Positions 1-64,000 of a stretch of DNA of 64,000 nucleotides are shown piece after piece (position 1 is the first letter of the stretch; each line of letters opens with the position of its first letter). The stretch is taken from the NCBI GenBank assembly GCA_030447305.1, contig JAUJPC010000002.1, positions 314,815 to 378,814 of the forward strand. Direction: 5' to 3'. The notes beneath the pieces are model-generated. The model was not told where the DNA came from, did no database searches, and was given only the letters and a program-made list of their open reading frames with translations. This DNA is from Actinomycetota bacterium (GTDB taxonomy: Bacteria > Actinomycetota > CADDZG01 > JAHWKV01). The translations under genes and the position numbers were made by a program.

Positions 1-73
1 GTTCCTTGATCAAAGGCATTGAACACCGAAGCAACCGCACCTTCCCAAGTATAGGGGTCTGGCCAAATGTTCC
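1..73. other. left-edge stretch, no supported gene
   Basis: This short stretch lies downstream of the trmI stop. A minus-strand ATG near position 23 could begin a next gene that runs off the window. In many Actinomycetota the proteasomal ATPase gene sits beside trmI, but too little sequence is present to support that here. Confidence 0.3.
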
Positions 74-1054
74 TCAGCTTTGCCCTCCTCCACAAGGGGG
101 CAAACCCCCCGAAGGTCCGGTCAGCCTCGCGAAGGTGAGAAAACCGGTGTGGGCGATCATCCGATGGTCGGGGCGCACCGACTGCCCGTCGATGTGCCAG
201 GTCCGGGTGAGGGTTTCCTGGCTCCACACGGAAGTCCAGCGCTCGTCCAGCTCCAACTCCAGGGTGAGCTTTTGGACCTGCAGGATAGTGGGGAGGAAGC
301 ACGCCAGGATGCCCCCCGGCCTGAGGGACCCCTTTATCTGTGGCAGGGCCCGCCACGGTTCCGGAAGATCCAACACCGCCCGGTCCACCTCCGTCTCGTC
401 GATAGTTTCGTAGATGCTTGCCATCCGGACCTGCAGGTTCTCGACCTTTCCCAGGAACTCCGCGATGTTGGTCAGCGCCCGCTCGGCGAAGTCCTCACGC
501 TGCTCGTAGGCGATCACCTCACCTTCGGGTCCTACGGCTCTAAGCAGTGCCATGGTCATGGCCCCTGAACCGATTCCCGCCTCCAGGACTCGAGCCCCGG
601 GGTAGAGGTCGGCCTGCATCAGAAGTATGGCCACGTCCTTGGGGTAGATGACCTGAGCGCCCCGGGGCATCTTTAGGACGTAGTCGGCGTAGGTTGGGCG
701 GAACACAGTCATCGTCTCGGCGCCGGTGGAGACCACCCGGCTGCCGTCGGGCAGGCCGATTATGGCGTCGTGGCGAACGATCCCGCGGTGGAAGTGGAAC
801 GATGCGCCCGAGCGCAAGGTCACCAGGTACCGCCGGCCGCGGCGGTCCGTCAGCAGGGCCTTGTCGCCGGGCTGGAAGATCACGGGACCAAGCGGTTCAC
901 GGATATCATGTCGGGCGATCTTAGCCGGAGGTTCCGGCACCCGCGACGCTGGCATTCCGGAGCGGCTACCAAGGCCCTCCACGTAGGGGTCCATGTGGCC
1001 GGGGAAGCTTATTCGTTTACTGAGCTGCGCCGTTCTGTAACTCGGTCTTAACAA
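74..1054 (-). CDS. trmI: tRNA (adenine-N1)-methyltransferase TrmI
   Basis: This is a SAM-dependent methyltransferase of the TrmI family, which makes m1A58 in the T-loop of tRNA. The longest frame is 326 aa. The family N-terminal beta domain starts around residue 55 (FQPGDKALLTDRRGR). The SAM-binding motif I, VLEAGIGSGAMT, is at about residues 156-167, and the catalytic region has LDLPEPW. The start is uncertain. The longest frame opens with TTG at 1054, with alternatives at ATG 994 and ATG 955, none with a clear Shine-Dalgarno. The conserved part begins well inside all of them. The gene is divergent from glnA with 137 bp between. The product assignment is firm and the start is not. Confidence 0.9.
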   Translation of the reverse strand: MLRPSYRTAQLSKRISFPGHMDPYVEGLGSRSGMPASRVPEPPAKIARHDIREPLGPVIFQPGDKALLTDRRGRRYLVTLRSGASFHFHRGIVRHDAIIGLPDGSRVVSTGAETMTVFRPTYADYVLKMPRGAQVIYPKDVAILLMQADLYPGARVLEAGIGSGAMTMALLRAVGPEGEVIAYEQREDFAERALTNIAEFLGKVENLQVRMASIYETIDETEVDRAVLDLPEPWRALPQIKGSLRPGGILACFLPTILQVQKLTLELELDERWTSVWSQETLTRTWHIDGQSVRPDHRMIAHTGFLTFARLTGPSGGLPPCGGGQS

Positions 1055-1117
1055 TTAGGCAAAGGGGTCGAAACATTGTGCTTTTAAGGTCAGATTCGGC
1101 TGGAGACTTTGTTAGCG

Positions 1118-1156
1118 TTGGCCCACGACGCGACAGTGCGATAACACTTTAGAAAC
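1118..1156 (+). promoter_or_regulatory. putative glnA promoter with a GlnR-like half site
   Basis: ATAAC-N6-GAAAC at 1141-1156 fits one half of the actinobacterial GlnR box (gTnAC-N6-GaAAC). A possible -35 TTGGCC (1118-1123) and -10 GATAAC (1140-1145) with a 16-nt spacer overlap it. Only one half box is clear and no glnR gene is in the window, so this is tentative. Confidence 0.3.
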
Positions 1157-1191
1157 ACTTTTCCAATTTCTCAAAAGAGGAGGACGCATAG

Positions 1192-2622
1192 ATGCCGCAT
1201 GTGGACATGCAAGACGCCAAGCAGGTTCTTGAGCTCATCGGAAGGGAAGGCATCGAGCTGGTCGACATCCGTTTCTGCGACCTTCCTGGGCTCATGCAGC
1301 ACTTCACCATGACCTCCGAGGGCCTCGACGAGGACACCTTCAAGGAGGGGTTCGGCTTCGACGGATCGTCCATCCGGGGTTTTCAGAAGATTCACGAGTC
1401 CGACATGATCCTGTTCCCCGACCCTACGACCGCCTTCATCGACCCATTTATGAAGGAAAGGACGCTGGTGATGAACTGCTTCATCGGTGACCCGGTTACC
1501 CGCGAGTCCTACTCCCGGGATCCCCGCTACGTCGCCAAGAAGGCGGAGGACTACCTCACCGCGAGCGGTGTCGCCGACCAGTCGTTTTGGGGGCCCGAGG
1601 CTGAGTTTTACATCTTCGACGATGTCCGGTTCGACCAGACGCAGAATTCCGGTTACTACTTCTTGGACTCCGTCGAGGGCATCTGGAACTCGGGTGCCAT
1701 CACCGAGGGCGGCAACAAGGGGTACAAGCCCCGTTACAAGGAGGGTTACTTCCCGGTGCCCCCGATGGACCAGTACCAGGACCTCCGCTCCGACATGGTC
1801 CTGAACCTCCGTAAGGTCGGACTTGACATCGAGGTTCACCACCACGAGGTCGGTACGGCCGGGCAGGCGGAGATCGACCTGGGGTTCGCTCCGCTGCTCA
1901 AGATGGCGGATGCGCTGATGCTCTACAAGTACATCGTCAAGGGCACGGGTATGGCGGCCGGCAAGACCATCACCTTTATGCCCAAGCCGATCTTCCAGGA
2001 CAACGGATCCGGCATGCACGTTCACCAGAGTCTCTGGAAGGACGGCGAGCCGCTGTTCTACGGCGACGGATACGCCAACCTTTCTGAGATGGCCATCCAC
2101 TACATAGGCGGCATTCTGCAGCACGCTCCGGCGCTCCTGGCAATCGTCGCTCCGACCACCAACTCCTACAAGCGGCTGGTTCCGGGCTACGAGGCACCGG
2201 TCAACCTGGTGTACTCCCAGCGCAACCGCTCGGCGGCAGTCCGAATCCCGCTGTACTCCAAGAGCCCGAAGAGCAAGCGGATTGAGTTCCGTTGCCCGGA
2301 CCCCTCCTGCAACCCGTACTTCGCGTTCTCGGCGATGCTCATGGCCGGTCTGGATGGGGTGAAGAGAGGCCTGATGCCGGCGGAGCCGGTCAACCGGGAC
2401 ATGTTCGAGCACGACGGTGACGCCGGCCCGGTGCCGACCGTGCCCTCGACGCTCGAGGAGGCGCTGGACGCACTGGAGGGCGACCACCAGTTCCTGCTCG
2501 AGGGCAACGTGTTCACCCAGGACCTGATCGACACCTGGATCGACTACAAGCGGAACAACGAGGCAAAGGAGTTGAGCCTCAGGCCGCACCCCTTCGAGTT
2601 CTACATGTACTACGACATCTAG
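1192..2622 (+). CDS. glnA: type I glutamine synthetase, adenylylation Tyr replaced by Phe
   Basis: The protein is 476 aa, the usual length of actinobacterial GlnA, and makes glutamine from glutamate, ammonia and ATP as a cytosolic dodecamer. GS signatures include FGFDGSSIRGF (54-64), the metal and glutamate region GPEAEFY (134-140), the ATP-binding NGSGMHVHQSLW (271-282) and the C-terminal RPHPFEFYMYYDI. The segment that normally carries the adenylylated Tyr (DLYELPPEE in relatives) reads NRDMFEHDGD, with Phe405 (codon TTC at 2404-2406). This enzyme therefore should not be controlled by GlnE-type adenylylation, which is inferred from alignment by eye. A strong GAGGAGG lies 8 nt before the ATG. 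A strong terminator follows. Confidence 0.97.
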   Translation: MPHVDMQDAKQVLELIGREGIELVDIRFCDLPGLMQHFTMTSEGLDEDTFKEGFGFDGSSIRGFQKIHESDMILFPDPTTAFIDPFMKERTLVMNCFIGDPVTRESYSRDPRYVAKKAEDYLTASGVADQSFWGPEAEFYIFDDVRFDQTQNSGYYFLDSVEGIWNSGAITEGGNKGYKPRYKEGYFPVPPMDQYQDLRSDMVLNLRKVGLDIEVHHHEVGTAGQAEIDLGFAPLLKMADALMLYKYIVKGTGMAAGKTITFMPKPIFQDNGSGMHVHQSLWKDGEPLFYGDGYANLSEMAIHYIGGILQHAPALLAIVAPTTNSYKRLVPGYEAPVNLVYSQRNRSAAVRIPLYSKSPKSKRIEFRCPDPSCNPYFAFSAMLMAGLDGVKRGLMPAEPVNRDMFEHDGDAGPVPTVPSTLEEALDALEGDHQFLLEGNVFTQDLIDTWIDYKRNNEAKELSLRPHPFEFYMYYDI

Positions 2623-2634
2623 TCCTCTGTGACG

Positions 2635-2703
2635 AAGGGCGCAGGTCCCGTGGGGGGCTCCGAGAGCTGGAGTCGCCCGCCATCGGGACCTGCGCCCTTT
2701 TTT
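2635..2703 (+). terminator. rho-independent terminator of glnA
   Basis: A 16-bp perfect inverted repeat, AAGGGCGCAGGTCCCG (2635-2650) and its complement (2684-2699), has a 33-nt internally pairable loop and runs into six Ts. It begins 13 nt after the glnA stop. On the opposite strand there is no T-run, so it is directional for glnA. Confidence 0.85.
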
Positions 2704-2858
2704 GCGTCTAGAGTTCCGCAGGCTGCATTCCGAAATGAGCTGGAGTCGCCCGCCATCGGGACCTGCGCCCTTTTTTGCGTCTAGAGTTCCGCAGGCTGTA
2801 TTCCGAAATGAGCTGGAGTCGCCCGCCATCGGGACCTGCGCCCTTCTCTAGCGTCTAG
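2664..2858. repeat. 73-bp tandem direct repeat, about 2.7 copies
   Basis: Units begin at 2664, 2737 and 2810, all starting GAGCTGGAGTCGCCCGCC. The first two differ at one base (CTGCATTCC versus CTGTATTCC). The third is cut short and diverges after GCGCCCTT. Each unit carries a copy of the 3' arm plus T-run of the glnA terminator, while only one 5' arm exists (2635-2650). Confidence 0.9.
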
Positions 2859-2881
2859 GTACCGCCGCCCTCGGAGGAGGC

Positions 2882-3337
2882 TTACTGCTTCACTACCAGC
2901 GTCTTGGCAATGATGTCGTGCAGCGCCTGCTTCCTCGGCGTGAAGGCCGCCATGATGTATCCGATCAAGAGGATGAGGGCGGACAGGAACTTGGAAAACT
3001 CTCGAGCTGTCGCCGTCCCAGCGGAGATGCGACCGCCCTCGATGTCGGTCACCTTTAGTCCCAGCGCCAGCTTGCCGAAAGTCGCCTGGCGGGATGAGCT
3101 CTGCATGACGACGTAGTAGGCGATTCCGATCACAAACCCAAGCAGTCCGGCAAAGATCTCACCCACCTCAGGGTCTGCTCCTGCGAGACCACCAACCAGC
3201 CCGACGACGAATCCGATTACGAACCCAACTACACTCAACAAGATGCTGTCGATTATTGCGGCGACAAACCGCACCCAGAAGCCTGCGTACCTGACGGTCC
3301 CTGCGGTGTACGGCGCCGAACCTGACTCTGCGGTCAT
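2882..3337 (-). CDS. RDD family membrane protein
   Basis: This 151-aa protein belongs to the RDD family, small membrane proteins of unclear, possibly transport-related function. It shows the start of an RDD-type domain (YAGFWVRFVAAIIDSILL), several hydrophobic segments at about residues 20-45, 55-80 and 115-135, and the family-typical TFGKLALGLKV before the last helix. The ATG at 3337 is chosen over the longer frame because GGAGGGAGA lies just upstream and homology starts there. It is convergent with glnA and divergent from the LOG-family gene. Confidence 0.8.
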   Translation of the reverse strand: MTAESGSAPYTAGTVRYAGFWVRFVAAIIDSILLSVVGFVIGFVVGLVGGLAGADPEVGEIFAGLLGFVIGIAYYVVMQSSSRQATFGKLALGLKVTDIEGGRISAGTATAREFSKFLSALILLIGYIMAAFTPRKQALHDIIAKTLVVKQ

Positions 3338-3491
3338 CGCTCTCCCTCCAGTTTTGACTAAGAGTACGTTGGCGAATGACTGATGGATAGGGTTGATGCA
3401 AGATGCCTCCGCCTTGGTTTTGGTTTCACCGGCCGGCTGCGACGATAAGACGCAACTGCGCCCCATGGAGTTCCGGTAATAAGCTTGCGGA

Positions 3492-4073
3492 ATGAAGAGA
3501 CTCTGCGTCTTCGCCGGAGCAAGTCCCGGCGCTCTCCCTCAGTATGCCCGGGCTGCTCAAGATCTCGCGGAGGCCCTCGTAGAGCGTAATCTCACCCTCA
3601 TTTACGGCGGCTGCAGGGTGGGACTCATGGGCGTGCTGGCCGATGCGGCCCTGGAGGCCGGCGGGGAGGTGATCGGAGTGATCCCCGAGCGGCTGTTCGC
3701 CAAGGAGATTCCTCACATGGGGCTGACCGAGCTGCATATCGTCAAGTCCATGCATGAGCGCAAGCAGGTGATGGCCGATCTGTCGGACGGGTTTCTTGCT
3801 CTGCCCGGCGGGGTCGGGACCCTTGAGGAGCTCACCGAGATCTACACCTGGGGACAGCTGGGTTTGCACCGAAAGCCATGTGGCATTTTTAATGTTGAGG
3901 GCTATTTCACCTACCTGATCCAGTTCCTGGACCACGCCGTTCACGAAAGATTCCTAAAGCCAAGCCACCGGGACACGCTGTTGGTAGGGGATGACCCGAG
4001 AGGGCTGCTCGAAGAATTCGCGTCCTACCGGGCTCCGCGGCTTGGCAAGTGGCTCGACCGCGCGAGCACGTAA
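3492..4073 (+). CDS. LOG family protein (nucleoside monophosphate phosphoribohydrolase type)
   Basis: This 193-aa Rossmann-like protein belongs to the TIGR00730/LOG family (formerly called lysine decarboxylase-like). Members hydrolyse the N-glycosidic bond of cytokinin riboside monophosphate or other nucleoside monophosphates. The N-terminal GASPG motif, the substrate Arg region MHERKQVM, and the diagnostic PGGVGTLEELTE with its catalytic Glu are present. A TAATAA (3477-3482) 9 nt before the ATG and no Shine-Dalgarno would fit leaderless transcription. A second, distinct LOG-like gene is at 54819-55298. The physiological substrate is unknown. Confidence 0.85.
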   Translation: MKRLCVFAGASPGALPQYARAAQDLAEALVERNLTLIYGGCRVGLMGVLADAALEAGGEVIGVIPERLFAKEIPHMGLTELHIVKSMHERKQVMADLSDGFLALPGGVGTLEELTEIYTWGQLGLHRKPCGIFNVEGYFTYLIQFLDHAVHERFLKPSHRDTLLVGDDPRGLLEEFASYRAPRLGKWLDRAST

Positions 4074-4080
4074 CCCCTGC

Positions 4081-5817
4081 CTACTCCGGGCGGTACCTGT
4101 TGGTGATGGGCAGCCGGCGATCTCTGCCGAAGGCTCGCGATGTCACCTTGATTCCGGGAGCTGCCTGACGACGCTTGTACTCGGCTTGGTCCACCATCCG
4201 TGCCACCCGCTTCACCATCTCCCGGTCGTACCCGAGCGCTGCGACCTCGTCGATACCTAGAAAGTCCTCGACGTATGCCTTAAGGATCGGGTCCAGGATT
4301 TCGTACGGCGGCAAGGAGTCGGTATCGAGCTGCCCGGGAGCAAGCTCCGCCGTGGGCGGTCTCTCGAGGATGGAGGAGGGAATGACCTCTCCCTGAGTAT
4401 TGCGCCAGCTCGCCAGCTCGTAGACCAACGTCTTGGGGACGTCCTTCAATACCGCGAACCCTCCCGCCATGTCGCCGTACAGAGTGGCGTAGCCGACGGC
4501 CAACTCAGACTTGTTTCCGGTGGACAGGACCAGCCGACCGGTTCGATTGGATACGAACATCCACAGGTTGCCCCGGATGCGGGCCTGCAGGTTCTGGTCC
4601 GCCACCGAGTACTCGGAGTCTGGGAATTCGTCCTCCAGCGTTCGCCGCATGGCGGCCAGGGCAAGGCCTATGGGCATGGTTATCAGCTCGAAGCCCAGGT
4701 TCTCGGCAAGCTGCTTGGCGTCCTGCGTGCTCTGCGATGAGGTGAACTCACTCGGGTTGCAGATTCCAAGCACGTGCTCGGCGCCTATTGCGTCGGCGGC
4801 TATGGCGGCGGTGAGGGCCGAGTCGATTCCGCCCGAGATTCCCACCAGACCTTTCTCGAATCCGTTCTTGCCCATGTAGTCGCGCACGCCCAGCACCAGA
4901 GCGCCGTAAACCTCGGCGGCCGGGTCCAGCTCGGGTGCGATCGTAGGTTCGACGGGTTCGGGCGGCGGTTTGGGATCTGTGTTGAGGTCGACAACTATTA
5001 CGGTTCCGCTCTTCTCCTCGCCGGACACTCCACTGCCAACCGACAGGCCGTCGTCGGATGGCTCCCAGTCATCGGCCGAGCTCTGCGAGTCGGGGTCGAA
5101 ATCGAATACCAGCAGCTCCTCGGTGAACTGGCCTGCTCGTGCCATCAACCTTCCGTCGGCGGACACGACCGCCGATTGCCCGTCAAAGATGACCTCGTCC
5201 CCCCCGCCCACGCAGTTCACATAGGCGATGGCGATTTGGTTTTCCCCGGACCGCCGGCTGAGGAGCTTCAGGCGTTCCTTGCCCTTTCCGGCGTGGTAAG
5301 GGGAGGCGTTGAGATTGATGACGATCGAGGCCCCCGCCGCGGCGCAGTCCACAAGCGGGCCGTTCTCGAGCCACAGGTCCTCGCACACCGTCACGCCGAG
5401 CGTCACTTCCCCGACCTCGACCAGGACGATGTCGGTGCCCGAGGAGAAGTAACGCCGCTCGTCAAAGACGCCGTAGTTGGGCAGGTGGTGCTTGTGGTAC
5501 ATGCCCTTGATCTGCCCACCCTCCAGCAGGGCCGCTGCGTTGTAAAGACGCCCGTCCTGCTCGTCCACGCATCCCACTATCACTGCGATCCCCGAGGTTG
5601 AAGCTGCAATCGCCTCGAGCGACCTGCGGCTGTCGGCCAGAAAGGACTTCTTGAGAAGCAGGTCGTCCGGAGGATAGCCGGTGATGACAAGCTCCGGAAA
5701 GGTGACGACGTCTGCAGCCCGGGATCTTGCCTGCTCGATGTACCGCTGAACCAGCGCGGTGTTACCCGATAGATCCCCGATGGTGGGATTCAGCTGAGCC
5801 AGTGCGATGCGGACCAT
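4081..5817 (-). CDS. nadE: glutamine-dependent NAD(+) synthetase
   Basis: This 578-aa two-domain enzyme amidates nicotinic acid adenine dinucleotide to NAD+ using glutamine. The N-terminal nitrilase-type glutaminase domain has the Glu-Lys-Cys triad E42 (FPELVITGYPP), K109 (YHKHHLPNYGVFD) and C145 (TVCEDLW). The C-terminal ATP pyrophosphatase domain begins near 300 with the P-loop SGGIDSA (328-334). Between them is an acidic, Ser-rich linker (about 240-275). The start lacks a good Shine-Dalgarno, but TAGTCT lies 6 nt upstream. The gene is tail-to-tail with the LOG gene, 7 bp apart. Confidence 0.95.
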   Translation of the reverse strand: MVRIALAQLNPTIGDLSGNTALVQRYIEQARSRAADVVTFPELVITGYPPDDLLLKKSFLADSRRSLEAIAASTSGIAVIVGCVDEQDGRLYNAAALLEGGQIKGMYHKHHLPNYGVFDERRYFSSGTDIVLVEVGEVTLGVTVCEDLWLENGPLVDCAAAGASIVINLNASPYHAGKGKERLKLLSRRSGENQIAIAYVNCVGGGDEVIFDGQSAVVSADGRLMARAGQFTEELLVFDFDPDSQSSADDWEPSDDGLSVGSGVSGEEKSGTVIVVDLNTDPKPPPEPVEPTIAPELDPAAEVYGALVLGVRDYMGKNGFEKGLVGISGGIDSALTAAIAADAIGAEHVLGICNPSEFTSSQSTQDAKQLAENLGFELITMPIGLALAAMRRTLEDEFPDSEYSVADQNLQARIRGNLWMFVSNRTGRLVLSTGNKSELAVGYATLYGDMAGGFAVLKDVPKTLVYELASWRNTQGEVIPSSILERPPTAELAPGQLDTDSLPPYEILDPILKAYVEDFLGIDEVAALGYDREMVKRVARMVDQAEYKRRQAAPGIKVTSRAFGRDRRLPITNRYRPE

Positions 5818-5823
5818 CCCTAA

Positions 5824-5829
5824 AGACTA
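5824..5829 (-). promoter_or_regulatory. putative -10 element (TAGTCT) of a leaderless nadE mRNA
   Basis: TAGTCT fits TANNNT and sits 6 nt upstream of the nadE ATG, so the transcript would start at or next to the start codon. No convincing -35 is seen. Confidence 0.35.
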
Positions 5830-5907
5830 GTCCTTCGGGCCGGCCTCTGAAGGCGGGAAGGGGTTAAACGAACAATTTAGTCCGAGAAAGTGACCTTTGG
5901 AGTGTAC

Positions 5908-6936
5908 CTAATCCCTAGGCGTGGATCGGGCATCTAAGGATTCGATTCCCGGAAGCTCGACAACCATGCGGCAACCGGTGGGATCCCGGGATTCAACACG
6001 AATCTCTCCTGCGTGAAGGTCCACGATCCAGCGAGCGATCGAGAGTCCCAGGCCGGTTCCCCCCTGAGTGGACGACCGGGCGGCGTCGGCTCGGTAAAAC
6101 CGTTCGAACACCCTGCTGGCCTCAATTTGGGGTATCCCCGGGCCTTCGTCCTCGACCTCGATGGTGACCCGGCGCTGGTTGCCCCGCGCGGAGACGACCA
6201 CCTCGGCGTCGTCGGGGGAGTGGCGGACCGCGTTCTCGATCAGGTTGGCCACCACCTGGTGGATCCGCTCGGGGTCGCCGTGGGCGCTTAGATCCAAAGG
6301 GCTGACCCGGACCGACAGGTGCACGTTGTGTGAGTGGAGCTTTGACTCCCGTACCGCCTGCTCCAGGAGGTCCTCCACCCGGAAGGTTGTTCGCTGCAGG
6401 GGGACGGATCCCGATTCCAGGCGGGAGAGATCGAGGAGCTGGGACACGAGCCGGCCGAGGCGCTGTACCTGTTCGTGCATCGTGGTGAAGGTGACCGGAT
6501 CCGGTTCCTCTACTCCGTCGATCAGGTTTTCCAGTACCGCCTGCAGGGCGCTGATCGGCGTTCTGAGCTCATGCGACACGTTGGCGATGAGGTCCCGCCG
6601 CATCCGATCCACCTCTTCCAGCTCCGACGCCATGGAGTTGAACGCGCGGGCGAGGTCGCCCACCTCGTCGCGTGAGGTCGCAGTGACCCGCCGGGAGTAG
6701 TCACCCCGTGCCATGGTCTTGGCCGCCGACGCCATCTCACGAAGAGGCGACGTCATGCCATGGGCGAGAAACTGGATCATGACAAGGGAGAGGGCTCCCG
6801 ACGCTATTCCCACGAGCACCAGCGGCACGCCTGCTCGGAGGCCGAGGGTGTGCACTGCCACGGTGACTGCTACCGAGGCAACGATTACTACGCCAAGCTT
6901 GGTCTTGATTGAAGACAGCGGATCAAGCGGTCTCAA
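5908..6936 (-). CDS. HAMP-domain sensor histidine kinase
   Basis: This 342-aa membrane kinase has two transmembrane helices (about 13-32 and 36-58) separated by almost no periplasmic loop. A HAMP domain (about 58-112), HisKA with phospho-acceptor H122 (NVSHELRTP) and HATPase follow, with N box (NLIENAVRHS), G1 (DEGPGI) and G2 (GTGLGLSI). The near absence of an extracytoplasmic sensor suggests it senses the membrane or an intramembrane partner. Its ATG overlaps the response-regulator stop by 4 bp, so the two are one operon. Confidence 0.92.
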   Translation of the reverse strand: MRPLDPLSSIKTKLGVVIVASVAVTVAVHTLGLRAGVPLVLVGIASGALSLVMIQFLAHGMTSPLREMASAAKTMARGDYSRRVTATSRDEVGDLARAFNSMASELEEVDRMRRDLIANVSHELRTPISALQAVLENLIDGVEEPDPVTFTTMHEQVQRLGRLVSQLLDLSRLESGSVPLQRTTFRVEDLLEQAVRESKLHSHNVHLSVRVSPLDLSAHGDPERIHQVVANLIENAVRHSPDDAEVVVSARGNQRRVTIEVEDEGPGIPQIEASRVFERFYRADAARSSTQGGTGLGLSIARWIVDLHAGEIRVESRDPTGCRMVVELPGIESLDARSTPRD

Positions 6937-7613
6937 TATCCTCCCGCTTCCACTGCGTAGCCGACGCCGTGAACGGTGCGCAAAAGGTCCGGGCCAAGCT
7001 TACGCCGCAGGGCCCCCACGTGAGAGTCAACGGTCCTGCCGCCGAAACCCTCACGGTATCCCCAGACCTCGGAAAGAAGTTGTTCCCGGGTGAAGACCAC
7101 CCCGGGTCGGGCGGCCAGCGTGTACAACAGCTCGAACTCGATCGGCGTGAGGTGGATTACCTCCTCCTCGCGGCGAACCTGCCGCCGCGCCGGATCCACC
7201 TCCAGGTTGCCCACCCGAAAGGTGGTGTCGGGTGGTGAGGGAAACTTCCGTACCCGCCGAAGAAGGGCCCGTACCCGCGCCACAAGCTCCCTGGGGCTGA
7301 AGGGTTTGGTCATGTAGTCATCGGCTCCGATTCCAAGGCCGACCAGCATGTCCGTCTCGGAGTCCCTCGCCGTCAGCATGAGAACCGGGACCGGGCGTTC
7401 CCGCTGGATTCGCCGGCATACCTCCAGGCCGTCGAAGCCGGGGAGCATGACGTCCAGCACCACCAGGTCGGGACGGGTCCGCTCGCACAGCTCCACGCCG
7501 GTCGGGCCGTCGGGAGCCACCTCGACCCTGAAGCCTTCCCTCCGTAGGCGGGCGGCCACCGCAGCAGCGATGATCGACTCGTCCTCTATGACTGCGATCG
7601 TGGGGAACTCCAT
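6933..7613 (-). CDS. OmpR/PhoB-family response regulator
   Basis: This 226-aa protein has an N-terminal receiver domain with acidic pocket E10/D11, phospho-acceptor D54 (VVLDVMLPG), T81 and K103 (MTKPFSPRE). A C-terminal winged-helix DNA-binding domain follows (about 127-224, with ARPGVVFTREQLLSEVWG). It is the partner of the downstream overlapping histidine kinase. ATG 7613 is preferred to GTG 7619 because TAGACT lies exactly 7 nt upstream of the ATG, the leaderless pattern seen elsewhere here. Target genes are unknown. Confidence 0.92.
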   Translation of the reverse strand: MEFPTIAVIEDESIIAAAVAARLRREGFRVEVAPDGPTGVELCERTRPDLVVLDVMLPGFDGLEVCRRIQRERPVPVLMLTARDSETDMLVGLGIGADDYMTKPFSPRELVARVRALLRRVRKFPSPPDTTFRVGNLEVDPARRQVRREEEVIHLTPIEFELLYTLAARPGVVFTREQLLSEVWGYREGFGGRTVDSHVGALRRKLGPDLLRTVHGVGYAVEAGGY

Positions 7614-7620
7614 GGACACC

Positions 7621-7626
7621 AGTCTA
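7621..7626 (-). promoter_or_regulatory. putative -10 (TAGACT) of the leaderless response-regulator mRNA
   Basis: TAGACT sits 7 nt upstream of ATG 7613. No Shine-Dalgarno is present and no clear -35. Confidence 0.4.
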
Positions 7627-7700
7627 GGAAGCCCCTGTGCGAATAGCCTGTGAACGGTGTCGAGATTTTGTAGAGATTGAGGCGGGCCGCCACACCTCGC

Positions 7701-8876
7701 CTACTTGGAATACTCCCTAACAAACTCGAAGTGCATGCCGTCGGGGTAGTGCCAGCGCCCTCCCCAGCTGAAACCGTGCCGCTCCATGATCTTCACTATG
7801 CGCGGATCCATGGTGGGAGACTCCCCGTACAGGTTCGTGGAAACGTTGAAGTCGAAGGCTGCTCCCCAGGCGTGGCGTGACAGCCCCGCGTCGTTGCCCG
7901 AACGGATGAAGCGGGGAGAGAAGCATCCGCCGAAGTCGTTCGGCCGGATCAGGTGTCCGAGGTCCTTTTGCTGCACCTCCTCGAACGCGCCGGCAATTTG
8001 AGCACCCATCTTCTTGTGGCACCGGAATACGCCCAGTAACGGAATGTTGGTCATCTCGGTGTTGGCATCGATCCATGCTTGATCGATTTGAATGGTTGAT
8101 CCGGCTCCGGTCACCGCTGCGAACTCTCCGAACCTCGACTTGATCTGCGCCATGGACAGGAGCGGTGACAGCCCCGCGGAAGCACCGCTGCCGGAAGGAC
8201 CGCGAACTCGCATTGTGGCACCCGAAGGGATTGCACCCCTTATTGTTTGCTCAACCAGCTTGCCGGACTCCACCTTGTTGAGTCCGATAACGAGGTAGCG
8301 AGTTTCGTCCAGGCCTACTGAAAGCCCGGTGTTGTGCGAAACGATGACCTCGTGATTGCGGATGAGGTGGTCGTCCACCACGCCGATTACCGGAATGGAC
8401 GTTCCCGGGAAGTGCAGGTTCCCGGTTTCCCTGATTCCGCGCAGCGCGGCTCCCGTCCGGGAGAGGATGGCCCCTCCATTCCCGAGGTCCAGGAATTTGA
8501 GCCGGAGGGGTTCGGGCACGAGATCGCGGAACTGTTCAGGGTCGACGGAGGCGACATCGACCGGTACCTGGTACCCGGGAGGCGGTGCTGTGGGGGTTTG
8601 GCTGCCATCGGCCGACCATGCGTTTAGCCATCTGGTGCCGCTTCTGATCTCGGCAACGCCGGCGACCTCGGGAAGGTGCTTCGTCGCCGTGACGACGTGG
8701 GCGACAAATTGAGGTCGAGGAAATGCCACCAACGCCGGCCCGGGCTTTCCGGCGGCTGGACCTCGCACCTCGGATTCGAGCGGGGGCAGCCGAAACCCGG
8801 TCAAGGCCAGCAACATGAGTGTTCCGATAAGGAACAGACTCATCCCGGGCGCGATTAAGACGATCGGTTTTTTCAT
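7701..8876 (-). CDS. M15-type D-alanyl-D-alanine carboxypeptidase domain protein
   Basis: This 391-aa protein has an N-terminal membrane anchor or signal (residues 4-28, IVLIAPGMSLFLIGTLMLLALTG split by Gly-Met). A long extracytoplasmic region without recognised motifs follows. The C-terminal metallopeptidase domain of the M15/VanY superfamily carries the zinc motif SRHAWGAAFDFN (His and Asp ligands) and the last ligand in WHYPDGMHFEF. It probably trims peptidoglycan peptides outside the membrane. It is monocistronic and divergent from the phosphatase gene. The role of the ~270-residue middle part is unknown. Confidence 0.8.
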   Translation of the reverse strand: MKKPIVLIAPGMSLFLIGTLMLLALTGFRLPPLESEVRGPAAGKPGPALVAFPRPQFVAHVVTATKHLPEVAGVAEIRSGTRWLNAWSADGSQTPTAPPPGYQVPVDVASVDPEQFRDLVPEPLRLKFLDLGNGGAILSRTGAALRGIRETGNLHFPGTSIPVIGVVDDHLIRNHEVIVSHNTGLSVGLDETRYLVIGLNKVESGKLVEQTIRGAIPSGATMRVRGPSGSGASAGLSPLLSMAQIKSRFGEFAAVTGAGSTIQIDQAWIDANTEMTNIPLLGVFRCHKKMGAQIAGAFEEVQQKDLGHLIRPNDFGGCFSPRFIRSGNDAGLSRHAWGAAFDFNVSTNLYGESPTMDPRIVKIMERHGFSWGGRWHYPDGMHFEFVREYSK

Positions 8877-9054
8877 GGGAAAACGACTATTGGGAGTAGG
8901 CTATCTTTCTCGATGCCTGTGTATCGGCACACCGGAACCGGTCGTTCAGCTTTTGTTGAACTTTGCGGCCAGCAGTATGCGCGAACAGGCGTTCGTTGGC
9001 AAGGTCAAGCGAAGCTGTTTGCCGCGGTGATACAGCTCCGAATCGACCTGCCGG

Positions 9055-11436
9055 ATGTGGTGCGTGAGGCCGATGTTGTCAGGCGCTAACTTTCCGGAGC
9101 CGGCTGACTTCCGAAGCCCCGGGCCCTCCGTGCTGGCGCGGCTGGTGCTGGCGATGGTGGTAGCCGGGCTGGTTACCGGAGTGGTGGGAAGCTGGCTGAT
9201 TGCCCGGTCGGCGGGCAGGGCCCTGCGATCGGAGATCGACCACCAGAACGAGAGCCTGTCGAGCAGTCTGGCAAAGAGGCTGGACGATCGGATCTTGGCG
9301 AGGGTTGACACGCTGCGGGTAATGGCAACCCGGCGAGATCTGCAGCAGATGAGCTCGGGCGCTCAAACCGAGGTCGACGTGGTCCTCAAAGTAATGCCGG
9401 ACATCGGCAGGTTGGCGGTCTTCGATGCAGCCGGGGACCCGATTGCCGCAGCGTCCGGCACCAGGCTGTTGAGCCCCGACGAGCTGGGGACCCGGCCGGG
9501 TCTAGTGAACGACATGTCTCCGGGTTCGTTCAAGACCACGTTGGTGGGATTGACGCCGGCGGTGGTGGAGATGGTGGTCCCGATCGAGAACCCTCGCGGG
9601 ACGGTTGCGGGATGCCTCGTGGCAGAGACACCGCTCGAGGAGCTGGCCGCCCACCTAGAGGAGGTTGAGACCGGCACCTCACGTACCGCTTTTCTGGTTC
9701 GACGGGACGGGCGCATCATGGTTCACAGGGACAGGGACCGGGTGTTGCGCGGTGAACGCTTCACCGTCCCGGGCGAGGCGGCGGTGCCGGCAGGCTCTTT
9801 CAGCGGCCGGGGACCGGACGAAGGCAGGTATCTGTTCTCCGGAGCGCGCACGTCGACGATCCCGACCGTCGTCGTCCTGCAACAACAGCAGAGCGAAGCG
9901 TTCACCTCCGTAGCCACCTCCAGCCGGAGTCTGGCAATGATCCTTCTCGCGGTGATGGCTGTGACAGTGGGAACCGTAGGCATCGTCGGGCGGCACTTGC
10001 TGGCACCGCTTCGCTCCATGGCCGTTGCGGCAAGAAGAATCGGCCGCGGTGAGCATGGCGCCCGGGTACCGGTCAGGGGTTACGGCGAGGTGGGAAGTCT
10101 TAGCGAAGAGCTCAATCGGATGGCCGGGGCACTCGAGCTGCGCATGGCGGAGCTTGAAGAACGAAGGGCGGCGGAGGAGGCGTTGCGTCAGCAGAGCCTT
10201 CTTGCGGAAACCCTTTACAACGTCGGAAGCGTCTTGACCGCCCAGCTCGACCTCAAAGAGGTGGTCCAGGCGGTCACCAACATTGCGACCGATTTGACCG
10301 GTGCCGGGTTCGGCGCCTTCTTCTACAAGGAGATCGATGCCGGAGGAGAGTCCCACGCGCGCTACACGCTGGCGGGAGTTGCTCCCGAGGACTTCTCCGA
10401 ATTTCTGATGCCACAGGACCCCGACATCTCCGGTCCGACCTTTTACGGCGAGGGCACGGTCCGCTCCGACGACATAACCAAGCACGCGGCATACGGGCGA
10501 AATAGGCCCTACTCGGGAACTCTGGAAGGTGATCTGCCGGTCCGAAGCTACCTCGCAGTGCCGGTGATCTCGAAGCGGGGAGAGGTCCTCGGGGGCCTGT
10601 TCTTCGGCCATGAGGAGGTTGGGGTATTCAACCAGGGTCACGAGCATCTGTCGGAAGGAATAGCGGCCCAGGCCGCCATCGCTATCGAAAATGCGCGCCT
10701 TTACGCCGCCCAGCGCAGTGCCGCCGAGACACTGCAGCGAAGTCTCTTGCCTGCAGGGCTGCCGGAGCTCCCCGGCTTGCAAGCGGCCGCCCGGTACCTT
10801 CCGGCTGTGCCGGGAGTTGAGGTCGGGGGCGACTGGTACGACGTGATAGAGCTTCCCCATGGGACGGTGGCCGTGGTCGTGGGAGATGTCGTCGGCCGTG
10901 GGATCGTTGCTGCAGGCACTATGGGGCAGCTGTGCCATGCGGTTCGGGCTTACGCCCTGGAGGACTCGGCGCCGGCAGAGGTCCTGGCACGGCTCAACCG
11001 CTTCCTCCTCCATGTCGGGGTCGACGAGCAGATCGCAACCGTCGTTTTCGCCGTGGTCAATCCGGCTGAGCGCACTATATGCATCGCCAATGCCGGACAT
11101 CCGCCCCCGTTGCAGCTGAATGCCGACGGGTCGGCCGCCTTCATAGAGCTGGAGAGTGGACCACCGGTGGGAGCGCTGCCCGACATGGTCTACAAAGAGG
11201 AGCTCACCAACATGCCGCCGGGGAGCCGGCTGCTCCTCTACACCGACGGCTTGGTGGAGGACCGCAGAATGCCCCTGACGGAGGGCCTGGAACGGCTGAG
11301 GAGAGCGGCGATGGACGCCCCCGAGGACATCGAGAACTTCTGCGATTTCGTGGTGCGCCGGCTGGCGCAGGGCCGTGACGTCCAGGACGACATCGCCGTG
11401 CTGGCAATAGGATCAGCCCCGTCGGAGCAGACCTAG
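9055..11436 (+). CDS. membrane sensor phosphatase: Cache-like, HAMP, GAF, SpoIIE (PP2C)
   Basis: This 793-aa signalling protein has TM1 (about 29-51), a large extracytoplasmic Cache-like region (about 55-290), TM2 (about 300-322), HAMP and a short coiled coil (to about 385). A GAF domain (about 400-555) and a C-terminal SpoIIE/RsbU-type PP2C phosphatase (about 575-790) follow. The phosphatase has metal-binding motifs GGDWYDVIEL, VGDVVGRG, NAGHPPPLQL, YTDGLVEDR and DDIAVLAI. Relatives dephosphorylate anti-anti-sigma factors in partner-switching stress pathways, but no RsbV/RsbW homologue is in the window. The start may instead be ATG 9073. Its stop overlaps the leuB stop by 4 bp. Confidence 0.88.
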   Translation: MWCVRPMLSGANFPEPADFRSPGPSVLARLVLAMVVAGLVTGVVGSWLIARSAGRALRSEIDHQNESLSSSLAKRLDDRILARVDTLRVMATRRDLQQMSSGAQTEVDVVLKVMPDIGRLAVFDAAGDPIAAASGTRLLSPDELGTRPGLVNDMSPGSFKTTLVGLTPAVVEMVVPIENPRGTVAGCLVAETPLEELAAHLEEVETGTSRTAFLVRRDGRIMVHRDRDRVLRGERFTVPGEAAVPAGSFSGRGPDEGRYLFSGARTSTIPTVVVLQQQQSEAFTSVATSSRSLAMILLAVMAVTVGTVGIVGRHLLAPLRSMAVAARRIGRGEHGARVPVRGYGEVGSLSEELNRMAGALELRMAELEERRAAEEALRQQSLLAETLYNVGSVLTAQLDLKEVVQAVTNIATDLTGAGFGAFFYKEIDAGGESHARYTLAGVAPEDFSEFLMPQDPDISGPTFYGEGTVRSDDITKHAAYGRNRPYSGTLEGDLPVRSYLAVPVISKRGEVLGGLFFGHEEVGVFNQGHEHLSEGIAAQAAIAIENARLYAAQRSAAETLQRSLLPAGLPELPGLQAAARYLPAVPGVEVGGDWYDVIELPHGTVAVVVGDVVGRGIVAAGTMGQLCHAVRAYALEDSAPAEVLARLNRFLLHVGVDEQIATVVFAVVNPAERTICIANAGHPPPLQLNADGSAAFIELESGPPVGALPDMVYKEELTNMPPGSRLLLYTDGLVEDRRMPLTEGLERLRRAAMDAPEDIENFCDFVVRRLAQGRDVQDDIAVLAIGSAPSEQT

Positions 11437-12461
11437 GACGCCGCTTCCGCTATAAGCTCCGACGCTTCTCGGGTCGATAACTGGTCCGGGGCTATCTTTC
11501 CGGCCACCGCCTCAACGGCGCGCTCCAGCCTGGTCGCTCCTTTCTCCTCTCCGACATGGCGCAGCATCATGGCGGCGGAAAGTATCGCTCCAACCGGGTT
11601 CGCCAGTCCCGTGCCGGCAATGTCGGGGGCCGAGCCGTGGACCGGCTCAAACATCGAAACCCGGCCTGGGTGCACGTTGGCGCTGCCGACGAAGCCGATA
11701 CCGCCAACCAGGCCCGCCGCAAGATCGCTGAGGATGTCGCCGAACAGGTTGTCTGTGACCACGACCCGGAACCGCTTGGGCTGGGTGACCATCAAAAGTG
11801 CGGCCGCATCGATGTGCTGGTAGGCGGTCTGGACGCCGGGAAATTCGCCACCGATTTCGGAGATCGCTCGCAGGTAGAGGCTTCCGGCTCGCTCGAGAAC
11901 GTTGGTTTTGTGCACCAACGTAAGGGACTGCTTGCGTTTAGCCGCCAGCTCGTACCCGTACCGTACGATTCGGCTGACCGCGGGCCAGGTATTGAGTGAA
12001 ACCTCGGTGGCCTGCTCCTTGCTGCTTCCAGGATCGGTGACCTCACCGCGGCCGCAGTAAAGGCCTTCGGTGTTCTCTCTTACTATTACAACGTCTAGCT
12101 GGTCGGCGTTGCTGAGTACGCTGTTGACGCCGCTGAGCAGGCGGGACGGCCTCAGGTTCACGTACAGATCCAGCTCCCGGCGCAGCCGCAGCAACAGGCC
12201 CTTCTCCAGGATGCCGGGCGGCACCCGGGGATCCCCAACGGCCCCCAGTAGCACCGCCTGGTGTTCGCTCAGCCGTTGCAGGTCGTCGTCGGTCAGCACC
12301 TGACCCGTCCTCAGGTACCGGTTGGCCCCGAGATCGTAATTGGTGACCTCCAAAGCGAAGCCCTCGGCATCCGCCACGGCATCGAGAGCCATCAATGCCC
12401 CCTCTGTGACCTCCGGACCAATACCGTCCCCCGGCACGACTGCAAGGCTGTGGGTCTTCAT
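11433..12461 (-). CDS. leuB: 3-isopropylmalate dehydrogenase
   Basis: This 342-aa enzyme of the isocitrate/isopropylmalate dehydrogenase family oxidises and decarboxylates 3-isopropylmalate in leucine synthesis. It has the N-terminal VVPGDGIGPEV, the substrate-binding Arg cluster LLLRLRRELDLYVNLRP, the Tyr-containing RENTEGLY and the NAD-binding EPVHGSAPDIAG. It is the last gene of the ilvB-ilvN-ilvC-leuA-leuB operon, starting 12 bp after leuA. Confidence 0.95.
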   Translation of the reverse strand: MKTHSLAVVPGDGIGPEVTEGALMALDAVADAEGFALEVTNYDLGANRYLRTGQVLTDDDLQRLSEHQAVLLGAVGDPRVPPGILEKGLLLRLRRELDLYVNLRPSRLLSGVNSVLSNADQLDVVIVRENTEGLYCGRGEVTDPGSSKEQATEVSLNTWPAVSRIVRYGYELAAKRKQSLTLVHKTNVLERAGSLYLRAISEIGGEFPGVQTAYQHIDAAALLMVTQPKRFRVVVTDNLFGDILSDLAAGLVGGIGFVGSANVHPGRVSMFEPVHGSAPDIAGTGLANPVGAILSAAMMLRHVGEEKGATRLERAVEAVAGKIAPDQLSTREASELIAEAAS

Positions 12462-12473
12462 CGTTTGCGGTCG

Positions 12474-14015
12474 TTAGAAGGAGGGGGCTTCCAGGGCGGC
12501 CCGCCGGGTGTTCACGTTCGTGGCCCGGTTCACCGCGTTCAGGAACGCACGTGCTGAGCCCTCCACCACATCTGTGGAGACACCTTTGCCCGAATAGATG
12601 ACCCCGTCCACGTTGACCTGGACCGAGATCTCGCCGACGGCGTCGGTTCCTCCAGTGACCGCTCCCACTTTGAAGGACACCAGCTTGGCATTGATTCCCA
12701 GTGCCCTTTGGATGGCGCCGCAGGTGGCATCGATCATCCCGTCGCCTTCGGCCGACTCCTCAAACGTCTCGTCACCGGAGCGAATGCGAACCTTGGCCGT
12801 GGGATGGACGTGAGTGCCACCCCGGACCTGGAGGTCCTCCAGGACGTAGGTGTCCTGGGCGGTACTGATCTCGTCGGTGACGATGGCCAGCAGATCGGCC
12901 TCTGTCATCTCGATCTTGCGGTCGACCAGCTCCCGGAACCGGCTCCACGCCCGGTTCAGGTCCTCGCCGCTCAGCTCGTAGCCCATATCGCCCAGGGTCT
13001 TGGCAAAGGCGTGCCGGCCGGAGTGCTTGCCCAGCACGATACGGTTGGAGTCCCAGCCCACTGAAGTGGCGTCCATGATCTCGTAGGTGGTCCGGTCCAT
13101 CAGCACGCCGTGCTGGTGAATTCCGGCCTCATGGGCAAAGGCGTTGGATCCGACGATCGCCTTGTTGGGCGGAACCTGATAACCGGTCAGGGCCGAAACC
13201 AGCCGGGAGGTGCGGACGATCTGGCGGGTTTCCGCTCCGGTTGTTACGCCCATCGAAGCTCCGCGGGTCTGGATGGCCATGATGACCTCCTCGACCGAGC
13301 AGTTGCCCGCCCGCTCGCCGATCGCGTTCATCGCCCCTTCGACCTGGCGGGCACCGGCCTGCACGCCGGCCAGCGCGTTCGCCACGGCCAGGCCCAGGTC
13401 CTGATGGGTGTGCGTCGACCAGATCACGTCGCCCGAACCCTCGACGTTGTCGATCAGATACCGGAACAGGTCTGCGTACTCGTTGGGCAGGGCGTACCCG
13501 ACCGTGTCGGGAACGTTGCAGGTCGTCGCCCCCGCCTTGATGGCGGCGCCGAACATCTTCACCAGGAAGTCCGGGTCGCTTCGGGTAGCGTCCTCGGCCG
13601 AGAACTCCACATCCGGCGTGTAGCTGCGGGACCGCTCGACCCCGGCGATCGCTGCCGCCATCACCTGCTCGGGCGTCTTGTGCAGCTTCTTTTCCATGTG
13701 GATGGACGAGGTGGCGATGAATACGTGGATCCGAGCTCGCTGAGCGTCTTTGATGGACTCCCAGGCGCGGTCGATGTCGGAGAGCTGCATGCGGGCCAGC
13801 CCGCAGATGACCGGCCCCTTTACGCTTTGAGCCACCGCCCTGACCGCATCGAACTCCGACTGCGAGTTGATGGGAAAGCCCGCCTCGATCACATCGACTC
13901 CCAGCGCGGCCAGCTGATGGGCGATCTCCACCTTTTCCTTGGCGGACAAGTTGATGCCGGGGGATTGCTCGCCGTCGCGCAGCGTGGTGTCGAAGATACG
14001 TACGTGGTCTGGCAT
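12474..14015 (-). CDS. leuA: 2-isopropylmalate synthase
   Basis: This 513-aa enzyme catalyses the first committed step of leucine synthesis, from 2-ketoisovalerate and acetyl-CoA. The HMGL-like TIM barrel carries FDTTLRDGEQSPG near the N-terminus and the metal-binding HTHQDLGLAVAN and HQHGVL. A C-terminal LeuA allosteric domain (about 390-505) binds leucine as feedback inhibitor. A Shine-Dalgarno AGGAG precedes the ATG by about 9 nt. The 144-bp gap to ilvC contains no gene and no leader peptide I could recognise. Confidence 0.96.
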   Translation of the reverse strand: MPDHVRIFDTTLRDGEQSPGINLSAKEKVEIAHQLAALGVDVIEAGFPINSQSEFDAVRAVAQSVKGPVICGLARMQLSDIDRAWESIKDAQRARIHVFIATSSIHMEKKLHKTPEQVMAAAIAGVERSRSYTPDVEFSAEDATRSDPDFLVKMFGAAIKAGATTCNVPDTVGYALPNEYADLFRYLIDNVEGSGDVIWSTHTHQDLGLAVANALAGVQAGARQVEGAMNAIGERAGNCSVEEVIMAIQTRGASMGVTTGAETRQIVRTSRLVSALTGYQVPPNKAIVGSNAFAHEAGIHQHGVLMDRTTYEIMDATSVGWDSNRIVLGKHSGRHAFAKTLGDMGYELSGEDLNRAWSRFRELVDRKIEMTEADLLAIVTDEISTAQDTYVLEDLQVRGGTHVHPTAKVRIRSGDETFEESAEGDGMIDATCGAIQRALGINAKLVSFKVGAVTGGTDAVGEISVQVNVDGVIYSGKGVSTDVVEGSARAFLNAVNRATNVNTRRAALEAPSF

Positions 14016-14159
14016 CTTTGAGAACTCCTATCTCTTGTTCGAGGTCGCTTTGGCTGTTTTCAAGCTCTGGACCGCACCTTCACAGCAGCGACCCGAGCCC
14101 TCAAAGCGCGAGTAAGAGAAGTTGTTCTTTTGTCAGAGGGTGACGCCGAAATCGCACGA

Positions 14160-15155
14160 TCAGTCCTTGCGCAACCAGGGCATCATGGACCGCAGCTCCC
14201 TGCCGACGCTCTCGATCTTGTGGGCAGCCGCCTGGTCCCGCATCTTCTGGAAGTTGGGCGCGCCCGCTTCAGCCTCCGCCACCCACTCGTTGGCGAAGTT
14301 GCCGCTCTGGATGTCGACCAGGATCCTGTCCATGGCCTCACGGGTCTGATCGGTGACTACTCGCTGGCCGCGAGTCAGGTCGCCGTACTCGGCGGTGTCG
14401 GAGATGGAGTGGCGCATCTTGGCCAGGCCACCCTCGTAGATCAGGTCGACGATAAGTTTCACCTCGTGCAGACACTCGAAGTAAGCTACCTCCGGCTGGT
14501 AACCGGCGTCGACCAGGGTCTCGAAGCCGGTCTGGATCAGGCGGGTAAGGCCGCCGCAGAGAACGGCCTGCTCGCCGAACAGGTCGGTCTCCGTCTCCTC
14601 CCGAAAGGTCGTCTCGATGAGGCCGGCCCGCGCGGACCCGATGCCGTAGGCGTAGGCCAAAGCGTAGTCGTGTGCCTTTCCGCTGGCGTCCTGCTCAACC
14701 GCCACCAGAGCCGGGGTGCCGATGCCCTCCCTGAAGGTGCGCCGCACCAGGTGACCCGGGCCCTTGGGAGCGACCATGAACACGTCGACACCACCCGGCG
14801 GTGTGATCCTGCGGAAGTGGATGTTGAAGCCGTGGGCGAATGCCAGGGCGTCACCGTCGTTGAGGTTGGGTGCGATGGACTCGTCGTAGACGGCCTTGGC
14901 GTGCTGGTCCGGCACCAGCATCATGATGACCTCAGCTTCGCCTGCCGCTTTGGAGGTCTCGAGGACCCGCAGACCGGCAGCTTCCGCCTCTGCCCAGGAG
15001 CTCGACCCGTCCCTCAGGCCGACCCGGACATCGAAGCCCGAGTCCTTCAGGTTAAGGGCGTGCGCATGGCCCTGGGAGCCGAACCCGATGATCGCGATGG
15101 GTCGCCCCAACAGAGCCTCGGGATCAGCGTCCTTTTCGTAGTACTTCGTGGCCAT
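14160..15155 (-). CDS. ilvC: ketol-acid reductoisomerase, class I
   Basis: This 331-aa short-form enzyme isomerises and reduces acetohydroxy acids in Val/Ile/Leu synthesis. The Rossmann motif [12 protein letters not shown] is near residue 25, with a following basic/Ser loop for NADPH. The C-terminal knotted domain carries the metal-binding acidic residues ([20 protein letters not shown]). A strong TAGGAGG precedes the ATG. It is third in the ilv-leu operon. Confidence 0.97.
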
Positions 15156-15182
15156 GCAGATGCCTCCTAAATTCTTTAGTTG

Positions 15183-15695
15183 TTAACCGGCCACCCGCAG
15201 CTGACGGTCCTTGATTGATTTGGAACCGCGGCTGAGCCCCACCCGGCCGGACTTGACCAGCTCGATTATCCCGTAGGTTGCCACCAGGTCCTCGAAGGCG
15301 TTGATCTTGTCCGGGGAGCCGGTGACCTCGACGGTCATGGCGTCGGTGCCCACATCGATGACCTTCCCCCGAAAGATCTCGGTCAGCTCGATGATGCGAG
15401 CGCGCACCTCGGCAACGGCCCTTACCTTGATCAGCATCAACTCACGCTCGACGGAGGACTCCCGTTCGAGCTCGATGACCTTCAGGACGTTGATCAGCTT
15501 GTACAGCTGCTTGGTCACGTGCTCGAGCGGCCTCTCCGGCAGGTCGACGACGATGGTCATGCGGCTGACATTGGGGCTTTCGGTGGTCCCGACCGCCAGT
15601 GAGTGAATGTTGAATCCCCGGCGGGCGAACAGTCCCGAAACCCGGGAGAGGACACCCGGTTTGTTTTCGACCAGGACGGCGATCGTATGTTTCAC
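15183..15695 (-). CDS. ilvN: acetolactate synthase small (regulatory) subunit
   Basis: This ~170-aa protein has an N-terminal ACT domain (HTIAVLVENKPGVLSRVSGLF) that binds valine for feedback control and a conserved C-terminal ALS_ss domain ending near GSKSIKD. GTG 15695 is chosen because homology starts there and GGAGG lies directly upstream (short 3-nt spacing). The longer frame to 15743 adds an Arg-rich, non-conserved stretch. It works with IlvB, encoded 116 bp upstream in the same operon. Confidence 0.95.
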   Translation of the reverse strand: MKHTIAVLVENKPGVLSRVSGLFARRGFNIHSLAVGTTESPNVSRMTIVVDLPERPLEHVTKQLYKLINVLKVIELERESSVERELMLIKVRAVAEVRARIIELTEIFRGKVIDVGTDAMTVEVTGSPDKINAFEDLVATYGIIELVKSGRVGLSRGSKSIKDRQLRVAG

Positions 15696-15811
15696 GAGCC
15701 TCCGCTCCCTTCGGTCCCGTTCGGATCGGAGGATCCACCGCACTCCGCTCCCTGCGGTCGCTCCGGTGGACGGTGAAAGGCAATGCTTGGACCCTGCGCT
15801 CCCTCAGTCAT
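15696..15811 (-). repeat. structured ilvB-ilvN spacer with repeated GGGAGCG motifs
   Basis: Three near-copies of an (A/G)GGGAGCG(G/C)AG motif occur on the minus strand. A 7-bp inverted repeat, TCCACCG/CGGTGGA, encloses an inner CCGCA/TGCGG stem. It has no coding content. It may be an mRNA-processing or translational-balance element or a dispersed repeat. Confidence 0.4.
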
Positions 15812-17611
15812 TTAATCGATCACCATCTCTTCGGTTTGCGAGTAAAGGTGGTCGCCCAGCTCATGCTCCACCGGGTCCTTCTCGAACTCGGGACCAAGGA
15901 TGATGTCGTCGTTGGAACTGCCGGCCGCCACCATCGGGTAGCACATCTCCTGAGGGTCGCACCGGAAGTCGATCACGACCGGGCGGTCGTTGACGCCCCG
16001 GGCCTTTTCGATCGCGGCGTCGACCTCCTGCATCGATTCCACCCGCAGACCGATACAACCGTATGCCTCGGCCAGCTTCACGTAGTCCGGGATGTCCCAG
16101 CCGAACTCCACCTCTGAGTAGCGCTCGTCGTAGAACAGCTCCTGCCACTGGCGAACCATGCCCAGGTAAGCGTTGTTGATGATGGCGATCTTGACCGGGA
16201 TCCGTTCCACCGCCATGGTTGCCAGCTCCTGGCAGGTCATCTGGAAGCAGCCGTCGCCGTCGATGCACCAAACTTCGTCGCCGGACCTGGCGACCTTGGC
16301 CCCCATTGCTGCGGGCACACCGAATCCCATGGCTCCCGAGCCGCCGGAGTTGATCCAGGTACGGGGCCGGCGGAACGGGATGAACTGCGAAGCCCACATC
16401 TGGTGCTGGCCCACGCCCGAGCAGTAGATGGCATTGCCATCGGTCAGGGCGGCTAGCCGCTCCACCACGTACTGCGGCTTCAGTGGCCCGTCCTGCGTCT
16501 GCGTGTATCTGTAGGGGTACCTGGCCTTCCAGTCGTTGACCGTGTCGCGCCATGCCGAGTAGTCGGGTCCTGATCCGTTGGCTGAGGGCCCCGGGTCCTT
16601 GCTCCGCCGGGACTCGATGACCTTGATCAGCTCAATCAGGGTCGCCTTTGCGTCGCCCACGATCGGCACGTCGGCCTTGCGATTCTTACCGATCTCAGCC
16701 GGGTCGATGTCGGCGTGGATCACCTTCGCCTCGGGGGCGAATGACGACAGCTTTCCGGTGACCCGGTCGTCGAAGCGGGGGCCGATGCCGATCAGCAGGT
16801 CGGAGCGCTGCAGCGCGGTCACAGCAGTGTAGTTGCCGTGCATGCCCGGCATGCCCAGGCACAGAGGGTGGTTGTCGGGCATAACGCCGCGGGCCATCAG
16901 CGTGGTGACGACCGGGATGCCCGTCATCTCGGCCAGTTGCACCAACTGTTCGGAAGCCCCCGCCTTGATGATGCCGCCGCCGGCGTAGATCACAGGACGC
17001 TCGGACTGGGCGATCAACTTCGCCGCCTCCACGATCTGTCGGTGGTTTGGCTTGGAGGTCGGCTGGTAGCCGGGAAGGTCGATGGGACCGGCAGGCACGT
17101 ACTCGACCTTGGCCTGCAGCACGTCCTTGGGGATGTCCACCAGCACGGGGCCGGGCCGGCCGGTGCCGGCGATGTGGAACGCTTCCGCGATGGTCTGGGC
17201 GATGTCGTCGGGCTCCATCACAAGGAAGGTGTGCTTGGTGACGGGCGCAGCGATGCCGGTGATGTCCGACTCCTGGAAGGCGTCGTAGCCCATGGCCGGG
17301 CGGGGGACCTGGCCGGTGATGGCAACCACCGGGATCGAATCCATGAAGGACGACGCCAGGCCGGTGATCAGGTTGGTGGCGCCGGGGCCCGAGGTGGCCA
17401 TGCAGACACCCACCTTGCCGGAGGCTTGAGCGTAGCCGTCGGCCGCGTGGGCGGCACCCTGCTCGTGGCGGCACAAGATGTGCTTGACCGTAGAGTCGAT
17501 CAGCGGATCGTAGGCAGGCAGGATCGCCCCGCCCGGTATACCAAAGATGTGCTCGACCCCAACCGCTTCGAGCGCAAGGAAAAGGGCCTTGGCCCCGGTG
17601 ACCTCGCTCAT
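15812..17611 (-). CDS. ilvB: acetolactate synthase large (catalytic) subunit
   Basis: This 599-aa thiamine diphosphate enzyme forms acetolactate or acetohydroxybutyrate from pyruvate, the first step of branched-chain synthesis. It has the N-terminal PYR domain with the catalytic Glu region ([14 protein letters not shown]), a middle FAD-binding domain ([13 protein letters not shown]), and the C-terminal TPP motif starting [12 protein letters not shown] and ending INN. An AGAGGAGAGGA Shine-Dalgarno precedes the ATG. It is the first gene of the operon, with a 250-nt attenuator leader upstream. Confidence 0.97.
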
Positions 17612-17734
17612 AGTTCTGTCCTCTCCTCTTGTCGCTCTTTTTTCAGCAGTGGGTAGCAGTCGAAACGGCGTGGTTCAAAGTGCGAGCTGGACTCGTTGGC
17701 TCGAGATAGTGGACTCTGCAGTGTCCCGGGAAAC

Positions 17735-17760
17735 AAAAAACCTCTCAGTCGAGAGGTTTT
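17735..17760 (-). terminator. attenuator terminator upstream of ilvB
   Basis: On the minus strand AAAACCTCTC-GACT-GAGAGGTTTT is a perfect 10-bp hairpin followed by further Ts. It lies 30 nt after the leader-peptide stop and about 125 nt before the ilvB start, where a transcription attenuator is expected. Confidence 0.85.
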
Positions 17761-17789
17761 GTAGCGCTCGCCGGAACTGCAGGCGCGCG

Positions 17790-17855
17790 CTACCGCGATA
17801 CGAGAAGAAGGCCCAACTGCCCCTGAGGGCTCCTTTCCGTTTCGTAGCGCGTCAC
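17790..17855 (-). CDS. ilv operon leader peptide (21 aa)
   Basis: GTG 17855 opens a 21-codon frame ending ...GQLGLLLVSR and stop. The run Leu-Gly-Leu-Leu-Leu-Val uses TTG, CTT, CTT, CTC and GTA codons, several of them uncommon in this GC-rich DNA. AGGAG (17863-17867) lies 7 nt upstream of the GTG. Ribosome stalling at these codons when charged Leu- or Val-tRNA is scarce would favour an antiterminator over the 17735-17760 hairpin. Position, SD, codons and terminator all agree; stalling itself is inferred from known attenuators. Confidence 0.75.
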   Translation of the reverse strand: MTRYETERSPQGQLGLLLVSR

Positions 17856-17885
17856 TGTCAGACTCCTGTTCGTTGCCTTGCGACC

Positions 17886-17914
17886 ATCTTCCCCCAGGGG
17901 TAGAGGGGTGTCAA
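17886..17914 (-). promoter_or_regulatory. ilvBNC-leuAB promoter
   Basis: On the minus strand TTGACA (17909-17914), a 17-nt spacer and GAAGAT (17886-17891) form a good sigma-70-type promoter. The predicted start near 17879 lies about 24 nt before the leader-peptide GTG. Confidence 0.65.
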
Positions 17915-17945
17915 GCAATCCGGGCGCCGACCGGCGCCGCTCTGG

Positions 17946-17951
17946 AATAAT
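17946..17951 (+). promoter_or_regulatory. putative -10 (AATAAT) of a leaderless Gfo/Idh mRNA
   Basis: AATAAT matches TATAAT at five of six bases and lies 7 nt upstream of GTG 17959, with no Shine-Dalgarno between. Confidence 0.4.
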
Positions 17952-17958
17952 TCCCTCC

Positions 17959-18999
17959 GTGAACAGACGCCCCATAAAGATAGCGGTTGCCGGAGCAGGT
18001 TACGGCAGGAAGGTGGCACTGCCCGTTTACCGGGAGATGGAGGAGTTTGAACCGGTCGCGTGCTGGTCCCACACCCCCGCGCGCGCCCGCAAGCTGGCGG
18101 ACGAGTTCGGGGTGGAGCTGGGGACCTCCGATTTCGACGAGCTGCTCTCCGTTCCCGGCCTGGAGGCGGTTCATGTGGCCACTCCGGTTGTCACCCACCT
18201 TCCTTTTGCTCGAGCGGTTACCGACCGGGGCATGCACCTTCTATGCGAGAAGCCGCTGGCCGAGAACCTGGCAAGTGCCCGTCAGATAGCCGAGGCGGTT
18301 CGCTCGGCGGGCGTGGTCGGCACGGTCGGGTACTCCCTGCGAATGAAGCAGACCCGGCGGCGGGTCATCGAGACGGCCCGGGAGGTCGTGGGGAACCCAC
18401 GGATGGTCTCCATTTCTCTGGTGCACTCAGACCATGCCCATTCCGAGTCACGGCCCTACACCTGGGTCCACGACGCCAGCCTGGGGGGTGGACGCCTGCA
18501 GGGTTACGGAGTGCACGACCTGGACCTTCTTCTGGCGATCTTCCCGGCGGTCGAGGCGGTGGTTGCGGCATTGGAGGTCGGCGTTCCGATGCGGATATCG
18601 GACGGCGGGCAGATGCGGCGGGTAACGGCCGAGGACGCCTATGGAGTCCTCCTGCGTTTCAAAGGGGGCGGCTTGGGTGTCGTCACCCTGGTAGCCACTG
18701 CCCGGCACGGCCGCAAGGACCTGATCGAGATCTACGGCGACGAAGGTACCGTCAGAATGGACTCCGACTTCCGTTTGTGGTCGGGCAGGGCGGGTGAGGA
18801 CCTGCAAGTCGAGGGGCCGCTCAGCAACGACTCGCAGGAGGCCTTCAAGGAGGTGGCTTCTAACTTCTGGCTGTCTGTACGTGAAGGGAGGCCCCCGAAC
18901 CCTTCGTTGGAGGAGGGGTTGAGGGTGCAGGCGCTGTTCGATGCGATCAAGATCGCCGACAGCGAGCGGCGCTGGGTTACGCCCGAGCCCGTCGCTTAG
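17959..18999 (+). CDS. Gfo/Idh/MocA family oxidoreductase
   Basis: This 346-aa NAD(P)-dependent sugar or inositol dehydrogenase-like protein has an N-terminal Rossmann fold with AGAGYGRKVALPVY (11-24). The signature CEKPLAENL (EKP 97-99) marks the nucleotide/substrate interface, and a C-terminal alpha/beta substrate domain follows. GTG 17959 is chosen over the longer frame because the Rossmann strand begins at once and AATAAT lies 7 nt upstream. The next gene, a divergent triosephosphate isomerase homologue, begins 19 nt downstream, suggesting co-expression. The substrate cannot be read from sequence. Confidence 0.82.
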   Translation: MNRRPIKIAVAGAGYGRKVALPVYREMEEFEPVACWSHTPARARKLADEFGVELGTSDFDELLSVPGLEAVHVATPVVTHLPFARAVTDRGMHLLCEKPLAENLASARQIAEAVRSAGVVGTVGYSLRMKQTRRRVIETAREVVGNPRMVSISLVHSDHAHSESRPYTWVHDASLGGGRLQGYGVHDLDLLLAIFPAVEAVVAALEVGVPMRISDGGQMRRVTAEDAYGVLLRFKGGGLGVVTLVATARHGRKDLIEIYGDEGTVRMDSDFRLWSGRAGEDLQVEGPLSNDSQEAFKEVASNFWLSVREGRPPNPSLEEGLRVQALFDAIKIADSERRWVTPEPVA

Positions 19000-19018
19000 A
19001 CGCCACCTGTCCGGCACC

Positions 19019-19756
19019 ATGAAGTACCTGATCGCCAACTGGAAGATGTACACCACCACCACCGAGGCCGTGATGCTGTTTGCGGATATCCAACAGGGCC
19101 TCCGCCAGCGAGCCGACGCAGGCAAGGTGATGCCGCTGCCTATCATCTGTCCCCCGTTTCTGTCCCTGGCTCTCATTCGAGCCTTCCTTGACCATGCGCT
19201 GACCCGTTTGGGTGCCCAGAACTGCCATTGGGAGCCGGACGGCCCGTACACGGGCGAGATCTCGGCCCCAATGCTGAAGGAGCTCGTGGACTACGTGCTG
19301 GTCGGCCACAGCGAGCGCCGGGCCGCTGGGGAGACCGACGAGCAGATCGCTAACAAGGTGGCAGCCGTTGCCGAAGCGGGCCTGATTCCGATCCTATTTG
19401 TCGGTGAGGAGGAGCGGGCCACCTCTGCAGCCTCGCAGAGCGAGAAGCGGCTGATCGCAGGGCTTTCCCGTGCCAACGTCGAAAAACATCCGATCCTAGT
19501 TGTCTACGAGCCGACCTGGGCGGTTGGAGCCGACCGGCCGGCGGATGTCACCTATGTCGGCGAGGTGGTCGAGTACCTCAAGGCCCGGATGGGTGATATG
19601 GGCGTCCCACACCCAGAGGTGATTTACGGCGGGACGGTCACGGCTGAAAACGTCCGGCAGTTTGCGGATCTGAAGATCCTCGACGGTGTTGGAGCGACCC
19701 GTGCCAGCCTGAACTCGGGCAATTTCCTGGCGATGGTCGATCAACTGGGTGCCTAG
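19019..19756 (+). CDS. triosephosphate isomerase-like protein, altered phosphate-binding loops
   Basis: This 245-aa TIM barrel keeps the catalytic set N7/K9 (ANWKM), H97/E99 (GHSERR) and E164 (YEPTWAVG), so an enediol isomerase chemistry is expected. It departs from glycolytic TIM where phosphate is gripped. Loop 6 ends GAD instead of GTG (170-172), loop 7 is YGGT rather than YGGS (203-206), and the loop 8 Gly-Gly is replaced by Ala-Thr-Arg (226-228). CVGE is FVGE. It lies beside an oxidoreductase rather than in a gap-pgk-tpiA cluster. It may be a specialised isomerase, or a divergent true TpiA if no other copy exists in the genome. Confidence 0.75.
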   Translation: MKYLIANWKMYTTTTEAVMLFADIQQGLRQRADAGKVMPLPIICPPFLSLALIRAFLDHALTRLGAQNCHWEPDGPYTGEISAPMLKELVDYVLVGHSERRAAGETDEQIANKVAAVAEAGLIPILFVGEEERATSAASQSEKRLIAGLSRANVEKHPILVVYEPTWAVGADRPADVTYVGEVVEYLKARMGDMGVPHPEVIYGGTVTAENVRQFADLKILDGVGATRASLNSGNFLAMVDQLGA

Positions 19757-19836
19757 CGCGGTAGCGCCTAACGGGGGTGCGCCTTAGCCGGAGCGCCGCC
19801 TTGTTATGCTCAATGAACTTTCAAGAGGAGACCCAG

Positions 19837-21537
19837 ATGAGCGACAAACCGGATCTCAAGCCGCGCAGTGCCGATGTTACCGAGGGCGCCAAGCGGGCCC
19901 CGGCACGAGCCATGCTGCGGGCGGTAGGAATGCGGGACAACGACTTCCCCAAGCCAATCATTGCCGTCGCGTCCTCCTGGAACGAGGTCACGCCGTGCAA
20001 CCTGCACCTGGACAAGCTCGCCGACCGCTCCAAGGCGGGGGTTCATGAGGCGGGCGGCTACCCGCTGGAGTTCACCACCATCGCAGTCTCCGACGGCATC
20101 TCGATGGGGACCGAGGGCATGCGAGCATCGTTGGTTTCCCGGGAGGCAATCGCCGACTCGGTAGAGCTTATGGTTCATGCCGAGCGGCTGGACGGCGTGG
20201 TCACCATCGCCGGCTGCGACAAGAGCCTTCCCGGCATGGTCATGGCGGCCGTGCGGCTGAACCTGCCGTCGGTCTTCCTCTACGGCGGCACCATCATGCC
20301 GGGGCGCTTCCGCGGCAAGGACGTGACGATCCAGGATGTCTTTGAGGGAGTTGGGGCACACGCCGCCGGCAAGATGACCGATGCCGAGCTGCACGAGCTT
20401 GAGTCCAATGCCTGTCCCGGAGCCGGCTCCTGCGCCGGCCATTACACGGCCAACACCATGGCGGCTGCGGTGGAGGCCATGGGCCTGTCGCTGCCCGGAA
20501 GTGCCTCGCCTCCGGCCATCACCGAACGGCGGGCGGAGTTCGCCTTTCAAAGCGGCATGGCCGTCGTCGAGCAGTTGAAGCTCGGCATCACGGCACGGGA
20601 CATCGTGACCCGCGAAGCCATCGAGAATGCCATCACCATCGTCATGGCCACCGGGGGATCGACCAACGCCGTTCTGCACCTGCTGGCCATCGCTCACGAA
20701 GCCGGCCTGGAGCTACAAATCGACGACTTCGACAGGATATCCCGCCGGGTCCCCCACATCGCCGACCTCCGGCCCGCCGGTCGGTTCATCATGGCCGACT
20801 GGGACCGGGTGGGCGGCGTCCAGGTGGTCATCCGCCAGCTGCTGGAGGCGGACTTGCTTCACGGTAACGCCCTGACCGCCAACGGGAAGACTCTGGCCGA
20901 GAACGCAGTGGGGGCAGGCGAGCCCGACGGCGAGGTCGTCCGGCCGATGTCGAAGCCGCTTCACCCCACCGGAGGCACGGTAATCCTCAAGGGGACGCTG
21001 GCGCCCGACGGTTCAGTTTGCAAGGCTGCCGGCTTGGAAGGTGCCGACGCAATCCGCGGACCCGCCCGGGTGTTCAACTCGGAGGACGATGCTTTCGAGG
21101 CCGTGGTCACCGGACAGATTCGTGCGGGCGATGTGGTCGTGATCCGCTACGAGGGTCCCAAGGGCGGGCCCGGCATGCGGGAGATGCTGGCCGTCACCGG
21201 TGCGATATTCGGCGCCGGTCTGGGCAGAGACGTTGCCCTGATCACCGACGGACGGTTCTCAGGTGCCACTCATGGGTTCTCGGTGGGCCACGTGGCCCCT
21301 GAGGCCGCCGACGGGGGGCCGATCGCTCTGGTCATGGAAGGCGACGAGATCGTTCTCGACGTGCCCAACCGAAAAATCGACCTGCTGGTGGACGACGAGG
21401 AGCTCAGCCGGCGGCTCGCCGCCTGGAACGCTCCGCCTCCCAGGTACGCCACGGGAGCCCTGGAGAAGTACGCCCGCACGGTCGGCAGCTCGGCCCGGGG
21501 GGCCGTTACGACGGCGTGGGTACCGCAGTCCAGCTGA
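19837..21537 (+). CDS. ilvD: dihydroxy-acid dehydratase
   Basis: This 566-aa IlvD/Edd-family iron-sulfur enzyme makes the 2-keto acids preceding valine and isoleucine. Cluster-binding cysteines lie in [23 protein letters not shown] and [17 protein letters not shown]. The C-terminal [20 protein letters not shown] is typical of true IlvD rather than sugar-acid dehydratases. ATG 19837 is chosen because AGAGGAG precedes it and homology ([20 protein letters not shown]) starts there; an in-frame earlier ATG exists. It complements the ilv-leu operon a few kb away. Its stop lies 3 bp from the stop of the convergent Clp-N gene. Confidence 0.96.
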
Positions 21538-21540
21538 TCT

Positions 21541-22058
21541 TCAGCTTGCCGCCTTCATAACGTCGAGCACTCTGCGCTTCACCCGTTGAGGCTCCAGGCC
21601 CACCGCCGATAGAGCGTCCTTGACGGTCGGGCCCGCGTCCAGAACGCCCAGCAGGATGTGGCCGTCCTCGATCGTCTTGGACTTGAGAGCCAGGGCGTGT
21701 CCCAGCGATAGCTCAAGGGCTTTCTTAGTATCGCTCGTAAAGGGGATGTGCCCCTTGTGTGCACCACTCCGGGCCCACGCCCCCTTTCCGAAACTGCGTT
21801 CCACCCGGCTTTTTACCTCGTCCAGGTCGATGCCGAGCTTGGCCAGCAGTGCGCCATCCTGGGTATCGATGGCGGCCGTCAGCGCCTCCCGGGTGGCTCC
21901 CAGCTCGGATAGGACCGCAGCTGCAGACTAGTCTCGGGCGCCGTGGCAACAGCGAGCAAGAGGTGATCGGGCCGGATCCTATCGTCCCCATGCCGGCCGG
22001 CAATCTCAACGGCCGTGCTGACGACGCTTAGCGCCTGCTTGGTGAATCTCTCGAACAT
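21541..22058 (-). pseudogene. Clp N-terminal domain protein, apparent 1-nt frameshift
   Basis: ATG 22058 follows a strong TTAGGAGG and reads MFERFTKQALSVVSTAVEIA..., a ClpA/ClpC N-domain repeat, up to about 21925. There it leaves frame and stops. The other frame continues the domain at once (AAAVLSELGATREALTAAID...) and carries a second Clp-N-like repeat (IPFTSDTKKALELSLGHALA) to the stop at 21541. Adding one base near 21925-21926 restores a ~172-aa stand-alone Clp-N protein. Whether this is mutation, sequencing error or programmed frameshifting cannot be told from here. Its 5' end overlaps the HTH gene by 53 bp, so the two are coupled. Confidence 0.75.
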
Positions 22059-22278
22059 CCCTACCTCCTAACTTGCGGCCGTGCTTGCGATGCACCGTCT
22101 GCTTGGTGACTCCGAGGGCTCCGGCGATCTCCTCCCAGGACCATCCCCGGTCGCGGGCGCGCTCAACGTGAAGGTCCTCCAACCGGTCCAGCGTCCGGCG
22201 CAGGGCCGCAATTGCCCGAAGACCGTCACCGGGATGATCGTCAGTCGCCGCTACAGCCATCTTCCTCAATTCGTCCAT
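22006..22278 (-). CDS. small helix-turn-helix regulator paired with Clp-N gene
   Basis: This 90-aa protein has an N-terminal helical region rich in Leu/Arg (LRAIAALRRTLDRLEDLHVE) and a clear HTH at about 46-66 (WSWEEIAGALGVTKQTVHRK), of the sigma-70 region 4 or Fis-like type. ATG 22278 has no Shine-Dalgarno, but a -10 lies 6 nt upstream, so the mRNA is probably leaderless. A perfect palindrome over that -10 suggests autoregulation. It overlaps the Clp-N gene by 53 bp in a different frame. The role may be control of protein quality genes, which is inference from the pairing. Confidence 0.75.
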   Translation of the reverse strand: MDELRKMAVAATDDHPGDGLRAIAALRRTLDRLEDLHVERARDRGWSWEEIAGALGVTKQTVHRKHGRKLGGRDVREIHQAGAKRRQHGR

Positions 22279-22281
22279 GGC

Positions 22282-22314
22282 GTCAGCATAGGCTGACAAA
22301 CGCATCTTTGACAA
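22282..22314 (-). promoter_or_regulatory. HTH/Clp-N promoter with palindromic operator
   Basis: On the minus strand, -35 TTGTCA (22309-22314), an 18-nt spacer and -10 TATGCT (22285-22290) precede ATG 22278 by 6 nt. The perfect inverted repeat GTCAGC-N4-GCTGAC (22282-22297) covers the -10, a typical position for an autorepressor site. Another GCTGAC half-site is at 22320-22325. Confidence 0.55.
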
Positions 22315-22389
22315 CACATGCTGACGAATCCAGCCGTTGTATGTCGGTGGCGACCCCTAAAATTGCGGCATGAGTTGGACGCACCTGCT

Positions 22390-22935
22390 ATGACGCCGCC
22401 TGAACAAACCGCCTTGCCCGATGCCAGGGCAGAGTTCTTGCCCGAGATCGAAGTACGTCGGTCGGAGCGTCGTCACCGTACGGTTTCGGCGCGTCTCAAA
22501 GACGGCAAGCTGGTGTTGTACCTCCCTGCGTCCATGTCCCAAGCCGAAGAGGCCCGCTGGGTGGAGACGATGACGAAGCGGTTTAAGGCCCGCAGTCTCC
22601 GGCGCACCCTGAACTCGGACGGCGAGCTCCAGCGGCGGACGGCCGAGCTGAACCGGCTTTACTTCAACGGCCGCCTGAGGTGGTCTTCGCTGCAGTACGT
22701 GACCAACCAGAACATGCGGTACGGCTCATGTTCTCCCCGGGAAGGCACCATACGGATCTCGTCGGCGCTGGCGGAGATGCCTCGATGGGTTCGGGATTAC
22801 GTGCTGGTGCACGAGCTGGCCCACCTGGTGGAAGCCAACCACTCCCCGGCCTTTTGGACTCTGGTGAACCGTTATCCGCTGACCGAGAGAGCAAGGGGCT
22901 ACCTGATAGCGAAGGGGTTGGAAGAGGAGGGTTAG
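22390..22935 (+). CDS. SprT/YgjP-like zinc metallopeptidase (M48-type)
   Basis: This 181-aa protein carries the zinc motif [16 protein letters not shown], with an HExxH pair and a third His, preceded by the family-typical [22 protein letters not shown]. The start is uncertain: ATG 22390 or, in the same frame, ATG 22318. A TAAAAT (22358-22363) could be the -10. An mRNA from there would begin with a seven-codon frame (MSWTHLL) whose stop overlaps ATG 22390 as ATGA. It is convergent with the next gene, overlapping 4 bp. Its substrate is unknown. Confidence 0.78.
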
Positions 22936-23237
22936 GAGAGAAGTTTCTTGGCCCGGTCCTCGATGAGGCTTTTCGCCTTGCCTTCGAAGCGGCCGGTGCC
23001 CGGTGGCATCGAGCCCCGGATCTGGGCGCTTGAGGTGTTAACCAGAATGGTGCCGGAGAGCTTGAACATCTTCAGCTTCAAGCTGAAGTCGCACTTGTTG
23101 CCGTTCCACCGCTCGGTGACGTTGCCAACCTGGCTTCCGTACTGGCTCTTGAGGTCGGCCACCAAGGACTTGATGCGTGAGAGCGCCTCCTCTTCCGAGA
23201 GTTGGTGCGGCACCGAGACAACGAACTCTTTGCCCAT
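22932..23237 (-). CDS. polyhydroxyalkanoic acid system family-like protein
   Basis: This 101-aa protein has the pattern [19 protein letters not shown], a central strand ([12 protein letters not shown]) and a C-terminal helix, resembling the small PHA-system (PHA_gran_rgn) family. ATG 23237 is chosen for its upstream AGAGGG. No PHA synthesis genes are nearby, so a granule role is not supported. It may act as a small lipid- or polymer-binding protein. Confidence 0.55.
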
Positions 23238-23336
23238 CCGCCCTCTTTTCGTCCGACCGAACCCAGGGTTGCCGAGCTTTGTGACGGCCGGTCGGCAGTA
23301 CACCCACCCCCGTAGGTGTACAGCCTGTTGCGTAAC

Positions 23337-23600
23337 CTAGATGCGCCGCCGCCGGCCCATTCCGCCTTCGGCTGCGCCGATCAGCAGAACTGCGGCAACC
23401 ACCGCGACGATGAAGCCGATTACGTTTAGCTCAAAGATGTCTCCGCTTCCGAGGAAGCTAGCCACAAGACCACCGATGAGAGCGCCCACCACTCCCAGCA
23501 GCATGGTCATGCCGATGCCGAGAGCCTGCCTGCCCGGCTTTAAAGCCCGTGCCAGCGCACCGATGATGAGGCCTACTATCAACAATCCGATTATCTGCAT
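23337..23600 (-). CDS. GlsB/YeaQ/YmgE family membrane stress protein
   Basis: This 87-aa protein with three hydrophobic helices matches the transglycosylase-associated / YmgE family (IIGLLIVGLIIGALARALKP, GMTMLLGVVGALIGG). Relatives are induced in general stress and their molecular function is unknown. AGGAG lies 6 nt before the ATG. Confidence 0.85.
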   Translation of the reverse strand: MQIIGLLIVGLIIGALARALKPGRQALGIGMTMLLGVVGALIGGLVASFLGSGDIFELNVIGFIVAVVAAVLLIGAAEGGMGRRRRI

Positions 23601-23745
23601 CCGTCACTCCTTGAGAGGTAGCCGACACCCGGGGTACTCCGGGCGTCTAGGGATTCCCCTTTAGGACCGAGTTCAACCGTGCCTCCTTCGAGGACGGCAC
23701 GCCCATACGGTGAGCAAAAGCGCTCAACTTTTTGGTCGACAGTAC

Positions 23746-24093
23746 CTAATCCTCCTTGCGCCTCCAGGAGGACTTCTTCTCCGGGATGATGCGGACCTGG
23801 GACTGCTCACTGCCGGTGCCCTTTGAGAGAATCTCGGCCCTGCCTGAGTTGAGAACACCCCACTTCGGTTTGCCGTGGATTAGAACCGACACCCTCGGAT
23901 CCCGCTGCAGGTTGCGGAGCTTTTTCGCGTTGGAGTCGGACTCGAACCGCAGGGCGCCCTCTTCCCACCGTACCCCTACGGGGACGCAATGGGGGTATCC
24001 GTCTCTGCCGTTGGTGGTCAGAACCCCAATGGTGCGGTCGGTCCGCTCCAGCTCCCATGGTTCGAACTCGGGACCGGCTGTTCGCTCACTCAC
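23746..24093 (-). CDS. short PPOX-class pyridoxamine 5'-phosphate oxidase-like protein
   Basis: This 115-aa protein from GTG 24093 (GAGGAGG 4 nt upstream, overlapping the preceding stop region) has a split-barrel flavin-binding N-terminal half: IGVLTTNGRDGYPHCVPVGVRW and a SNAKKLRNLQRDPRVSVLIHG strand-turn. It could bind FMN or F420. It is shorter than the common 130-150 aa, and the C-terminus is Lys/Arg-rich and non-conserved. It lies 9 bp after the VOC gene, in one operon. Confidence 0.75.
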   Translation of the reverse strand: MSERTAGPEFEPWELERTDRTIGVLTTNGRDGYPHCVPVGVRWEEGALRFESDSNAKKLRNLQRDPRVSVLIHGKPKWGVLNSGRAEILSKGTGSEQSQVRIIPEKKSSWRRKED

Positions 24094-24102
24094 CCGACCT
24101 CC

Positions 24103-24537
24103 TCAATGCACGTCGTTTCGGCCGCGGGCGATGACCTCGACCTCGTTGCCCTCGGGATCATCGACGTAGAAAGTTCGCACGTCCTTGAGAACCGGGTGTA
24201 CGCCTTGCCGGGTTTCCAGGCCCGCCCGGCGACAAGCTTCCTCGAGCTCATCGTATCGGGCGGGATTGACCGCAAAGGCCAGGTGATGAAGAACCCGGGC
24301 CGGCCTGTCTGCGGGAAACGGCGGCGCTTCGTCGGGGTGCGGGAACAAAACGATCATCTCCGGCACTCCGCCGGGTCCAATTCCGGCACTCAAGAACTTT
24401 GCTCGGAAATCCGGCTCCGAGATCATCTGTAGCCCGAACAGGTCGCGGTAGAAGCGAAGGGCGCTGTCCATGTCGCGGGTCCACAGCACGATCTCAGAGA
24501 TGCCGAGGACCGCACGATCGGAAGGAGGATCGGTCAA
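24103..24537 (-). CDS. VOC family (glyoxalase/dioxygenase-like) protein
   Basis: This 144-aa protein has the two beta-alpha-beta-beta-beta modules of the vicinal oxygen chelate superfamily: EIVLWTRDMDSALRFYRDLFGL, then HHLAFAVNPARYDELEEACRRAG and DPEGNEVEVIA, with His and Glu metal ligands. It starts with TTG and has no clear Shine-Dalgarno. The substrate is unknown. It forms an operon with the PPOX gene. Confidence 0.8.
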   Translation of the reverse strand: MTDPPSDRAVLGISEIVLWTRDMDSALRFYRDLFGLQMISEPDFRAKFLSAGIGPGGVPEMIVLFPHPDEAPPFPADRPARVLHHLAFAVNPARYDELEEACRRAGLETRQGVHPVLKDVRTFYVDDPEGNEVEVIARGRNDVH

Positions 24538-24570
24538 GCGAAACCTGGCGAACTTGAGTTCAGAACTTGC

Positions 24571-24711
24571 TCAGTGGCAGCCTTCGTGACCACATCCACA
24601 GTCGTGGGCTTCGTGGCCTTCGTGTGAGCCGTGCTGCTGGCAGTAGTCGCTGCAGTATCCGTCTTCCCGAGCTTCGCACATGCAACCTTCGTGACCGCAT
24701 TGCTGAGCCAT
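24571..24711 (-). CDS. bacterial metallothionein, 46 aa
   Basis: The peptide has eight Cys (5, 10, 12, 20, 24, 38, 40, 45) and seven His in 46 residues. The pattern is CGHEGCMC ... DGYCSDYC ... DCGCGHEGC, as in SmtA-type prokaryotic metallothioneins that bind Zn, Cd or Cu. ATG 24711 follows a strong GAGGAGG with 4-nt spacing. The longer frame upstream lacks support. It is divergent from the TudS-DUF1722 gene. No ArsR/SmtB-type repressor is beside it. Confidence 0.85.
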   Translation of the reverse strand: MAQQCGHEGCMCEAREDGYCSDYCQQHGSHEGHEAHDCGCGHEGCH

Positions 24712-24796
24712 GCTGCCTCCTCGAACTCGACTGTACATCCTTAACGATACGACTCGGAGGGCCTTCAGGTCTAACCGCAAGCGGCCCGGATTCCGT

Positions 24797-24802
24797 TACG
24801 CT
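24797..24802 (+). promoter_or_regulatory. putative -10 (TACGCT) of a leaderless TudS-DUF1722 mRNA
   Basis: TACGCT lies exactly 7 nt upstream of GTG 24810 with no Shine-Dalgarno between. No clear -35. Confidence 0.4.
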
Positions 24803-24809
24803 GTGTCTC

Positions 24810-25754
24810 GTGCCAAAGGATGACGGCTCTCTCAAAATCGGCATCTCCGAATGCCTGCTGGGCGCGGAGGTGCGCTACGACGGCGGCCACAAGCGGAACA
24901 GCTTCGTAGTGGATCTGCTGGGCGAGGTGTTTGCCTTCGTGCCGGTCTGCCCTGAGGTGGAAGCAGGGATGGGGGTTCCCCGGGAACCGGTCCGACTCCA
25001 GGCCCTGGGGGGCCAAACTGGGATGGTGGGAACGGAGTCGGGAACCGACCACACCGAGTCGATGAGCCGTTTCATTGCAGGGAAGATGGCGGTCCTGGCG
25101 GAGGCGGACCTCAGCGGTTTCATCCTCAAGAGCGGGTCCCCAAGTTGTGGGATCGAAGTCGCCGTCGAGGGATCCGCCGGGCCCGAGGCCGGCCTGTTCG
25201 CCCGAGCGCTCAACGAGAGGCTGCCTCAGCTGCCGAAGATCGAAGAAACGGGCCTTAACGATGCCGAGACGCGCCAGAACTTCGTTGAGCGGGTATTTGC
25301 TTACGCCCGCCAGATGCGGTTTTTCGGCGAGGAGCGCAGCGTCGGGCAGCTGGTGATGGCGCACGCGCAGGCTAAGCTCCAACTGGACGCCCACAGTCCG
25401 GGCGTCCATGCCGAGATCGCCGATCTGTTCAAGAAGGCCGGGGAACTCTCCGACCAGGAGCTGAGAGCCCGGTATTTGACGCGGTTCATGGAGGCACTGG
25501 AGATTCCCGCCTCGCCCACCAGCCACTTCGCCGTGCTAAAGACGGTGTTCGACGGGGTTAAAAAGACCGTGGAACCTGCTGTCCAGAAGGAACTGGCCCG
25601 GGCGCTGCAGGATTACCGCCAGGGCAACGTTCCACTCAGTGTGCCGTTGACGCTGTTAAGGCACTACGTGCGAACCCAGGAGCACCCGCGCTTCAACCAG
25701 CAAACCTACCTCGAGCCGGAGCCCAAAGAGATGATTCTGAGGACCCGCGTGTAA
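24810..25754 (+). CDS. DUF523 (TudS-like) - DUF1722 (YbgA) fusion protein
   Basis: This 314-aa protein starts at GTG 24810. The N-terminal DUF523 domain (about 8-150) keeps three Cys, C15 (SECLLG), C47 (VPVCPEVEAGMGVPREP) and C113 (GSPSCGIE). In characterised thiouracil desulfidase TudS such Cys hold a [4Fe-4S] cluster. The C-terminal DUF1722 domain (about 190-310; KLQLDAHSPGVHAEI, PLTLLRHYV) is like E. coli YbgA. The fusion is a known architecture. A role in removing sulfur from modified bases is inference from TudS. The longer upstream frame is not conserved. Confidence 0.85.
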   Translation: MPKDDGSLKIGISECLLGAEVRYDGGHKRNSFVVDLLGEVFAFVPVCPEVEAGMGVPREPVRLQALGGQTGMVGTESGTDHTESMSRFIAGKMAVLAEADLSGFILKSGSPSCGIEVAVEGSAGPEAGLFARALNERLPQLPKIEETGLNDAETRQNFVERVFAYARQMRFFGEERSVGQLVMAHAQAKLQLDAHSPGVHAEIADLFKKAGELSDQELRARYLTRFMEALEIPASPTSHFAVLKTVFDGVKKTVEPAVQKELARALQDYRQGNVPLSVPLTLLRHYVRTQEHPRFNQQTYLEPEPKEMILRTRV

Positions 25755-25768
25755 GCGGCTCGCCGAGG

Positions 25769-28405
25769 TCAGTCCCGCCTTCCGATGCCCTCGAGCAGTA
25801 TCTTCACCGCTTCCCGGGCGTACAACTCCTCATTGATCACGCCCTCCAGGTCACCGTTGGCGCCAAGTGCCTGCGCCGCCAGCGCGCCGATCAACAGCTG
25901 CGCCGCGTGCTCGGTGTTGCTGAGCTTCCCGATCCGGCCGAAGCGCTGCTCCAGTGTCAGATAGCCGCTGACGCGGGAGATGTCCAGGGCCGGCTCCCCG
26001 CTGGTATAGCCGTACCGGTAGTGATCATAGGTGGCCCTTGCCACCTCCTCGAGGTTGGACCGAACGTCGCCGTGTCCCGCCCTGAAAGGCAGATCCCTGA
26101 GGAGGGTGCCCAGCTCGGAAGGCGCCCGGTTTCCATCGGGGGAGGGAGGGTGCGAAGTGGCCGGGACCGCGGCCGGCGGCGCAAGCGCCGGCTCCAGATG
26201 GTCGGCCTCGGGGACGGGGCTGACGGCTGGCGCCTCCGGTTGCTCGGCGTCTTCGGACTCGATGTGGATCCTGGGAAGAACCCGGTCCAGCCACCGGGGG
26301 AGGTACCAGTTGGCCTCCCCCAGGAGCTCCATGGTGGCGGGCACCAGCACCATTCGGACGAGCGTGGCGTCGATCAGGACCGCTGCCGCCAACCCCAAGC
26401 CGATCAGCTTGGCGTTCGGGTTGGTGCCGAGAACGAACGAGAAGAACACCGTAACCATGATGGCCGCCGCGGCGGTGATGACCCGGGCGGTAGAAGCCAG
26501 CCCGTCGGCGACGGCTTGGGCGTTGTTGCGGGAACGGTCGTGCTCCTCCTTGATTCGGGACAGCAGGAAGACCTCGTAGTCCATCGACAGGCCGAACAGG
26601 ATGGCGAACAGCAGCATCGGGCTGAAGGCGGCGATTGGCCCGGTCCGGTCGACACCGATGTACTCGGCACCCCAGCCCCACTGGAACACCGCAACCAGGA
26701 CACCGAACGCCGCTGCGATCGCTATCACGTTCATGATCGCCGCCTTCAGCGGGACCAGGATGGAGCGGAAAGCTGCCATCAGCAGCAGGAAGCTGAGCAG
26801 GATGATGCCCCCGAAGAACCAGGGCAGCCGCTCGGTGAGCTTGTCGGTCAGGTCCACGCCGATTGCGGCCGCTCCTCCGGCATGCAGATCCAGACCGTCG
26901 CCGGCGGCGGGAGCGACGATGTCGTCCCTGAGGTGGTGCACCAGCTCGTCGGTCCTCTCGTCCTGAGGAGCGTACTTGCCGAATACCTGGATCACCGAAG
27001 CCGTGGGTCTCACCGGATCATTCGGGATTACCGGTGAGACGCCTGCGACGCCCGGGTCGGCGGCCAGCCGGGCGGCCAGTGCCTGCAACCTGGGCAACGC
27101 GGCGGGGGACTCGAAGCTGGCGGCCACCAAAAGGGGACCGTTCGAGCCGGGACCGAATGCCTCGGACAGCAGATCGTAGGCCCGGCGGCTGGTCAGTTCC
27201 GTAGGTCCGTTGCCTGCGTCCTGGTTGCCGAGCCGGATGCTGAACGCGGGAGCGGCCAGTGCTCCCAGGATGACCAGACAAGCAAAGGCCGAGATCAGCG
27301 GATGCCGCTGGATGGCGCGGCTCCACCGGTACCAGAATCCGGAATCCTTCGGTTTGGCAAGCTTGCCCTTACGCCGGAAATGGATGGACAGGCTGTCGAT
27401 GTGTCTTCCCACCAGGCTCATCAACGCAGGCAGAAGGGTTACAGAGGCGAGCATGGTCACGAGGACGGCGATACCCGCGCCCACGGCCAGGCCGTTCATG
27501 AACGACAGCTCCATCAGGAACATGCCCATCAGGCTGATGATCACCGTGACTCCGGCAAACAGCACCGCCCGGCCGGCGGTGGTCATCGCTTTGACGACGG
27601 CCTCCTCGGTCTCCATCCCGTCTATCAGGTTCTGCCGGTAACGGGTGACGATGAACAGGGCGTAGTCGATGCCCACCCCCAGACCGATCATCGCGGAGAC
27701 CAGCGGCGCAAAGGTCACCACGTCCATGTAAGCCGCGAGCAGAGTCAGCCCGGTGACGCCGATCCCCACGCCGAACAGCGCAGTGAAAATCGGCAGGCCC
27801 ATCGCCAGCACCGAGCCGAAGGAGACGAGCAGTATGAGCACCGCGGCGCCCAACCCGATGAGCTCGTTGCGGCCGAGCGGAGGGGCAAGCTCCTGGAAGG
27901 GCGGGCCCCCGTACTCGACGGTCAGCTTGTCGTCGGGCCTGACCGCCTCATTGACGGCTTCCTGGATCTCGTCGGATAGCTCGATCGGGAGCTCGGCGAA
28001 TCCCCGGTCGAACTGCAGCTCGGCGTACGCGATCCTGCCGGCGGATGGGCCGGCCGGCGCCACCTGACGTGCTCCCTCGGGAGTGTAGGGGCTGGTTAGA
28101 GAGACCAGATACTCGCCGGAGGCCCGCCGGGCGGCATCGAAGCCGGCCTCCATCCGCGCCCGAACCGCCTCGACGCCATCCTCGGCCCGGAAGACGATCT
28201 CGCCGGTGGTGCCGGCCCGGGCGGGCATCTTCTCCTCCAGGAGATCGAGGGTCTCCTGGGTTTCGGTTCCCGGAAGGCTGAAGTTGTTGTTGAGCTTGCC
28301 TCCCTGGGTCTCCGCGAGGATCACCGTGCCGGCAAGCAGCAGAATCCAGATGAGGAGCATCAGCCACTTGTGCCGGTAGCTGAACCGGGCGACACCTTCG
28401 AGCAC
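25769..28405 (-). CDS. MMPL-family transporter fused to a TetR-like C-terminal domain
   Basis: This ~878-aa RND-superfamily MMPL exporter from GTG 28405 (GGAGG 5-6 nt upstream) has TM1 near the start (WLMLLIWILLLAGTVILAE) and two large extracytoplasmic loops. There are two six-helix bundles with MMPL-type motifs (MIGLGVGIDYALFIVTRYRQ; ILFGLSMDYEVFLLSRIKEEH). After the last helix comes a Pro/Ala-rich linker (about 45 residues). About 110 residues follow (genomic 25769-26110) that look like the ligand-binding half of actinobacterial TetR regulators: LGTLLRDLPFRAGHGDVRSN, NLEEVARATYDHYR, YLTLEQRFGRI and AAQLLIGALAAQALG. No HTH is present. Relatives export lipids or drugs. The fused domain might sense cargo at the cytoplasmic face; that is inference. 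Confidence 0.85.
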   Translation of the reverse strand: MLEGVARFSYRHKWLMLLIWILLLAGTVILAETQGGKLNNNFSLPGTETQETLDLLEEKMPARAGTTGEIVFRAEDGVEAVRARMEAGFDAARRASGEYLVSLTSPYTPEGARQVAPAGPSAGRIAYAELQFDRGFAELPIELSDEIQEAVNEAVRPDDKLTVEYGGPPFQELAPPLGRNELIGLGAAVLILLVSFGSVLAMGLPIFTALFGVGIGVTGLTLLAAYMDVVTFAPLVSAMIGLGVGIDYALFIVTRYRQNLIDGMETEEAVVKAMTTAGRAVLFAGVTVIISLMGMFLMELSFMNGLAVGAGIAVLVTMLASVTLLPALMSLVGRHIDSLSIHFRRKGKLAKPKDSGFWYRWSRAIQRHPLISAFACLVILGALAAPAFSIRLGNQDAGNGPTELTSRRAYDLLSEAFGPGSNGPLLVAASFESPAALPRLQALAARLAADPGVAGVSPVIPNDPVRPTASVIQVFGKYAPQDERTDELVHHLRDDIVAPAAGDGLDLHAGGAAAIGVDLTDKLTERLPWFFGGIILLSFLLLMAAFRSILVPLKAAIMNVIAIAAAFGVLVAVFQWGWGAEYIGVDRTGPIAAFSPMLLFAILFGLSMDYEVFLLSRIKEEHDRSRNNAQAVADGLASTARVITAAAAIMVTVFFSFVLGTNPNAKLIGLGLAAAVLIDATLVRMVLVPATMELLGEANWYLPRWLDRVLPRIHIESEDAEQPEAPAVSPVPEADHLEPALAPPAAVPATSHPPSPDGNRAPSELGTLLRDLPFRAGHGDVRSNLEEVARATYDHYRYGYTSGEPALDISRVSGYLTLEQRFGRIGKLSNTEHAAQLLIGALAAQALGANGDLEGVINEELYAREAVKILLEGIGRRD

Positions 28406-28526
28406 TTCTACCTCCGACACCGAGGAATGGGGCGAGCCTGGGGACTGGAAGCCGGGAACCCTATATCGCAACCATTATGGGTCGGAGGTAGAGGTCAGGG
28501 AACCGGTAATATCCCCGATGGCGGGG

Positions 28527-28970
28527 TCAGCTCCCGTGCTTCTCGTTGTGAACCTTGACGCCTTCCAGAAAGGTGTTCCAGCCCAAAAGGGCGCACTTGA
28601 TGCGCACGGGGTACTTCTGCACCCCCTGAAGCGCCACCAGGTCGCCCAGCGAGTCTTCGTCCTCGACGCTCTCGCCCTGCATCATCGCCTTGAAGGTGTT
28701 GGCCAGCTCCTCGGCCTCCGCAACAGGCAGACCCATCAGCTTCTCCGTCATCATCGACACCGATGCCTGGGAGATGGAGCAGCCGCGGCCCTCGAACCCG
28801 ACGTTGGTGACCTTGCCGTCCTCGATGTCGACGTACAGGTCGATCTCGTCGCCACACAGCGGGTTGTCCCGGTGCAGGTGAACGTCGGCTCCCTCGATCT
28901 TGGTCCGGTTACGTGGCGTCCGGTAGTGGTCGAGGATTACTTCCTTATACAGGTCTTCCAGGTCGCTCAA
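28527..28970 (-). CDS. sufU: SufU iron-sulfur cluster assembly protein
   Basis: This 147-aa SufU-type scaffold/Zn sulfur-transfer protein receives persulfide sulfur from SufS. Zn-ligand cysteines lie in NPLCGDEIDL, GRGCSISQAS and RIKCALLGW, with the SufU-specific insertion between the second and third. TTG 28970 is chosen: AAGGAGG lies about 8 nt upstream and homology starts at SDLEDLYKEVILDHYR. It follows sufS by 13 bp in the same operon. Confidence 0.93.
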   Translation of the reverse strand: MSDLEDLYKEVILDHYRTPRNRTKIEGADVHLHRDNPLCGDEIDLYVDIEDGKVTNVGFEGRGCSISQASVSMMTEKLMGLPVAEAEELANTFKAMMQGESVEDEDSLGDLVALQGVQKYPVRIKCALLGWNTFLEGVKVHNEKHGS

Positions 28971-28983
28971 ACGGATGCCCTCC

Positions 28984-30204
28984 TTAACCGAACATCTCTC
29001 TGCAACTCTCCAGGGCGTCGACGAGGGCGTCAACATCGCTAGAGGTGTTGTAGATGTAGAAAGAAGCGCGATTGGTCGCGCTCACGCCAAGTTTACGCAT
29101 CAGCGGCTTTGCACAGTGGTGACCGGCGCGGATGGCCACTCCTTTTCCATCCATGATGGTCCCAACGTCGTGCGGATGAATATCGCCGATGTTGAACGAC
29201 ACCAGCCCGGCCTTGTTCTCAGCATTCTTGGGACCGTAGACGGTGATGTCCGGGATGGCCGCCAGCCGCTCCAGGGCATATCGGGTGATCTCAACCTCGT
29301 GGCGCCGGATGGCATCCCACCCGATCGCATTCAGGTAGTCGATGGCCGCGCCCAGCCCCACCGCCTGCGCAATAGGCGGAGTTCCGGCTTCGAACTTGTA
29401 GGGAATGTCGTTATAGGTGGAGTGATCGATCCACACGTCGAGGATCATGTCGCCGCCGCCATGGAAGGGCTCCATGTTCTCCAGGATCCGCTCCCGACCC
29501 CAGAGAAATCCGATGCCGGTCGGAGCACACATCTTGTGGCCGGTGCCTACGTAGAAATCGCAGTCCAGAGCGCCGACGTCGACCTCCATGTGCGGCAGGG
29601 CCTGAGCGCCGTCGCACACCACGATCGCTCCGACGTCGTGGGCCTTTGCAGCCATCTCGGCGATGGGGTTGATCGTCCCAAGCACGTTGGATACCTGCGT
29701 CACGGCTACAACCTTGGTCTTGTTGGACAGAAGCCGCTCGTACTCCTCCAGGTCCAGCGTTCCCTCTTCGGTCACGGGAACAGGCCGGATAACCGCTCCC
29801 GTGTCCTTGCACGCCAGCTGCCAGGAAACGATGTTGGAGTGGTGCTCCATCTCGGTGACCAGGACCTCGTCTCCGGGCACCAGATGGTGGCGGCCCCAGG
29901 CGTAAGCCACCAGGTTCAGCGCCTCGGTGGCCGACTTGGTAAAGACGACGCCCTTGGGGCTCGGAGCCTTGATGAGCTGGGCAACCTTGCTCCTGGCGCC
30001 TTCAAACAGGACGGTGGCCCGCTGACCCAGCGTGTGGACGGAGCGGTGGACGTTGGCGTTGTCCTCCTCGTAGAAACGCTTGACCTCATCGATCACGGCG
30101 AGAGGGCGCTGCGACGTGGCACCGTTGTCCAGGTACACCAGAGGGAAGCCATTGACCTGCTGATGAAGGACAGGAAAATCCTTGCGAATCGCTTCAGCGT
30201 CCAT
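28984..30204 (-). CDS. sufS: SufS-type (group II) cysteine desulfurase
   Basis: This 406-aa PLP enzyme mobilises sulfur from cysteine for Fe-S clusters. It has the N-terminal VYLDNGATSQRP, the PLP-binding Lys in GTGHKMCAPTG, and the catalytic Cys in AGHHCAKPL, the short lobe typical of SufS. GGAGG and a TAGGAT both lie upstream of the ATG. Only sufU follows; sufB, sufC and sufD are not in the window, so they must be elsewhere. A second, IscS-type desulfurase is at 49067. Confidence 0.95.
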   Translation of the reverse strand: MDAEAIRKDFPVLHQQVNGFPLVYLDNGATSQRPLAVIDEVKRFYEEDNANVHRSVHTLGQRATVLFEGARSKVAQLIKAPSPKGVVFTKSATEALNLVAYAWGRHHLVPGDEVLVTEMEHHSNIVSWQLACKDTGAVIRPVPVTEEGTLDLEEYERLLSNKTKVVAVTQVSNVLGTINPIAEMAAKAHDVGAIVVCDGAQALPHMEVDVGALDCDFYVGTGHKMCAPTGIGFLWGRERILENMEPFHGGGDMILDVWIDHSTYNDIPYKFEAGTPPIAQAVGLGAAIDYLNAIGWDAIRRHEVEITRYALERLAAIPDITVYGPKNAENKAGLVSFNIGDIHPHDVGTIMDGKGVAIRAGHHCAKPLMRKLGVSATNRASFYIYNTSSDVDALVDALESCREMFG

Positions 30205-30344
30205 GGGTAGATCCTACCTCCGACCCGGGAACTATAGCGTCCCCGGGACGGGATGGATATTCTCCTGGGGCACGGGAGAATCCGGTTCCCTAGCAGCGGC
30301 CATCGGGTTTCGCTTCAGAGGGCGGCGATCCTCGGCCGGGTGGT

Positions 30345-30866
30345 TTGGCTGATTCGAGGCTTGTGGGGGCTTGGTTGGTAACTGCGACTTTGGAGTCCGG
30401 GAGCCGCCGCTCACGGCGGTTTCGCGATCTGGTTGCAGTTCTAACGGTGGCGGCTCTGTTTGCGGGATCGCTGTTCTGGTCCGACGACGCGTGGCCGTTT
30501 GCTCCTTTCCGCATGTTCTCTAAAGCCCCTAAAACCATTTTCGTGCTGACGCTGGAAGCCGACCTGGCCGGCGGGAGAACGGTGAGCATGCCCTTCGGAG
30601 CGTTTCACCTTCGCCGGGCTGAGGCGGAGGGCCAGCTGCCACGGATACGGCAGTACCCACGTCTGCTGGGCGACTTGATGGCCTCTTACAATCGCAAAGC
30701 GCCCCAGGACGACCGCATAGTCGCAATCCGAGCAGTGGGTAAGAACCTTGCCGTCAAAGACGGCCGTCCGATCCGTGCAGGTGTATCTCCAGGCCTCCCG
30801 GTGGACCAGGGTGACCGGCCCAGCTGGCAGGTGGAGGTGATCGCGCGGTGGCCGCCGGCGCAATGA
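30345..30866 (+). CDS. hypothetical single-pass membrane protein, HTTM partner
   Basis: I do not recognise this 173-aa protein. It has a basic N-terminus, one helix (LVAVLTVAALFAGSLFW), then the motif WPFAPFRMFS and a soluble region of beta character facing outside. The start is uncertain (TTG 30345 is the first option). It overlaps the HTTM-like gene by 19 bp, so the two are almost certainly co-translated. The WPF-x-x-F-x-MFS motif right after the helix may contact the partner. Confidence 0.6.
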   Translation: MADSRLVGAWLVTATLESGSRRSRRFRDLVAVLTVAALFAGSLFWSDDAWPFAPFRMFSKAPKTIFVLTLEADLAGGRTVSMPFGAFHLRRAEAEGQLPRIRQYPRLLGDLMASYNRKAPQDDRIVAIRAVGKNLAVKDGRPIRAGVSPGLPVDQGDRPSWQVEVIARWPPAQ

Positions 30867-31720
30867 GAGCCCGCTGGGATCGGTTCTGGCACACGCCGGC
30901 GCCCTTGGGCCGAATCGCGGTCTTCCGGGCCGTCGTCTACCTTTACCTGCCCCTGCATGTGATTCGTACGACCTGGGTGACCGACCACAGCCTGCTCCCC
31001 TCATCCTGGTATGCCCCGCTTCAGGTCGGCCGGATCCTCAACATTCCCCACCCGACGCAGGCTGTGGCCTTCCTGGTCGTTGCCGGGATTGTCGGGCTGT
31101 CGCCCTTTGCAATCGCGGGCCGGGGACGCCGTTTGGTTGGGCCGGCCCTTGCTTTGCTGTACCTGTACTGGTGTTACATGGGGTTCTCGTACGGCAAGGT
31201 TGACCACGACCGGTTGGGCCTGCTGGTGTCACTCGCGGTGCTTCCTTCGGTGCCGTGGTCCACGTTCGGCGACAACGCTAGAAGTGCGGCTGCCGGTTGG
31301 GCGTTGCGAGCCGTGCAGGTCTCGGTGGTGCTGGTCTACTTCCTTTCCGCGGTTGCCAAGTTGCGACTTACCGGTCCGAGCTGGATAACCAGCTCCATCC
31401 TCGCCTGGGCCATAGTTCGGCGCGGGACCGACTTGGCGCAGCCTCTGCTCGACTTCCCGGCCCTTCTCAAGGGAGTGCAGGCAGGGCTGGTGGCCTTTGA
31501 GCTCGCATCTCCGCTTCTGCTGCTCAGGGGAATTATCAGCCGTCTCTACCTGATCGCTGCCGTCATCTTCCACGCAGTTACACTCGCCGCCCTCACCATC
31601 AGCTTCGAGGCTCATATGGTGTGCCTGCTGGCATTCCTGCCCCTCGAGCGTTTCCCGGAGAGGTTCAGGGGATGGTCGGTTTCGCTGCCGCAGCCCAGGT
31701 TCAGCTTCTGGCACGCGTAA
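30848..31720 (+). CDS. HTTM / vitamin-K-dependent gamma-carboxylase-like membrane protein
   Basis: This 290-aa protein with about seven membrane helices resembles HTTM (horizontally transferred transmembrane) proteins, distant relatives of vitamin K gamma-carboxylase. Family-like features include RIAVFRAVVYLYLPLHVI near the N-terminus and VVLVYFLSAVAKLRLTGPSW in the middle. The chemistry of bacterial members is largely unknown. It starts with GTG 30848 inside the previous gene; ATG 30863 is an alternative. No DCC-type thioredoxin partner is present. Confidence 0.65.
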   Translation: MAAGAMRARWDRFWHTPAPLGRIAVFRAVVYLYLPLHVIRTTWVTDHSLLPSSWYAPLQVGRILNIPHPTQAVAFLVVAGIVGLSPFAIAGRGRRLVGPALALLYLYWCYMGFSYGKVDHDRLGLLVSLAVLPSVPWSTFGDNARSAAAGWALRAVQVSVVLVYFLSAVAKLRLTGPSWITSSILAWAIVRRGTDLAQPLLDFPALLKGVQAGLVAFELASPLLLLRGIISRLYLIAAVIFHAVTLAALTISFEAHMVCLLAFLPLERFPERFRGWSVSLPQPRFSFWHA

Positions 31721-31822
31721 AAAGCCCACAGCAGCCGGCGCCCGCCTTCGAATTGTCATCAACTGGTCCCTGACTTGAAGGCGGTGTTACTCTCGACTTG
31801 AGAGGAATCTAAGGAGATTGAT

Positions 31823-32047
31823 GTGAAGACGGGAATTCACCCCGATTACAAGATTGCCACCGTCCACTGTTCCTGCGGGAACACGTTCCAGACCCGGTCG
31901 ACCCGCTCGGAGATGCGCACGGAGCTGTGCTCCGAGTGCCACCCCTTCTATACCGGCAAGCAGAAGATGGTCGACACCGGCGGCCGGATCGAGCGCTTCG
32001 AGCGCAAGTACGGCAAGCGTGCCAGCGCCACACCATCATCCTCCTAG
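31823..32047 (+). CDS. rpmE: 50S ribosomal protein L31, zinc-binding form
   Basis: This 74-aa protein has the zinc ribbon C16-x-C18 and C36-x-x-C39 ([21 protein letters not shown]), the C+ form used when zinc is plentiful. GTG 31823 has AAGGAG upstream. The C-terminal Ser/Ala tail is longer than in many L31. It begins a translation-related block with the yqhQ-like gene, prfA and prmC. Confidence 0.95.
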
Positions 32048-32112
32048 GACGCGGTTGAGCGAAGGACATCCAGATCTGGTGGAGCCGGTCCGCCCTGGCT
32101 TGAGGGCAACGC

Positions 32113-33117
32113 GTGGCCAGTAAGCCGTCCATCGGCGGGCAGGCCGTGATGGAGGGCGTCATGATGCGGGGGCCGGAAACCTGGGCTGTCGCCGTGCGCA
32201 AGCCCGACAAGGAGATCGCGGTCCACGCCTTCCCGCTTCCCAGGTACGCGTCCGAGCACCCGTGGACCCGCAAGCCCCTGCTGCGGGGAGTCTGGACGCT
32301 GGTTGAGTCGCTGAACCTCGGTTTCAAGGCGCTCAAGATCTCCGGCTCCTACGCTGTCGAGGAAGAGAACGACACCCCCGAGGAGGCCGCCAAGGTGGAG
32401 AAGGCGATGAACGCCAGCCTCGGAATCGGGATGGTCCTCATCCTGGGGCTCTTCGTCACCATCCCCGCCTTCATCTCCAAGTGGGGCGGAACTCGGATCG
32501 GTGTGGAGGGCGACCTTCTGCAAAACCTGTTTGAGGGCGGCATCCGCATCAGCTTCTTCCTGGGATACATTCTGTTGATCTCGCTGGTTCCCGATATCAA
32601 GCGGGTGTTCCAGTACCACGGCGCCGAGCACAAAACGATCTATGCCTACGAAAACGACGACCCCATGGATCCGGAGGTCATAGACCGGTACTCCACCCTG
32701 CACGTGCGCTGCGGCACGAACTTCCTGTTCATCGTGATGTTCGTGGCGATCGTCGGCCACCTGGTGGCGGACCTGTTGCTGGCACAGGCGCCGCTGGCGG
32801 TCAAGCTGGCGGCCCGGATCCTGATGATCCCGGTTGTCGCCGGACTGTCGTACGAGGTCATCAGGGCAGCCGGAAAAAACGATCGTTCACTCATCTTCCG
32901 TACCGTCAGTCTTCCGGGGCTGGCCCTACAGAAGATCACCACCCGGCCGCCGACACTCGACCAGATCGAGGTCGCGATCAAAGCGATGGAAGGGGTCATA
33001 AACCGGGTAGGCGCCGCAGAGCCCTCCACCGTGCAGGTCTACGAGGTGCAGTCGCCGGCAGAGACCGCCGACCTGCTTCACCCTGAAAAGGGAATGCCGG
33101 GAGTCGAACCCGCTTAG
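32113..33117 (+). CDS. DUF1385 (YqhQ-like) membrane protein
   Basis: This 334-aa protein of the DUF1385 family opens with the signature IGGQAVMEGVMMRGPETWAVAVR. It has several membrane helices (LGIGMVLILGLFVTIPAFI; ISFFLGYILLISLVP) and a conserved YHGAEHKTIYAYE with HVRCGTNFLF. The function is unknown, but its place between rpmE and prfA is conserved across many Gram-positive bacteria. It starts with GTG. Confidence 0.85.
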   Translation: MASKPSIGGQAVMEGVMMRGPETWAVAVRKPDKEIAVHAFPLPRYASEHPWTRKPLLRGVWTLVESLNLGFKALKISGSYAVEEENDTPEEAAKVEKAMNASLGIGMVLILGLFVTIPAFISKWGGTRIGVEGDLLQNLFEGGIRISFFLGYILLISLVPDIKRVFQYHGAEHKTIYAYENDDPMDPEVIDRYSTLHVRCGTNFLFIVMFVAIVGHLVADLLLAQAPLAVKLAARILMIPVVAGLSYEVIRAAGKNDRSLIFRTVSLPGLALQKITTRPPTLDQIEVAIKAMEGVINRVGAAEPSTVQVYEVQSPAETADLLHPEKGMPGVEPA

Positions 33118-33179
33118 CGGATTTCCATCGACCAGCACTACATGCGCGTCCGGAAGAAGAAATCGGAGAAAAGCAACAA

Positions 33180-34256
33180 TTGAGCGAAGCCTTGTTCGGG
33201 CGACTTAGCGAGATCGATTCTCGCTATCGACAGGTCCAGTCCAAGCTGATGGATCCCAGCGTCACGTCGAAACCCGACCTGCTGCGGGAGCTGGGCAAGG
33301 AGAATGCCGAGCTGGAGCCAACCGTTTTCACCTATCGCAGGTGGAAGGCGGCCCTCGATGAGGTTGAGTCCGCGCGCAAGGTGTTGAACGAGACCTCTGA
33401 CCCGGAGATGAAGGAGATGGCGGAGGCCGAGATCGACGACCAGCAGGCTCTGGCCGACAAGCTGGAGGAGGAGCTCAAGGTCCTTCTGGTCCCCACCGAC
33501 CCCACCGATAACAAGGACGTCATCGTTGAGATCAAAGCCGGTGAGGGCGGCGACGAGTCGGCACTGTTCGCCGGGGAGGTCTTCAAGATGTACGAGGGTT
33601 ATGCCGAACGGCGAGGTTGGAAGACGGAGGTGCTGTCGTCCAACCCGTCCAACCTAGGCGGGTTCAAGGACGTTACCTTCGCCATCAAAGGCAAGGGGGC
33701 CTACTCCCGGATGAAGCACGAAGCGGGCGTCCACCGCGTCCAGCGGGTGCCGGAAACCGAGTCGCAGGGCCGGCTGCACACCTCAGCCATCGGAGTGGTG
33801 GTCATGCCCGAGGCGGAGGAGGTGGAGGTACAGATCGATCCTAAGGACCTAAAGTGGGACGTCTTCCGCTCCTCCGGACCGGGGGGGCAGTCGGTCAACA
33901 CCACGGACTCCGCCGTCCGCCTGACCCACCTGCCGACGAGCCTGGTTGTGACCTGCCAGGACGAGAAGTCGCAGCTGCAGAATCGGGACAAGGCCCTTCG
34001 AATCATGCGGGCTCGCCTGCACCAGGCCGAGCTGGACCGCCGGGCGGCCGAGGACTCCGCCGCCCGCAAGGGCCAGGTCCGCAGCGTCGACCGCTCCGAG
34101 AAGATTCGCACCTACAACTTCCCGCAGAACCGGGTGACCGATCACCGGGTGAAGGTGTCGGTTCACAACGTTCCTGAGGTGATGAGCGGAGGGTTGGACC
34201 CGTTCATCGACGCCTTGATCACCAAATTGAGGACCGAGCAGCTAACCGGGGAATAA
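33180..34256 (+). CDS. prfA: peptide chain release factor 1
   Basis: This 358-aa class I release factor for UAA and UAG has the catalytic GGQ at 235-237 (SSGPGGQSVNTTDSAVR) and the RF1-type domain with HRVQRVPETESQGRLHTS. It starts with TTG 33180 after a purine-rich stretch. prmC, which methylates this GGQ glutamine, follows 7 bp downstream. Confidence 0.97.
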   Translation: MSEALFGRLSEIDSRYRQVQSKLMDPSVTSKPDLLRELGKENAELEPTVFTYRRWKAALDEVESARKVLNETSDPEMKEMAEAEIDDQQALADKLEEELKVLLVPTDPTDNKDVIVEIKAGEGGDESALFAGEVFKMYEGYAERRGWKTEVLSSNPSNLGGFKDVTFAIKGKGAYSRMKHEAGVHRVQRVPETESQGRLHTSAIGVVVMPEAEEVEVQIDPKDLKWDVFRSSGPGGQSVNTTDSAVRLTHLPTSLVVTCQDEKSQLQNRDKALRIMRARLHQAELDRRAAEDSAARKGQVRSVDRSEKIRTYNFPQNRVTDHRVKVSVHNVPEVMSGGLDPFIDALITKLRTEQLTGE

Positions 34257-34263
34257 CCTTGGT

Positions 34264-35121
34264 ATGAAGATGACGGTTGGTGCGGTGCTGGATCGGGTCA
34301 CCACAGATCTGGAGAGGTCGGGGATCTCCGGGGCTCGCAACGAGGCGGAGGTCCTGCTCAGCCATCTGCTCGGCCTTCGCCGTACCGACCTCTATTCCGG
34401 CACCGAAAAGGCCGTCTCCGTCTCGCAGGCGGCGCAGCTGGACAAGATGGTCGCCTCCCGCTGCACGGGCCGGCCGCTCCAGTACATAACCGGGGTCCAG
34501 CGGTTTCGGCGGCTCTCTCTCAAGGTGGGCCCCGGGGTCCTGGTGCCCCGTCCGGAGACCGAGATGCTCGTGGAGAGGTGCCTGGAGCTGCTGGAGGGAG
34601 TGCAAGATCCGGCAGTGCTGGACCTGGGAACCGGCTCGGGGGCGATAGCGCTGTCACTGGCGACGGAGCGGCCGGATTGCCGCGTCTGGGCCACCGAGAT
34701 CAGCGAAGATGCCCTTTGGTGGGCTGAGGCCAACCTGAAGAACTCCGGATTGAGCAACGTCGAGCTGGGTTACGGAGATCTGTTTTCCCCGCTGCCCAGC
34801 TCCGAGAAGGGAAACTTCGACTTGATCGTGTCCAACCCGCCTTATCTTTCCCAGGAGGAGCTGTCCAGGGCTCCCGTCGAGGTGCGTGACCACGAGCCGG
34901 AGATGGCGCTGCTGTCCGGAGACAAAGGCCTGGCTACGTGTATCCGCATCATCCGAGAGGCGTTCATCTGGCTGAAGCCCGGCGGCCATCTGGTGATCGA
35001 GACGGCCGGCACGTCGCAGTACGAGGATCTGCGGATCTTCCTCGCACGCCGGTACGAGGGCGTGCAGATCACCAACGACCTCACGGGCAAGCCCCGTTTT
35101 GTGGAGGGCCGCCGGCCATAG
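34264..35121 (+). CDS. prmC: peptide chain release factor N5-glutamine methyltransferase
   Basis: This 285-aa SAM-dependent methyltransferase modifies the GGQ Gln of RF1/RF2. The N-terminal helical domain is followed by SAM motif I (VLDLGTGSGAIALSLA) and the catalytic/substrate motif SNPPYLS. It is directly downstream of prfA and its end abuts sua5. Confidence 0.95.
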   Translation: MKMTVGAVLDRVTTDLERSGISGARNEAEVLLSHLLGLRRTDLYSGTEKAVSVSQAAQLDKMVASRCTGRPLQYITGVQRFRRLSLKVGPGVLVPRPETEMLVERCLELLEGVQDPAVLDLGTGSGAIALSLATERPDCRVWATEISEDALWWAEANLKNSGLSNVELGYGDLFSPLPSSEKGNFDLIVSNPPYLSQEELSRAPVEVRDHEPEMALLSGDKGLATCIRIIREAFIWLKPGGHLVIETAGTSQYEDLRIFLARRYEGVQITNDLTGKPRFVEGRRP

Positions 35122-35129
35122 CTACCATC

Positions 35130-35681
35130 CTGTCCAGCACCTCCCGTTCTGCCCTCTACAAGACCGCAAAGGTTCTGAACGAGGGGGATGTGGTGGTCAT
35201 TCCCACCGACACGGTGTACGGCGTCGCGGCCCGGCTCGACCGGCCGCGGGCCATCGACAAGATCTTCAAGCTCAAGGGCCGGCCGCGCTCCAAGCCGCTG
35301 CCCATCCTGGTTCCCGACATCAAGACGGCACGCACGCTGGGGGAGCTCGACAAGGAGGCCCTCGAGCTGGCGATGAGGAGCTGGCCGGGAGCGGTGACGA
35401 TAGTGGTCCGCACCACTGAGGATGTACCGGACATCGGGGGTGACGGCACGACCGTGGGTTTAAGGATCCCAAACCACCCGTTCACCCTGGAGCTTCTGCG
35501 CGACTGCGGCCCCCTGGTGGCGACCAGCGCCAACCCCAGCGGCAACCCCACCGGCGCCGTGCTCCAGGAGGTCCTGCTCGACCTCGGCAACGGCCCGGGT
35601 ATATACGTGGACGGCGGAACCCTCGACTCGCCGCCTTCGAGGGTCATCTCGATGCTGGGGGAGCCGAGGATTCTGCGATAG
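35130..35681 (+). CDS. L-threonylcarbamoyladenylate synthase (Sua5/YwlC/YrdC)
   Basis: This ~183-aa protein catalyses the first step of tRNA t6A37 synthesis, from threonine, bicarbonate and ATP. Motifs are VVVIPTDTVYGVAARLD, KGRPRSKPLPILV and VATSANPSGNPTGA. The start is unresolved. The frame has no ATG, GTG or TTG near where homology begins; CTG 35130, ATA 35118 (overlapping the prmC stop) or ATC 35127 are the candidates. GGAGGG (35103-35108) fits ATA 35118 best by spacing. CTG 35130 is used here as a conservative choice. Confidence 0.88.
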   Translation: MSSTSRSALYKTAKVLNEGDVVVIPTDTVYGVAARLDRPRAIDKIFKLKGRPRSKPLPILVPDIKTARTLGELDKEALELAMRSWPGAVTIVVRTTEDVPDIGGDGTTVGLRIPNHPFTLELLRDCGPLVATSANPSGNPTGAVLQEVLLDLGNGPGIYVDGGTLDSPPSRVISMLGEPRILR

Positions 35682-35703
35682 ACATTCCCGGAATGGACTC
35701 CGG

Positions 35704-35709
35704 TAGAGT
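35704..35709 (+). promoter_or_regulatory. putative -10 (TAGAGT) of a leaderless rpiB mRNA
   Basis: TAGAGT lies 7 nt upstream of GTG 35717. A TAGACA (35679-35684) could be a weak -35 with a 19-nt spacer. Confidence 0.45.
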
Positions 35710-35716
35710 GGCCAAC

Positions 35717-36175
35717 GTGAAAGTTGCCATCGCCTCCGACCACGCAGGGTTTCCGCTTAAGACAGCCCTGGTCGAGTACCTGACGGACAAGGGGCACGAG
35801 GTGCACGACTTCGGCACTGACTCCGAGCAGTCCGTCGACTATCCCCCGTTTTGCGCCGCGGCTGCCCGTGCGGTGGTCAAGGGAGAGGCGGAGCGAGGCA
35901 TTGTCCTGGGCGGCAGCGGGCAGGGCGAGCAAATATCAGCCAACAAGGTTCACGGCGCCCGCGCGGCTTTGTGCAATGAGCTGTGGACCGCCAGGATGTG
36001 CCGGCTTCACAACGACGCCAACGTGCTGGCGATGGGAGCTCGGATCGTGACGCCCTACATGGCCTACGAGATCGTCGACCTGTTTATCAACACCGAGTTC
36101 GAGGGAGGCCGTCACCAGCCGAGACTCGATCAGGTCCGCAAGATCGAGCTCGAGGAGTGCGAAGCGGCGGACTGA
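35717..36175 (+). CDS. rpiB: ribose-5-phosphate isomerase B, mycobacterial type
   Basis: This 152-aa RpiB/LacA-family enzyme interconverts ribose-5-phosphate and ribulose-5-phosphate. It has VAIASDHAGFPLK at the N-terminus. The position that holds the catalytic Cys in E. coli RpiB (CGTGIG) is Gly here (VLGGSGQGEQISANK). As in the M. tuberculosis enzyme, the Glu of GQGE is the likely base. GTG 35717 is preferred over ATG 35693 because TAGAGT lies 7 nt upstream and homology begins there. Confidence 0.92.
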   Translation: MKVAIASDHAGFPLKTALVEYLTDKGHEVHDFGTDSEQSVDYPPFCAAAARAVVKGEAERGIVLGGSGQGEQISANKVHGARAALCNELWTARMCRLHNDANVLAMGARIVTPYMAYEIVDLFINTEFEGGRHQPRLDQVRKIELEECEAAD

Positions 36176-36486
36176 CTCTCAGCCGATGTTGGCGCTGGAG
36201 GACTCCGGAGCTCAAAAGGGTCGAGTTTGTTCACCGTCTCTTCAGAGATCCCGATCCGCTCGTGGGGGGGCTTGGGCCCCTCCGGATTGAGCAGCGCTTC
36301 CATCGAGGACCCAGAGATGTCGAGGCGGGCGGCCAGCTTTTGAGGTTCCATGCCTTCCCCGGCCACGGCTTCTATCAACTTGCCGGCCTTGGCCTCTCTT
36401 TCGGCGGCCACCTTCTCCAACAACACAACGCTTTCCAGGAGAGTCTTGGCGTCGTCGAGCTTGCTGTCGTGGTCCGTATCTGACAC
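36130..36486 (-). CDS. hypothetical protein with a possible HTH-like segment
   Basis: This 118-aa acidic, helix-rich protein is unrecognised. It contains LDDAKTLLESVVLLEKVAAEREAK split by charged residues, then MEPQKLAARLDISGSSMEALL, which could fold as an HTH, and a Pro/Ser-rich tail. GTG 36486 is one possible start; the frame stays open to 36642. Its 3' end overlaps rpiB by 46 bp in antisense, which lowers confidence. Confidence 0.45.
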   Translation of the reverse strand: MSDTDHDSKLDDAKTLLESVVLLEKVAAEREAKAGKLIEAVAGEGMEPQKLAARLDISGSSMEALLNPEGPKPPHERIGISEETVNKLDPFELRSPPAPTSAESQSAASHSSSSILRT

Positions 36487-36602
36487 TTGCGTCCCCAATT
36501 GACTGAACCACGTATACAACCCGGCTTTCCAGGCACCAATCATAACGACCACGCCGAGATAATCTTCTGCTTGGATTCGGGAGGGTGGTTCTGGAGTTCG
36601 GT

Positions 36603-37862
36603 TTAGGCGTTGATCGTCCCGGGTGCGGGGAAGCTGCGGCACAGCTCGGAGATCTCGCCGGAGACCTTCTTCGACATGTCGTCGTCCTCAGGGGCGCTGA
36701 TGATCTTATCCATCCACTCCGCGATCTTGACCATCTCCGGCTCTTTCATGCCCCGGGTGGTGACCGATGGGGTCCCCAGGCGGATCCCGGACGGGTCGAA
36801 AGGCTTCCGGGGGTCGAACGGAACCGTGTTGTAGTTCAGCTCGATTCCCGCACGGTCCAGCGCCTTGGCGGCCGGCTTGCCGAAGACGCCTTTGTTGGTC
36901 AGGTCGATGAGGATCAGGTGGTTGTCGGTGCCGCCCGAAACCAGATCGAAGCCACGCTCCAGCAGAGCGGCCGCCAGCGCCTTGGCATTGGCGACGATCT
37001 GGTGGGCGTAATCCGCGAAGTCCGGCTGCGCCGCTTCCTTCAATGCCACCGCGATGGCCGCGGTGGTGTGGTTGTGGGGTCCGCCCTGAAGGCCCGGGAA
37101 CACCGCAAAGTTGATTGCCTTGGCGTGCTCGGTGCGGCACATGACCATCGCGCCCCGGGGACCCCGCAGGGTCTTGTGGGTGGTGGTGGTCACCACGTCG
37201 GCCACCGGTACGGGGGAGGGATGGGCACCGCCCGCCACCAGGCCCGCAATGTGCGCAATGTCGGCGGCGAAGATGGCTCCGACCTCCTTGGCCACCTCGG
37301 CGAAGATGGCAAAGTCGATCTGCCGGGGGATTGCGGTGCCGCCTGCCCAGATGAGCTTCGGCTTCTCCTTCAGCGCAAGATCGCGCATCTCGTCGTAATC
37401 GATCAGGTGGTTGTCTTTGCGCACGCCGTACTGGACCGCCCGGAACCACCTGCCGGTGGCCGACACGCTCCAGCCATGAGTCAGATGTCCCCCGGATGGC
37501 AGGGCCATGCCCATGACCGTGTCCCCGGGATCCAAAAACGCCAGGTACACCGCAAGGTTGCAGGGTGAGCCGGAGTAGGGCTGCACATTTGCGTGCTCGG
37601 CGCCGAACAGGTCTTTCGCCCTCCGCACCGCAAGGTCCTCAACCGGGTCGATGAACTGCTGCCCCTCGTAATAGCGCCTGCCGGAGTACCCCTCGGAGTA
37701 CTTGTTCGTGAGCAGGGAGCCGGTGGCTGCTAGGACCGCCTCGGAGACGTAGTTCTCGGAAGGGATCAACCGGATGGTGGAGGCCTCGCGCTTTGCCTCC
37801 GAAACGATCAGATCTGTGATGTCGGGATCGGAGGCTTCCAGCGCCTTCCAGTAGCTGTCCAT
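36603..37862 (-). CDS. glyA: serine hydroxymethyltransferase
   Basis: This 419-aa PLP enzyme converts serine and tetrahydrofolate to glycine and methylene-THF. The PLP Lys lies in VTTTTHKTLRGPRGAM, with the N-terminal LIPSENYVSEAVLAA and NKYSEGYSGRRYYEG substrate motifs. It is monocistronic with its own promoter, apparently leaderless. Confidence 0.97.
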   Translation of the reverse strand: MDSYWKALEASDPDITDLIVSEAKREASTIRLIPSENYVSEAVLAATGSLLTNKYSEGYSGRRYYEGQQFIDPVEDLAVRRAKDLFGAEHANVQPYSGSPCNLAVYLAFLDPGDTVMGMALPSGGHLTHGWSVSATGRWFRAVQYGVRKDNHLIDYDEMRDLALKEKPKLIWAGGTAIPRQIDFAIFAEVAKEVGAIFAADIAHIAGLVAGGAHPSPVPVADVVTTTTHKTLRGPRGAMVMCRTEHAKAINFAVFPGLQGGPHNHTTAAIAVALKEAAQPDFADYAHQIVANAKALAAALLERGFDLVSGGTDNHLILIDLTNKGVFGKPAAKALDRAGIELNYNTVPFDPRKPFDPSGIRLGTPSVTTRGMKEPEMVKIAEWMDKIISAPEDDDMSKKVSGEISELCRSFPAPGTINA

Positions 37863-37871
37863 GTACCCAGC

Positions 37872-37900
37872 ACCGTAAGGCTGCGGATCTTAACGGTCAA
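37872..37900 (-). promoter_or_regulatory. glyA promoter, leaderless
   Basis: On the minus strand TTGACC (37895-37900), a 17-nt spacer and TACGGT (37872-37877) precede the ATG by 9 nt. Both boxes and the spacing are near consensus, and no Shine-Dalgarno fits between. Confidence 0.65.
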
Positions 37901-37931
37901 ACGCGGTCACGGACCCCATGGAAAGCGGGAA

Positions 37932-37937
37932 TAGAAT
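37932..37937 (+). promoter_or_regulatory. putative -10 (TAGAAT) of a leaderless wecA mRNA
   Basis: TAGAAT lies 7 nt upstream of GTG 37945 and decides this start over ATG 37918 or 37936. Confidence 0.5.
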
Positions 37938-37944
37938 GTGCGCC

Positions 37945-39060
37945 GTGACCCTATACCTGTTGGTTCTTTTGGTTGGAGCGCTCGTTACCTACATCGCTAC
38001 CCCTGCGGTCCTGACGTTGAGCCGCCGGGTCGGAGCAGTCGACGTGCCCAACGACCGCAAGGTGCACGCCGTGCCGACGCCCACGCTTGGCGGAGTAGCC
38101 ATGTTTCTCGGGTTCATCGTGGCTCTGGCTTTCGCATCGCTTCAAAGCCCGTTCATCCGCTACTTCCGCCCTCTTTTCGTGTGGCCGGCACCGGAGCTGT
38201 TTGCAATCGTCATCGGCACGGCCGTGGTTTTCCTCCTGGGGGTGGTGGACGATCTCAAGGGAATTAGCGTTCCGGTAAAGCTCGCCGGCCAGTTCCTGGC
38301 CGCGGGATTTGTGTTCCTGAGCGGCGTGCGCCTGGAGTACTTCCGGGTGCCCTTCCGGGATGTGGGGGCGCTTTCGATGTCCCCTGACGTCTCGGCCCTG
38401 GCCACCATCGTTTGGATAGTGCTCATCGTGAACGCCGTCAACCTGATGGACGGGCTCGATGGCCTGGCGGCCGGCGTGACGGCAATCGCCGCCGCAACAT
38501 TCTTCGTCTACACCTACCAGCTAGACGTGCAGGGTCTTGCCGGCCCCGAGCCGACCGCCGCCCTGCTCTCGGCCGTCATCGTCGGGGTAACCATCGGTTT
38601 CCTGCGCTACAACTTCAATCCGGCCAAGATATTCATGGGTGACTCGGGGAGCATGGTCCTGGGCTTTTTGGTCGCGACCTCCACCGTCGCGGGAGTGGGG
38701 CGCTCCGCCACCCAGAACCAGTCCGATATCTCCGCCGCCTTCCTCTTCTACCTTCCTCTGGCCATCCCTTTGATAGTCCTGGCGATACCTCTCCTGGATA
38801 CGGCTCTTGCAGTCCTGAGGCGAGCCAAGAAAGGCCTTCCCGTCTTCCACCCGGACAAGGAGCACCTGCATCACCGGCTTTTGGAGATCGGCCACGGTCA
38901 CCGGCAGGCCGTTCTGATCATGTATGCATGGACCGCAGTGATCGCGGGAATGACTCTGGCGTGGACGTTTGCCCCCGTCTACATGGTGCCGTTTGCGGCG
39001 GCGGCGCTGGGGATGGTTCTGTACACAGCTCTCCCCAAGCTGAGCGGTCGATCTTTTTGA
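37945..39060 (+). CDS. MraY-family undecaprenyl-phosphate GlcNAc-1-phosphate transferase (WecA/TagO)
   Basis: This ~371-aa polytopic membrane protein transfers a sugar-1-phosphate to undecaprenyl phosphate, the first step of teichoic acid, arabinogalactan or O-antigen-type polymers. Conserved cytoplasmic motifs are VDVPNDRKVHAVPTP, NAVNLMDGLDGLAAG, KIFMGDSGSM and KEHLHHRLLEIGHGHRQ. GTG 37945 is chosen from the leaderless signature. It lies just upstream of the ATP synthase genes, as in many Actinomycetota. Confidence 0.9.
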   Translation: MTLYLLVLLVGALVTYIATPAVLTLSRRVGAVDVPNDRKVHAVPTPTLGGVAMFLGFIVALAFASLQSPFIRYFRPLFVWPAPELFAIVIGTAVVFLLGVVDDLKGISVPVKLAGQFLAAGFVFLSGVRLEYFRVPFRDVGALSMSPDVSALATIVWIVLIVNAVNLMDGLDGLAAGVTAIAAATFFVYTYQLDVQGLAGPEPTAALLSAVIVGVTIGFLRYNFNPAKIFMGDSGSMVLGFLVATSTVAGVGRSATQNQSDISAAFLFYLPLAIPLIVLAIPLLDTALAVLRRAKKGLPVFHPDKEHLHHRLLEIGHGHRQAVLIMYAWTAVIAGMTLAWTFAPVYMVPFAAAALGMVLYTALPKLSGRSF

Positions 39061-39092
39061 TGAGGCTTTCATCCGGCGTAGCGAGATCTCAT

Positions 39093-39122
39093 TTGCCCGT
39101 GACTTCCAACTCCGACTACTAT
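39093..39122 (+). promoter_or_regulatory. putative atp operon promoter
   Basis: TTGCCC (39093-39098), an 18-nt spacer and TACTAT (39117-39122) lie in the 142-bp gap between wecA and the first atp gene. Confidence 0.45.
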
Positions 39123-39202
39123 GTGGACGGCTCACGACACCGAACGGTTGTTCTAGGTGCCGCGGGCTGCGTTTCGCGCCCCGGTAAGCGCTGACTGTCA
39201 AC

Positions 39203-39427
39203 ATGCCCTACGACCCCAAAAAGCCTTCTGCGACGTCGGGCTACGGGTTCGCGATGGGTCTGGCAGCCGAACTTGTGGTCACGACCGGCGTGGGCGCCTT
39301 CTTGGGCTGGTTGTTGGACGGGTGGTTGGACACTCGAGTGGTCTTCTTGTTTATCGGGGCCTTGTTGGGTGGCGCGGCGGGAGTTCTGAGGCTCTACAGG
39401 ACATATGGAACAGACAAAGGCGACTGA
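39203..39427 (+). CDS. AtpZ/AtpI-like ATP synthase-associated membrane protein
   Basis: This 74-aa protein has two membrane helices (FAMGLAAELVVTTGVGAFLGW and VVFLFIGALLGGAAG divided by a short Asp-Thr-Arg turn), the pattern of the AtpZ family that sits first in many atp operons and may supply Mg2+ or help c-ring assembly. It overlaps the next gene by 23 bp. Confidence 0.85.
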   Translation: MPYDPKKPSATSGYGFAMGLAAELVVTTGVGAFLGWLLDGWLDTRVVFLFIGALLGGAAGVLRLYRTYGTDKGD

Positions 39428-39884
39428 CCAGGGACCGGTAGAAGAAAGCCTTACGCATGCCGAACCGCAGGCCGAGGCTGCCGTCGAGGTTTCCGAGCCG
39501 GCATCGGTCACCGCCCGGCGAGTGCTGATCAAGGCATTCACCGTGGGAGCGGTTGCCGTCATCATCGGCCTTGGAGCCGGGGGTAGCGCTGTGGCGATAG
39601 GTGCGTTCGCCGGCTGCCTGGCAGCCGCAGTTTACGTGACCGGCTACATCCGTTCGCATGTGTTTCGAAAGTTCGCAGACAGCACGTTCGACCCACGGGT
39701 AACGAGGTTCGCCGCAATGCGCATGGGGACGATCATCGCCGTCGGCGTCGGGCTGTACGTGATCCTCGGTGAAGGCGCGACCAGGGCCTACCTGCTGGCA
39801 CTGGGGGCTTGCTGGCTGATTCTTGTAGCTACGGAGGCACCTCGTGCGCTTAGGCAGCTGAGGGCCCGAGGCATCATCGGTTAG
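39405..39884 (+). CDS. ATP synthase subunit I-like protein
   Basis: This 159-aa protein has a ~35-residue acidic N-terminus and four hydrophobic helices (about 40-60, 62-80, 105-125, 128-145), like AtpI/ATP-synt_I proteins. It lies between the AtpZ-like gene and atpB, 12 bp before atpB. Its likely role is assembly of the c-ring. Confidence 0.75.
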   Translation: MEQTKATDQGPVEESLTHAEPQAEAAVEVSEPASVTARRVLIKAFTVGAVAVIIGLGAGGSAVAIGAFAGCLAAAVYVTGYIRSHVFRKFADSTFDPRVTRFAAMRMGTIIAVGVGLYVILGEGATRAYLLALGACWLILVATEAPRALRQLRARGIIG

Positions 39885-39896
39885 GAGGAACCAGCT

Positions 39897-40703
39897 TTGG
39901 CGGTCTTGGCAACTGAGGCACCGGAGGAATCACCGTTTACCGAGCTCACGGGGCACCTTACGCCCCACCACTACGGCTGGGCGCCCCACTGGGAGATAGG
40001 CGGTATCGACCTGTCACCGACCAACGCAGTCGTCAACATATGGCTTGCGGCCCTTCTGTGTGTGGCAATCTTCTGGATAGCGGCCAGGAAGCGAGCACTG
40101 GTACCGCAGGGGATCCAGAACGTCGTCGAGGTCCTGGTCGACTTCGTGAAGGTCAACATCGTCTACTCGGTGATGAATACCAAAGATGGCCGCAACTGGT
40201 TCCCGTTCATCGGGACGGTTTTCTTCTTCATCTTCTTCATGAATGCAGTTGGACTCGTCCCCTACATCGGGTTCACCCCCACCGCCAACATCTTCGTGAC
40301 GGCCACCATGGCCCTGATGGTTTACCTCCTGGCAGTCGCGATCGGCATGGCCCGCAACGGGCCCCTCAAGTTCTGGGTGAAGACCCTGGTTCCCCCGGAC
40401 GTACCCAAGGTCATGCTCCCGCTGATGATTCCTATCGAGATCATCTCCCAGCTCGCCCGGCCTCTTTCGCTGGCGGTCCGGCTCTTTGCCAACATGCTGG
40501 CGGACCACCTGATGCTGCTGGTATTTGCCGGCTTCATCTTTCTCGCCGCCGGTAGTGCGGCGATCTTTGGCATCCTTCCGATCTCAGTGGCCTTCATGGT
40601 CATCTTCACAGCCTTTGCCCTTTTCGTGGCGTTCATCCAGGCCGTGATCTTCGCTTTCCTCACCACCATCTACATCAATGACGCACTTCACCCGGGCCAC
40701 TGA
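39897..40703 (+). CDS. atpB: ATP synthase Fo subunit a
   Basis: This 268-aa membrane subunit forms the proton half-channels. The essential Arg is in LSLAVRLFANMLADHL, with the C-terminal helices IQAVIFAFLTTIYINDA. It starts with TTG 39897, and TTAGGAGGAA is upstream. Confidence 0.96.
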   Translation: MAVLATEAPEESPFTELTGHLTPHHYGWAPHWEIGGIDLSPTNAVVNIWLAALLCVAIFWIAARKRALVPQGIQNVVEVLVDFVKVNIVYSVMNTKDGRNWFPFIGTVFFFIFFMNAVGLVPYIGFTPTANIFVTATMALMVYLLAVAIGMARNGPLKFWVKTLVPPDVPKVMLPLMIPIEIISQLARPLSLAVRLFANMLADHLMLLVFAGFIFLAAGSAAIFGILPISVAFMVIFTAFALFVAFIQAVIFAFLTTIYINDALHPGH

Positions 40704-40742
40704 CCTCGCTGGCGGCTCGGTAAGGATCGAAAGGAGAAGGAT

Positions 40743-41015
40743 TTGAGCTTTACAACACTGGCGCAGGAAGCTGCGACCGGCATGACCGACAAGGGGCTCC
40801 AGCAGCTTGGGGCCGGTCTGGCCATCGGCCTGGCGGCAGGTGGAGGCGCCACGGGTATCGGCATCCTGTGGTCCAAGGGACTGGAGGGCATCGGCAGACA
40901 GCCTGAGGCGCGGGGCACCCTGCAGGGTCTTATGTTCGTTGGATTCGCACTTGCCGAGGCGCAGGTTCTGTACGGCCTGATCGTCGCTCTGCTCCTTCTT
41001 CTGGGCATCTTCTAG
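40743..41015 (+). CDS. atpE: ATP synthase Fo subunit c
   Basis: This 90-aa hairpin has helix 1 (Gly-rich GLAIGLAAGGGATGIG), the polar loop R52-Q53-P54 and helix 2 with the proton-carrying E72 (FALAEAQVLYGLI). It lacks the Gln/Ser/Tyr set typical of Na+ rings, so H+ coupling is expected. TTG start after AAGGAGAAGG. Confidence 0.96.
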   Translation: MSFTTLAQEAATGMTDKGLQQLGAGLAIGLAAGGGATGIGILWSKGLEGIGRQPEARGTLQGLMFVGFALAEAQVLYGLIVALLLLLGIF

Positions 41016-41024
41016 GAGGCATTC

Positions 41025-41582
41025 ATGTCGTCGTTCGTACTACTAGCTACAGAGGCCGCCGAGGGCGAGGGGGGATTCAACCCCTTCGATCCCGAGTTCG
41101 GATTGGTCGTTTGGACCGGTGTCGCCTTCCTGACGGTGCTTTACCTGCTCGCCAAGAAGGTCTTCCCGAAGCTTCAGGAAGGCCTGGCGGACCGGGAGCG
41201 CAAGATCGCCGATGAGATCAAGGCCGCCGAGAAGACTCGGGCGGAGGCCGAGAAGATACTGGCCGACTACAAGTCGAGGGTGGCTGCGGCCCGCGAAGAG
41301 ACGACCGGGATGATCGAGGAGGCCAGGGCCGCGGCGGAGAAGGTTCGCCAGGAGCTAATCGCTCGCGCCGAAGGCGATGCCCGTTTGATCGTAGACAAAG
41401 CTCGCAAGCAGCTTTCCGGCGAGCGTGAGCGGATCCTGAGCGAGCTGGAAGGCTCACTGGCGGAGTGGTCCACGAACATCGCAGCGCAGATCGTCCAGAA
41501 GGAGCTCACGCCCGACTCCCACCGGGACCTGGTGGAGGGCTTCATCGCCGATGTCCGTAAGAGTGAGGCGGCGAAGTCTTGA
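41025..41582 (+). CDS. atpF: ATP synthase Fo subunit b
   Basis: This 185-aa peripheral stalk subunit has one N-terminal membrane helix (LVVWTGVAFLTVLYLLAKK) and a long charged coiled coil rich in Glu, Lys and Ala. TAGGAGG precedes the ATG. The stop overlaps the atpH start as TTGA. Confidence 0.95.
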   Translation: MSSFVLLATEAAEGEGGFNPFDPEFGLVVWTGVAFLTVLYLLAKKVFPKLQEGLADRERKIADEIKAAEKTRAEAEKILADYKSRVAAAREETTGMIEEARAAAEKVRQELIARAEGDARLIVDKARKQLSGERERILSELEGSLAEWSTNIAAQIVQKELTPDSHRDLVEGFIADVRKSEAAKS

Positions 41583-42121
41583 GCGATCCGATGGGACAGG
41601 GAGTCAAGGGATACGCCCGGGCCCTCTACGAAATCGCACAGGTCGAGGGGGATGTCGACCGGGTGTCGGACGAGCTGTTCCGCATCGCACGTGCAGTGGA
41701 GTCCAACCATGAGCTTCGCCGTGCTCTGACCGACATTGCGATCCCGTTCGCCGGCAAGGAGCAGCTGCTTCAGGAGCTCTTGGGCAACAAGGCATCGCCC
41801 CACACCCTCAACGCCATCCGCTTCGTCATCAGCCAGGGCAAGTCCCGTGAGCTGGTGGAGATCGCGGACACGCTGGCGCAGATTGCAGCAGCGGAAACGA
41901 ACAAGCAGGTGGCCGAGGTGCGTGCCGCCGTCCCCCTGAGCAACGAGCAGAAGGCTGCTCTTGCCGAGGCCCTCAACCAGGCCACCGGCTACAACGTTGA
42001 GATCAAGGCAATCGTCGACCCGAGCGTCATCGGGGGAGTGATTGCCAAGGTCGGCGACGTCGTGATCGATGGCACGGTTCGAGGCAAACTGGAACAGCTA
42101 AAGCAACACCTGGGGGCATAA
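41579..42121 (+). CDS. atpH: ATP synthase F1 subunit delta
   Basis: This 180-aa OSCP/delta protein links F1 to the stalk. The N-terminal helix bundle starts VKGYARALYEIAQVEGDV. The C-terminus has YNVEIKAIVDPSVIGGVIAK split by conserved Gly residues. Start TTG 41579 overlaps the atpF stop by 4 bp. It is a separate protein, not the b-delta fusion of mycobacteria. Confidence 0.95.
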   Translation: MSDPMGQGVKGYARALYEIAQVEGDVDRVSDELFRIARAVESNHELRRALTDIAIPFAGKEQLLQELLGNKASPHTLNAIRFVISQGKSRELVEIADTLAQIAAAETNKQVAEVRAAVPLSNEQKAALAEALNQATGYNVEIKAIVDPSVIGGVIAKVGDVVIDGTVRGKLEQLKQHLGA

Positions 42122-42158
42122 CCCAAGTTTATTGAGCCGGTAACGTAGAGGAGAACTG

Positions 42159-43835
42159 ATGCCCGATCTGACCATAGGACCGCAAGAGGTAAAGGCAGCA
42201 CTCGACAACCTCTTCCAAAACTTCAAGCCCTCCACCACTCAGCAGGAAGTCGGCCGGGTCATCAACGCCGGCGACGGCATCGCTCGCGTTGTTGGCCTTC
42301 CGAATGTCGTGGCCAACGAGATGCTGGAGTTCCCCGGGGACCTGATCGGCATCGCACTGAACCTCGAGCCCGAGCAGCTGGGTGTCGTCATCCTGGGCGA
42401 CGCCAACGCGGTTGAAGAGGGCATGCCGGTGTCGCAGACCCACAAGGTGCTGTCGATTCCGGTCGGCGACGCCTACCTAGGACGGGCAGTGGACGCCCTG
42501 GGCAACCCCATCGACGGCAACGGCCCGCTGGACAAGTCCAAGCTGGACGGCAGCCGTGAGCTGGAGCTGCAGGCCGCGTCGGTCATCAACCGGCAGCCGG
42601 TTACCGAACCGCTCCAGACCGGTATCAAGGCCGTCGACGCCATGATCCCCGTGGGCAGAGGGCAGCGAGAGCTCCTCATCGGGGACCGGCAGACCGGGAA
42701 GACGGCCGTGGCCATCGACACCATCGTCAACCAGAAGCAGTACTGGGGCACCGATAAGGCGGTCAAGTGCATCTACGTGGCCATCGGACAGAAGAACTCG
42801 ACCGTCGCCGAGGTCCTCAACGGACTGAACGAGTCCGGAGCCATGGAGTACACCACAGTGATCAACGCTCCGGCATCGGCTCCGGGAGCCTTCAAGTTCC
42901 TCGCACCATACTCCGGTTGCGCCATCGGCCAGCACTGGATGTACAAGGGCGAGCACGTTTTGATCGTGTACGACGACCTTTCCAAGCAGGCCGACGCCTA
43001 CCGTCAGATCTCCCTGCTGCTGAGGCGGCCTCCGGGCCGTGAGGCGTACCCCGGCGACGTTTTCTATCTGCACTCCCGACTGCTGGAGCGTTCCGCCAAG
43101 CTTTCCGACGAACTGGGGGGCGGGTCGCTGACCGCACTGCCTATCATCGAAACCAAGGAGGGAGACCTCTCCGCCTACATCCCCACTAACGTCATCTCCA
43201 TCACCGACGGCCAGATCTTCTTTGAAACGAACCTCTTCTACCAGGGCTTCCGGCCGGCCATCAACGTCGGCACCTCGGTGTCCCGAGTGGGAGGAGCAGC
43301 GCAGATCAAAGCCATCAAGAAGATCGCCGGACCGCTGAAGATCGAGCTGGCCCAATACCGTGAGCTCGCGGCATTCGCGGGTTTCGGATCGGACCTGGAC
43401 AAGGCGTCGCAGGCGCAGCTGAACCGGGGAGAACGACTCACCGAGCTGCTGAAGCAGCCCCAGTTCTCCCCAATTCCGGTCGAGCACCAGTGCGTGTCCA
43501 TCTACGCCGGCTCCAACAAGTATCTGGACGATGTTCCGATGTCGGAAGTGGTCGAATTCGACCGTCAGCTCCGGGAGTATGTCGGGGTGCGTGCACCGGA
43601 GGTCTATGAGCACCTTCGCACGAAGGGTGACTTCCCGGAAGAGATCGAGCAGGCGCTGCGGAAGGCGATCGAGGACTTCACGGCCGGATACACCTCCGGT
43701 GAGGTCTCCCTGCCAGAGGCTCCCGCTAAAGGCACCACCGCTCAGGCTCCGGCGGTTGCAGCTCCGGTTGAGGAAGCCGAGCTCACAGGCGACACCGCTG
43801 CCGCGACGGTCGGTGCGGACTCCGACCAAGCCTAA
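42159..43835 (+). CDS. atpA: ATP synthase F1 subunit alpha
   Basis: This 558-aa non-catalytic nucleotide-binding subunit has the P-loop [14 protein letters not shown] and the alpha signature near [17 protein letters not shown]. The last ~45 residues are an Ala/Pro/Glu-rich extension beyond the normal C-terminus. C-terminal extensions of alpha are known in mycobacteria, where they affect ATP hydrolysis, but this one differs in sequence. Confidence 0.97.
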
Positions 43836-43855
43836 GAAGAGAGGCGCAAGACCAA

Positions 43856-44740
43856 ATGGCAGAAAAGGCACGCGATATCCGGCGGCGGATCCAAACGGTC
43901 GAGTCGACCAAGAAGATCACCAATGCCATGCAGCTCATCGCTGCCAGCCGCATCGCCAAGGCCCAGGCCAGGGCGGAACGGGCCCGCCCGTTTGCTCGGG
44001 CCATCGGGGAAATGATCGAGATGCTGGCCGGCGAGGCGAAGTCCTCACCGCTTCTGGCGGAACGGGACCCGGTTACAAACGTGGGCCTCATCGTCCTCAC
44101 CGGTGACCGGGGGCTGGCGGGCGCGTACAACTCCAACGTCCTGAAGGAAGCGCAGCGGGTGGCAGAGCGGCAGCGCCAGGCGGGCAGGACCGCCATGGTC
44201 ACCTCGGTGGGTCGCAAGGGGGCGAACTTCTTCAAGTTCCGGCAGGTACCCCTCGCAGCCGGGTTCTCGGGGATGAGCGACAAGCCGACCTACGCGGATG
44301 CCAAGACGATTGCCAAAGACATCATCGACAACTACGTGTCCGGCGAGCTCGACCTGGTGATGATCGCCTACACCGAGTTCCTGTCGGCCGCCGTGCAGCG
44401 GGCAAGGGTGGCCCAGATCCTTCCCGTGCCGAAGACCGAGAGCGACGACAAGAAGACCTCTGGGGATCCGTCCGCGGTGTTTGAGTTCGAGCCGGAGCCG
44501 GACCAGTTGCTGGACGCCCTGCTGCCTCGCTACGTCGAGACCAAGATTTATGGAGCACTTTTGGAATCGTCGACCTCGGAGCACGCCTCGAGAATGCGCG
44601 CAATGAAGAGCGCCACCGACAAGGCGGAAGAGCTGATCAAGAGCTACCAGCTGCGGGCGAACAAAGCCCGGCAGTCGGAGATCACCAACGAAATTGCGGA
44701 CATAGTGGGTGCTACCGAAGCCCTTAGCGGGAAAAAGTAG
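43856..44740 (+). CDS. atpG: ATP synthase F1 subunit gamma
   Basis: This 294-aa central rotor shaft has the N-terminal helix DIRRRIQTVESTKKITNAMQ and the C-terminal helix ending EIADIVGATEALSG. It also has a loop insertion (KTESDDKKTSGD) around 195-210 before the Rossmann-like domain ends. The extreme C-terminus lies in a short imperfect duplication (44720-44761). Confidence 0.95.
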   Translation: MAEKARDIRRRIQTVESTKKITNAMQLIAASRIAKAQARAERARPFARAIGEMIEMLAGEAKSSPLLAERDPVTNVGLIVLTGDRGLAGAYNSNVLKEAQRVAERQRQAGRTAMVTSVGRKGANFFKFRQVPLAAGFSGMSDKPTYADAKTIAKDIIDNYVSGELDLVMIAYTEFLSAAVQRARVAQILPVPKTESDDKKTSGDPSAVFEFEPEPDQLLDALLPRYVETKIYGALLESSTSEHASRMRAMKSATDKAEELIKSYQLRANKARQSEITNEIADIVGATEALSGKK

Positions 44741-44783
44741 GCCCTTAGCGGCAAGAGTGGCCCTGACAAGGTGGAGCAAGTAG

Positions 44784-46298
<1,515 letters not shown>

Positions 46299-46300
46299 GC

Positions 46301-46552
46301 GTGGCGACGCTGGAGGTTCAACTGGTCTCGGCCGAGGACGACCTCTACGTAGGACCGGCGGAGTTTATCTCCACGCAGACCGTGGAAGGATCCATCGGCA
46401 TCATGCCGGGGCACACGCCCATTCTGGCGCAGCTGCCGGCCGGTCAGGTGAAGATTGTCTCGGGCGGAACGGACCACAAGTTCCAGATCGAGGGCGGTTT
46501 CTTGACCCTAAAAGAGAACAAGGTCATCATCCTGGCCGAGCCGGAATCCTAG
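46301..46552 (+). CDS. atpC: ATP synthase F1 subunit epsilon, short form without C-terminal helices
   Basis: At 83 aa the protein holds only the N-terminal beta-sandwich (TLEVQLVSAEDDLYVGPAEF, GSIGIMPGHTPILAQLPAG, GGFLTLKENKVIILAE). Usual bacterial epsilon subunits are about 120-140 aa and end in two helices that can insert into F1 and block ATP hydrolysis. Those helices are absent, and the stop is followed at once by murA with no frameshifted remnant visible. It starts with GTG 2 bp after the atpD stop. Confidence 0.93.
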   Translation: MATLEVQLVSAEDDLYVGPAEFISTQTVEGSIGIMPGHTPILAQLPAGQVKIVSGGTDHKFQIEGGFLTLKENKVIILAEPES

Positions 46553-46586
46553 GGAATCGGTCTGACTTCGTGAACGGGGTTGGATT

Positions 46587-47858
46587 GTGAACTACCTGTC
46601 GATTGTTGGCGGCCAACGGCTCCAGGGCCGGGTGCAGATCTCGGGTGCCAAGAACTCGGCGCTGAAGCTGATGGCTGCGTCTCTGTTGGGACACGGTGAA
46701 ACCGTTCTCACCAACGTCCCTCGCATCAGTGACGTCTTCACGATGGTCGAGGTCCTTCAGCGCCTGGGTGCGACCGTCGCCTTCGACGGCGACGTCCTGC
46801 GGATCGACACCTCGGGTGAGATCAGCACCGTGGCGCCCTACGACCTGGTCCGCCGGATGCGGGCATCTATCAACGTGCTGGGGCCGCTGCTGGCGAGGTC
46901 GGGCCACGCCCGGGTGGCCATGCCGGGCGGCTGCAACATCGGCAGTCGCACGATCGACATGCACGAGGCCGGCCTGACGCAGCTCGGGGTGAAGTTCACG
47001 TTCGACCATGGCTACCTCGAGGGCATCGCCGAGAGGCTTCTCGGCAAGCGGGTGCTGCTCGAGTTCCCCAGCCGGGGCGCCACGGAGAACCTCATGACCG
47101 CCGCGGTTCTGGCGGAAGGCGTGACCGTTATCGAAAACGCGGCCCGGGAACCCGACATCATCGACCTGGCCAGCTTCCTGAACGCCATGGGCGCTGAGGT
47201 GTGGGGAGCCGGGACGTCGACCATCGAGATAACGGGTGTCCCGCGCATGCACTCCACGTCGTACAGAGTTTCTGCCGACCCCATCGAGGCGGGAACCTTC
47301 GCCCTTGCCGTGCTGACCACCGGCGGAGAAGCGGAGTTGGTCGGAGCTCAGCCGGAGACGATGGAGATCTTTCTGGAGAAGCTCGAGCTGGCCGGCGCCC
47401 AGTGGGCACCCATCGAGGATGGAATCCGGGTGTCCGGGGATCATCGAGCGCACGCTGTGGACTTCGCCACGCTGCCCTATCCGGGGTTCCCCACGGACCT
47501 GCAGCCGCAGATGATGGGCTACCTGATTACCGCCGAGGGCACCAGCATCGTCACCGAGAACGTGTTCGAGAACCGTTTTGCGCATGCGCAGGAGCTGGTG
47601 CGCATGGGCGCGGACATCCGAACCGAAGGCCACCACGCGGTGATCCGGGGTGTGCGGCGCCTGCAGGGGGCTCCGGTCAAGGGCTCGGATCTGCGGGCGG
47701 GTGCGGCACTTGTAGTGGCAGCCCTGGCGGCCGAGGGCCAGACCGAGGTGCATGACTTCCACCACGTGGAACGGGGCTACGAGGACTTTGCCGGAAAGCT
47801 TCGGGGCTTGGGAGCGTCGGTCGAGTTGGTCGAGGAAACCACGTCGCTGCCGGTTTAG
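46587..47858 (+). CDS. murA: UDP-N-acetylglucosamine 1-carboxyvinyltransferase
   Basis: This 423-aa enzyme transfers enolpyruvate to UDP-GlcNAc, the first committed step of peptidoglycan synthesis. K22/N23 (SGAKNSALKL) and the catalytic Cys C116 (MPGGCNIGSRTID) are present. The Cys means a fosfomycin-sensitive type, unlike mycobacteria, which have Asp. GTG 46587 follows atpC by 34 bp. Confidence 0.96.
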   Translation: MNYLSIVGGQRLQGRVQISGAKNSALKLMAASLLGHGETVLTNVPRISDVFTMVEVLQRLGATVAFDGDVLRIDTSGEISTVAPYDLVRRMRASINVLGPLLARSGHARVAMPGGCNIGSRTIDMHEAGLTQLGVKFTFDHGYLEGIAERLLGKRVLLEFPSRGATENLMTAAVLAEGVTVIENAAREPDIIDLASFLNAMGAEVWGAGTSTIEITGVPRMHSTSYRVSADPIEAGTFALAVLTTGGEAELVGAQPETMEIFLEKLELAGAQWAPIEDGIRVSGDHRAHAVDFATLPYPGFPTDLQPQMMGYLITAEGTSIVTENVFENRFAHAQELVRMGADIRTEGHHAVIRGVRRLQGAPVKGSDLRAGAALVVAALAAEGQTEVHDFHHVERGYEDFAGKLRGLGASVELVEETTSLPV

Positions 47859-47871
47859 AGCACAGTTTCTA

Positions 47872-48171
47872 TTACAGGCCTTTTCGGATGAGCCAGTACA
47901 CGTAGAGGCCCGCGATCAACACCACAACCATCGCGATCGGTGCAATAGCGCTGATGATCCGGTCCCCGCGGGTCCGGACCGGTCGAGGGATGTCTTCGCC
48001 GGGTGATTCGTAAGGCGGCAAGACGGTGTGCGACGAGGCGGCCGCCGTCGGCACTGCCTCAGGCGTACCGCCAGTTGCCGGGGTTGCGGTTAGCAATGGC
48101 ATCAGAACAAGCAAAGCCGTCCAATGCTCGCCCGCCCTGTGCCGGCGCCAGGGTCGGGAGGTCAATCGCAA
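47872..48171 (-). CDS. hypothetical small secreted/membrane protein
   Basis: This frame of up to 99 aa has a possible signal peptide (Arg-rich start, then LLVLMPLLTATPATGG), a Pro/Thr-rich middle and a C-terminal helix (AIAPIAMVVVLIAGLYVYWLI) with a basic end. The start (TTG 48171) has no Shine-Dalgarno, so it may begin further in. No known family. Confidence 0.4.
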   Translation of the reverse strand: MRLTSRPWRRHRAGEHWTALLVLMPLLTATPATGGTPEAVPTAAASSHTVLPPYESPGEDIPRPVRTRGDRIISAIAPIAMVVVLIAGLYVYWLIRKGL

Positions 48172-48394
48172 GCACGGACACCACGCCCGCCGGCTGGATC
48201 AATTCGACAGATCCCTGACGGCCGGAGCGGTATCCGGGTTCGATGTGTATTCCGCCTCGTTATCCAGCAGATGGTCACTGCAGGTTCCGCCGTCTCATAA
48301 GCCGCGGCGCCCCTGCATGAGCTCTCCGAGAGTACGCTCATGGGGTCAGACGAGATCAAAGACGACGGAACGGAATACTTTGTGAGTGACGCCG
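48172..48394. other. intergenic stretch, nothing recognised
   Basis: Both strands lack a convincing gene, hairpin or promoter, apart from leader space for the flanking minus-strand genes. Confidence 0.4.
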
Positions 48395-48937
48395 TTAGGC
48401 GCCTGAGGTATTTTTGTCGTCCCCGCCGCTGAGCTTGTCGACGAGCTTGGACTCCCACTTCATGCCTTCGTCGTCCGACATGATACCGGCCGCCTTCTGC
48501 CCGGTGGTCAACTCGTCCCCTTCTTCGGAGGAGTCGGTGGCCTTGAAGACGCTGGCGAGCTTCTCGCCCGCACTCGCGTCGTCGCCTGAGTGGCTCTGCT
48601 TCTCCCTGAGCACCTCGTCGGCTGTATCCTGAGCCGCGGCCTGCTGCTCTCCCGATGGAGCACTGGTTCCGGCGGCCACCGCGCCGGGGCCACTCGGGGC
48701 CGACTCTGACTCATCTCCCTCTCCGGAGGGAGGCCCGCCTTGGGCCACGGATTCGTCGGCCTCACTCTCTACGCCGCCTCCTCCACCGTAGGTTCCGCCG
48801 AACTCGGCCTTCGCCCGCTCGGCAGCCTCTACGCCCTCTTCTAGTGGAACTCGCGGGAACTCCTGCTGCGGCTCGCCCTGCGACTCGCCGGAGGGACTGC
48901 CGCCACTGCTCTCTCGGATCTCCTGATCCATATCCAT
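48395..48937 (-). CDS. acidic low-complexity hypothetical protein
   Basis: This 180-aa, strongly acidic, Gly/Ser/Glu-rich protein has no membrane helix and is probably largely disordered. A more ordered C-terminal segment (ELTTGQKAAGIMSDDEGMKW, then a Lys/Asp end) may bind a partner. ATG 48937 has GGAAGG just upstream. No family is recognised. It is divergent from the cysteine desulfurase gene. Confidence 0.55.
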   Translation of the reverse strand: MDMDQEIRESSGGSPSGESQGEPQQEFPRVPLEEGVEAAERAKAEFGGTYGGGGGVESEADESVAQGGPPSGEGDESESAPSGPGAVAAGTSAPSGEQQAAAQDTADEVLREKQSHSGDDASAGEKLASVFKATDSSEEGDELTTGQKAAGIMSDDEGMKWESKLVDKLSGGDDKNTSGA

Positions 48938-49052
48938 GCGCCTTCCTTTCTTCCGCATTATGGAATTGGCCGTTGTAAACCTTCCCCTTACCTACCCGTA
49001 GGTACAGTGCGTGAAACAGTGGCACGGGCGTAACGGGGTGCTGGTGAGGCCC

Positions 49053-49058
49053 TAGAAT
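49053..49058 (+). promoter_or_regulatory. putative -10 (TAGAAT) of a leaderless desulfurase mRNA
   Basis: TAGAAT lies 8 nt upstream of ATG 49067 with no Shine-Dalgarno. It would drive the desulfurase-mnmA-ligA unit. Confidence 0.5.
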
Positions 49059-49066
49059 AAGAACGC

Positions 49067-50232
49067 ATGATTTACCTCGATTACGCCGCGACAACCCCGA
49101 TGATAGACGAGGTCATCACCGCCATGCTGCCCTACCAGCAGCAGTTTTTCGGCAACCCGTCGAGCGTCTACGCGGCGGGCCGCCAGGCGAAGAAGGGCCT
49201 GGAGGAGGCCAGGGAGAAGGTGGCGGATGCCATCGGTGCCCAACCGGCTGAGATCATCTTCACCGCCGGCGGCACGGAGGCCGACAACCTGGCCCTCAAG
49301 GGTGCCGTCGCGAAGGCGGATCCCCGCCGCAGGCACGTCATCACCACCTCCATTGAGCACCATGCCGTTCTGCACTCTGCCGAGTGGCTGGAGCGCCAGG
49401 GATATCGCGTGACCTTTCTGCCTGTGGACAACAACGGGATTGTGAGCCTGGACGCCCTGAAGGCATCGCTGTCGCCGGAGACCGCTCTGGTCTCGGTCAT
49501 GCTCGCCAACAACGAGGTCGGCACCGTCCAGCCGGTGCGCGAGGTGGTCGATATCGTCAAGGCACACAGCCGGGCGCTGGTGCACACCGACGCGGTGCAG
49601 GGACTGGGCAAGGTTCCGGTCGACGTCGAGGATCTCGGAGTCGACATGGCGGCATTCGCCGCTCATAAGCTCGGTGGACCTAAGGGCGTCGGCGTTCTCT
49701 ACCTGCGCAGCAAGACCTCCATTGCCCCCCAGCTCCACGGCGGAGGCCAGGAGCGGGGGCTGCGCAGCGGCACCCCGAACGTCGCCGCCATCGTGGGTTT
49801 CGGGACGGCGGCTGAGATATCGGCTTCCGAGGTGGCCGAGGTGAGTCAGCAGCTGTCGGACATACGGGACCGCCTTCAGGAGTCCATCCTTCGGGCCATC
49901 CCCGACGTCACGGTCAATGGGGCGGAGGGACCTCGGGTGCCGGGGACGCTCAGCGTGTGCATCCGGGGAGTGGAGGGCGAATCCCTTCTGCTGATGCTCG
50001 ACTCAAAGGGCGTCGCAGCTTCCAGCGGCTCAGCCTGTGCATCCGGCTCACTCGAGCCCTCCCACGTGCTGATGGCGATGGGGGTGTCGCCCGAGACCGC
50101 CCATGGGTCGCTGCGGCTCTCGCTGGGCCGGGGAAGCGTGGACCTGGACGTAAAGGCGGTCGTGGAGACCCTGCGCCAGGTCGTGACGCGGCTTCGGTCC
50201 ATCGCCCCCCGCTTCGCAAAGACCGCCAGTTA

Positions 50233-50233
<1 letters not shown>
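49067..50233 (+). CDS. IscS/NifS-type (group I) cysteine desulfurase
   Basis: This 388-aa PLP enzyme has the N-terminal IYLDYAATTPM, the PLP Lys in FAAHKLGGPKGVGVLYL and the catalytic Cys in the flexible loop SSGSACASGSLEPSHVL, typical of IscS. It overlaps mnmA (TAATG), so it most likely supplies sulfur for tRNA 2-thiouridine, separate from SufS. Confidence 0.94.
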
Positions 50234-53958
<3,725 letters not shown>

Positions 53959-53988
53959 TTGTCCTCCTCCCGGCACTCAGCTAATGAA

Positions 53989-54020
53989 GAAACCCCCGCC
54001 CTAACCGCGACGGGGGTTTC
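53989..54020 (-). terminator. terminator after the superoxide dismutase gene
   Basis: A perfect 10-bp inverted repeat GAAACCCCCG/CGGGGGTTTC with a 12-nt loop lies 17 nt downstream of the dismutase stop and upstream of the next minus-strand gene. Confidence 0.75.
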
Positions 54021-54036
54021 TTGAGAAAGTTCTGCT

Positions 54037-54720
54037 TTACCGCTCCAGCACCCGGCCCTTGAACATGCCGGTCTTGATGGCGACGTCTTCGACGTTGCCG
54101 TAGTTGTCCTCGACCTGCTTCCAGTTGACGACGTTCCAAAAGGCGTCGATGTAGTCCGGGCGGCGGTTCTGGTACTTGAGGTAGTAGGCGTGCTCCCACA
54201 GGTCCAGACCCAGAATGGGAGTGTGCCCGCCCATCACCGGAGAATCCTGGTTCGGCAGGCTGAGCACCAGTAGCTTCTTCTGGTCCTTCGTCTTCCGCTC
54301 CCCGGCGGCGATCACGATCCACGCCCAGCCGCTTCCGAAGTGGTTGACGGCGGTCTGCTTGAAGACCTCCTTGAGCTGGCTGAATGAGCCGTACTGCATT
54401 TCGACAGCCGATCCAAGTGGACCTCGGGGCTCGGTGTCTTCCGGGTTGGGGGTCAGGATCTTCCAGAACATACTGTGGTTGGCGTGACCGCCCCCGTGGT
54501 TGCGAACGGGCTTTTGGATCCGCTCCGGCAGGTTCGCATAGTCCTCGAGCAACTCCTCCACCGTCTTCTCGGACAGGCTCTCGCCTTCCATGGCGGCGTT
54601 GAGCTTGTCGATGTAGGTCTGGTGGTGCTTGCGGTGGTGCACCTCCATCGTCTCAGCGTCGATGTGAGGCTCGAGTGCGTCATACGCGTACGGCAGGTCG
54701 GGCAGAGTGTACTTTCCCAT
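54037..54720 (-). CDS. sodA: superoxide dismutase, Mn type
   Basis: This 227-aa Fe/Mn-family dismutase has metal ligands in [21 protein letters not shown] and [21 protein letters not shown] (Asp and His). The NQDSPVMGG segment has the Gln typical of Mn rather than Fe enzymes. ATG 54720 has GGGGAG upstream, and a longer frame is not conserved. The protein is probably cytosolic, as there is no signal peptide. Confidence 0.94.
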
Positions 54721-54818
54721 CTGATTCTCCCCTTTTTTGTGGCGGGCTCGGCCACGTCGCCGCCCAAGAAATCGTGTGATCCACGGTAAATCTACCCCAA
54801 ACCGGTGCTTGGGCAATC

Positions 54819-55298
54819 TCAGGCGTCGCCCAAGGTGTGCAAAAGGATCCGTACCGCTTGTGCAGGAGAGGCGGCGGCGGGGATGGGGGCCGTTGCGTCT
54901 CCGACAGAGGCACTCCAGGTCCCCACGCCGGCGATCGGCTTGTCCAGCTTCAGCGCCAGGGCAATCTCCGACAGGGTGCCGAATCCCCCGCCGACGGCGA
55001 GCACCGCATCACTGCTGCGCACCACCAGCGCGTTGCGCATCTCACCCATTCCGGTCGGAATGGACATGTCGAGGTACCGGTTGCCCTCATAGCGCGAGGC
55101 GCCGGGCAGGATTCCCAACGTCAGCCCGCCGGCCTGCTTGGCTCCCCGGCACGCCGCTTCCATTGCGCCCGCTCCGCCGCCGGTGACCAGGATCGCGCCG
55201 GCCCGCGCGACGCACGCTCCCGCTTCCTCGGCGACCCTCAGTACCTCCGGCGACGCGTCGGAAGGGCCGATGATACTGATGTAGGTTTGCGGAGTCAC
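54819..55298 (-). CDS. TIGR00725/LOG-like Rossmann protein
   Basis: This 159-aa protein resembles LOG/SLOG nucleotide-binding folds: [32 protein letters not shown] and [21 protein letters not shown]. The function is unknown; relatives bind nucleotides or hydrolyse nucleoside monophosphates. GTG 55298 has GGAGG 4 nt upstream. It is a second LOG-like gene, only distantly similar to the one at 3492. Confidence 0.8.
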
Positions 55299-55366
55299 CG
55301 GACCTCCCGGGCTTCAGCGAGAGTTGCGATGTTTATATTAGGCAGCCGGTCGAAACGCGGAGGGGC

Positions 55367-56209
55367 ATGATGTTGAACGCGGGGCTCGCGGGGAAGCGGT
55401 ACCCCGCGTCGACCTACGAGGTGACGGCCGACGCCATTCGCAGGTATGCCCAGGCCACCAACGACCTCAACCCCGTGGTGAACTCCGACAATCCGATCGC
55501 GCCGCCCTCCTTCCCCTGCGTTATGGGCATCGCCCAGCTGAACCAAGTGATGTACGACCCCGGGCTGGGAGTGGACATGGCAATGCTGGTCCACGCGCGC
55601 CAAGAGCACCGGCTCTTCGCACCGATCAAGGCGGGCGACCGGATGGAGGTTTCAACTCTATTGGAGGAGGTGGACCTTGCCGACGTCGGTCATACCTTCA
55701 CCGTTGCCACCTCTCTCATCAACCAGAATGGCGATTTGGCCGGTGAGGCGAGGAGCACGATGTTCATCAGGCGCACCGGAAAGGTCAAGGCTTCACCGGA
55801 GAAGACTGAGCGGGGCGAACCGGTTTTCGAAGCCACCGAGGAGGTGACCGAGGACCAGGCCACCCGTTATGCGGAGGCCTCCGGCGACCACAACCCAATC
55901 CACCTGGATCCACAAGTGGCCAGAGGCGCCGGATTTCCGGGCGTGATCCTGCACGGCATGTGCACTATGGCCTTTGCTTCCAAGGCTCTGGTCGACCGCC
56001 TTGCCGGCGGCGATCCCTCCCGGGTCAGGCTGCTGGGGGTCGAGTTCTCCCGGCCGGTGTTTCCCGGCCAGACGCTTATCACAAGGGCGTGGCGGCTCGA
56101 TAGCGGTGGCACCGGCGAGGGCGCAGCGGCATACGGGTTCGAGACGGTCAACTCCCGAGGTTCGGCGGTGTTGAAGTCCGGCCGGGTTGAGATTGTTGAC
56201 TCTGGATAA
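55367..56209 (+). CDS. MaoC-family double-hotdog dehydratase
   Basis: This 280-aa protein has an N-terminal FAS1-type dehydratase hotdog (about 5-135) without the full catalytic motif. A C-terminal MaoC hotdog (about 150-278) carries the hydratase motif YAEASGDHNPIHLD...GVILHGMC (Asp and His). It probably hydrates or dehydrates enoyl-/3-hydroxyacyl thioesters. In relatives such as HadAB the two halves are separate proteins. The neighbours do not reveal its pathway. Confidence 0.85.
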   Translation: MMLNAGLAGKRYPASTYEVTADAIRRYAQATNDLNPVVNSDNPIAPPSFPCVMGIAQLNQVMYDPGLGVDMAMLVHARQEHRLFAPIKAGDRMEVSTLLEEVDLADVGHTFTVATSLINQNGDLAGEARSTMFIRRTGKVKASPEKTERGEPVFEATEEVTEDQATRYAEASGDHNPIHLDPQVARGAGFPGVILHGMCTMAFASKALVDRLAGGDPSRVRLLGVEFSRPVFPGQTLITRAWRLDSGGTGEGAAAYGFETVNSRGSAVLKSGRVEIVDSG

Positions 56210-56282
56210 CAGCTTTGTCCCTGGATTTGGTCAACCCTGACGTTATAGTGAGTTCGTCCACGACAGAAACGGGCTTCTTAGC

Positions 56283-56867
56283 GTGAGTTTTCTCAGAAAT
56301 GCGCTCATCTACCTCGGCTTTGTCGAGGACGACCTCCAGGGCGAGATAGCGTCCTACGGGGACCCTCAGGCCCGGCGGACGGCTCGTCAGCAGGAGCAGG
56401 AACGCTACGAACCGCAGGTTCGGGCCTACGACGAGCGCTGGGAGGGCTCTTCCTCACGTTCCTATGAGGAACCCCGGGCGTACGAGACTACCCGGGCCTA
56501 CGAGTACGAGGAGCCTCGCGAGCCCAGGCAGATCCGTTCGCCGCAGGGCCCGGAACCGCTCGCGTCGGTGCACCAGTTCCCGCCCAGGTCCATGGGCCAG
56601 ATGCACATCGTTCGTCCGGAATCCTACGGCGACGCTCAACAGATCGGTGACCGCATGCGCAGAGGCCTGCCGGTGATCGTCAACCTCGAGGAAGCAGAGA
56701 GCGAGCTGGCCCGCCGCATCGTCGCCTTTGCCAGCGGGCTGGTCTACGGACTGGACGGCAATCTACAGAAACTCTCCCGCCGCATCTACCTGATCACCCC
56801 TGCCGAGATGGAAGTGTCCTCGGAGGACAAGCGCCGTTTGGCGGAAGATACGGGCCTCAGTTTCTAG
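56283..56867 (+). CDS. sepF: cell division protein SepF
   Basis: This 194-aa FtsZ-binding membrane anchor has an N-terminal amphipathic helix (LRNALIYLGFVEDD), a charged, Arg/Tyr-rich linker and the C-terminal SepF domain (about 98-190; VIVNLEEAESELARRIVAFASG, GLDGNLQKLSRRIYLITP). GTG 56283. It lies away from ftsZ/ylm genes, which are not in the window. A TATAGT at 56243-56248 could be its -10. Confidence 0.94.
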   Translation: MSFLRNALIYLGFVEDDLQGEIASYGDPQARRTARQQEQERYEPQVRAYDERWEGSSSRSYEEPRAYETTRAYEYEEPREPRQIRSPQGPEPLASVHQFPPRSMGQMHIVRPESYGDAQQIGDRMRRGLPVIVNLEEAESELARRIVAFASGLVYGLDGNLQKLSRRIYLITPAEMEVSSEDKRRLAEDTGLSF

Positions 56868-56878
56868 CGCGGACCTTA

Positions 56879-57877
56879 CTAAGTTCGCAGCACCGCAGCC
56901 CCCCCCACGTTGCCCGTCGCCAGAGCCGCCAGCGCTTTGTCTGCCTTCTCCAGGGGAAACGACTGAGTCGAGATAGCAAGTTGAATCCGGCCGGCCAGGT
57001 CCAGAAACTCGTCTCCGTCTCTTCGGGTGTTGGCCGTGATGGTTGTGAGAGTCTTCTCGTTGAACAGGTCCCGCTGATAGTCGAGCTGTCCGGGGGCTGT
57101 CACGTGGATTCCGGCGACCGCCAGTGTTCCCGAACGATCCAGCGCAGACAGAATGACCGGTATCAAGTTTCCGGCCGGCGCAAACAGGATGGCTGAGTCC
57201 AGTGGCCGGGGAGGCGGTTTATCGGCATCGCTCGCGGATGCGACCCCCAGCTCCAGCGCCAGGCGCTGAGCGGCCTTCGAACGAGTCCCCACGTGGACCG
57301 TTGCTCCCTCCGCCAGCGCCACCTGCGCTGCGATGTGGCCCGACGCGCCGAATCCGTAAATACCCAGATGCCCTCCGCGCGGCAGCTGGGAACGCCGCAG
57401 TCCCCGGTATCCGATGATCCCGGCGCAGAGCAGGGGAGCGGCATGCTCGTCGTCGAAACTCTCCGGAAGCCGGTAGGCGTAGTCGTCGGGTACCAGCGCA
57501 TACTCGGCATATCCTCCGTCGGCGTCCCAGCCGGTGAATCGGGGACTCAGACACAGGTTCTCGTCGCCGCGAAGGCAGAAACGGCATTTGCCGCAGGTGT
57601 GGCGCAACCAGGCAATGCCGACCCGCTCCCCAATGCTGAATCGCCCGGTGCCCGGCCCCAGGGCGTCGATCACTCCCACCACCTCATGTCCCGGGACCAC
57701 TCCGGGCTTGTGGACCGGAAGGTCTCCCTCTGCCACGTGCAGGTCCGTGCGGCAAATTCCGCACGCCGACACCTTCACCCGTATCTCGCCGGGCCCGGGC
57801 TCAGGCGGGTCCACCTCGACCCATTCCAGCGGTCCGGACCGGACGGGCCCCGGGCGCCGGACCTTCCATGCGTGCAT
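56879..57877 (-). CDS. zinc-dependent alcohol dehydrogenase family protein
   Basis: This 332-aa MDR-family dehydrogenase has catalytic zinc ligands C39 (ACGICRTDLH) and H64 (PGHEVVG) and a structural zinc site C95, C98, C101, C109 (CGKCRFCLRGDENLC). The cofactor-binding stretch is GHLGIYGFGASGHIAAQVAL. ATG 57877 is preferred over TTG 57883. The substrate is unknown. It is convergent with sepF, 11 bp apart. Confidence 0.9.
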   Translation of the reverse strand: MHAWKVRRPGPVRSGPLEWVEVDPPEPGPGEIRVKVSACGICRTDLHVAEGDLPVHKPGVVPGHEVVGVIDALGPGTGRFSIGERVGIAWLRHTCGKCRFCLRGDENLCLSPRFTGWDADGGYAEYALVPDDYAYRLPESFDDEHAAPLLCAGIIGYRGLRRSQLPRGGHLGIYGFGASGHIAAQVALAEGATVHVGTRSKAAQRLALELGVASASDADKPPPRPLDSAILFAPAGNLIPVILSALDRSGTLAVAGIHVTAPGQLDYQRDLFNEKTLTTITANTRRDGDEFLDLAGRIQLAISTQSFPLEKADKALAALATGNVGGAAVLRT

Positions 57878-57986
57878 CGTCAAATTGTGCAGTTCCCGGC
57901 CGCTTTGTGCCGTACAGGCACATTTCCGGGCACTTTGAGCGCCCGATTGCCACCGTTTTTCCCCAACTCGTTGCTAACGTCTCCTC

Positions 57987-58439
57987 ATGAGGTTGCAAAG
58001 GACCGGTGCGACGCTTCGGCGCGTCATGCTCCTGGCACTCGCCTGTGCGGTGGGACTGCTGGTTGCTTCGTCATGCCAGAGGACGGACGACGGAGCAGAG
58101 GAGCGGCTGTCGAAGATGGAATCCTCGATCGCCCGGGTCAACGGACTGGCCACTCAGGTCCAGACTCTGGAGGGCAAGGACCAGGGAATTGAGGGCCGGG
58201 TCGCCACGCTTGACCAGTCGCTAAACCAGTCCGTCGCCGAGCTGGAGGGCAGCATCAACGAGCTTTCGAAGAAGGTTGCCGCGTCCAGCGGCTCCCACGC
58301 CGAGCTGCGCAAGAAGATCGACGCGGTCTCCGGACAGGTGGGCTCGGTCAGCTCCAAGGTCAGCTCCGTGGAGCAGAAGATCTCTCTACTCGAGACCCGC
58401 TACAACGACCACCTCCGCAAGTATCACAGCGGCGGATGA
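57987..58439 (+). CDS. putative coiled-coil lipoprotein, cotranscribed with PASTA kinase
   Basis: This 150-aa protein has a signal peptide (RRVMLLALACAVGLLVASSC) with a Cys that fits a permissive lipobox. An all-helical region of heptad repeats of Leu, Ile, Val and Ser follows (about 40-140), Lpp/SlyX-like, and then a His/Gly-rich end. TAACGT lies 6 nt upstream of the ATG. Its stop overlaps the kinase ATG (ATGA), so it may be a wall-side partner for the kinase; that is inference. Confidence 0.7.
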   Translation: MRLQRTGATLRRVMLLALACAVGLLVASSCQRTDDGAEERLSKMESSIARVNGLATQVQTLEGKDQGIEGRVATLDQSLNQSVAELEGSINELSKKVAASSGSHAELRKKIDAVSGQVGSVSSKVSSVEQKISLLETRYNDHLRKYHSGG

Positions 58440-60229
58440 GGCGGCTTGAAGAAGCTCCTTCGGAGGTTGCCGGCCGCTATGTGATCGCCGGGAGGATCGG
58501 TTCGGGCGGCATGGGCGAGGTATTCCGAGCCCGGGATTCGGTTCTGGGCCGGACCGTGGCTCTCAAGATGCTGCCGTTCGAGCTGGCCATCCAAACCGGC
58601 TTTATTGAGCGCTTCAAAGCCGAGGCCCAGGCGGTCGCGAGGATATCCCACCCGAACGTCGTGCAGGTGCACGACTGGGGACGGGAGAACGACACCTACT
58701 ACATGGTCATGGAGTACATCCGCGGCAAGAACCTGAGGCAGATCCTGGCGTCCACCAAACGCCTTCATCCCCGCCAGGCCGCCCAGGTCACCGGACAGGT
58801 GCTCGGGGCGCTGGGAGCAGCCCATGAGAAAGGCGTCATTCACCGGGACGTGAAGCCGGAGAACGTCGTCGTGGCTATCGACGGCCGCGTGAAGGTCACC
58901 GATTTCGGGATCGCCCGGGCGGCGGAGAATGCGGCGCTCACCGGCGGAATGCTCGGCACCGTGGCCTACGTCGCGCCGGAGCAGGCTCGCGGCGAGCAGG
59001 TCGATCCCCGTACCGACCTGTACTCCACCGGGTGCATGCTGTACGAGCTCCTGACGGGTTCCCTTCCTTTTGAGGGAAACGCCGCGAAGGTGCTCCAAGA
59101 CCACCTGAACGCCCGGGTCCCTGCGCCGTCAATTCTGGCTCCCGAAGTGGGCGAGGCCCTGGATCGGGTGGTTATGAAGGCCACCGCACCCCTGCCGGCC
59201 GACCGCTACCGCTCCGCCGCCGAGATGCGCAAGGATCTGGGGTCCGCCATAGCTTCGCTTCCCGAGGCCCCTCCTCTATCGGCCTTAACCGATGAGTTCA
59301 CCTCCGAGGCCTCGTCCGACAACATCGAAACCGTTATTCCCCAGGCGCCCGTGCGCCGCAAGAGAGGGTGGCGAAAGTGGGCGATCGCAGCCGTCCTCGT
59401 CCTGGCCCTGGCCGGAGGTGTCTTCTACGTCGGTCCGACCCGGGTTCCGTCGATGGCGGGGGAGTCTAGAGCCGTTGCGGAGGAGCGCCTAAATCGAGTT
59501 GGACTGAAGGCTAAGTATTCCGATGTCTTTTCCGATGACGTTCCGGCGGGCGAGGTGATCACCTCCAGGCCGGGTGCCGGCTCCTGGACCAGGCGCGGCG
59601 GCTCCGTCGCGGTGTCGGTTAGTGCAGGGCCGAAGCTCAGCGATGTTCCCGACGTGGTCGGAATGCCGCTCGAGCAGGCGCGGGCTGCAATCCTGGAGAA
59701 CGACCTGGCCATCGGAAAGGTCGACAGGCGGCACAGCATCGAGCCGGTGGACAAGGTCCTCAGCCAGGACCCGACACCGAAGCAGGTTAAGAGCGGGGAA
59801 CTCGTGACGCTCGTGGTTTCTGACGGCCCGGCGATTCTGCCCATCCCGGAGCTGAACGGCAGATCCGTGGACGCCGCGGAGAAGCTGTTGCGTGACCAGG
59901 GCTTCACTCCTGCAAGGAGCTCAGTGTTCAACGAAGCTGCGGCCGGCACGGTAGTCGGCCAGTCACCCGCCGCCGGGCAACCGCATCCGCAGGGAACCCA
60001 GGTCAAGATCTCGGTCAGCAGGGGCCTCCAGCCGTTCCAGGTTCCCGAGGTCAAGGGCAAGTCCTGCACCGAAGCGAAGGGGCAGCTGGAAGGCCTGGGG
60101 ATGAAGGTGGTAGCACAGACCTCCGGCGGCGGACCTGCAAGCTGCGGCGGCAACAAGGTTCTGGAGCAGGATCCGCTTCCCCAGAGCCAGCGCAAGCCGG
60201 GGGCGGAAGCCACTCTGTACGTAGGTTGA
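58436..60229 (+). CDS. PknB-type serine/threonine kinase with four PASTA domains
   Basis: In this 597-aa protein the kinase domain (about 15-275) has the Gly loop IGSGGMGEV (21-29), K44, HRD 136-138 with KPEN, DFG 156-158 and APEQARG. A cytosolic linker and one TM helix (about 315-331) follow. Four PASTA repeats come next (about 336-398, 402-464, 468-530, 534-597) that bind muropeptides or lipid II in relatives. The last PASTA holds two Cys (544, 570) that could form a disulfide. It is not in the usual rodA-pbpA cluster. Confidence 0.95.
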   Translation: MRRLEEAPSEVAGRYVIAGRIGSGGMGEVFRARDSVLGRTVALKMLPFELAIQTGFIERFKAEAQAVARISHPNVVQVHDWGRENDTYYMVMEYIRGKNLRQILASTKRLHPRQAAQVTGQVLGALGAAHEKGVIHRDVKPENVVVAIDGRVKVTDFGIARAAENAALTGGMLGTVAYVAPEQARGEQVDPRTDLYSTGCMLYELLTGSLPFEGNAAKVLQDHLNARVPAPSILAPEVGEALDRVVMKATAPLPADRYRSAAEMRKDLGSAIASLPEAPPLSALTDEFTSEASSDNIETVIPQAPVRRKRGWRKWAIAAVLVLALAGGVFYVGPTRVPSMAGESRAVAEERLNRVGLKAKYSDVFSDDVPAGEVITSRPGAGSWTRRGGSVAVSVSAGPKLSDVPDVVGMPLEQARAAILENDLAIGKVDRRHSIEPVDKVLSQDPTPKQVKSGELVTLVVSDGPAILPIPELNGRSVDAAEKLLRDQGFTPARSSVFNEAAAGTVVGQSPAAGQPHPQGTQVKISVSRGLQPFQVPEVKGKSCTEAKGQLEGLGMKVVAQTSGGGPASCGGNKVLEQDPLPQSQRKPGAEATLYVG

Positions 60230-60290
60230 CCTCCCGTCAGCGCGGAGATCTTAAGGTTTGAAGCAGGGCTGGGGAGTCAAATAATCGAGC

Positions 60291-60638
60291 ATGGAAGCCT
60301 CTGTCTTCTTCAATCCCGACTGCACCAACTGTCAGACCGTTAAGGGCATCTTGAGCGAGCGGGGAATCGACGCCGAGTATGTCCGATACCTCGAGCAGGC
60401 TCCGACGAGAGCCGAGCTGGAGCGGGTCATGGGCCTTCTGAGCATCGATGATCCGCGGGAGATGATCCGCAGCAAGGAACCCGTCTTCGATGATCTCGGG
60501 CTCGCCTCGGCCGGACGGGACGAACTCCTGGACGCGATGGTGGCGCATCCAATACTGATCCAGCGGCCGATAGTCATTCTGGGCGACAAGGCTGTGATCG
60601 CCCGCCCGGCAGAAGAGGTGTTTACCATCCTGGACTAG
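60291..60638 (+). CDS. ArsC/Spx-family thioredoxin-fold protein
   Basis: This 115-aa ArsC-like protein has C11-T-N-C14 near the N-terminus (NPDCTNCQTVKGIL) and the Arg region HPILIQRPIVILGDKAV that in glutaredoxin-linked arsenate reductases binds the oxyanion. No ars genes are near. It could be an arsenate reductase, a YffB-type protein or a general thiol protein. Confidence 0.8.
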   Translation: MEASVFFNPDCTNCQTVKGILSERGIDAEYVRYLEQAPTRAELERVMGLLSIDDPREMIRSKEPVFDDLGLASAGRDELLDAMVAHPILIQRPIVILGDKAVIARPAEEVFTILD

Positions 60639-60658
60639 TACGGCTTCGGGGTTGAACC

Positions 60659-61696
60659 CTATGTCCGGGAAAAATAAATGCCTATACGCCGTACCATACC
60701 CAGCGCCACCAGGCAGACAAGCCCGATGGCCGGGATCAGTATCTCCACCCTTGGGCCGTCCGCAGCCATACCCGACTCGGTGTCTTCATGGATCTCGGGA
60801 TCCGCAACGTTGGGATTGAGGTCGGGCCGGATGGAGTAGCGGGAGTGAGCCTGCAGCGACGCCAGGTTGGCGAAGCCCCAGTCGTAGAGGGCCGTCGAGT
60901 CGCCGTAGTGGTTGGCAGACCCCATCACGACCGCGATCAGGGTGCGGCCGTCCCGGTGCACAGCTGAGATGAGGCAGCTTCCGGCTCCCCGGGTGAAGCC
61001 GGTCTTGACGCCCATAGCGCCGGGGTACCTCCACAACATCTTGTTGTGATTCATGAACAGGTGATCACGTCCGTCACCCCAGGGAACGACGTGGGTCTTG
61101 GACGACACGATTTGGGCGAAGGTTGGATTCTGCAGGGCTGCCGATGTGATAAGCGCCAGATCCCTGGCGGTGGTCTGGTGGCCGGGTTGGTCCATACCGT
61201 GAGGGTTCATAAAGTGCGTTTCGGTCGCCCCGAGCTCCTTTGCCCGCAAGTTGGCCAGCTTCATGAATCCCGCCTGGGTCCCGTCGGGGCTGATCTTCTC
61301 GGCCAGGGCAATGGCGGCGTCGTTACCGGATTGCAGCATCAAACCCCACAGCATGTCGCCTACCGTCATCGTCCAGCCTTCCTCTGCGAACATGCGCTGT
61401 CCCGGAGCATTCCTGGCTGCATCGGATATGACCGCCGTATCCTCGGGGCTGCCGTTCTCAAGAGCCACCAGACCCGTCAACACCTTCGTGAGACTGGCCG
61501 GCGCCCGGATGGCGTTCTCGTCCCGGGCCCACAGCACGTTGCCGGATTCCATCTCGAGTAGCAGGCCCGCCTGCATCGAGGTATCCGGGGGCGGCGGAGG
61601 TGGAGGGTGCGCTTCCGAGGCCTTGGCCATGGGGGCCAGGCACACCAATAAAAGAAGGATCGTGGCGGCCACCACGGATCGGCGGTTGCTAAACAT
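60659..61696 (-). CDS. D-alanyl-D-alanine carboxypeptidase (S11, DacA/DacF type)
   Basis: This 345-aa penicillin-binding protein trims the terminal D-Ala of peptidoglycan stems. A signal peptide (VVAATILLLLVCLAPMAKAS) is followed by a Pro-rich stretch. Active-site motifs are S68-L-T-K71 (APASLTKVLTG), S123-G-N125 and K231-T-G (GVKTGFTRGAGS). A C-terminal hydrophobic helix (IPAIGLVCLVALGMV) anchors it. It is convergent with the ArsC-like gene. Confidence 0.93.
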   Translation of the reverse strand: MFSNRRSVVAATILLLLVCLAPMAKASEAHPPPPPPPDTSMQAGLLLEMESGNVLWARDENAIRAPASLTKVLTGLVALENGSPEDTAVISDAARNAPGQRMFAEEGWTMTVGDMLWGLMLQSGNDAAIALAEKISPDGTQAGFMKLANLRAKELGATETHFMNPHGMDQPGHQTTARDLALITSAALQNPTFAQIVSSKTHVVPWGDGRDHLFMNHNKMLWRYPGAMGVKTGFTRGAGSCLISAVHRDGRTLIAVVMGSANHYGDSTALYDWGFANLASLQAHSRYSIRPDLNPNVADPEIHEDTESGMAADGPRVEILIPAIGLVCLVALGMVRRIGIYFSRT

Positions 61697-61748
61697 CGGG
61701 AGAGGCCAACCTATTTGACCGCCCGTGCCAATGCAAGGATTGGGGCCC

Positions 61749-62147
61749 TCAATCCCAGGCTTTGAAATCCTGCAGATAACGTTCCAGGTTCGGCGTCAGC
61801 GGAAGACGCGAGAGTTCTTCCCGACCTGCCCATCGGACGTCGGCGGAGTCGTCGCCCGGCCGGAGGCTTCCTCCGGTTACGCCAACGAAGTAAGACAGGA
61901 TCACGTAATGCCGGGATTGCGCCGGATCAATCAGCTCGGCAATCCCGGCCGGTTTGAGCACTTGTACCTGCAGGCCCGTCTCCTCTCCGAATTCGCGGAC
62001 CAGAGCGTCCCTGTGCCTCTCCATTGGGTTCACCCGTCCGCCGGGCAGGGACCAATGGCCGGCGTAGGGGCCACGGCCCCGTTTTGCCAGGAGAATCCTG
62101 CCGGCATCCAATGTGATCCCGGAGACCCCGAGAATGATGTCGCTCAA
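61749..62147 (-). CDS. NUDIX hydrolase
   Basis: This 132-aa protein has a full Nudix box, GGRVNPMERHRDALVREFGE with ETGL directly after, which coordinates Mg2+ for hydrolysis of a nucleoside diphosphate-X substrate. TTG start. It lies 14 bp downstream of the membrane-protein gene in the same direction. Substrate unknown. Confidence 0.88.
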   Translation of the reverse strand: MSDIILGVSGITLDAGRILLAKRGRGPYAGHWSLPGGRVNPMERHRDALVREFGEETGLQVQVLKPAGIAELIDPAQSRHYVILSYFVGVTGGSLRPGDDSADVRWAGREELSRLPLTPNLERYLQDFKAWD

Positions 62148-62161
62148 CGCTTTGCTGAGGG

Positions 62162-63151
62162 CTAAGCCGGGCGCTCTGAGCCGGGCGGTGTCTCTTCCGG
62201 GGTCTGCTCCGGCCGGCGCAGGGGTACCATTCGGCCGTCCCTGCGTTGCTCGACCGATTCAGGCGGGCTGCGGACCAGCAGAAAGAAGTTCGCAAGGATG
62301 GCGGAGGTCACCGACGTCAGAAGCAGTGACGTCAGGTATCCGGATATCCCGGTGACCATTGCGGCCGCCGGCCCCAAAGGTTCGGGAGGCGCGAAGAGCT
62401 CGGCATAAAAGGCGGGCGAGAGGGGATCGGCAGTGGGCTCGGGAGTGCGGCTTATGCTCACCACGCCGGCCGGTCCGGAGACAAAGATCGATATGGCCAG
62501 GCCTAATGCGAACGTCATGAGCAGGAGAAGGAAGAAGTCCCAGACGCGGCCCTTCGTCAGTTGCCAGCTTCTTCTTAGACTCGCCGCAGGGCCGGTTCGG
62601 TCAAGGGCGCTGGCGGGCTGGGAGAGTCCAAGCTTCAGGTAGACAAACGACATGGCAATGCCCAAAAGGGGAAGGCTGAAGAGCAGCCCAAGAAAGATTC
62701 GAAGAAAATCGGTCTCGGACAACCGGAAGGACAGGGCCCGGGAACCTACCGATCCCAGCGAAACGAAGAAGGGGATCAGGGCCAGCCCGGCCGCCACCCA
62801 CAGGACGAGATTGAACAACATTGAAGTGGCGATGTAACGGAGGAGCCCCGTGGAGGCGGTCCGGCGCATCAGGCCTCCCACGCCGGGATCGTTTCCTTCG
62901 GCGTACATGCCGCTGGCAACCGTGACGGCGTACGCCACGACTACGGTCAACAGGGCGCCTACGGCATATCCGGCCAACATGGCGCCCCAACCGGGTCGAA
63001 GTGACGTGTACGCGCCGATGAAAGCAAGAGGTATGCACAGAATCGCCGCCGTACCCAGGCTGGTTACGGCATGGTCCTTGAGCTGCCTGAAGGCCTGGTT
63101 GAGGGCCAGTGGAGCCAGGTTGACCTTCTTGTTTGTCACGGGCCGAACCAT
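62162..63151 (-). CDS. polytopic membrane protein, glycerophosphodiesterase membrane-domain-like
   Basis: This ~329-aa protein has about six membrane helices (for example TSLGTAAILCIPLAFIGAYT, FFLLLLMTFALGLAISIFV). The region ASLRRSWQLTKGRVWDFFLLLL is typical of DUF975/GPDPase_memb-like proteins, and the soluble tail is Pro/Glu-rich. ATG 63151 is chosen for CAGGAG upstream. Function unknown. Confidence 0.65.
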   Translation of the reverse strand: MVRPVTNKKVNLAPLALNQAFRQLKDHAVTSLGTAAILCIPLAFIGAYTSLRPGWGAMLAGYAVGALLTVVVAYAVTVASGMYAEGNDPGVGGLMRRTASTGLLRYIATSMLFNLVLWVAAGLALIPFFVSLGSVGSRALSFRLSETDFLRIFLGLLFSLPLLGIAMSFVYLKLGLSQPASALDRTGPAASLRRSWQLTKGRVWDFFLLLLMTFALGLAISIFVSGPAGVVSISRTPEPTADPLSPAFYAELFAPPEPLGPAAAMVTGISGYLTSLLLTSVTSAILANFFLLVRSPPESVEQRRDGRMVPLRRPEQTPEETPPGSERPA

Positions 63152-63261
63152 CGTGGGACTCCTGACTCCAGTCGGGCCGTTAGGCGCCGCCAACTTTCCC
63201 GCTGAAGTGTAAGTCCGGGAAGCAAGCGCTCGGGATTGGTCCCGATTACTCTAATCACACG

Positions 63262-63651
63262 ATGGCGCCAAGGACGGTTCTCCTGCTTGAGGACAACGAT
63301 TCGGTACGTGAGCTGATAAAGGTTCTCCTCGAGACCGAGGGCTACCTGATCATTGAGGCCAGTGACGGGCAGGACGGCCTCAGCAAGGCGGAACAGCTGA
63401 AGCCGGATCTGATGATCCTCGACCTGGTGATGCCCGGCCTGGATGGGGAGAACGTGCTGAAGACCATGCGGCGGCACTCCAAGCTCTCCAAGGTTCCCGT
63501 TCTTGTGGTTAGCGGCAAGTACGAGTCTCTCGACGCCTTGCGGAGCCAGATAGGGGAGGAGAACATCTTTCCCAAGCCGTTCGAGCCATTCCGGATGCTG
63601 GACCGCATCGGCGAGCTGATCGGTTATCCGGACGACACCACGCCGCTCTAG
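63262..63651 (+). CDS. stand-alone CheY-like receiver domain protein
   Basis: This 129-aa single receiver domain has the acidic pocket (LLLEDNDS), phospho-acceptor Asp in LMILDLVMPG, then VVSG and a Lys in FPKPFEPFRM. There is no output domain, so it must act through a protein partner. Its stop overlaps the convergent FIST_C gene by 4 bp. No kinase is adjacent. Confidence 0.88.
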   Translation: MAPRTVLLLEDNDSVRELIKVLLETEGYLIIEASDGQDGLSKAEQLKPDLMILDLVMPGLDGENVLKTMRRHSKLSKVPVLVVSGKYESLDALRSQIGEENIFPKPFEPFRMLDRIGELIGYPDDTTPL

Positions 63652-64000
63652 TCGTCCCGGGGAGGAAACGGCTCAAGGAAAAGTGCCACGCTGGCTGTGA
63701 AGCCGTGGAGGAAGTTCTTTCCGCCGATGGGCCCGATCTCTCCGCCGCAGAACATTCCGGCTACCGGCAGTCCCGGTACGTTGTCCCGAAGGACGTTGAC
63801 ATCGTGGTTCGGAGAACCGAACAGATTCGAACCCCGCCCGTTGCATGTGAATAGCAGCGCACCCACCGGGTCGCGCCCGCCGGTTTGGCCGAGCCGCTCC
63901 TCCAACAGCCCTCGGAAATCGGCGTCGGCCGTGGCGGCGTCCCGGACCTGGAACTGCACTGTCTGACCCACGGTGAGGACGTCACCCACCGAGATGGCGC
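63648..64000 (-). CDS. FIST C-terminal domain protein, 5' end cut by the window
   Basis: The visible ~117 residues match a FIST_C domain: SVGDVLTVGQTVQFQVRD, GALLFTCNGRGSNLFG and GLPVAGMFCGGEIGPIGG with NFLHGFTAS. FIST proteins are putative sensors of small ligands such as amino acids and often work with signalling proteins. The frame is open to the window edge, so the start is outside. It is tail-to-tail with the receiver gene. Confidence 0.8.
   Translation of the reverse strand, partial: AISVGDVLTVGQTVQFQVRDAATADADFRGLLEERLGQTGGRDPVGALLFTCNGRGSNLFGSPNHDVNVLRDNVPGLPVAGMFCGGEIGPIGGKNFLHGFTASVALFLEPFPPRDD

Follow-up and report, generated by a model that had tools for sequence, protein, structure and literature searches.

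The ilv-leu locus and its leader

The window, by which we mean the whole 64,000-nt stretch of Actinomycetota DNA that was analyzed, carries on its minus strand a set of genes for branched-chain amino acid (BCAA) synthesis that follow the leader in the order ilvB-ilvN-ilvC-leuA-leuB. These genes encode the large subunit of acetolactate synthase (ilvB, 15812–17611; NF005860 and TIGR00118), its small subunit (ilvN, 15183–15698; NF008864 and TIGR00119), ketol-acid reductoisomerase (ilvC, 14160–15155; NF004017 and TIGR00465), 2-isopropylmalate synthase (leuA, 12474–14015; NF002086 and TIGR00973) and 3-isopropylmalate dehydrogenase (leuB, 11433–12461; NF002898), all of the families named being matched above cut-off and each gene having at least one curated equivalog family among them. 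On the plus strand, divergent from the leader, lies a gene for a Gfo/Idh/MocA-like oxidoreductase (17878–18999). Read from its first listed start (TTG, 17878), the gene would overlap the ilvB promoter; the GTG at 17961 is the likelier start.

The leader, read on the minus strand, opens with a putative promoter (17886–17914) composed of a −35 hexamer TTGACA (17914–17909), a 17-nt spacer and a −10 hexamer GAAGAT (17891–17886), the last of which is identical to TATAAT at three of six positions; a simple promoter scan made no call here. A Shine-Dalgarno motif, AGGAG (17863–17867), common to the four same-genus genomes, stands 7 nt 5′ of a GTG start codon. The GTG opens a leader peptide ORF of 21 codons (17790–17855; VTRYETERSPQGQLGLLLVSR) that ends at a TAG stop codon (17792–17790). 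Close to its end are the codons CTT CTT CTC GTA (Leu Leu Leu Val; 17799–17810), which the sequence and the codon bias of 79 leaders point to as the control codons; a TTG codon lies upstream of them and the peptide holds no Ile codon. A GC-rich hairpin begins at the stop codon (17761–17793; arms 17793–17782 and 17772–17761), with a predicted fold of −19.0 kcal/mol (z −3.6), and abuts with zero gap an intrinsic terminator (17735–17760) of the form AAAACCTCTC-GACT-GAGAGGTTTT plus TT, which is conserved with compensatory changes. The terminator stem is a 10-bp hairpin (17760–17737) leading into T6, and the T run is located about 125 nt 5′ of the ilvB ATG at 17611. An earlier reading of this DNA, made from the sequence alone, had listed a promoter, AGGAG, a GTG-started 21-codon peptide and a 10-bp hairpin with its T run as lying in that order before ilvB, and each of these elements is present at those positions on the minus strand.

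Conservation in relatives

Relatives were retrieved with IlvB as the query, and the comparison within the order covers the six genomes that yielded ilvB. Within the genus (four genomes) the peptides end in LGLLLVSR (the window), LVLLLVSR, LFLLLVSR and LVLLLVSR, one of the same-genus peptides being longer by three whole codons, and two genomes from another family of the order have SILLLVCT and ALILVLM. The sequence-only reading had remarked on the absence of Ile codons, which holds for the window and for its genus (LVLLLV, LFLLLV and LVLLLV) but fails across the order (SILLLV and ALILVL). It had also named retention of the terminator without the peptide as an observation that would count against attenuation; the relatives keep the peptide tail together with the terminator. 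All six leaders of the order retain a promoter made up of TTGAC(A/G), a spacer of exactly 17 nt and a second hexamer with AT as its last two bases.

At a wider scale, a scripted design—a short ORF with at least four Ile, Leu or Val residues in its last nine codons and a terminator within 90 nt—was recovered from the ilvB upstream region at 87 of 106 loci. The same design was found 5, 0, 1, 2 and 0 times in five dinucleotide shuffles, once among the 106 opposite strands and once among 65 downstream regions. An exact pattern, TAGCGCACG..CGTGCGC..TTTT, proved too narrow for survey use, occurring in 10 of 397 genomes. With a covariance model derived from the leader alignment, matches at an E-value of 0.001 or better were obtained in 83 of the 297 phylum genomes sampled. 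In the 2.88-Mb genome to which the window belongs, the leader is the sole significant match (E 1.9e-12), the next (E 0.29) overlapping the same place on the other strand. The element is an ordinary, well-conserved actinobacterial control device, if one with a preference for a rare Val codon and an unusual arrangement of two adjoining hairpins, found here in a little-studied lineage known to this analysis mostly from metagenome assemblies.

The distance to the first gene varies. In leaders from a different family of the class, and in some others (together L011–L015, L018–L020, L022, L027 and L028), 350–470 nt separate the attenuator from ilvB and an apparent small conserved gene lies between the two, so the attenuated unit does not always have ilvB first.

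Codon choice in the leader peptides

The codon sample consisted of the last eight codons of 79 distinct leaders, with expectations taken from the ilvB usage of each locus; the background usage was that of the ilvB gene per locus together with eight genes of the window. Across these leaders Val is written as GTA 122 times against 7.8 expected, while GTC (23 against 75.8) and GTG (5 against 70.0) are avoided; for Leu, CTT occurs 53 times against 13.5 expected and CTG 24 times against 77.2. GTA makes up 5% of the Val codons in the eight window genes. The preference depends on position: GTA accounts for 54 of the 55 Val codons at position −4 before the stop codon, and for 110 of 125 at positions −3 to −5 versus 3 of 25 at −2 and −1 (Fisher p 1e-13, a value made inexact by shared ancestry). 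That the choice among synonymous codons varies with distance from the stop codon argues strongly for translation of the ORF and for the importance of where a ribosome stalls. If a ribosome covers 12 nt downstream from its A site, the extent assumed here, the GTA preference changes where a stalled ribosome would start to cover the stop-codon hairpin. Attenuator leaders are already known to favour rare codons, the leu operon being an example, and selective tRNA charging has been given as the explanation (PMC1183508).

A stall at a rare codon could act in another way, in that starvation at GTA might provoke a frameshift, letting ribosomes bypass the TAG and melt the terminator. The −1 frame does run through the terminator without a stop codon in 72 of 79 leaders, a figure to be set against 63 of 79 for the zero frame and 62 of 79 for the +1 frame, as GC-rich sequence predicts; with no clear excess, we consider frameshifting a very improbable explanation.

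Copies before other genes

Covariance-model matches also lie before genes other than ilvB, as second copies of the module of peptide, stop-codon hairpin and terminator. The copies before leuA (L143, L160, L164, L151 and L170) have tails rich in Leu codons (FVLLLT, SALLLL, QNLLLT, DLLLLM and GLLLR), as has the copy before leuS (L162; ILLLTEPC), and those before cimA (L148, L152, L165, L157 and L163) use mainly Ile codons (SIIIIR, AIIIIR, SIIIIA, TVIIT and RIIGS). Before leuB (L146, L147, L150 and L173) the tails carry Ile and Val codons (LIVIIS, AVIIIE, SIVIIR and VRVVEIP). The control codons thus follow the product of the regulated gene, as attenuation predicts, and the presence of Leu and Val without Ile in the window leader fits an operon that runs on into leuAB. 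The Ile-rich leaders before leuB are a poorer match, for which a role of the LeuB enzyme beside cimA is one possibility. One further match before leuA (L168; E 7.7e-4) is without Leu codons and was left out of the count. Two matches before isocitrate lyase (aceA; L158 and L159, E about 1e-4) have tandem hairpins and a terminator and no BCAA run; they may be chance matches or a related device with another signal.

These codon patterns bear on whether the leader regulates at all. A repressor, growth-rate control or Rho could instead be the main source of control, with the terminator setting only the basal level, and in a Streptomyces coelicolor experiment cited by Seliverstov et al. (2005; PMC1262725) alteration of the possible regulatory codons ahead of ilvBNC made no difference. 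Position-dependent synonymous codons and codons matched to the pathway are, however, hard to explain without codon-dependent control, and we regard regulation from elsewhere as improbable.

Two adjoining hairpins

Relative to the stop codon, the first base of the hairpin falls between −1 and +2 in 76 of the 79 leaders, and in all 79 the hairpin ends 0–6 nt 5′ of the terminator; its median shuffle z is −4.2 (mononucleotide shuffles), L031 being the weak case. The interval from stop codon to terminator ranges from 26 to 45 nt and is filled by the hairpin (correlation 0.89, mean gap 1.8 nt). For 59 aligned leaders the RNAalifold consensus consists of two separate hairpins only; of its 13 pairs, 10 have changed on both sides, and the covariation score is 0.354, versus 0.205 (sd 0.011) for shuffled alignments and at most 0.159 for slid structures. 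The hairpin and the terminator have no bases in common. The sequence-only reading had overlooked the stop-codon hairpin (17793–17761) and had called the attenuator complete, a word that proves too strong since this hairpin shares no bases with the terminator and folding found no classical antiterminator.

The terminator stems of the 79 leaders, including 17760–17737 of the window, mostly have a core of CCTC(C)/(G)GAGG with a Shine-Dalgarno-like 3′ arm, and two C-G pairs of the stem are invariant in all 59 aligned leaders.

Structured leaders of this kind might in principle bind a ligand, and ppGpp riboswitches do govern some ilvB genes elsewhere (Narunsky et al., 2023; PMC10272879). No Rfam family reached its gathering score in the window (0 matches), a permissive Rfam search of the leader and eight related loci returned chance matches only, and just two conserved hairpins lie between the peptide and ilvB, all of which makes control of ilvB by a riboswitch for ppGpp or another ligand extremely unlikely.

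Ribosome position and the proposed mechanism

To model the ribosome, the nucleotides beneath it were made unavailable for pairing in full and partial transcripts of the 79 leaders, which were then folded at equilibrium. The predicted mean probability of the stop-codon hairpin is 0.98 with the ribosome at codon −4 and 0.00 with it at the stop codon. For the window's own copy the stalled-state probability is 0.12, because the region of the start codon can pair with the 5′ arm of the hairpin; the three other same-genus copies give 0.69–0.99. This alternative pairing, formed by GCGCTAC in the window, is lost in the same-genus leader L005 and is hence not conserved.

The terminator has a predicted probability near 1 in every ribosome state. 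No base-paired antiterminator that would exclude it was found by folding with ribosome blocks in the window leader or in the 78 others. Since the terminator is predicted regardless of where the ribosome stands, the step of antitermination lacks a base-pairing basis. In these models, then, the readout hairpin is clear and a classical antiterminator is absent.

In E. coli attenuators of the trp and leu type, the antiterminator shares bases with the terminator, overlapping it, whereas in the window the two hairpins stand side by side. These systems otherwise resemble the leader in their control codons, in hairpins that read the position of the ribosome, in the terminator and in a rare-codon bias like that of the leu leader (PMC1183508). 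Of the features of the classical type, control codons matched to the operon's product in a translated leader are present, and a shared-arm antiterminator was not found by equilibrium folding of the 79 leaders. A classical device whose base-paired antiterminator shares a terminator arm may have been missed through kinetic or tertiary structure, and two actinobacterial precedents speak for it: the authors of the M. tuberculosis ilvB1 study describe terminator and antiterminator as mutually exclusive (PMC13236596), and in Corynebacterium the antiterminator of the ilvB-II motif shares an arm with the terminator (Narunsky et al., 2023; PMC10272879). Against it, the consensus holds only two separate hairpins, and the 5′ arm of the terminator is captured neither more nor earlier when the ribosome is stalled than when it has reached the stop codon (mean 0.35 stalled versus 0.42 at the stop codon across the 79 leaders). 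We judge a trp-type antiterminator rather unlikely, if a serious alternative.

What we propose is that the leader very probably controls the ilvBNC-leuAB operon by ribosome-mediated transcription attenuation in response to Leu and Val. Attenuation of an ilv-leu operon through Leu and Val codons was what the sequence-only reading had suggested; comparison backs it, and the family matches define the operon as ilvBNC-leuAB. A ribosome would translate the 21-codon leader behind RNA polymerase and, where charged Leu- and Val-tRNA suffice, would arrive at the TAG and cover the 5′ arm of the stop-codon hairpin. With that arm covered, the terminator would form on free RNA and transcription would stop before ilvB. 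Were Leu or Val short, the ribosome would wait on CTT-CTT-CTC-GTA and the stop-codon hairpin would form against the terminator stem, where its bulk may hinder closure of the terminator base within the exit channel of the polymerase and so permit readthrough. The parts, the constraint on codon choice, the geometry and the pathway-matched codons are drawn from sequence and comparison; we infer which way the leader responds and that antitermination is steric, a steric block being the simplest account that makes use of the strict adjacency of hairpin and terminator. Such a scheme would explain how Leu and Val can serve as the signals that tune a single operon responsible for making both of them and, in part, Ile.

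Tentatively, and aware that the idea may well prove wrong, we extend this to a widespread Actinomycetota class of attenuators without a base-paired antiterminator, in which a hairpin that starts at the stop codon and adjoins the terminator stem crowds the exit channel, and in which the rare codon GTA, placed mainly where a stall leaves this hairpin free, acts as the sensor. The same module would serve ilvB, leuA and cimA, each time with codons suited to the pathway.

Relation to known leaders

Predicted leader peptides and terminators before ilvB were described by Seliverstov et al. (2005) in Corynebacterium, Mycobacterium and Streptomyces, with the other parts of an attenuator apparently missing (PMC1262725). 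Those leaders share with the window an ilvB operon, a short ORF with runs of Ile, Val and Leu codons and a terminator; they differ in lineage and in that their ORFs overlap the candidate terminator hairpins, whereas in the window the stop-codon hairpin separates ORF from terminator (PMC1262725). The ilvB-II motif likewise has two stem-loops before ilvB, a BCAA-rich uORF and a terminator (Narunsky et al., 2023; PMC10272879). Its uORF, in contrast, spans most of P1, and part of its terminator pairs alternatively with the P1 loop (PMC10272879); the window ORF ends where the first hairpin begins, and folding found no such alternative pairing.

The nearest validated system is the ilvB1 attenuator of M. 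tuberculosis, in which replacing LVVI with AAAA abolishes induction (Eckartt et al., 2026; PMC13236596). The ilvB1NC attenuator and the window have in common a short uORF, BCAA control codons including GUA, a terminator before ilvB and a hairpin that reads ribosome position, and they differ in their control codons, LVVI in the former and LLLV without Ile in the latter (PMC13236596). The window has both the BCAA-codon ORF upstream of ilvB and the terminator between them; a stop-gated hairpin is predicted for the leaders as a group, the window copy having, through its competing pairing, a stalled-state probability of 0.12.

We found no description of the position-dependent GTA rule, the geometry of abutting hairpins or the modular reuse in the openly accessible literature. 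Through the comparison, actinobacterial leaders that had been described only loosely become a defined module that can be searched for and that no Rfam family covers, and the question raised in 2005 of how regulation proceeds without an evident antiterminator gains a testable answer. One leader of the phylum, L179, combines LVVI with GTA GTA, and its upstream hairpin adjoins the terminator with no base in common. In L179 the ORF extends beyond the control codons and encloses the 5′ arm of the hairpin, whereas the hairpin of the window starts at the stop codon. As a leader with the LVVI codons of the validated M. tuberculosis ilvB1 has the same adjacency, the proposal can be tested in laboratory actinobacteria.
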